Shown here piece after piece: positions 1 through 34,580 of a stretch of DNA of 34,580 nucleotides. The notes beneath the pieces are model-generated. The model worked only from the letters and a program-made list of their open reading frames with translations, was not told the origin of the DNA and did no database searches. Where the stretch lies: positions 1 through 34,580 of the forward strand of contig JAJYIP010000004.1 in assembly GCA_021790005.1 (NCBI GenBank), read 5' to 3'. The stretch's first letter is position 1. The number at the start of each line of letters is the position of its first letter. A program made the translations under genes and the position numbers. The stretch comes from a bacterium. GTDB taxonomy: Bacteria > Patescibacteriota > Saccharimonadia > Saccharimonadales > UBA4665.

Positions 1-678
1 CTTGTTGATGGTGTGATTGAGCTGTCCAACGTAATGATTGTCGCCGTTCGGACGGGCATGGCTAACGTTAACCCGTGGCAAAGCTTGATTAGTCTAACGG
101 ATAAGTCGGCCTCGCTTGGCTTGCCTGCACTACTAATCTTCATTGTCTTTATTGTCTTGAGTGTTATTTTGTTAGTCTACTATCTAGCCAGAATTGTCAT
201 TCTCTATCTTGGTGCTATTCTCTCACCGCTGGTAATTTTGCTGTGGCTTTTGCCATCCTTTAAAGATTATGCCGAAAATGCTCTTAAGGCTTATTTGACT
301 AGTGTATTTGTGCTATTTGTGCACGTTATTATTCTTTTGCTGGCCGGTTCGTTATTTGCTGTCATCGGTGAGTCTGGAGGGGTGAAGGATCCGGTTATGT
401 CACTCTTACTTGGCCTGAGTGCTCTAATTGCTTTAATTAAGACGCAGGGTGTACTGATGCAGCTTAACTATGCCAGTCTGGGTCCAAGATCTGCCAGACG
501 CTTGGGTGGCAGCATGTTAAATGCGGCTATGTTCCTGGGTGCGTCCGCCAGGTATCTCGCCGCTGATGTCGTGACACCGGCTGCCGGTTTGGTATCCAAT
601 GCCAGACAGGCGCTTGCCGACAGCGGACCGAAGTTTGACACTAAGTCGCAATCAAAATCGGGCAGGGGAAAATCATGA
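1..678 (+). CDS. TrbL/VirB6-like polytopic membrane protein of a type IV secretion system (5' end outside window)
   Basis: ORF open to the window edge in frame 1; several hydrophobic segments (LLIFIVFIVLSVILLVYYLARIVILYLGAILSPLVILLWLLP); directly upstream of PrgI-like and VirB4-like genes. Confidence 0.7.
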   Translation, partial: LVDGVIELSNVMIVAVRTGMANVNPWQSLISLTDKSASLGLPALLIFIVFIVLSVILLVYYLARIVILYLGAILSPLVILLWLLPSFKDYAENALKAYLTSVFVLFVHVIILLLAGSLFAVIGESGGVKDPVMSLLLGLSALIALIKTQGVLMQLNYASLGPRSARRLGGSMLNAAMFLGASARYLAADVVTPAAGLVSNARQALADSGPKFDTKSQSKSGRGKS

Positions 679-1169
679 AAACGGCAATTGTGCCAGCGCA
701 AATTACATCAGTCGAGGATACGATTGCCGGTAGCTTGACTCTAACGCAATTAATCCTATTAATCGTACCGGTTTTTTTGGCCGCCCTACTACTGGCAGTC
801 TTGCCACCCATGCTAAAGGTCGATACGTATAAGCTGGTCGTTGTTTTGGTGCTAGGTTTGCCGTTCGTGATCCTAGCGTTACGTATTAATGATCAGGTAT
901 TGTTTCATGCGCTCAAAGACTTTGTGGCTTTCACTAGCCGTCCCCGACTGTATTTGGCGACTAAGTTTAGTGAGACGTGTCAGATGTGCGCGGCTAAGCC
1001 CTTAGTCGATACGGCCGCTGGGCAAGACCTTAGCCCTGAAGATCAGCCGGCCAATATCATATTGCCACTAAGCCTGGCGGAACGTAGCCAACTCAGCCAA
1101 GGTCTGACTACCCATCGACTAACTTTTATAAGTGATAAAAACGGTAATATTGATGCGGTTATTGAATAA
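675..1169 (+). CDS. PrgI family membrane protein (VirB3-like T4SS component)
   Basis: Two N-terminal TM segments; 4-bp overlap with upstream ORF; position between VirB6-like and VirB4-like genes. Confidence 0.65.
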   Translation: MKTAIVPAQITSVEDTIAGSLTLTQLILLIVPVFLAALLLAVLPPMLKVDTYKLVVVLVLGLPFVILALRINDQVLFHALKDFVAFTSRPRLYLATKFSETCQMCAAKPLVDTAAGQDLSPEDQPANIILPLSLAERSQLSQGLTTHRLTFISDKNGNIDAVIE

Positions 1170-1773
1170 GACAAGCGGCTCAGCCGCTCAGCAGATTGGT
1201 ATTAAGGCGGTAGTCGATGACATATTGGTATTAGATGACTCTCATTACCGGTTAATTCTGGAAACCTCGACGGTTAATTTAGAACTAAAGAGCGAAGTTG
1301 AACAAGACGCGATTATAGATACGTTCCAGTCCTTCTTGAACGGCCTTAATGGGCCCCTGCAAGTACTGGTTAGAACCAGAGAGGTGGAAGCTGACAGTTT
1401 TCTGGAAGCGATTGACCTAAGACTTAAAGATGAAGATCAGCCGGCTTACCGCGATCAACTACATGGCTACGCTAAATTTGTTAAGGGCCTGATCAGTGTG
1501 AATCGCATTCTCAGTCGCAACTTTTATGTTGTCATCGAATATAACAGTGCAACTAAAACTGATCCGGAATCGATCAAGGAACAATTGGGCCTGCAGGCAG
1601 ATATTGTTGCTAAAGGTTTAGCCCGGCTTGGCATGCGCTGCCGGCAGTTAAATAGTCTGGAAATATTGAATCTTTTTTATAGTTTCTATAATCCATTGGC
1701 TTCTAAAATGATGCCGTTGTCTGAAAAAGCCATGCGTTTAATGCACACGGCGATTATGAAGGAGGAGGTTTAA
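1153..1773 (+). CDS. VirB4/TraC N-terminal-domain-like protein (separate polypeptide)
   Basis: ATG at 1153 (alternative GTG at 1132) overlaps end of the PrgI-like gene; soluble protein lacking Walker motifs, immediately before the VirB4 ATPase. Confidence 0.55.
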   Translation: MRLLNKTSGSAAQQIGIKAVVDDILVLDDSHYRLILETSTVNLELKSEVEQDAIIDTFQSFLNGLNGPLQVLVRTREVEADSFLEAIDLRLKDEDQPAYRDQLHGYAKFVKGLISVNRILSRNFYVVIEYNSATKTDPESIKEQLGLQADIVAKGLARLGMRCRQLNSLEILNLFYSFYNPLASKMMPLSEKAMRLMHTAIMKEEV

Positions 1774-1776
1774 CGG

Positions 1777-3474
1777 ATGGCTCGCATTGCAGATCATCGC
1801 TTTTGTCGCGGCAGTCAGGACCACCTCCGGCTAATAAGCTATGAAGGGCTTGAAGAACAGCCTGACTATCTGTTGATCGACGGTCAATACGTTCGTCTGT
1901 TATACGTATCCGGCTATCCTTTCGTGGCCACCTCCGGGTGGCTGGACAACCTCATTAATTTTAATCGTAATATTGATGTCAGCTACCACATTAGCGAAAT
2001 TGATGCGGCGTCGGCTTTACCGAAACTGCGTCGCAAAATTACTGAACTGGAGTCGACGAAACGCTCCATGGTTCAGGCCGGAAAAATTGTCGGCACGGAT
2101 ATTACCGATCCACTTGATTCGGCTATAACCATCAAAGACAAGATTCAACGCGGTCAAGAGAAACTATTCCAGGTATCGATCGATATTGCCTTGCGTGCTC
2201 TCAGTCTCAAAGAGCTAGATAAGCTAACGAGTTTGCTTGAATCAGCCATGGCAGCGCGTCTGTTTTTTGTTAAAGTTGCGCGTTATGCCCAGCTTGACGG
2301 CCTGCAGACGGTTTTACCAAGAAGTGAAGATAAGCTTGCACAAAAACGTAACATGGATAGTAGTACTGCCGCGCTATGTTTCCCGTTTACATCATCCGAG
2401 CTGGTGCAGGAATCGGGCATCTTATATGGAGTCAACAAATCTAGTAATTCACTGGTCATTCTAGATAGGTTCAGCTTAAATAACGCCAATAGTATTACTT
2501 TTGCCCAGTCAGGCAGTGGTAAGAGTTATGCTGCTAAGGTTGAGATATTGCGTCAATTGGCTCAAGGTACGGATGTGATTGTACTTGATCCCGAGAACGA
2601 GTATCGCAGTCTGGCCGAATCCGTTAACGGCATGGTGATTAAAATGTCAGTTGACGCCGATGAGCATATTAATCCCTTTGACCTGGGTTTTTATGGTAAT
2701 GACAAAGAGTCGATGGCGGAACATGTCCAGGACCTGATCGAGATCATATCTTTAATGGCGGACGGACTTAATGCTCGGGAAAAAGCTCAGGTAGACCGGG
2801 CTATCATGGAAACCTACAAATTGAAGAAAGATAAGCCGCCCACCCTCGAAGAGTTCAACGCTGTTCTGGTTAAGAACAAAGTTAACTCAATAGCTGAGCG
2901 TTTAGAGAAATTTGTCAGTGGTTCGTTAGCCAACTGCTTTAATTGTCAAACCAACATTAACCTGACTAATCGTTTAGTGGTTTTTGACATCAAAGATCTT
3001 GGCGAAAGTTTACGCCAGATTATGATGGTAATCATATCCAAATACGTCGAAGGAGTGGTTAAAGCGCACATTAAAAAGCGTTTACTGGTTATAGACGAGG
3101 GCTGGCTGCTGCTTGAGCATGATCAGAGTGCGCGTTTCGTATCCGGTCTGGTTAGGCGAGCTAGGAAGTACTGGCTCGGAGTAGCCATTATTTCGCAACA
3201 AGCAAACGATTTTCTGTCTAGCAGTTATGGCCGGGCGATTGCGTCTCAGAGCGCACTGAGAATATTGATGCGCCAAGATACGACTACAATCCAAAACGTT
3301 GTCGAGGAATTCCAGCTCAGCGAGTATGAGACTAATTTTCTGCTCGGTTGTGAAAAAGGCGAGGCGTTAATCATTGCCGACCAAAACCATGTCGCCTTAA
3401 GTATTGTTGCTTCTGCCAGCGAACATCCTCTCATTACGACTGATCCGAATGAAATTTACAGCCAGGCCTTATGA
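1777..3474 (+). CDS. VirB4-like type IV secretion ATPase
   Basis: Walker A 'AQSGSGKSYAAKVEILRQ', Walker B 'RLLVIDEGWLLL', 'VIVLDPENEY'; strong SD (aaggaggagg) upstream. Confidence 0.88.
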   Translation: MARIADHRFCRGSQDHLRLISYEGLEEQPDYLLIDGQYVRLLYVSGYPFVATSGWLDNLINFNRNIDVSYHISEIDAASALPKLRRKITELESTKRSMVQAGKIVGTDITDPLDSAITIKDKIQRGQEKLFQVSIDIALRALSLKELDKLTSLLESAMAARLFFVKVARYAQLDGLQTVLPRSEDKLAQKRNMDSSTAALCFPFTSSELVQESGILYGVNKSSNSLVILDRFSLNNANSITFAQSGSGKSYAAKVEILRQLAQGTDVIVLDPENEYRSLAESVNGMVIKMSVDADEHINPFDLGFYGNDKESMAEHVQDLIEIISLMADGLNAREKAQVDRAIMETYKLKKDKPPTLEEFNAVLVKNKVNSIAERLEKFVSGSLANCFNCQTNINLTNRLVVFDIKDLGESLRQIMMVIISKYVEGVVKAHIKKRLLVIDEGWLLLEHDQSARFVSGLVRRARKYWLGVAIISQQANDFLSSSYGRAIASQSALRILMRQDTTTIQNVVEEFQLSEYETNFLLGCEKGEALIIADQNHVALSIVASASEHPLITTDPNEIYSQAL

Positions 3475-3944
3475 AGCACTTGACCCTAACGATTACTGCA
3501 GTTCTACTGCCGCTTGTAATTTTACCGGTTATTAGCGTGTTTGCATCAACTAACATTACTGCGTTGGCATCAGCCGCAGTAACGATGTTTACCCAGCCGG
3601 CCATTCCTTCGGATCGATACGATTACGGTAACTGTACGTATTGGGTGGCATTGCGGCGCATGCAAGTTGGTTTGCCTATTCCGAATACTTGGGGCAATGC
3701 CATTACTTGGGCTAGCCGGGCAGCGCGCTATGGTGGCTATACGATCAACCATACGCCTGCTAGGTTCGCTATTATGCAGGACCCTAATGCTCTTGGCGGG
3801 TTAGGGCATGTTGCATTTGTAGAGAGCGTTAATAGCTTAACCGGTCAGTGGACTATATCCGAGATGAACCGGGTTGGTTGGGACGAGGTGGATTACCGTA
3901 CGTTGAGCGCTGCTGCCGCCAGTCAATACAACTTCATCCACTAA
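3471..3944 (+). CDS. Secreted CHAP-domain amidase/endopeptidase
   Basis: N-terminal signal/TM segment; CHAP signature 'YGNCTYWVALRR...WGNAITWA...LGGLGHVAFVESV' with Cys and His; 4-bp overlap with virB4. Confidence 0.8.
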   Translation: MKHLTLTITAVLLPLVILPVISVFASTNITALASAAVTMFTQPAIPSDRYDYGNCTYWVALRRMQVGLPIPNTWGNAITWASRAARYGGYTINHTPARFAIMQDPNALGGLGHVAFVESVNSLTGQWTISEMNRVGWDEVDYRTLSAAAASQYNFIH

Positions 3945-4127
3945 TATTTGGACAGTTATTCTTTTCAAGTTGCAACGCGCTACATGAGCGACAACCATTG
4001 AGTATTCGCCGGTGCATACGATGCAGTAATTGAATGCTGATAAATATAATGATTAAATAGAGGCTCTTTAAACAAGCTTCCAAGTTATTTTTGCTTTTAT
4101 TTTTATCCTTAGACCAATATACTAGTT

Positions 4128-5570
4128 ATGATTATGGTGGGAATAAATAAACATAGTAATAAAAAACCGCTCAAAGAGTGGACGCGAACTAAAATTATAG
4201 CTACTGTCGGTCCTTCGACGGACAGTTTTGAAGCCATACGTAATTTAATAGCCGCCGGCGCTAATGGCATTAGGCTCAATTTCTCACATGGCACACATGA
4301 CGAACGGACCAGACAAATCGGGTGGATACGTCAAGCTGCCGATGAATTGGGTCGGGAAGTAGCCATAATCCAGGACTTACAGGGTCCTAAAATTCGCCTA
4401 GGCGATTTCGATGGCGTAATAGAAGTTAAAAAAGGCCAAAGTCTGACACTTAAGTATAACGTCGACTATAAAACCAGCGGCCATGTGCCGACCCAGTATG
4501 ATTTAAGCGAAAAAGTTAAGCGTGGTGAACGCATCATGATATTTGACGGGAGAATTAAAACCGTTGTTACGGCCGTACGAGAAGGCGTTGTGTATCTTGA
4601 GGTGCTTAATGACGGCATATTGATCCAGCGCAAAGGCCTTAACGTGCCGGATACGGATTTTGGTGGCGATGTCATAACGGCCAAAGACCGGGCCGATCTG
4701 GTGTATGGGTCTAATCAGGATATCGATTACGTGGCTCTTAGTTTTGTGCAGTCGGTTGAGGACATTCTGAGCCTTAGAAAATTATTGGCTGGCATGAACT
4801 ATAAGGCAAGGATTATTGCCAAGATTGAGACCAAGGCGGCGGCGGATAACATAGAAGCGATTGTTGCCGAATCGGATGTAGTGATGGTTGCCAGGGGCGA
4901 TCTAGCGGTTGAGACTCCGGCCGAAAGTATCCCAATCGTACAGCGTAAGATTATCGGGTTGGGACAAAAATATGCCACTCCTACGATCGTGGCTACCCAA
5001 ATGCTGATCAGTATGACTCAGGAACTTGAGCCGTCCCGGGCTGAAGTTTCAGATGTTGCAACGGCGGTTTTGGTGGGTGCCGATTGTCTAATGCTAAGCG
5101 ATGAAACTGCTAGTGGTAATTACCCGATCGAATCAGTTAAGACCATGCAGCGAATTATCCGTTACACCGAATCCAATTCTCCCCTCAGTGTCACGTTTAA
5201 TCAACCGGCAGCCGCTACTGTACAGGTTGCCATATCTGAAGCTGTCATGACTTTAGCCAAGGCGGTCGATGCCCGGGCGATTATAGCTGAGACTAGGTCT
5301 GGCGCGACGGCAATTAACATATCTTCCATGCGTATGAATGTGCCACTAATAGCTGTAACTAACGATGTTAAGACTGCGCATCGGCTGGCGATTGTTTATG
5401 GAGTAGCCGCTTACGTACGTCCGGCTGACAAATCGGCCGCCACAAAACTGACCGATTGGCTTAGGGAGGAGCATTTCCTAGATAAGGGCGATATCGTTGT
5501 GACTGCATCGGGCCAGCAGCCTGGCGTGGTTGGCACTACGGATACCATTAAGGTCAGGATGCTTGATTAA
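4128..5570 (+). CDS. pyk: Pyruvate kinase
   Basis: 'TKIIATVGPSTDS', 'GANGIRLNFSHG', 'IAKIETKAAADNIEAI', 'VMVARGDLAVE', 'ATQMLISM'. Confidence 0.95.
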   Translation: MIMVGINKHSNKKPLKEWTRTKIIATVGPSTDSFEAIRNLIAAGANGIRLNFSHGTHDERTRQIGWIRQAADELGREVAIIQDLQGPKIRLGDFDGVIEVKKGQSLTLKYNVDYKTSGHVPTQYDLSEKVKRGERIMIFDGRIKTVVTAVREGVVYLEVLNDGILIQRKGLNVPDTDFGGDVITAKDRADLVYGSNQDIDYVALSFVQSVEDILSLRKLLAGMNYKARIIAKIETKAAADNIEAIVAESDVVMVARGDLAVETPAESIPIVQRKIIGLGQKYATPTIVATQMLISMTQELEPSRAEVSDVATAVLVGADCLMLSDETASGNYPIESVKTMQRIIRYTESNSPLSVTFNQPAAATVQVAISEAVMTLAKAVDARAIIAETRSGATAINISSMRMNVPLIAVTNDVKTAHRLAIVYGVAAYVRPADKSAATKLTDWLREEHFLDKGDIVVTASGQQPGVVGTTDTIKVRMLD

Positions 5571-5571
5571 C

Positions 5572-6858
5572 ATGTTTACCAAAAAAACTATCAAAGACGT
5601 GGCTCTTGCCGGTAAAACGGTGCTGGTGCGCGTCGATTATAACGTGCCGATGCAAGACGGTAAAATTACTGACACCTACCGGATCAGCCAATCATTGCCA
5701 ACCATTAATTACTTGATCGAAAAGCGCGCTAAGCTAGTATTAATATCTCACCTGGGTCGTCCCGACGGTAAGCCCGAGCCAAAGTATTCCATGAAACCGG
5801 TTGTCAATGAGCTGTCCAGGTTGCTAGATAAAGCAGTATTCTTTGTTCCTGACTGCATTGGTGAAGAGGTTACAGCCAAGATCAAGAGCCTTAAGCCGGG
5901 TGACGTATTGCTGTGCGAAAACTTGAGATTTCATCCCGAAGAGGAAAAAAACGATCCAGATTTTGCGAAAGCCTTGGCTCAAAATTGTGATTTGTTTGTC
6001 CAAGATGGTTTTGGTGTGGTCCACCGGGCACACGCTTCAACTGATGCGATCACCAGATTTTTGCCCAGTGTCGCCGGTTTTTTACTTGAAAAAGAAGTCG
6101 ACACTATCACTAAGGTCATGCTAAAACCGGAACGACCCTTGATGGCTATTATTGGTGGCGCCAAAATAGCGGGTAAGCTTGAACTTATCCGTAAATTTAT
6201 CGCCTTGTCGGACATAGTGGCAGTCGGTGGGGCGATGGCCAATACCTTTCTTGAGGCTCAAAATTTTAATATCGGGGATAGTTTAGCGGATCCGAATGAA
6301 ATCCCGCTGGCTAAAGATATTTTAAGATTGGCCGAAGAGGAAGCTAAGAAGCGTCGTTTTGTTTTTGTTTTACCAAAAGATGCGGTGGTAGCTTTGAGTG
6401 TTGAATCGCAAACTAAAACCCGGATAGTCGATTGGGATACACAGGTCGTGGCCGATATAGAGAATTACCCTAAGCGGGTTCCTAGGCAAGCTTCCAGATT
6501 GGAAAAACATGAAAAAATCCTGGATATCGGGCCATTCAGTGGTTCGTTTATTGCCGGATCGGTCCAGCTCTGCAATACGGTTGTCTGGAACGGTACTATG
6601 GGGGTGACGGAAGTTGCTTCACTGCAAGGTCCAGTTGGCCCGTTTGCACATGGCAGTGAACTGGTGATCGATAGTTTGCTTGGAGAATTTGGTCACCGTC
6701 CGTTCAGTCTGGTGGGTGGTGGTGATACTGTCGGCTATGTACAGGAGCGCGGGCTGGTTGATAAATTTGACCATGTTTCAACCGGCGGCGGAGCCAGTTT
6801 GGAACTAATGGCCGGCAAAAAATTGCCTGGAGTCGAAGCCTTAGAGAATAAGGAATAG
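5572..6858 (+). CDS. pgk: Phosphoglycerate kinase
   Basis: 'VLVRVDYNVPM', 'LVLISHLGRPDG', 'LLCENLRFHPEEE', 'VVWNGTMGVTE', 'VGGGDTVGYV'; ATG at 5572 is the plausible start, so the 5530 extension is not needed. Confidence 0.95.
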   Translation: MFTKKTIKDVALAGKTVLVRVDYNVPMQDGKITDTYRISQSLPTINYLIEKRAKLVLISHLGRPDGKPEPKYSMKPVVNELSRLLDKAVFFVPDCIGEEVTAKIKSLKPGDVLLCENLRFHPEEEKNDPDFAKALAQNCDLFVQDGFGVVHRAHASTDAITRFLPSVAGFLLEKEVDTITKVMLKPERPLMAIIGGAKIAGKLELIRKFIALSDIVAVGGAMANTFLEAQNFNIGDSLADPNEIPLAKDILRLAEEEAKKRRFVFVLPKDAVVALSVESQTKTRIVDWDTQVVADIENYPKRVPRQASRLEKHEKILDIGPFSGSFIAGSVQLCNTVVWNGTMGVTEVASLQGPVGPFAHGSELVIDSLLGEFGHRPFSLVGGGDTVGYVQERGLVDKFDHVSTGGGASLELMAGKKLPGVEALENKE

Positions 6859-6879
6859 GGTACAATAAGTATAAGCAAT

Positions 6880-7662
6880 ATGAAGAAGCCAAAACTTGTC
6901 GTTGCTAATTGGAAAATGCACCTGAATGTTCATCAGGCAAGCTTGCTAGTGAATAAATTAGATAAGAAAGTGTCGTTGCATCGTGGTGTCGAGGTGGTTA
7001 TAGCGCCCAATTACTTAGATCTACAGCCAATCAGCTTGGAGATCGATCGTCGTAAATTTAAGTTGGCTGCTCAAGATGGCTATCCGATTGATGAGGGTTC
7101 ATATACTGGAGCGGTGTCATTTGCTCAGCTAAGAGAAATGGTTAATTATGCCATCATCGGACATTCGGAAAGACGGCGCTACTTCAGCGAATCACTTGAA
7201 CTGATCAGGGATAAGATGGCGGCGGCGATCAGAAATGATATCACTCCTATTTTATGCGTCGGTGAAACCAAGGAAGAAAAACAAGACAAGGAAACCAAAC
7301 AGGTTCTACATGATCAGATAACCACCGCTTTAAGCGATCTGACGAGTGAGGACATTGAATCGGTTGTAATTGCTTACGAGCCGGTTTGGGCGATCGGCGG
7401 TCATAATCCTGCCAAGCCTAAGGATATAGAGCAGGCCGTCAGTTGGATTCGCTATCAGGTTGGTGAGTTGTACGGTAAGTTGGCCGCAGACAGCATCAGG
7501 GTCTTATATGGCGGCAGTGACGAGCCTGAGTTTGTTACTGGTATTATGGAGGTTGATGGTGTTGACGGTCTATTGGTCGGTCACGCTAGCCTTGACGCCC
7601 AACAGTTTGCGGACATTATTCAAGCTGTTTATCTAGTGTCGTTAAGCGACCCAAAGGGATGA
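6880..7662 (+). CDS. tpiA: Triosephosphate isomerase
   Basis: 'VVANWKMHLN', 'YAIIGHSERRRYF', 'VIAYEPVWAIG', 'VLYGGSDEPE'. Confidence 0.95.
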   Translation: MKKPKLVVANWKMHLNVHQASLLVNKLDKKVSLHRGVEVVIAPNYLDLQPISLEIDRRKFKLAAQDGYPIDEGSYTGAVSFAQLREMVNYAIIGHSERRRYFSESLELIRDKMAAAIRNDITPILCVGETKEEKQDKETKQVLHDQITTALSDLTSEDIESVVIAYEPVWAIGGHNPAKPKDIEQAVSWIRYQVGELYGKLAADSIRVLYGGSDEPEFVTGIMEVDGVDGLLVGHASLDAQQFADIIQAVYLVSLSDPKG

Positions 7663-7675
7663 CGGGTGGATATGT

Positions 7676-8317
7676 ATGAGTGACGACGACGAGACCAACG
7701 CGGAAAATAAAAAAGTCTTCGATATCGCCAAGCCGTCAACTACACCGGCCGATGCAACCTCAAAACATATAATTGTTAATCATGGCCCTATGATGCATGA
7801 CAACACGCTGGTTAATCAGGGCAACGGCAGTGACATGGAAGAAGCTAAAGACTCTGACCGCGAAAATAACCCATCGGCTTCTACGCACGCACCGGAAATC
7901 AAGCCGATTGAACATATAGATACGCCGCCGCCACCGCAACCACAGAAAACGCCTGAACCCGCGGTGGCACCGCTTCCCGTGCCACTACCGCCCAAAACAA
8001 TGACCCAATCCGTAACTAGGCAAGAAGGCAATGGTGTCAAGAATTCGGAAGATAACAGCTCGACAACCAAAGATCAAGAGAAAGTTGACGGTGCTGCGGC
8101 TGAAAAAGAAGCTAGTATCAACGCGCTCGTGCAAAGCGGTCAATACTTTTTGACTATCAATCAAGTCGAGGAACGTAAGAATCGGAGACTGGTAGTTTTT
8201 GGTCTGCTCATAGCTGTACTGCTGGCGCTTGTCTGGCTGGATGTGGCTATGGATGCTGGTCTCATTCGCAACACTTATCATTTACCGCACACTAACTTCT
8301 TTGCACTGAAGTCCTGA
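7676..8317 (+). CDS. Hypothetical protein: low-complexity Pro/acidic N-region with one C-terminal TM helix
   Basis: Complete ORF between tpiA and uvrD; 'LVVFGLLIAVLLALVWLDVAM' TM segment. Confidence 0.6.
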   Translation: MSDDDETNAENKKVFDIAKPSTTPADATSKHIIVNHGPMMHDNTLVNQGNGSDMEEAKDSDRENNPSASTHAPEIKPIEHIDTPPPPQPQKTPEPAVAPLPVPLPPKTMTQSVTRQEGNGVKNSEDNSSTTKDQEKVDGAAAEKEASINALVQSGQYFLTINQVEERKNRRLVVFGLLIAVLLALVWLDVAMDAGLIRNTYHLPHTNFFALKS

Positions 8318-8347
8318 ACTCGTACAATTAACTAGATAGGAGAGAAA

Positions 8348-10516
8348 ATGCCCGAAGAGGTAGGTTACGATTTGTTTTTAGATACGGATAAATTGCTAAC
8401 AGGTTTGAATGATGAGCAACGTCGGGCCGTTACAACGACTGAAGGGCCACTGTTGATTCAAGCCGGTGCCGGTAGTGGTAAGACTAAAACATTAACGCAT
8501 CGTATTGCCTACATCCTAGCTCAGCATAAAGCTTCGCCGGCAGAGATTTTAGCTGTAACTTTTACCAATAAGGCTGCTCAAGAAATGCGTGGCCGGGTGG
8601 CTAAACTGCTTGGATTTAACAGTGAAAATCGCAGCTTTATGCCCTACATGGGTACTTTCCATTCGATTTGCGTGCGTCTTCTTAGGCAAGATGCCGATGC
8701 GATTAATTTGCCGACAGCGTTCGTTATATTCGATGAAGCCGACCGTCTGGCGGCAGTCAAGCGGGTCTGCCGGCAGTTATTGGTAGACGAGAAGGCTTTT
8801 CCACCCAGAACACTGGCTAATCTTATATCTAGCGCCAAAAACGAATTAATGAGTCCTGAAGAGTATGCATCGATCGCCAATCAGCCTACAGCCCAGATGG
8901 CGGCTAAAGTATTTCCTTTGTATCAAAAGGAGTTAAGGCAAGCCAATGGTTTGGATTTCGACGATCTGATCAATGAGACCGTTCGGCTACTAGAAACCAG
9001 CCCGGAAGTTCGGCGCCGGTGGCAGGAGCAGTTCAAGTACGTGATGGTTGACGAGTACCAGGATACTAACGCGGCTCAGTATAGACTGATCAAGCTGTTA
9101 ACCAACGATAAACATAATTTAGCCGTAATCGGTGATGACTGGCAAACCATATTTTCTTGGCGCGGTGCGGACTATCGCAATATCCTTAATTTTGAAAGAG
9201 ATTATCACCAAAGTACCGTCATTAAGCTTGAACAGAATTATCGTTCAACCAAGAATATCCTAGCTGCCGGCCAGGCCATTATTACCAAGAATATGGACCG
9301 CAGCGACAAACAGCTTTGGACGGCTGAAAGTGATGGCTTGCCGGTTCAAGTTATTGTTTTAAGGGACGAAAGAGCTGAAAGTGAAGCTATTGCTCTGCGT
9401 ATCCAAGGCGCCGTTAATGGTCGTCGCCGTGATTATGGTGACTTTGCGGTCTTGTATCGGACTAACGCTCAAAGTCGTGTTATCGAGGAGGCTTTAATGC
9501 GCTTCGGTTTGCCGTATCGGGTCGTAGGTGGTCAAAAGTTTTATGACCGTAAGGAAATCCGAGACATTATTGCCTATTTGCGGCTGGTGTTTCAACCGGA
9601 GGATCGTATCAGTTTTGAGCGGATCGTTAATGTGCCGACTAGGGGTATCGGGGCGACCAGCTTGGCCAGGTTTATGTCCTGGCATGCTGGCAGCGGCAAA
9701 ACCTTGCTTGAAGCGCTGCAAAGCAGTGCCGACTGTCCGGGTCTAACAGCTAAAGCTGTTAATGGTTTTAGAGATCTAGCCGATTTAATGCTTAGTTTTT
9801 CTCGGCAAGTTAATTCATCTAGTCCGATTGATTTAATTAACGCCTTAGTTAATAGGTTGAATTATCTTGACTATCTAGCCGATGGAACTCCTCAGGGTGA
9901 GGCGCGCCAAGAGAACGTCCGTGAACTTTTGAGCGTCGCCAAAGAGTATCAGGATTTTGTTTTGGCGGATTTCCTAGAAGAGGTTAGTCTCGTCAGTGAC
10001 ATTGACTCTGTTGAGCTTAACGGTAATGCCGTGACCCTTATGACCTTGCATTCAGCCAAAGGTTTGGAATTTCCTGTCGTGTTCATAACCGGTATGGAAG
10101 AAACAATTTTTCCCCACTCCCGGGCACTATATGACCAGAAGGCTATGGAAGAGGAGCGCCGACTCTGTTATGTCGGTATTACTAGAGCGCGCCAAGAGCT
10201 TTACCTGACCTCGGCATCCTCTAGATTATTATATGGTGGCATCCAACATAATCCGCCTAGTCGGTTCCTGAGTGAAATTGATGCTCAAACGGTGTCTGAT
10301 TGGGGCGAAGGTATGTCGAGTGTTTTCTCCAAAGCGCCGGCAGTAGCTGACGAGCCTCGCTATGTACCAGATCTTAGCGAAGGGGATAGTGTCAGGCATA
10401 AATTGTTCGGTGTTGGAACGGTGCTTGATGTTGAAGGGGATGTTGCCACCGTCTATTTCAAGGGTAAGGGTACCAGAAAGCTTGATGTTGGCTATGCGCC
10501 TATCGAGAAGCTCTGA
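8348..10516 (+). CDS. UvrD/PcrA-type superfamily 1 DNA helicase
   Basis: 'LNDEQRRAVTTTEGPLLIQAGAGSGKTKTLTHRIAYIL', 'VTFTNKAAQEM', 'VDEYQDTN', 'LEQNYRST', 'LMTLHSAKGLEFPVVF', 'EEERRLCYVGITRA'; SD 'aggagag' upstream. Confidence 0.95.
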   Translation: MPEEVGYDLFLDTDKLLTGLNDEQRRAVTTTEGPLLIQAGAGSGKTKTLTHRIAYILAQHKASPAEILAVTFTNKAAQEMRGRVAKLLGFNSENRSFMPYMGTFHSICVRLLRQDADAINLPTAFVIFDEADRLAAVKRVCRQLLVDEKAFPPRTLANLISSAKNELMSPEEYASIANQPTAQMAAKVFPLYQKELRQANGLDFDDLINETVRLLETSPEVRRRWQEQFKYVMVDEYQDTNAAQYRLIKLLTNDKHNLAVIGDDWQTIFSWRGADYRNILNFERDYHQSTVIKLEQNYRSTKNILAAGQAIITKNMDRSDKQLWTAESDGLPVQVIVLRDERAESEAIALRIQGAVNGRRRDYGDFAVLYRTNAQSRVIEEALMRFGLPYRVVGGQKFYDRKEIRDIIAYLRLVFQPEDRISFERIVNVPTRGIGATSLARFMSWHAGSGKTLLEALQSSADCPGLTAKAVNGFRDLADLMLSFSRQVNSSSPIDLINALVNRLNYLDYLADGTPQGEARQENVRELLSVAKEYQDFVLADFLEEVSLVSDIDSVELNGNAVTLMTLHSAKGLEFPVVFITGMEETIFPHSRALYDQKAMEEERRLCYVGITRARQELYLTSASSRLLYGGIQHNPPSRFLSEIDAQTVSDWGEGMSSVFSKAPAVADEPRYVPDLSEGDSVRHKLFGVGTVLDVEGDVATVYFKGKGTRKLDVGYAPIEKL

Positions 10517-10586
10517 GCTATCTGTTACAATATATACTAAGTAGGTTTCGAATTGTTGTCATGCGCATATCAAACCTGCTCTTTAT

Positions 10587-11864
10587 ATGCAAAGAAAGTT
10601 CAGCGTCTATAAAAGACGTCTCATCAGACTTCATAAGCTTCAAGCTAGGAATGTCAAACGAGCCAGCCGTCATCCCTATGCGGTGCCGGTGTTTGTGTTT
10701 GTTGGGCTTTTAATTCTGACCGGTGCTGTAGTCTTTGCCTATTCTCTGATCAACAAGAATCAACAGGCACCTCCTGCACCAAAAGTCGTCATTATTAATC
10801 ATGATCATGTTGAGCAGATCGTGCCTTCAATTGAGCCTACGGTGGGCAAGCTATTAGCCAAACTGCATATAACTTTGCACCAAGGAGATGTTGTCGAGCC
10901 TAGTCTAGCGACTTCCATTAACCAGGATGACTTCCGTATTAATATTTACCGGGCCGTACCGGTTGAGATTGTCGACGGTTCCCAAAAGACATTTACCTAT
11001 AGCGCCGCCACTACGGCCCGTGCTATTGCCACCCAGACGGGCAACAAGCTTTATCCTGAAGATTATGTCACTACTGTGCCGGTTAATAATTTTGTGACGC
11101 ACTTAGCCATCGGCGAACAAGTCGTGATCAACCGGGCTACACCGGTTAACTTGAATCTGTATGGCACGATGGTACAAATCAGGACGCACGCCAGTACGGT
11201 GGCGGCCTTAATACAAGACAAGCATATTCAGATACAGGCTAACGATCAGGTCATTCCAGCCCCCAATACGCCGATTACTGCTAATATGCCGATCTTTATA
11301 GTCCGAAAAGGCGAGAAGCTGGCATCTGTTACTCAGGCTATTGCCATGCCGGTAAGCACTGTTTATGACAATAGCTTGGCGTATGGTACGAGCGCTGTTC
11401 GCCAGCAAGGTTCGGCCGGACAAGAGATTATAACCTACCAAGATCAACTACAAAACGGGATTGTTGTTAGTAGTACGCCTATTCAAACTGTCGTTACTGT
11501 TCCGCCGGTTACCGAGATTGTTGTCGAGGGCACCAACTTGTCTGGTATCAAGGGAGATATGGCATTGGCCGGGATTGCCCCGAGCGATTATTTCTATGCT
11601 GATTATATTATCTCGCATGAATCCGGCTGGTGTCCGACTAAAGCCCAGGGTGAGCACTATTGTCCAGCCATTCCAGATAACCCGATGACCCCCTACGGCT
11701 ACGGCTTATGTCAAGCGACGCCAGGCTATAAGATGGCTTCGGCTGGGAGCGATTGGGCAACCAACCCGATCACCCAACTAAGCTGGTGTAACGGCTATGC
11801 CGTCAGTCGTTACGGCGGCTGGTACAATGCTTATGAGCACTGGTTGCATAACGGTTGGTGGTAA
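10587..11864 (+). CDS. Secreted cell-wall protein with DUF348-like repeats, G5 domain and C-terminal Apf/SLT-like lytic domain
   Basis: N-terminal TM segment; repeats of the YabE-type; G5-like stretch 'AIAMPVSTVYDNSLAYGTSAVRQQGSAGQEIITYQDQLQNGIVV'; C-term 'YIISHESGWCP...YGYGLCQATPGYKMA...WATNPITQLSWCNGYAVSRYGGWYNAYEHWLHNGWW'. Confidence 0.8.
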   Translation: MQRKFSVYKRRLIRLHKLQARNVKRASRHPYAVPVFVFVGLLILTGAVVFAYSLINKNQQAPPAPKVVIINHDHVEQIVPSIEPTVGKLLAKLHITLHQGDVVEPSLATSINQDDFRINIYRAVPVEIVDGSQKTFTYSAATTARAIATQTGNKLYPEDYVTTVPVNNFVTHLAIGEQVVINRATPVNLNLYGTMVQIRTHASTVAALIQDKHIQIQANDQVIPAPNTPITANMPIFIVRKGEKLASVTQAIAMPVSTVYDNSLAYGTSAVRQQGSAGQEIITYQDQLQNGIVVSSTPIQTVVTVPPVTEIVVEGTNLSGIKGDMALAGIAPSDYFYADYIISHESGWCPTKAQGEHYCPAIPDNPMTPYGYGLCQATPGYKMASAGSDWATNPITQLSWCNGYAVSRYGGWYNAYEHWLHNGWW

Positions 11865-11868
11865 TGCG

Positions 11869-12660
11869 ATGGATGACGATCAAATAACCGCCAAGAAATC
11901 ACTTGGTCAGCACTGGCTTAACGATCAATCAACGCTTGAAGATATTGCTAATCTGGCCGATTTAAAGCCTCAGGATAGCGTACTGGAAATCGGGCCTGGT
12001 TTGGGCAGTTTAACAGCGACATTGCTTAAGAAAACCAAAAACATTGTGGCTGTTGAGTTTGATACGAACTTGCAAGTGCAGTTGCAAACAAGATTTAAAA
12101 ATGAGCCGACGCTCCAGTTTTACTTTGAGGATATCCGGCGCTTTAATCTTAATCTTTTGCCGGCTAATTATAAGTTGGTAGCCAACATACCCTATTACAT
12201 TACAAACTATCTGATTCGCTTAATTAGCGAATCGGCCAATCCGCCAGCCGTCGCTGTCTTACTGATTCAAAAAGAAGTGGCCGATCGCTTAGTGGCAAAG
12301 CCGGGAGCGTTATCCGTGCTTGGCGTTATTGCTCAGGCATATTGGCAGATCGAACCGGGTCCGATCGTTGGTCCTGAACAATTCACTCCGCCCCCCAAAG
12401 TGAACTCTCAGATTATCAAGCTCACCAGATTAGGCCAACCAAGGCTACCGCAAGGTAGAGAGAAAGAGTTTATTCATTTGGTTCGTATCGGTTTTGGTCA
12501 AAAACGCAAGACCTTGCTAAACAGTCTGAGTGGTGGCTTGCATATAGCTAAGCCAGACGTTCAAGCCGCGCTTGTATCGGCCGCAATAGCGCCTAATGCC
12601 CGGCCCCAGGAGCTCAGCCATGAAGATTGGCGACGGTTGACCGACGTGATTTTAAAGTGA
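11869..12660 (+). CDS. ksgA: 16S rRNA (adenine-N6,N6)-dimethyltransferase
   Basis: 'KKSLGQHWLND', 'VLEIGPGLGSLTATLL', 'LVANIPYYITNYLI', 'PPPKVNSQII', 'GFGQKRKTLLNSL'. Confidence 0.92.
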   Translation: MDDDQITAKKSLGQHWLNDQSTLEDIANLADLKPQDSVLEIGPGLGSLTATLLKKTKNIVAVEFDTNLQVQLQTRFKNEPTLQFYFEDIRRFNLNLLPANYKLVANIPYYITNYLIRLISESANPPAVAVLLIQKEVADRLVAKPGALSVLGVIAQAYWQIEPGPIVGPEQFTPPPKVNSQIIKLTRLGQPRLPQGREKEFIHLVRIGFGQKRKTLLNSLSGGLHIAKPDVQAALVSAAIAPNARPQELSHEDWRRLTDVILK

Positions 12661-12689
12661 TATATGCATATTCTCCGCAGTGCAATCAA

Positions 12690-12719
12690 TTGGATTAATG
12701 TTTAATAAGATGATATAAT
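12690..12719 (+). promoter_or_regulatory. sigma70-like promoter for tmRNA (TTGGAT -18 nt- TATAAT)
   Basis: TTGGAT at 12690-12695 and TATAAT at 12714-12719, upstream of the tmRNA mature 5' end. Confidence 0.6.
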
Positions 12720-12762
12720 TACAGGCAGTGTGGCTTTGTTATATAGGCTCACATGTATTAAC

Positions 12763-13160
12763 GGGGCTGAAATTATGCTCGACGTTGGATTTATAGGTTA
12801 GATCAGCAGGTCGCTTGTCAGCGATATAGGCAAACCAGAATAAATGCAAACGCATTTAACCGCGTAAGTTCTGTAGTGAAGAGCATTTTTGCTCCTAACT
12901 ATGCTTACGCACCAGTCGCAGCTTAAGTTCTGCGACAACGCCAGGTCTGACATCAGATAGGACCACTCGCGTTTTATATTATCTGGTTGCAGCAAGCTAT
13001 TGCTACCCGGATACTTGCTTAAGACTTACGTAGGGTTGCGGGTACGGAATGTTTGGCCGTTTATATAGCCGTTCCCTAAGACACCAAAACGACCTAAGCC
13101 TGTAGAAGACTAACCAGAATAAACTGACGGACCCGGTTGCGATTACCGGCAGCTCCACCA
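12763..13160 (+). ncRNA. ssrA: Transfer-messenger RNA (tmRNA)
   Basis: 5' GGGGCUGA...CUCGACG pairs with 3' CAGCUCC-ACCA to give a 7-bp acceptor stem including G3:U70; T-arm CCGGU-UGCGAUU-ACCGG; tag reading frame from GCA 12846 to TAA 12924-12926: ANAFNRVSSVVKSIFAPNYAYAPVAA. Confidence 0.93.
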
Positions 13161-13254
13161 AAGAATGACCACGCTTATCAAGGGGTCTTTTATTATAAAA
13201 AGCCAAAAAGACGATCCCTTAATATCTTAAATTGACAACTCAGGAGCTTGGCTT

Positions 13255-13908
13255 ATGGGTAATACGCCCGATAGATTTGAGTCGGCGAGTGGTGAATTCA
13301 ATTTTGATTTGTTGCCGGATTTTTCATGGCAAACATTTTTGTTTAGCGAAGTGATAGCTAATAGCCGTCGCGCCGAAAAAATTAACGATACTAGTTTTGC
13401 GGTAATGTCTAGCTTGAGCCCAAGTGAGGCAGCGAATCTTTTTGATCGAACCATGCAAGACGTCGGCGTTAATGCCCCAACGCTCCAGGCGCACGACTAC
13501 TGGTTCAGATCGTTGGCCGAACTGGCGATGAACGGACAGACCGTATCGACGAGTGAAGGCGCGGAAATGATTCAAGATGAAAATTATTGGCAAGCCAGAA
13601 CCGCCCATCTAATAAGCACGGACCTCATCCATAACCCGTTATTAAGCGAAAAGACTATTTTTAAAAGGGAAGTGGCATTGCAATTACGTCAAACCGGTAA
13701 TTCAAACGGCCTTAAAATTGAAAGAAGTCTAAAGTACGGAATTGTGTTTGAGGAGATGGGCCATAAACGATTAATCAAGCTTAACAGATTGGAAAAGGGT
13801 TTTGATTTAATTCATCACGGCACAGAAAATGGCAGCCTAAAACTTGCCCCAAGCCAACTGTCTGCTTTGGTCGCGACTTTGAAAAAAATCGGTGGCATTG
13901 ACTCTTAG
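13255..13908 (+). CDS. Hypothetical protein
   Basis: Only long ORF downstream of the tmRNA on the coding strand; no family recognised. Confidence 0.55.
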   Translation: MGNTPDRFESASGEFNFDLLPDFSWQTFLFSEVIANSRRAEKINDTSFAVMSSLSPSEAANLFDRTMQDVGVNAPTLQAHDYWFRSLAELAMNGQTVSTSEGAEMIQDENYWQARTAHLISTDLIHNPLLSEKTIFKREVALQLRQTGNSNGLKIERSLKYGIVFEEMGHKRLIKLNRLEKGFDLIHHGTENGSLKLAPSQLSALVATLKKIGGIDS

Positions 13909-13963
13909 GTAAATAATCCCTAGGGCTTAAATAATTGGCCTTCATGCGCATATATCTGTTAGC

Positions 13964-14413
13964 ATGGTGGCTAGGTATTCAATGCATCGAGCTAAATTAT
14001 TTACTCTTGGCAATAAAGAGACTGACCGTTTCGTGAAATACATGGCTGGCGGGGGGTTATATTTTTGGTTGGGTTATGCTGTTTTCGCAGTCGGTTACAG
14101 TTTACTGCACTGGGGCTGGCTACCGGCGAAGATCCTGGCTGATGTTATCGGCTGGAGCTGCAACTATATAGTACAGCGGTTCTGGGCCTTTTCTGATCGA
14201 GTGACTTTAGGCGAGATGGTCCACGCTGGTCGTTACATATTTATCGAATCGATTGGTTTTGTCATAGATTATCTGATTATCTGGGGACTGACATCCGTCG
14301 GTATAACGCCGTACATCGGCTTTTTTATTTCCGCCGGCTTTTTTACAATCTGGAGTTATTTATGGTACAAGTACTGGGTGTTTCCGGAACAGAAAAAACC
14401 CAAAGTCGATTAG
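13964..14413 (+). CDS. GtrA-like family membrane protein
   Basis: 'FVKYMAGGGLYFWLGYAVFAVGYSLLHWGWLPAKILADVIGWSCNYIVQRFWAFSD' with four TM segments, typical GtrA layout. Confidence 0.8.
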   Translation: MVARYSMHRAKLFTLGNKETDRFVKYMAGGGLYFWLGYAVFAVGYSLLHWGWLPAKILADVIGWSCNYIVQRFWAFSDRVTLGEMVHAGRYIFIESIGFVIDYLIIWGLTSVGITPYIGFFISAGFFTIWSYLWYKYWVFPEQKKPKVD

Positions 14414-14476
14414 TATTGTTAACTTAAGCTTGACCATTACTTAGGTATGGGCTTAGGCTAGTAATAGGGTAGAGAT

Positions 14477-15748
14477 GTGACGGCATTCAAAAAAGCAAAA
14501 ACTTTTGTTTCAGATATCATGCAGCATAAAGAGCGGCCTCTAATGCCGCGAGATGTGACTGTGGCCAGAGAGTTTATTGCGTCGTACTGGCCGCATTTAA
14601 TCCGTTTCCATGCCAAAGACAACGGCAGCCTGATCGGTCTTCCTTATCCGTATCTGGTACCTTCTTATGCCGAAGACCATGCGTTTGATTATGACGAGTT
14701 GTTTTATTGGGACAGTTATTTCATGGTTCAGGCTTTGTGGGATGACGAGCATAAGGCCTTAATCATTGGCATACTTGATGATCTCATCTATCTGTTTAAG
14801 AGATTTAAGATCATTCCCAATTCCTCACAATATTACATGACGGGACGCTCCCAGCCTCCTTTCCTAACGTCCTTAATCTTAGACGTTGCCAATCATTACC
14901 ATATGAGTAACGCTTGGACGGCAGAACGACTTGACGTCGCAAAAGAAGAATACGATATGGTCTGGATGGGTGAACGTAAGCCTAATGACCGGAGCGTGTA
15001 CCGCGGTTTAAGCCGCTACTTTGATTATAATTACCTCGACGATATAGCCGAGACGGAAAGTGGCTGGGATATGACGCCCAGATTCAGTCACCATGCACTT
15101 AATTATTTGCCGGTTGATCTCAACGCTCTTTTGTATAAATACGAGACCGATTTTGCCAGGTTTGCCCATGCTTCCGGTGATGCTAATGAAGCGGCTAAGT
15201 GGTTTGCACTAGCCGACAAACGCAAGGACACGATGAACGAGTTGATGTGGGATAAGTCAAAGGGACTATATTTCGACTATGACTACGTGCGCGGCAAGCG
15301 GGGAGGAGTTATTAGCCTAGCCAGTTATTATCCTATGTGGGTAGGCATGGTGAGTGATGTTCAGGCCGAACAGCTGGTCAGGTCACTCGGACGATTTTTA
15401 AATGTCGGCGGTTTGTCTACGACTGACAGTTTGCCGGTCAGTCAGATAGTGCTTGGCTCCGGTCCTACCCAGTGGGCCTATCCAAACGGTTGGGCACCGC
15501 TACATTTCCTGGTCGTGGAGGCGCTTGAACGTTATGGCTACCAGAAAGAAGCCAGAATGATAGCTACCCGTTGGCTGAAAACCAATCTGTACTGGTTTAA
15601 TAAGCATCACGTTTTTCTTGAAAAGTACAATGTGGTCTCTCCCCAAAAACCTCCCCAAAAGGGTCTTTATCCTTCCCAGATTGGTTTCGGTTGGACGAAT
15701 GCCGTATTTGAGCGTTTTTGTCAGGACTATATCGACCAGCCACTCTAG
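14477..15748 (+). CDS. Alpha,alpha-trehalase (GH37), predicted cytosolic
   Basis: 'DYDELFYWDSYFMVQAL', 'IPNSSQYYMTGRSQPPFL', 'AETESGWDMTPRFS', 'QWAYPNGWAPLHFLV', 'LEKYNV'; GTG start; no signal peptide seen. Confidence 0.9.
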   Translation: MTAFKKAKTFVSDIMQHKERPLMPRDVTVAREFIASYWPHLIRFHAKDNGSLIGLPYPYLVPSYAEDHAFDYDELFYWDSYFMVQALWDDEHKALIIGILDDLIYLFKRFKIIPNSSQYYMTGRSQPPFLTSLILDVANHYHMSNAWTAERLDVAKEEYDMVWMGERKPNDRSVYRGLSRYFDYNYLDDIAETESGWDMTPRFSHHALNYLPVDLNALLYKYETDFARFAHASGDANEAAKWFALADKRKDTMNELMWDKSKGLYFDYDYVRGKRGGVISLASYYPMWVGMVSDVQAEQLVRSLGRFLNVGGLSTTDSLPVSQIVLGSGPTQWAYPNGWAPLHFLVVEALERYGYQKEARMIATRWLKTNLYWFNKHHVFLEKYNVVSPQKPPQKGLYPSQIGFGWTNAVFERFCQDYIDQPL

Positions 15749-15750
15749 GC

Positions 15751-15756
15751 TATAAT
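15751..15756 (+). promoter_or_regulatory. -10-like element (TATAAT) upstream of tRNA-Val
   Basis: Exact TATAAT 21 nt before the tRNA 5' end; no convincing -35. Confidence 0.4.
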
Positions 15757-15777
15757 AACTTAGAGTGGGCGATAAGA

Positions 15778-15854
15778 GGGGCTGTAGCTCAGTTGGCTAG
15801 AGCGCAGCATTCACATTGCTGAGGTCCATGGTTCGAGCCCATGTAGCCCCACCA
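15778..15854 (+). tRNA. tRNA-Val(CAC) with encoded CCA
   Basis: GGGGCTG/TAGCCCC acceptor, GCTC...GAGC D-arm, CAGCA-TTCACAT-TGCTG anticodon arm (CAC), CATGG-TTCGAGC-CCATG T-arm, ACCA end. Confidence 0.95.
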
Positions 15855-15887
15855 GCTGAGATCTTACATATTTTAAAGGGTAAAAGT

Positions 15888-16310
15888 ATGACACGAAATC
15901 TGAACTGTCCGTTTTGTAGTCTTAACGACCGGGTATTAAAGGAAAATAATCTGGCCCAGGCGTTTTTAAGTAATCCGCATAAAGTAACGGGTCATTTTTT
16001 GGTTATTCCCAAAAGACATATCGAGCAGCCCTGGGAGTTAACCAAAGATGAGTTGAGCGATATTTTCGAGCTAATTTTCTTTATTGAGCAGCGACTTGTC
16101 AATAAGCTTGGCGAGGGAGCGGATATTAGACAGAACTACCGCCCGTTTCTAAAACAAGGCAAGCTTAAAGTCGATCATGTTCATTTCCATATCTATCCCA
16201 GATATAATGAGGATTATCTATACAAGGTTGCCGAAAAGTATGAAGCCGATCTTTTTACGGAGCTAGATCCGTCAGAAGTGACGGAGTTTGCTAAGCTACT
16301 CAAGGACTAG
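15888..16310 (+). CDS. HIT family protein
   Basis: 'CPFCSLNDRVLKENNLAQAFLSNPHKVTGHFLVIPKRHIE' and 'HVHFHIYPRY' (HxHxH); realistic ATG at 15888, because the 15816 start lies inside the tRNA. Confidence 0.85.
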   Translation: MTRNLNCPFCSLNDRVLKENNLAQAFLSNPHKVTGHFLVIPKRHIEQPWELTKDELSDIFELIFFIEQRLVNKLGEGADIRQNYRPFLKQGKLKVDHVHFHIYPRYNEDYLYKVAEKYEADLFTELDPSEVTEFAKLLKD

Positions 16311-16396
16311 CCACATAATCCAAACGTCATTTAAGTTAAAACTTGTTAATATATAAACTAAACACGGCTTAATTATTGCCGATAGAGATCATATTT

Positions 16397-17830
16397 ATGA
16401 GCAAATACTACGTAACTACTTCAATTCCCTATGTCAATGCCGAGCCGCATATCGGTTTCGCTATGGAGTTACTCTACGGTGACGTGCTGGCCCGTGCTGC
16501 CCGCAGGCACGGACAGGAGGTTATCTTTTCGACTGGTACGGACGAGCATGGCGGCAAGATTGAAGAGAAAGCTAAAGAACAGGGAAAATCTACTGAGAAA
16601 TACGCCGATGAAATTTCCGCTAGATTCTTGGAACTAACCAAAACCCTAATGATCAGCAATAACCGGTTTATTCGCACTACCGACAGTGGGCATGTCCAGC
16701 GCGCCGGCGTTATCTGGAAACAGTTGTCCAAAGATATCTATAAAAGCAAGTACGAAGGCTGGTACTGTATCGGTGATGAGGCTTTTTTCACGGATACAGA
16801 AGTCAAGGCGAACGGCGGGATATGCCCGGCACATAACCGGCCTTATGAGAAGTTGGTCGAAGAGAATTATTTCTTCCGCCTAAGCAAATATACCGACAAA
16901 ATCAGAGAGGCGATTGAATCTAAGAGTTTCATTATTACGCCGGACACCAGACGCAATGAAATCCTGTCGATTTTAAACCAGGGCTTGGATGACATATCTA
17001 TCAGCCGTCCGAAAGATAAGATTTCCTGGGGCATACCGGTACCGGGTGACTCCACTCAGGTTATGTATGTCTGGTTTGAAGCTCTGATGAACTACATTAC
17101 TGTGCTTGGTTTTCCTGAACACGACGATTTTAAGGAATACTGGCCGGCCGATGTCCAGATTATTGGCAAAGACATTTTGAGGTTTCATGCCGCCATCTGG
17201 CCGGCAATGCTTTTGTCACTTGATATCGATTTACCCAAGCGACTTTATGTACACGGCTTCGTAACCGCCGACGGCAAGAAAATGAGCAAATCTCTCGGCA
17301 ATGTTATTAATCCTTTTGATGTTGTTGAGTCATACGGCGTTGATCCTTTCAGATACTATATGTTGCGCCACATTCCCAGTTATGACGATGGCGATTTCAG
17401 CTGGCAGAAATTTAATGACGCCTATAACTCAGAACTGGCTAACGAGCTTGGAAACCTGGTGCAACGCAGTATTGCGATGGCTATCAAATACTTTGGCGGC
17501 AAGGTTAAAAACATACCCCCGTCTGAGCATGACACCAAGGCGTATGAAACGGCTGTTGAAGCTTGCCGATTTGATAGGGCGTTAGACGATGTCTGGGAAC
17601 AGATCCGTTCGCTTAACCAGTATATTGATGAGGAAAAACCTTGGGAAGTCGCCAAATCCGGTGACGATGACCACCTTAACGAAGTGATTGCTTATTTAAT
17701 CAGTAGTGTGCGCGAGATTGCTGAGCTGCTTTTGCCATTTTTGCCAAACGCTGCCGCTAGAATCCAGGAAGCTGTAGGTGACGATGAAATTAAGCCGATT
17801 GACGGTATGCTTTTTCCTAGACGAGATTAG
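16397..17830 (+). CDS. metG: Methionyl-tRNA synthetase
   Basis: 'TTSIPYVNAEPHIGFA', 'FSTGTDEHGGKIEEKA', 'DGKKMSKSLGNVINP'; lacks a C-terminal tRNA-binding extension. Confidence 0.94.
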   Translation: MSKYYVTTSIPYVNAEPHIGFAMELLYGDVLARAARRHGQEVIFSTGTDEHGGKIEEKAKEQGKSTEKYADEISARFLELTKTLMISNNRFIRTTDSGHVQRAGVIWKQLSKDIYKSKYEGWYCIGDEAFFTDTEVKANGGICPAHNRPYEKLVEENYFFRLSKYTDKIREAIESKSFIITPDTRRNEILSILNQGLDDISISRPKDKISWGIPVPGDSTQVMYVWFEALMNYITVLGFPEHDDFKEYWPADVQIIGKDILRFHAAIWPAMLLSLDIDLPKRLYVHGFVTADGKKMSKSLGNVINPFDVVESYGVDPFRYYMLRHIPSYDDGDFSWQKFNDAYNSELANELGNLVQRSIAMAIKYFGGKVKNIPPSEHDTKAYETAVEACRFDRALDDVWEQIRSLNQYIDEEKPWEVAKSGDDDHLNEVIAYLISSVREIAELLLPFLPNAAARIQEAVGDDEIKPIDGMLFPRRD

Positions 17831-17835
17831 CTAAC

Positions 17836-18648
17836 ATGGAATTGATCGATACTCACTGTCACATTCAATCTATCGGACAAACCACAGGCGAAGACAATAC
17901 GATAAAACTTTGGCAGCGCCTTGGTTCCAGTCCTGAAGAAGTTATAAGCGCAGCCAATAATGCTCATGTTAAGCAAATGGTATGCGTCGGATGTGACGTT
18001 ACGGATAGCGCACTGGCAATTGCTTTTGCGAATCGGTACGACCCTTGCTACGCTGCGATCGGCATACACCCCCATGAGGCCAAACGCTATTTTAATAACT
18101 CGACCGCCCAACTGGAGTTTAAGCAATTGGCCACAAGCTCTAAAGTTGTTGCTATTGGCGAATGTGGTCTAGATTATTTCTATAATCATTCTGATCCGTC
18201 CGAACAGTTGGATATGCTTAAATTTCAACTGGATTTGGCTATAGATACCGGCTTGCCGGTTATATTCCATGTCCGACAGGCATTTGACGATTTCTGGCCG
18301 CTATTTGATACTTACGCCGGCAAGCTTAAGGGCGTGCTTCATAGTTTCACGGACAATAAGCTCAATCTTGAGGCGGCTATCGAGCGCGGTTTATTTATAG
18401 GTGTTAACGGCATAGCGACGTTTGCAAAAGAGCCCGCCCAACTGGAGGTTTACAAGGCTATCCCGACTAATCATTTACTACTTGAAACCGACTCGCCTTA
18501 CTTGACGCCAATACCTTATCGTGGTATTATAAATGAGCCTAAACATGTTTTAACGGTAGCCGAATTTATGGCACGACTTAGAGGGGAAGCACTTAATGAA
18601 CTGGCTGAACGCACAACGGCCAACGCCCGCTTGCTTTTTGGGTTATAA
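17836..18648 (+). CDS. TatD family metal-dependent DNase/hydrolase
   Basis: 'LIDTHCHI', 'AIGIHPHEAK', 'AIGECGLDYFY', 'VIFHVRQAFDDF', 'LLETDSPYLTP'. Confidence 0.92.
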   Translation: MELIDTHCHIQSIGQTTGEDNTIKLWQRLGSSPEEVISAANNAHVKQMVCVGCDVTDSALAIAFANRYDPCYAAIGIHPHEAKRYFNNSTAQLEFKQLATSSKVVAIGECGLDYFYNHSDPSEQLDMLKFQLDLAIDTGLPVIFHVRQAFDDFWPLFDTYAGKLKGVLHSFTDNKLNLEAAIERGLFIGVNGIATFAKEPAQLEVYKAIPTNHLLLETDSPYLTPIPYRGIINEPKHVLTVAEFMARLRGEALNELAERTTANARLLFGL

Positions 18649-18665
18649 TTAAAGCTTGTGATCTT

Positions 18666-18980
18666 ATGAGGATAGTAAATACCACCAATATTGTTAGCAA
18701 GGAAAAACTTCAAGAAAGCTTGGAGTTGATTCCTTACCGTCTCAAAGAGGTTCAGTTAGCGGTCGACAGGGTTATTAATGCCTATCAGGCCGAACAGAGT
18801 CGCCGCAATCCCGAGCCTGTCGCTAAAATTATTAAAGAACCAGTCGAGGCAACGCGAGCCTATGTAGCCACCACTAGTCTTGAAATAAGCAATCAAACAA
18901 AAAGTAATGGTCAGCTTAATGAAGAGCTAATCCGTGCCAGCATTGGTGTAATTTATGAAGACCAGCAGAAAGTGGCCTAA
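18666..18980 (+). CDS. Hypothetical protein
   Basis: Complete ORF tightly packed between tatD and the next ORF; TATAAT-like element just upstream. Confidence 0.55.
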   Translation: MRIVNTTNIVSKEKLQESLELIPYRLKEVQLAVDRVINAYQAEQSRRNPEPVAKIIKEPVEATRAYVATTSLEISNQTKSNGQLNEELIRASIGVIYEDQQKVA

Positions 18981-18983
18981 GCC

Positions 18984-19352
18984 ATGTTCAATTATCTTAA
19001 AAAAGTCTTAAATCCCACCGATGCCACTCAAGAGCACTATCGCCGAATTATAAACTTCGAAGCGAAAATCGGCGGCGGGTTATTTGGTAAGGTCGAATCG
19101 ACTCGACAACGCCGTTTTTTCTGTTTGGACGAACGAACCTGGGTTTGGCATGAAGAATGGTATGACGATCATAAGAAGCTGCATCGTTCGACTGTGCGCT
19201 ATGACGTGCATCCAGACGGTATCTATAAGGTTGGTCATGATCGATCCAGACACGCCTTGAACGATCAGGAGCTTGAGAATTTTTATATGGCAGTGCGGCT
19301 TTACGGCCATAAAATTGACAAAGAACTACATCAGCTGGTCGAGCAGTCATAA
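18984..19352 (+). CDS. Hypothetical protein
   Basis: Complete ORF, 3-nt gap from the upstream gene, coding-like composition. Confidence 0.55.
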   Translation: MFNYLKKVLNPTDATQEHYRRIINFEAKIGGGLFGKVESTRQRRFFCLDERTWVWHEEWYDDHKKLHRSTVRYDVHPDGIYKVGHDRSRHALNDQELENFYMAVRLYGHKIDKELHQLVEQS

Positions 19353-19368
19353 AGCGAGTCAATTCAAC

Positions 19369-20511
19369 ATGGCAAAGATTGTCTATCTAGATTATGCCGC
19401 CGCCACGCCGTTAGACAAAGAGGTCCTGTCTTTAATGCAACCTTTCTTTAGCGTAGATTTTTTTAATCCCTCAGCGGACTACTCAGCCGCCCGTCACGTT
19501 CGTCAAGCCTTGGATATGGCGCGCTCAAAAATTGCTTATTGGCTTGGTGCTCAAGCTAACGAGATTATTTTCACGGCAGGTGGCACCGAGGCTAATAACT
19601 TAGCCATTCATGGCGTGATGGCCGCTTATCCATCCGCTAAGCTTTTACTTAGCGCCATCGAACACGAGTCGGTGCGCCAACCGGCCGCTCGTTATAACCA
19701 CCAGGTGATCCCGGTCGATAATGAGGGCCGGATTAGTCTTAGTGCCGTTGAAAAATTAATTGACGATCAGGTTGTACTCGTTAGTGTGATGTACGCTAAT
19801 AACGAAATCGGTAGCGTCCAGCCCATCCGTGAAGTCGGTAAAGTGATCGAAAAAGTTCGTGACTCTCGGCGCAACCGTGGTATTGAACTACCATTGTTGT
19901 TGCATGTAGACGCCTGTCAAGCAGTCAACTATTTGGATTTGCATGTCAATCGTCTCGGTGTCGATTTGATGACTATTAACGGTGGCAAAATATATGGACC
20001 AAAACAGAGTGGGGCGCTTTATGTTTCCAGAAACGCTAAGCTTACGCCGGTAATTAGCGGCGGTGGTCAAGAGCGTAACCTGCGTTCCGGTACTGAGAAT
20101 GTGCCTGCGGATATAGGTTTGGCGGCAGCACTGGACTCCTCCCAGTCAAGTCGCCGCGAGCAAACACTTAAAACTGAGGAACTGAGAGACTATTTCATAG
20201 CCAAACTGGAGAAGACTTTTAAGCAGGTGATTATTAACGGTTCGCGTCGGTTCCGGTTGGCCAACAATGTGCACGTGACTTTCCCCGGTCAGGACAATGA
20301 AAGTTTACTGATTGGACTGGACCATAACGGCGTAATGGCCGCTGCCGGCTCGGCCTGCAATGCTTCAAAAGAAGAATCGTCTCATGTATTGTTGGCGCTG
20401 GGCTTAAGTGATGCGCACGCCCGTGCATCACTACGTTTTTCTTTGGGGCGTGCCACAACCAAAGCCGATATTGATTATACAATTAAAATCCTCAGTTCAC
20501 TCGTATCTTAA
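19369..20511 (+). CDS. Cysteine desulfurase (NifS/IscS-like)
   Basis: 'VYLDYAAATPLDKEV', 'FTAGGTEANNLAIHG', 'HVDACQAVNYLDL', 'INGGKIYGPKQSGALYV', 'GSACNASKEESSHVL'. Confidence 0.93.
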   Translation: MAKIVYLDYAAATPLDKEVLSLMQPFFSVDFFNPSADYSAARHVRQALDMARSKIAYWLGAQANEIIFTAGGTEANNLAIHGVMAAYPSAKLLLSAIEHESVRQPAARYNHQVIPVDNEGRISLSAVEKLIDDQVVLVSVMYANNEIGSVQPIREVGKVIEKVRDSRRNRGIELPLLLHVDACQAVNYLDLHVNRLGVDLMTINGGKIYGPKQSGALYVSRNAKLTPVISGGGQERNLRSGTENVPADIGLAAALDSSQSSRREQTLKTEELRDYFIAKLEKTFKQVIINGSRRFRLANNVHVTFPGQDNESLLIGLDHNGVMAAAGSACNASKEESSHVLLALGLSDAHARASLRFSLGRATTKADIDYTIKILSSLVS

Positions 20512-20538
20512 AAACTGGTTTGGTTAGTAATATGAGTT

Positions 20539-20567
20539 TTGCCATATTCGTCGGCTTACGCTATATT
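20539..20567 (+). promoter_or_regulatory. sigma70-like promoter of F1-type ATPase operon (TTGCCA -17 nt- TATATT)
   Basis: Direct reading of spaced hexamers in the ~100-nt gap before the operon. Confidence 0.55.
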
Positions 20568-20614
20568 ATTTCTTAAGCAGTAGCGCTATATATTCAAGAA
20601 ATGGTGGGTCAATA

Positions 20615-21238
20615 ATGACAATCTGGTGGTTAGCGGCGATTATAATCGGGGCAGTGTGGGCTTGTATCGGTTTTATCTGGCAGGTTATGAAATTAAATCG
20701 GATCGAGACCGCCAACAATAAACAGGGGTTTGATCAATTAACAGACGGTGCCAGTAAAGATGTCGAGCATATTTTTAATGAGGAGTTCAGAGAAGAGTTA
20801 CGTAATCGCGGCCGACTGCATTTCGAAAAGATCATAGGTGAAAACGCAATGTTTTTACAGCAGGATCTACGCCTGACTACCTCGCAGCTTAATGATTACA
20901 TGAAGCAGGAGCTGTCGAGCAAGTTGCATGAAGAGTTTGCCAAGTATGAGGAGTCGATCACCGACGCCAAGCAACTGGCAATTGAATCGATCGAAAAGAC
21001 CAAACAGACTATCGAGGAAGAACGGGTCAAGCTAAGCGACCAGCTGCAAACTGAAGTTGAGAACGAGAAAACCCGTTTAATCAATCGTTTCGAAGAAAAT
21101 ATGGCGGACATCGTAAATCATTATGTGTTAGCGGCTATCGGTAAGCAGATCGATTTAAGTGATCAGCTGGAATATATCCTAAGCGAGCTGGAGGCTAATA
21201 AACAGGCTATATCCGAGGATATAAAGCATGGCGCTTGA
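20615..21238 (+). CDS. F-type ATPase b-subunit-like protein (one TM, long coiled coil)
   Basis: N-terminal TM 'WWLAAIIIGAVWACIGFIWQV' followed by a charged helical stalk; first gene of the F1 operon. Confidence 0.6.
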   Translation: MTIWWLAAIIIGAVWACIGFIWQVMKLNRIETANNKQGFDQLTDGASKDVEHIFNEEFREELRNRGRLHFEKIIGENAMFLQQDLRLTTSQLNDYMKQELSSKLHEEFAKYEESITDAKQLAIESIEKTKQTIEEERVKLSDQLQTEVENEKTRLINRFEENMADIVNHYVLAAIGKQIDLSDQLEYILSELEANKQAISEDIKHGA

Positions 21239-21722
21239 CAATCTTAAACTTCCTATCCAGCTAATATCTCAAGGTGATGTAGGACGAGTGCGGCGCGAAC
21301 TCAAAGATCTGGATGACTTTATCTGTCAGGCCAATCTGCGGCAACCTGGTACTCCGCTTAAAACCTTGCCTAAAACTTCGCGTGGGCTAAGCGACTTTGC
21401 GGCCATTAATAAAATTAATTTATTGAACGAAGGAGATAGAGAGTCTGCCACAGCATCCTTGAACGACCTGATTGTACGCGCCCCAGTTGTGCATATAAGT
21501 TTCGCGGTCGACCCGTCGGCAGCTTTCATGGCCAAGATTGCTATCTGGTTTAGGGATAAAATTGATCCACTAACTCTTATTAACGTCGGCTTGGAACCAA
21601 ATATAGCGGCCGGCTGTACGTTACAGACGGATAATCATTACCATGACTTCAGTTTGCGTCAGCATTTTTACGATCAGCATCAATTACTGATGACCATGAT
21701 TAAGGGGGAGGCGGCTCGATGA
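21228..21722 (+). CDS. F-type ATPase delta-subunit-like protein
   Basis: C-terminal '[30 protein letters not shown]' resembles the delta C-terminal domain; located between b-like and alpha. Confidence 0.55.
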
Positions 21723-23142
21723 GCGACAACCGTCACTTTGATCATTTGGTTGAAAAAGGCAATCCGATTGGTGAAATCATCGCCATTGAGAATTTTTTAG
21801 TTAAAGTTCGTGGCATGCAGCCAGTTAATAATCGAGCCTTAGTTATGTTCGAGGATGGTACCAAGGGTTATGTCCACGATATTCGTGACGATTATGTCAC
21901 CGTGCTGTATCTAGGTGGTAGTCAGTTGTTTGTTGGCATGAAAGTCGTTATGCAACACGATAAACTGGTGACGAAAGTCGGACGAGACTTTATTGGGCGG
22001 GTAATTAATGTTTTTGGTGAGCCGTTGGACGGCAAGGGTCCGATTGCGGCTGATGCTGTCTGGCCGGTTTTTAACGATGCGCCGATGCTTTATCAGCGTG
22101 AGGGGCTAAGCGACCTGCTGGCTACCGGAGTGACCGTTCTTGACAGTATGTTACCGATTGTTAGAGGCCAGCGTCTGGCTGTTTTAGGTGACAGTAAGTC
22201 CGGTAAAACAAGTCTAGCTTTACAGATTGCCACTAACCAAGCTAAGGACGATGTTGTCGTCATCTACGTGCTGATAGCTAAGCGCCGCACCGATATCAGC
22301 GCGCTCTTGGCTAGGCTGGAAGCCAGTCAATCGTTGGATAACTGTATCATAATCGTGTCGACCATATTTGAGTCGTTAATTGTCAGCTATCTGGCGCCTT
22401 ACATTGGTTGTGCTATGGGTGAATATCTCTGGCAAAAGACCGACCAGGATGTGATGATTATCTATGATGATTTAACTAGCCATGCCCATATATATAGGGA
22501 AATATCCCTGTTGAGCCGGACGAGTCCGGGGCGCGATTCCTATCCGGGCGATATGTTTTACGCCCATTCCTCGCTGCTTGAGCGGGCTGGCAAACTAGTT
22601 AGCAATCATAAAACTTTTACCAGTCTGCCGATTGTTCTGGCTGACGGTGGTGACATTACAGCCTTCCTCCCAACCAATATCATGTCCATTACCGACGGAC
22701 AATGGATATTGGATATGAAAATTTTTAAAGATACAATGCGACCAGCGATTAATATTGGGCTAAGTGTTACCCGTGTCGGAGGAGTTGGGCATAATGATCG
22801 CCAGAAGGCACTTAACGCTGAGGCCATGAAACTATTAGCGGATTACGAAGAAGCTCAGGAATACGCTCATTTCGGATCCGAACTGGCACTGGCTTCTCAA
22901 AATGCTTTAATGCGTGGCCGGCAGTTGTATCAGCTTATGAATCAGCCAAGTCAAGCGCATTTCTCGACTACGGCCCAGATGTTACTGTTGGATATAGTGC
23001 TGCACGCTCCACAGGATTCGCCCTTGAACGTCGAGGCCTTGAAAGCTAACGTCGAGACCGCTGCCGCCAAGATCAAAAACGAGTCCGATTATAACTCAGT
23101 CAGAGACGACTTGCAAAAATCTAGTCTAGTGGAGCTGAAAAA

Positions 23143-23146
<4 letters not shown>
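21719..23146 (+). CDS. F-type ATPase alpha subunit, divergent
   Basis: '[21 protein letters not shown]', '[15 protein letters not shown]', '[25 protein letters not shown]', '[12 protein letters not shown]' with the arginine-finger region. Confidence 0.88.
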
Positions 23147-25300
<2,154 letters not shown>

Positions 25301-25301
<1 letters not shown>

Positions 25302-25576
25302 TGGCAGAAGCTAAGCCGGCCGATACAACTAAAACCATACACGTTAAAGTCGCTTCACCATTCCAGGTATACTTTGACGAATCGGCCTATAGCGTATCTG
25401 CCGTTAACGGTACGGGTCCGTTCGATGTTCTGCCTGGACACCATAACTTCATTACCCTGCTTATTCCCTGTGAGATTAAGATAAGGACCACTAGTGATGA
25501 AGACATGAAGATACGTATCAGCGGTGGTATGATGCACGTCAAAGCCGACATGGCTAGTGTTTTCCTAGATGTTTGA
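25301..25576 (+). CDS. F-type ATPase epsilon subunit, short (beta-sandwich domain only)
   Basis: 'FQVYFDESAYSVSAVNGTGPFDVLPGHHNFITLLIPCEIKIRT'; 91 aa, ends without a C-terminal helical hairpin. Confidence 0.75.
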
Positions 25577-25713
25577 GGGCGTTTTGGTTGTATAAGCAGA
25601 TTCCCCGGATTGTTCGTTACGTCGCAAAAACCCTACACGAGGGCGCTGCTATACCGCTCAATCTAGGTATTCATTCAGGTGTGCTTTTTATACAGTGTCA
25701 CCTTGAACTAGGG

Positions 25714-25722
25714 TGCTATAGT
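25714..25722 (+). promoter_or_regulatory. Extended -10 promoter-like element (TGC-TATAGT) upstream of small peptide gene
   Basis: TGCTATAGT at 25714-25722, ~26 nt before ATG 25748; SD GGAGG at 25737-25741. Confidence 0.4.
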
Positions 25723-25747
25723 GAGGTTAATAAAACGGAGGACAGAC

Positions 25748-25927
25748 ATGAATACCCTAGAGACTATAAGTAGTAGCGAACCAGACCAATCAAAAACTTT
25801 ATTTGAAATACTCGCAGTTAAAACTGATGTTTCGCAAAAGTTAGGAGAGATAATTATGGCAACTCAAACCAGAACTTATTTGGGGCCGGGTAATTACGAC
25901 TCCGACACCGACCATTCGGATTATTAA
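25748..25927 (+). CDS. Small peptide, candidate RiPP (omega-ester/graspetide-like) precursor
   Basis: GGAGG 6 nt before the ATG; MNTLETISSSEPDQSKTLFEILAVKTDVSQKLGEIIMATQTRTYLGPGNYDSDTDHSDY; Thr-rich then Asp/Ser-rich C-terminus; adjacent to a pre-ATP-grasp remnant. Confidence 0.6.
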   Translation: MNTLETISSSEPDQSKTLFEILAVKTDVSQKLGEIIMATQTRTYLGPGNYDSDTDHSDY

Positions 25928-25960
25928 TTCAATTTTTTAACAGGTACTGTAAATTAGTGC

Positions 25961-26485
25961 ATGAACAAGGATTACGCTTCTATTTTGTCTACAATGATGA
26001 GAGAGGATCAACAACTCATATTATCGATAGACGAAAACCCGAAGTTATTTCAAAGACAAAACAAAAAACATATTGCTCAGCTGAGACAAATCCTTGAAGA
26101 AATTAAAGAGCCAAGAATCTCTATACTTGGGTACAACGGCGCATTGGCTGCTTGGTTAATTGTTCAGCATGCTAATTATGATGTCTCTTTTCAAAGGAAA
26201 TATCTAAATATAACCAAAAAGCTTTATAGAAATAATCCAGACGAGGTATATAAAGAAGGCATAGCTTATCTAGAAGATAGAATTTCCGTACAAGATATAG
26301 GTAAACAGTTGTACGGAACCCAATTTAAAGACTCTTTGGAATTTGATAACAGCCTTGAACCTTATCCAATACTTAATATCGATCGATTGGCAGAAAGAAG
26401 AAAAAAAATGGGACTATCTAATATTGAAGAGTATATCAAGGAACTAGAACAGGTCTATGGAAAAAAAGTTATTTATAGCTTCTAA
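25961..26485 (+). CDS. DUF6624-like protein
   Basis: 'RISILGYNGALAAWLIVQHANYDVSFQRKYL...GIAYLEDRISVQDIGKQLYGTQF...ERRKKMGLSNIEEYI' matches the family pattern as I recall it. Confidence 0.7.
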   Translation: MNKDYASILSTMMREDQQLILSIDENPKLFQRQNKKHIAQLRQILEEIKEPRISILGYNGALAAWLIVQHANYDVSFQRKYLNITKKLYRNNPDEVYKEGIAYLEDRISVQDIGKQLYGTQFKDSLEFDNSLEPYPILNIDRLAERRKKMGLSNIEEYIKELEQVYGKKVIYSF

Positions 26486-26738
26486 TTCTTATGATGGAAT
26501 TAATACTGATTCGGTAGCCAATGAAATAGCTAGATCTTTAGATTGTTAAATATTTCGCTATGATGCCAATAAGATGAATTTAGGCAGAACGGTTATCGAG
26601 CTGTCTATCGGCAATCGAGAAGAAGAATATTCCATCATCAATTCAAATGGTCGGTGGTACTGGCTTGAACATGGACTAGGATTGCCTATTTCAATGTCCC
26701 TAGCAAAGTTGTTGGTCAATATCTTTCACGAACATTAG
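26457..26738 (+). pseudogene. Degenerate, truncated N-terminus of an MvdD-like (pre-ATP-grasp) RiPP maturase
   Basis: One frame reads MEKKLFIASNSYDGINTDSVANEIARSLDC*IFRYDANKMNLGRTVIELSIGNREEEYSIINSNGRWYWLEHGLGLPISMSLAKLLVNIFHEH*; in-frame TAA at 26547-26549; start overlaps the DUF6624 stop; no ATP-grasp catalytic domain before mnmA at 26834. Confidence 0.6.
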
Positions 26739-26833
26739 TTTTTAATTTACGACACTAGACCTTACTTGTTCAATTTTGTATTGACCAGTATCTTTGGCCA
26801 AATAACTCAGGATATTTTAAAATATAACTTAAG

Positions 26834-27889
26834 ATGGCTCGTAAAGTATTTGTCGGCATGTCCGGCGGAGTTGATAGCTCGCTGAGCGCAGCCTTGCTTA
26901 AAGAGCAGGGCTATGATGTCGTGGGTGTGTACATGAAAAACTGGACCAGGGATCTACCGGGGTTCGTTTGTCCGTGGAAAGAGGATTATCGTGACGCCAA
27001 GACGGTTGCTGTTCAGCTAGGCATCCCCTTTAAGGTTTTCGATTTCGAAACCGAATACCGTCAGGCTGTCGTCGATTATATGATTGATGGTTATAAGCAG
27101 GGCTTGACGCCGAATCCTGACATTATGTGCAACCAGGAAATTAAATTCAAACTATTTTTAGAAACCGCCCTGAAACAGGGTGCGGATATGATAGCGACCG
27201 GACATTATGTCCGCACAAAAGACGGGCGTTTGTATAAGGGCAAAGACGATAACAAAGACCAGAGCTATTTTCTATATCGGGTCAGCGCGGACGCGCTGAA
27301 GCATACGCTCTTCCCTGTTGGCGAACTTAGCAAGGACCGGGTTAGGGCGGAGGCGGCGCAGCGCCAGCTGATTACCGCTACCAAGCGTGACAGTCAGGGG
27401 ATCTGTTTCGTCGGTGAAGTCGGTATTAAGCAGTTTTTGCTTAATGAGCTCGGTGAGCAATTGCCCGGTAAGATTATTGACCAGTCCGGTCGGGAAGTTG
27501 GTGTACACGACGGCGCCATTTTTTACACAATCGGCCAGCGCCATGGTCTCAATGTCGGCGGCGGATTACCTTATTATGTTATCGACAAGAATATGCATAA
27601 AAATATCGTTTATGTTACCACGGACATAAATGACGTTAAGCTATGGAGTTCTAAAGTCGATCTGGTCAATCCTTGGTGGATCAATGCTCCTCCGGAAACC
27701 GGCAAAAATTATCTTGTAAAAACTCGCTACCGATCGACTAGCGTGGAATCGACCGTCTTAAGTTTAACGAACAATAGTTTGAGCATACACCTGAGCGAAG
27801 AGGTTAGAGCGGTCAGTCCGGGCCAGTCAGCCGTGATTTATGACCAGGATCAGGTTTTGGGCGGGGGGATTATTCTTAGAGGCGAATAA
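26834..27889 (+). CDS. mnmA: tRNA-specific 2-thiouridylase MnmA
   Basis: 'GMSGGVDSSLSAALLKEQGYDVVGVYMKNW', 'TPNPDIMCNQEIKF', 'ATGHYVR', 'KDQSYFLYRV', 'SQGICFVGE'. Confidence 0.95.
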   Translation: MARKVFVGMSGGVDSSLSAALLKEQGYDVVGVYMKNWTRDLPGFVCPWKEDYRDAKTVAVQLGIPFKVFDFETEYRQAVVDYMIDGYKQGLTPNPDIMCNQEIKFKLFLETALKQGADMIATGHYVRTKDGRLYKGKDDNKDQSYFLYRVSADALKHTLFPVGELSKDRVRAEAAQRQLITATKRDSQGICFVGEVGIKQFLLNELGEQLPGKIIDQSGREVGVHDGAIFYTIGQRHGLNVGGGLPYYVIDKNMHKNIVYVTTDINDVKLWSSKVDLVNPWWINAPPETGKNYLVKTRYRSTSVESTVLSLTNNSLSIHLSEEVRAVSPGQSAVIYDQDQVLGGGIILRGE

Positions 27890-27908
27890 GCTGTTAGAAT
27901 GGTTGTAT

Positions 27909-29798
27909 ATGAAGACTGCACAAGAAATACGCCAAGCATATCTCAAGTTTTTTGAATCAAAACAGCATACAATCATTCCGCGGGCACTTTTAGTTCCTCA
28001 AGATGACCCGACAACACTGTTTACGGGCAGTGGTATGCAGCCCCTACTTCCCTACTTGCTTGGCCAACAACATCCGGCAGGAACTCGTTTGACGGATAGT
28101 CAGACGTGTTTAAGGGCTCAGGACATAGATGATGTCGGCGATAATCGTCACACTACTTTCTTTGAAATGCTTGGCAATTGGTCATTGGGCGATTATTTCA
28201 AGCGCGAACAAATCAATTGGGTTTGGGAATTTATGACTAAGGTTATAGGGCTCAACCCAAATCGGATTTACGTAAGTTGTTTTAGTGGCAATGAAGCTGC
28301 TGGCATACCCAAGGATACGGAGAGTGCCGCGGTTTGGAGTGAACTATTTAAAACCGCCGGTATTGAACCTAAACAAGTTGAACTGGGGACAACGGAAAAG
28401 GGCTCTAAAGCCGGTGAACAGGGCGGTCGGATATTTTTCTATGGCGATAAAAACTGGTGGTCACGCAGTGGCAGTGCCGATTATATGCCTGTTGGCGAAC
28501 CAGGCGGTCCGGATACGGAGCTGTTTTACCTTTACCCTGAGGTTGAGCATAATCCTAAGTACGGTGAAAAATGCCACATCAATTGTGATTGCGGACGTTA
28601 CATCGAGCTTGGCAACTGTGTCTTCATGGAGTACATAAGAGTTGCCAAAGGATTTGAAAAACTACCTAAACAAAATGTAGATTATGGTGGTGGACTGGAG
28701 CGTATCGCCGCTGCCGCCATCGATAGCCCGGATGTTTATAAGATTAGCTTAATGTGGCCGGTCGTAGAAGTGCTTGAGAAGATATCCGCCAAGACCTATG
28801 ACAGCCACACTACGTCAATTAGAGTCATTACTGATCATTTGCGAGCGGCAACCTTTTTGGCGGTTGACGGCGTAGTACCGAGTAACAAAGAACAGGGCTA
28901 TGTTATGCGCCGGCTGATTCGTCGGGCAATCCGTTTCGCATTCGATCTTGGTATCGAGCAGAATTTCATGGAACAGGTCGTAGCTATTATTGCTGACATG
29001 TATCAGGCCGATTTTCCTGAAGTGGCCGAATCTCGCCAGCGTGTAATCGATGTCTTGTCGCGTGAAGAGAAACTTTTCCGGCAAACTCTTAGAAAAGGAC
29101 TTAAACAGCTGGATAAGTTGAGTGAAGGCGGTAAACTGGACGGCGCAGCCATTTTTGCCCTTTATGACACATACGGTTTTCCGGTTGAACTTAGCAGCGA
29201 AGAGGCTTTTGTCAGGGGTCTTGAACTTAGCGCCGATTGGCAAAAAGTCTTTGATGGGCTGATGACGGAACAGCGTAAACGTTCACAAACCGCCGCCAAA
29301 GGGGTATTTAAAGGTGGTCTAGGCGGCCACGGAGATATCCACAAAAAATACCACACTGCCACTCACCTGCTGTATAAAGCGCTCAGAGAAACTTTAGGTG
29401 CCGGCGTTGTTCAGCATGGCAGCAATATAACCGAAGAGAGATTGCGTTTTGATTTCAGCTATCCTTCCAAATTGACCCCTGAGCAGTTAAAAACCATTGA
29501 GGATACGGTTAATGAACAGATTAAGCGTGATTTAAAGGTCAGCTGGGCAGAGTATCCAACTAAGAAAGCCTTGGGCGAAATGGGTGCGATGGGAGCATTT
29601 GGTGATCGTTACGGCGAAAAAGTCAAGGTCTACGCCATGACACCGGACGGAGCAGATAAGCCATACAGTTTGGAAGTTTGCGGCGGACCTCATGTTGAGC
29701 ATACTAACCAATTAGCTGAGCATGGTATGCGCTTTAAGATTATTAAAGAAGAGTCGTCATCGGCCGGTATTCGCCGGATCAAGGCTGTTCTTCAATAA
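27909..29798 (+). CDS. alaS: Alanyl-tRNA synthetase lacking the C-terminal (C-Ala/oligomerisation) region
   Basis: 'FFEMLGNWSLGDYFK', 'NCVFMEY', 'GGGLERIAA', editing-domain 'HTATHLL' and 'CGGPHVEHT'; terminates right after 'GIRRIKAVLQ'. Confidence 0.94.
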   Translation: MKTAQEIRQAYLKFFESKQHTIIPRALLVPQDDPTTLFTGSGMQPLLPYLLGQQHPAGTRLTDSQTCLRAQDIDDVGDNRHTTFFEMLGNWSLGDYFKREQINWVWEFMTKVIGLNPNRIYVSCFSGNEAAGIPKDTESAAVWSELFKTAGIEPKQVELGTTEKGSKAGEQGGRIFFYGDKNWWSRSGSADYMPVGEPGGPDTELFYLYPEVEHNPKYGEKCHINCDCGRYIELGNCVFMEYIRVAKGFEKLPKQNVDYGGGLERIAAAAIDSPDVYKISLMWPVVEVLEKISAKTYDSHTTSIRVITDHLRAATFLAVDGVVPSNKEQGYVMRRLIRRAIRFAFDLGIEQNFMEQVVAIIADMYQADFPEVAESRQRVIDVLSREEKLFRQTLRKGLKQLDKLSEGGKLDGAAIFALYDTYGFPVELSSEEAFVRGLELSADWQKVFDGLMTEQRKRSQTAAKGVFKGGLGGHGDIHKKYHTATHLLYKALRETLGAGVVQHGSNITEERLRFDFSYPSKLTPEQLKTIEDTVNEQIKRDLKVSWAEYPTKKALGEMGAMGAFGDRYGEKVKVYAMTPDGADKPYSLEVCGGPHVEHTNQLAEHGMRFKIIKEESSSAGIRRIKAVLQ

Positions 29799-29874
29799 AG
29801 ACATAAGTGTTATAAACAGGGGGTATTGGAGTTCGGCGTTAGCTGTAATCAAGTGCTATACTAGACTAAGAATT

Positions 29875-31212
29875 ATGCTCGATAAACTTAAAAGTGCTGG
29901 TCTACAAACGGCTTCCAGGGCTTTAGCCATATCCAAGGCTAAGGCAAAAGACCTGAGGTCGAAAGCAATCAAGGGTGGCAGTCAAGATAACCACCTGGTG
30001 GCTTTAGATATTGGCACCGAATTTGTTAAGGCCCTGATCGGTAAAATTAATCCGGATGGCAGTATAGATATAATCGGCGTTGGCCGCCGCCATCAGGCTC
30101 TAAGCGACATGCAGGCTGGTGCGATTGCAGATATTGCATCCGTAGTCGAGAACTGTGACGAAGCTTTGACAGAGGCTGAAAACGAAGCTGGGGTGAGTGT
30201 CAGGCAAGCCATTATTGGTATAGCCGGAGAATTGGTAAAAGGTACGACAATGACAATCCGAGTGGCCAGAAAGGCAGCGGATAAAGCTATTGACATCGAT
30301 GAGATGGAACAGATCATACGCCTAGTCCAGCAACGTGCCGAGACTAAGGCTAAACAGCAACTGGCCTGGGAAATGGGCGGCAAGGAAGTGGCCATTCGCT
30401 TGGTTAACAGTGCGCTAGTCAGTATCGAGATTGACGGCTATCCGGTTACTAATCCGATTGGCTTCCAAGGCAAAGACGTCGTTATTCAGTTATATACCGC
30501 TTTTGCACCCATGATCCATATCGGGGCATTGGAAAAAACCGCGCAGGAGCTCGACCTTGATTTATTGGCAGTTGCGGCTGAGCCGTTTGCCGTTGCCAGA
30601 GCAGTGATTGGCGATAAGCAAAACCAGAACCTGAATGCAATCTTGATGGATGTAGGTGGCGGTACGACCGATATAGCCGTGATTGATGATGGCGGTGTTC
30701 AGGGCACCAAGATGTTCGGTATTGGTGGGCGTGCCTATACCCATGCCGTTGAGCGTGATTTAGGCGTTTCGTTCGATCAAGCAGAGACTCTTAAGCTGGC
30801 ATATGGCGCCAACAAATTACCTCCGCAAAAAATGCCGGCAGTTGAAGCCGCCTTATCTAAAACAGCCGAAGTCTGGATTAACGGCATAGAGCTGGCTTTG
30901 GCGGAATTTCCTAAACTTGATCATCTCCCTAACCGGATGTTTCTGTGTGGCGGTGGTGCCAGCCTGGACATGCTAATGGATCGGCTGGAGGGTGATAACT
31001 GGTTTAATGACCTGCCCTTCACGAGACGGCCAAGCGTGCATTTGATCCGTCCTGAGCAAGTTGTTGGCATAAAGGATATAACGGGCAAAGTTAACGACCA
31101 TACTTTCATAACCGCCATGGGCTTACTAAGAGTCGGTCTGGATACTTTGCAATTTAGCAGTAGCGAAGGCGGCAGTATTCGTGAGAAACTGGATAGGATG
31201 TTAAGCGTATAA
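29875..31212 (+). CDS. FtsA-like (FtsA/PilM superfamily) actin-fold ATPase
   Basis: 'VALDIGTEFVKALIGKI', 'LMDVGGGTTDIAVIDDG', 'GIGGRAYTHAVERDLGVSFDQAETLK', 'FLCGGGASLDML'; C-terminal possible amphipathic helix 'SIREKLDRMLSV'. Confidence 0.75.
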   Translation: MLDKLKSAGLQTASRALAISKAKAKDLRSKAIKGGSQDNHLVALDIGTEFVKALIGKINPDGSIDIIGVGRRHQALSDMQAGAIADIASVVENCDEALTEAENEAGVSVRQAIIGIAGELVKGTTMTIRVARKAADKAIDIDEMEQIIRLVQQRAETKAKQQLAWEMGGKEVAIRLVNSALVSIEIDGYPVTNPIGFQGKDVVIQLYTAFAPMIHIGALEKTAQELDLDLLAVAAEPFAVARAVIGDKQNQNLNAILMDVGGGTTDIAVIDDGGVQGTKMFGIGGRAYTHAVERDLGVSFDQAETLKLAYGANKLPPQKMPAVEAALSKTAEVWINGIELALAEFPKLDHLPNRMFLCGGGASLDMLMDRLEGDNWFNDLPFTRRPSVHLIRPEQVVGIKDITGKVNDHTFITAMGLLRVGLDTLQFSSSEGGSIREKLDRMLSV

Positions 31213-31216
31213 AACT

Positions 31217-32968
31217 ATGGCTGAACCAACCAAAGACACTATTTATGTTGATGTCGACGATGAAATAACTGCCCTTATAGATAAGGTCAAGGCTTCAAAT
31301 GCCAAGGTTGTGGCTTTGGTGTTACCAAAGCGGGCCAGTGTTTTGCAATCAATCGTCAACATTAAACTCCTTAAGCGCAGTGCGGATAACGATAACAAAA
31401 ATCTTGTATTAATAACAACCGAAGCTGGGCTTTTACCACTAGCTGGTGCGGTTGGTTTGTATGTTGCTAAAACTCTGAGTTCCAAACCGGAAATACCGCC
31501 TGGTCCTAATGTCGGTTCAGTGGCTGACGTTGAAGAGATGGAGGAAGACCTTAGTATGCCATTGGAAAATGAGGATGAAGAATTGCCTAATTTGGCTGCC
31601 AGTGCCGCCGGCAATACACCCGTTGGCGTACTTAACGACAAAGTGCCGAAATCTATTAATGCCGACAAGGCTAAACTGGCCGATGAGACTATCGAATTGG
31701 GCGAGGAACCGACGACTAAGCCGTTGGCTCAAGATAAGATCAAGAAAAGCGATGCAAAAATTAAAAAAGACAAGCGCATTAAGGTGCCTAATTTTGACCG
31801 TTTCCGATGGCTTTTAATTGCGGGTACTGTGGTAATAGTTGGTCTGATTGTACTTGGATACTTTGCTTTCTATGTCTGGCCCAGTGCGGTTATACAAATC
31901 AAAACCAATGCCAGCACGGTTAATACCAGCCTGAATTTGACGCTTGACCCGCAAGCTCAGTCTTCAGATATATCCACCGGCGACATACCGGCAAAACAGG
32001 TTAGTGAACAGAAGACGTTTACCCAAACTGTTAACACGACTGGACAGAAAAACGAAGGTAATACGGCCAGTGGTCAGGTAAACCTGACAGCCAGCGATTG
32101 CAACGGTACCTACACTCAGGATGGGGGCACGTTTACGATTCCCGCCGGTACGGGCATAAGCTACAACAATATGACATTTATTACGCAAGCAGATACACAG
32201 ATGGGTCCGGATAAGCACCTGTTCAGCGGTAACTGCATTAATTACGTAGCCGCTTCACCTACCAATATAACCGCTCAAAGCGGCGGATCCCAGTACAATG
32301 CCCAGATTAGCAACGCCACAGTTTCCGGTTTTCCGGAAGTGGTTGCTAACGGTTCTGCCAGCGGCGGTACAGATAGTATTGTTCAGGTCGTAGCCCAAGC
32401 AGATATAAGCGCAGCCACTTCCAAGATTGGCAGTGCTGATGCCGCTACTGTTAAGCAGGATCTGATTAATGAACTTAAAGGTCAGGGTCTATATCCCATA
32501 GAGGTTACATTTGCCAGTGGTACGCCCCAGATCTCTTCCAATCCGAGTGTCGGTAGTGCGTCAAGTACCGTGACCGTAACTGAGACTATTTCCTATTCCA
32601 TGTTCGGCGCCAGTCAGTCAGATTTGAATGCCGCACTGGCCGCTAATATCCGTAGTCAGACCAGTTCGAACCAAAATATAATAGGCAACGGTCTTAATCA
32701 AAACGCCTTTAGACAAACGGGGACCAGCGGGTCTACTGATCAGGTATCTTTGTCTACGCTTGCTGTTGTCGGACCTAACATCTCAGTAGCACAAATTAAA
32801 AAAGCTTCCGCCAATAAGACGCCGGCTGAAATCATTGCTGCAGTCAAAAATAATCCCGATGTTACCAGTGTTACCATACGGCTTAGCCCGTTCTGGGTCA
32901 ACAAGGCGCCCGGTAACACGTCCAAGATTACAGTTGATATTGCTAAGCCAACCCAGTCCGTTAAATAA
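31217..32968 (+). CDS. Membrane protein with baseplate J-like extracellular region
   Basis: Cytoplasmic N-term 'IYVDVDDEITALIDKVKASNAKVVALVLPKRASVLQSIVNIKLLKRSA'; single TM 'LLIAGTVVIVGLIVLGYFAFYVWP'; Ser/Thr/Asn-rich beta-type exterior as in CPR proteins commonly annotated baseplate J/gp47. Confidence 0.6.
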   Translation: MAEPTKDTIYVDVDDEITALIDKVKASNAKVVALVLPKRASVLQSIVNIKLLKRSADNDNKNLVLITTEAGLLPLAGAVGLYVAKTLSSKPEIPPGPNVGSVADVEEMEEDLSMPLENEDEELPNLAASAAGNTPVGVLNDKVPKSINADKAKLADETIELGEEPTTKPLAQDKIKKSDAKIKKDKRIKVPNFDRFRWLLIAGTVVIVGLIVLGYFAFYVWPSAVIQIKTNASTVNTSLNLTLDPQAQSSDISTGDIPAKQVSEQKTFTQTVNTTGQKNEGNTASGQVNLTASDCNGTYTQDGGTFTIPAGTGISYNNMTFITQADTQMGPDKHLFSGNCINYVAASPTNITAQSGGSQYNAQISNATVSGFPEVVANGSASGGTDSIVQVVAQADISAATSKIGSADAATVKQDLINELKGQGLYPIEVTFASGTPQISSNPSVGSASSTVTVTETISYSMFGASQSDLNAALAANIRSQTSSNQNIIGNGLNQNAFRQTGTSGSTDQVSLSTLAVVGPNISVAQIKKASANKTPAEIIAAVKNNPDVTSVTIRLSPFWVNKAPGNTSKITVDIAKPTQSVK

Positions 32969-32972
32969 AGCC

Positions 32973-33425
32973 ATGTCGGTTAATCGAACTAACTCATCGG
33001 TTATCGGTCTGGATATAGGAACGGTCAGAATCGGGGTCGCTAAAGCTTACTGGCCGGATGGTATCCCGACACCATACACTACCCTTGCTAATGATGACAG
33101 CCTGATTGCTAACCTAAAGCAAATTATAGATAGTGAGAATGTATCTTTGCTGGTGATTGGATTGCCTAGAAACATGAACAGCCAGTCCACTAAACAAACT
33201 GATTATGTAAAACGATTTGCTAAGGGTTTGTCTAAAACCACTGGTTTGCCGGTGAGATTTCAAGATGAAGCGGTGACATCAATCCGGGCCGAGGAGGAGT
33301 TACGGGCGCGTGGTAAGGCATATGACAAAGGGGATATAGACAAATTGAGTGCCAGCTATATACTCGATGACTATTTCCACGCCGATCGCAGAGAGGGGTT
33401 TCCGCTTGAACATAAAAGCATTTAA
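32973..33425 (+). CDS. ruvX: RuvX/YqgF-type putative Holliday junction resolvase
   Basis: 'VIGLDIGTVRIGVAKA', 'LLVIGLPRNMN', 'VRFQDEAVTSIRAEEELRARG', 'DKLSASYILDDY'. Confidence 0.85.
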   Translation: MSVNRTNSSVIGLDIGTVRIGVAKAYWPDGIPTPYTTLANDDSLIANLKQIIDSENVSLLVIGLPRNMNSQSTKQTDYVKRFAKGLSKTTGLPVRFQDEAVTSIRAEEELRARGKAYDKGDIDKLSASYILDDYFHADRREGFPLEHKSI

Positions 33426-33435
33426 AAGGGTTCCT

Positions 33436-34446
33436 ATGCGACTTTGGATTATTGGATTTTTGATGATTGTGATTGGGAGCGTGGCGACTGTAGGCGTAAG
33501 AGAGTATTATCTTGCCAATTTAGGACCGGTTAGTAATTCTCAGACTCAAGTTGTGTTGACCATTCCCGCCGGGGCATCACTGAAACAAATTGCCATCATG
33601 CTGCAAAATCACCACTTGATCCGTTCGGCTACGGTGTTCGAGTGGTACACTCACGTTACCGGTAACAATAAACTTGAGGCTGGAACCTATTCATTGTCAC
33701 CCAGTTACGATTTGAGCAAAACGGTAGCTATTATTGTCTCGGGTAGCGTTACGGAGGGTAAAGTCACGATTCTTCCGGGTAAAACTCTGGCCCAGATCCG
33801 CAGCCAGTTAATTAATGATGGTTATAGTGCGGCCAGTATTGACCAGAGCTATAATCCTGCTCAATACAGCGGTTTGCCGATTATGGCTGATGTGCCAAGC
33901 GGCACTTCGACTCTGGAAGGTCTTTTATTTCCCGACACTTTTTACACAACTAATAAAACGACCGTGTCGCAAATTTTGCGCGAATCCTTGCTTGAAATGG
34001 GCAAGCAGATTACCCCGGCTATAAGTGCGGATTTTGCCAACGAAGGATTGAGCGTTTATCAAGCAATTACTATGGCGTCTATAATTCAACAAGAAGTTTC
34101 CAAGCCAAACGATATGGCCCAGGTTGCCCAAGTGTTTTTTTCTCGCATCAAGCAAGGTATGCCACTCGGGTCGGATGTAACGGCCAATTACGGCGCCATA
34201 ATTAACGGTCAGAGCCCTTCTTTAACTTACGATTCACCGTATAACACGCTTATACATACTGGTTTGCCGCCGACACCAATCGGCACGGCAAGCAGAGAGA
34301 GTCTGAATGCGGTAGCGCATCCGGCTAATACGAACTGGTTGTATTTTGTGAGCGGGGATAATGGTCATACATACTTCGAACAGACTATTCAGCAACATAA
34401 CGCCGATACGGCTGCTTATTGTCACAAGCTTTGCGCCCAACCGTGA
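33436..34446 (+). CDS. mltG: Endolytic murein transglycosylase (MltG/YceG-like)
   Basis: N-terminal TM; 'TIPAGASLKQIAIML', 'LEGLLFPDTFY', 'ITMASIIQQEVSKPNDMAQVAQVFFSRIKQGMPLGSD', 'SPYNTLIHTGLPPTPI'. Confidence 0.92.
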   Translation: MRLWIIGFLMIVIGSVATVGVREYYLANLGPVSNSQTQVVLTIPAGASLKQIAIMLQNHHLIRSATVFEWYTHVTGNNKLEAGTYSLSPSYDLSKTVAIIVSGSVTEGKVTILPGKTLAQIRSQLINDGYSAASIDQSYNPAQYSGLPIMADVPSGTSTLEGLLFPDTFYTTNKTTVSQILRESLLEMGKQITPAISADFANEGLSVYQAITMASIIQQEVSKPNDMAQVAQVFFSRIKQGMPLGSDVTANYGAIINGQSPSLTYDSPYNTLIHTGLPPTPIGTASRESLNAVAHPANTNWLYFVSGDNGHTYFEQTIQQHNADTAAYCHKLCAQP

Positions 34447-34474
34447 ATAAAACGGGGCTTCCGCGTTAGATACT

Positions 34475-34562
34475 AAGTAAGTGTTACCGAAAGGACTGGT
34501 TTAAGCGTTAGCGATACTAGTAGTGGTAACCAAGCTCACGCTGCGTCCTTTCTAGCTTACTT
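34475..34562 (+). other. Structured inverted-repeat element (candidate ncRNA/leader)
   Basis: AAGTAAG 34475-34481 / CTTACTT 34556-34562; GAAAGGAC 34489-34496 / GTCCTTTC 34545-34552; further internal and alternative pairings. Confidence 0.6.
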
Positions 34563-34580
34563 GTTAATGCTTGAATTGTA

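What the first reader, a model, noticed from the sequence alone, without database searches (positions are those of the whole stretch)
25748..25927. Small peptide with leader/core architecture: ...ATQTRTYLGPGNYDSDTDHSDY
The C-terminal ~22 residues place hydroxyl donors (T,T,T) before a cluster of acidic acceptors (D,D,D,D) around a Gly-Pro-Gly turn. The leader is amphipathic (KTLFEILAVKTDVSQKLGEII). A second in-frame ATG (25856) with its own AGGAGAG SD-like site could give a 23-aa core-only product. ORF callers commonly skip genes this short.
Basis: partly seen in the sequence, partly recalled or inferred. Interest (0 to 1): 0.6.

Follow-up and report, generated by a model that had tools for sequence, protein, structure and literature searches.

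The report
Orphaned graspetide precursor beside dead ligase
The small gene most likely encodes the raw peptide of a graspetide (a ring-linked peptide natural product) in a Saccharibacteria genome, but the ring-forming enzyme encoded next to it is a wreck, so it is a decaying member of a known kind of pathway rather than something new.

Summary
The 59-aa ORF is real (25748-25927, GGAGG site 6 nt upstream). It is the first gene of a ~1.2-kb, low-GC insertion (about 25577-26792; 36% vs 46% GC) between atpC and mnmA, which in 12 of 17 congeners are at most 67 nt apart. The insertion reads peptide, DUF6624 gene (25961-26485), then a wrecked MvdC/MvdD-like ATP-grasp ligase (26457-26738: ~53 N-terminal codons with a TAA, ~230 codons missing, ~40 C-terminal codons). 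Intact Saccharibacteria clusters carry a precursor, often a DUF6624 gene, and a ligase. Their precursors share a T-V-F/L-E-x-L-A leader block (here KTLFEILA) and, in the DUF6624 clade, a C-terminal D-x-x-D (here DHSDY). DUF6624 stays under purifying selection; two other genomes show DUF6624 beside a ligase stub, one with an intact precursor. Two intact ligases lie elsewhere in this genome, so modification in trans is possible. The peptide has no orthologue, so its own selection is untestable; a full-length precursor profile does not detect it; the internal ATG is unsupported. Candidate-phyla graspetides and the DUF6624 link are published. Ordinary, with one lead: DUF6624 outlives its ligase.

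The parts
25577..26792 (+). graspetide-type cassette inserted between atpC and mnmA (about 1,216 bp; left end follows the atpC stop, right end by alignment to the empty site of congener G047)
   Evidence: empty site in G047, 42-nt gap; GC 0.363 vs window median 0.462
25695..25722 (+). possible promoter: GTGTCA-16-TATAGT with extended TG, ending 25 nt before the peptide's ATG
   Evidence: weak (7 promoter-like sites found, 4.9 expected by chance)
25737..25742 (+). GGAGG ribosome-binding site of the peptide gene
   Evidence: sequence
25748..25927 (+). 59-aa graspetide-type precursor peptide gene (leader with KTLFEILA block, core ending DSDTDHSDY)
25793..25816 (+). leader block KTLFEILA (residues 16-23), matching TVLEALA / SVFEALA / TVFEKLA of relatives
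25856..25927 (+). internal in-frame ATG and putative core MATQTRTYLGPGNYDSDTDHSDY; internal initiation not supported by relatives
25961..26485 (+). DUF6624 protein, 174 aa, intact, confident fold (pLDDT 95), under purifying selection
   Evidence: (PF20329 E 2.8e-14)
26457..26738 (+). remnant of the graspetide synthetase (MvdC/MvdD/TIGR04187-like ATP-grasp ligase): N-terminal ~53 codons (26457-26615, TAA at 26547-26549), about 230 codons missing, then ~40 C-terminal codons (26616-26735)
25301..25576 (+). atpC, left neighbour (boundary, not part of the cassette)
26834..27889 (+). mnmA, right neighbour (boundary, not part of the cassette)

Best explanation
The ORF is the precursor gene of a graspetide-type RiPP cassette that entered the atpC-mnmA gap in this Saccharibacteria lineage and is now decaying. 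In the ancestral cassette the ligase would have bound the leader (KTLFEILA block) and joined Thr/Ser hydroxyls of the core to Asp side chains with ATP, with DUF6624 as an accessory protein of unknown activity. Today the dedicated ligase is null, so the peptide is an orphan: not macrocyclised by a local enzyme, and either translated unmodified, modified in trans by one of two intact ligases elsewhere in the genome, or simply not yet broken. DUF6624 is the part still under selection. Shown: reading frames, insertion, ligase wreck, DUF6624 constraint, shared precursor leader block. Inferred: leader binding, ring chemistry, the fate of the peptide today.
For: Ligase remnant is collinear with intact ligases at both ends and matches the C-terminal part of TIGR04187/TIGR04185/TIGR04184. 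Intact ligases of the same kind in the same genome match those models over most of their length, though below the curated cut-offs (E down to 1e-49). DUF6624 sits between precursor and ligase in L030, L037, L053 and L132, and overlaps the ligase start here (29 nt) as in L037 (23 nt) and L132 (14 nt). Leader block and N-terminus resemble precursors of intact clusters, and the C-terminal DxxD those of the DUF6624 clade. Empty site with 42-nt gap in the closest congener (MnmA 92% identical). DUF6624 dN/dS 0.04-0.28 versus G047:C5, third codon positions 47% and second 79% identical.
Against: A full-length precursor profile gives the peptide only 4.9 bits, no better than many shuffles, and did not find it in its own genome, so homology rests on short blocks plus position. 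I noticed the leader block before I tested it. No orthologue of the peptide, hence no selection test. dS for DUF6624 is saturated. The contig is from a draft assembly, so the ligase deletion could in principle be an assembly error, although an in-frame stop and the loss of E-C from the FLECN motif point the same way.
Confidence: 0.8

Rival explanations
1. Active split system: the precursor is still modified, in trans, by the intact ligase at the start of contig C28 (L027) or at its end (L026), so the window holds a satellite precursor, not a relict.
For: Two intact ligases with their own precursors in the same genome; the L027 precursor shares the leader block and the C-terminal DxxD. Precursor ORF and ribosome-binding site are intact.
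Against: A similar intact precursor plus DUF6624 with a ligase stub occurs in G035:C8, whose 91%-complete genome shows no other ligase, so intactness does not require a trans ligase. The leader block here deviates from the LGKxTVLEALA consensus.
Confidence: 0.25
2. DUF6624 is the selected unit, for example self-protection against graspetides or a stand-alone enzyme, and the peptide is carried along because it lies upstream in the same transcript.
For: DUF6624 is intact beside ligase stubs in the window, G047:C5 and G035:C8, and stands alone in several other genomes. Invariant H70, D106, Q116, G119 are compatible with an active site.
Against: No biochemical data; no PDB fold match. Standalone copies are divergent and may have another role.
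Confidence: 0.35
3. The ORF is a chance open frame upstream of DUF6624.
For: 59 codons is short; no orthologue; full-length precursor profile does not detect it.
Against: Good ribosome-binding site, position upstream of DUF6624 as in L030, L037, L053 and L132, leader block reached by 95 of 200,000 shuffles, similar N-terminus and C-terminal DxxD.
Confidence: 0.08

Closest known systems
Graspetide clusters of candidate-phyla bacteria (Makarova et al. 2022, PMC8939145, branches 1 and 2)
   Same: Short precursor near an ATP-grasp ligase and an uncharacterised accessory protein; core fits TxxxTx(6-10)Dx(1-4)D.
   Different: Leader here is T-x-F/L-E-x-L-A, not the published Phhx(1,2)h; ligase here is broken. 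Whether their 'cluster 23' is DUF6624 was not verified.
Graspetide groups 18, 20, 23 and 42 with DUF6624 (Carter et al. 2026, PMC13097080)
   Same: DUF6624 gene in the cluster; group 42 includes many examples from uncharacterised candidate phyla.
   Different: Those are predicted clusters with a ligase; group assignment of the window remnant was not tested.
Saccharibacteria clusters found here (L027, L030, L037, L053)
   Same: precursor, DUF6624, ligase; leader TVLEALA/SVFEALA/TILEALA; C-terminal D-x-[SD]-D.
   Different: Ligase intact in L027, L030 and L037 (ends at 250 aa in L053); LG[KR]xT consensus stronger than in the window peptide; gene order differs in L027.
Microviridins (MvdC/MvdD)
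   Same: Remnant matches the C-terminal part of the MvdC and MvdD models.
   Different: No PFFARFL leader or TxKxPSD core (microviridin features from general knowledge).

Membership tests
graspetide precursor | short peptide with leader and C-terminal core rich in Thr/Ser donors and Asp/Glu acceptors | tested here: met
   59 aa; T39, T41, T43 then D50, D52, D54, D57
graspetide precursor | leader motif shared with precursors next to ligases of the same lineage | tested here: met
   KTLFEILA versus the T-V-F/L-E-x-L-A block of 12 precursors; 95 of 200,000 shuffles reach the score
graspetide precursor | recognised by a full-length profile of related precursors (a detection test, not a chemical definition) | tested here: not met
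   4.9 bits, shuffles score higher; not found in own-genome search
graspetide biosynthetic cluster | functional ATP-grasp ligase in the cluster | tested here: not met
   ligase has a stop and lacks about 230 central codons; intact ligases lie elsewhere in the genome
graspetide biosynthetic cluster | accessory DUF6624 gene as in groups 18, 20, 23, 42 (frequent, not universal) | tested here: met
   PF20329 E 2.8e-14; same position in L030, L037, L053, L132
graspetide | omega-ester or omega-amide side-chain links in the product | not testable with these tools
   needs mass spectrometry
Makarova branch 1 precursor | Phhx(1,2)h leader motif | tested here: not met
   the only leader proline, P12, is followed by D-Q-S, not by hydrophobics; inspection against PMC8939145

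The most novel reading that the evidence does not exclude
DUF6624 is a self-protection or ligase-independent effector protein of graspetide clusters, and in Saccharibacteria it (with or without the linear precursor) is repeatedly kept after the ligase is lost, turning producers into protected non-producers.
Probability: 0.22. Interest if true: 0.55.

Novelty: new member of a known kind. Interest (0 to 1): 0.33.

Why it matters
It documents gain and decay of a graspetide cassette in Saccharibacteria and gives a testable lead on DUF6624, a family noted in graspetide clusters but uncharacterised: a partner that outlives its ligase points to a role other than helping that ligase. It also shows why a precursor near a ligase gene is not evidence of a product.

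Tried and rejected
Scan of genome contigs with the window DUF6624 alone found no relative. The weak peptide hit in G057 (L003) overlaps a large penicillin-binding-protein-like ORF on the minus strand and has a stop inside; taken as noise. Plasmid search with the peptide: no match. Viral-contig scan with the DUF6624 alignment could not be run. Full-length precursor profile does not detect the peptide. Fold search of DUF6624 gave no PDB or viral match at E <= 0.001; defence-library hits are weak. Internal start at 25856 rejected for lack of conservation. Streptomyces locus L054 (ligase 50% identical) showed no recognisable precursor or DUF6624. MAFFT first aligned the window's KLGEIIMA with the relatives' leader; I preferred KTLFEILA because it matches the TxFExLA block.

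Full report
Observation. The 59-aa ORF at 25748-25927 is present as described, with a GGAGG ribosome-binding site and a second in-frame ATG at 25856 preceded by AGGAGAG. It occurs once in its genome, with no orthologue in 393 genomes of the order. The close named relatives of the associated ligase are Saccharibacteria MAGs or unnamed bacterial MAGs that correspond to genomes of the same family, so the genome is taken as Saccharibacteria.

Surroundings. The ORF is followed by an intact DUF6624 gene (25961-26485; PF20329, E 2.8e-14) and, overlapping its end by 29 nt, a broken gene of an ATP-grasp peptide ligase (26457-26738). The broken gene keeps the first ~53 codons (with TAA at 26547-26549) and the last ~40 codons; about 230 codons between them are missing, and the conserved FLECN has become SII-N. 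Intact ligases of the same kind match the MvdC, MvdD and TIGR04187 models over most of their length, though below the curated cut-offs.

Insertion. In 12 of 17 congeners with mnmA found, atpC and mnmA are at most 67 nt apart, including the closest, G047 (MnmA 92% identical, 42 nt); in the others the gap is 141, 237 or 735 nt, filled by another gene, or atpC is not adjacent. In the window it is 1,257 nt. Aligning to the G047 empty site puts the insertion at about 25577-26792. It is 36.3% GC against a window median of 46.2%, near the window's minimum. No clear target-site duplication or transposase was seen.

Relatives. Clusters with a ligase carry a 54-82-aa precursor, often DUF6624, and the ligase. 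Most precursors share an 'ET[LI]'-type N-terminus and the block T-V-F/L-E-x-L-A; in the DUF6624 clade (L027, L030, L037, L053) the C-terminus is D-x-[SD]-D. The window peptide has MNTLETIS, KTLFEILA and DHSDY. A leader matrix built without it ranks it first of 324 small ORFs in the window (95 of 200,000 shuffles reach it), with one of about 2,165 background ORFs above it. A full-length profile, however, gives only 4.9 bits. Membership rests on short blocks plus position.

Decay pattern. DUF6624 is 57-58% identical to the copy in G047:C5, with dN/dS 0.04-0.28 (dS saturated) and much higher identity at second (79%) than third (47%) codon positions, so it has been constrained. In G047:C5 the ligase is broken after roughly 20 codons and no precursor was found. 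In G035:C8 an intact 86-aa precursor and DUF6624 precede a ligase that keeps only about 48 codons, and that genome (91% complete) showed no other ligase. Other damaged ligases: G000:C12, G036:C11, G063:C7, G155:C1; some may be assembly errors. DUF6624 also stands without a detectable ligase in several genomes (only about 1.5 kb of flank seen). Its model is confident (pLDDT 95) but has no solved relative.

Mechanism. Inferred from graspetide biochemistry: the ligase binds the leader and uses ATP to join core hydroxyls to Asp side chains. Here that step is lost in cis. Two intact ligases remain on contig C28, so modification in trans cannot be excluded. Literature: candidate-phyla graspetides and the pattern TxxxTxDxD (PMC8939145); the pattern fits the window core but also 6-9% of shuffles. 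DUF6624 occurs at high frequency in groups 18, 20, 23 and 42 and was suggested as a possible undiscovered class of biosynthetic enzyme (PMC13097080). The finding is therefore a relict member of a known kind; the rivals' confidences overlap because the fate of the peptide and the role of DUF6624 are separate questions.

Noticed in passing
L026, L033, L034, L035, L038, L041 (downstream of the ligase, opposite strand): A second Saccharibacteria graspetide type (precursor ...TVFEKLAQ...DGQTVPDER) has a convergent ~158-aa gene starting MNLYHSSPIKNLK or MKLYHASPIKNLK; the L026 copy is weakly similar to DUF6886.
   Followed up: no
L132:1063-2041 (G035:C8): Second case of intact precursor plus DUF6624 with the ligase cut to about 48 codons, in a genome with no other ligase found.
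   Followed up: partly
L054:3980-4981: Streptomyces sp. DSM 110735 ligase is 50% identical to a Saccharibacteria graspetide ligase, with a different neighbourhood; possible transfer between Saccharibacteria and actinobacteria.
   Followed up: partly
L028:3396-3644 (G000:C12): Another graspetide ligase C-terminal remnant (77% identical to the G047:C4 ligase) in the same genome.
   Followed up: partly
L182:497-1402: In congener G062 a different 301-aa gene lies between atpC and mnmA, so this gap has taken inserts more than once.
   Followed up: no
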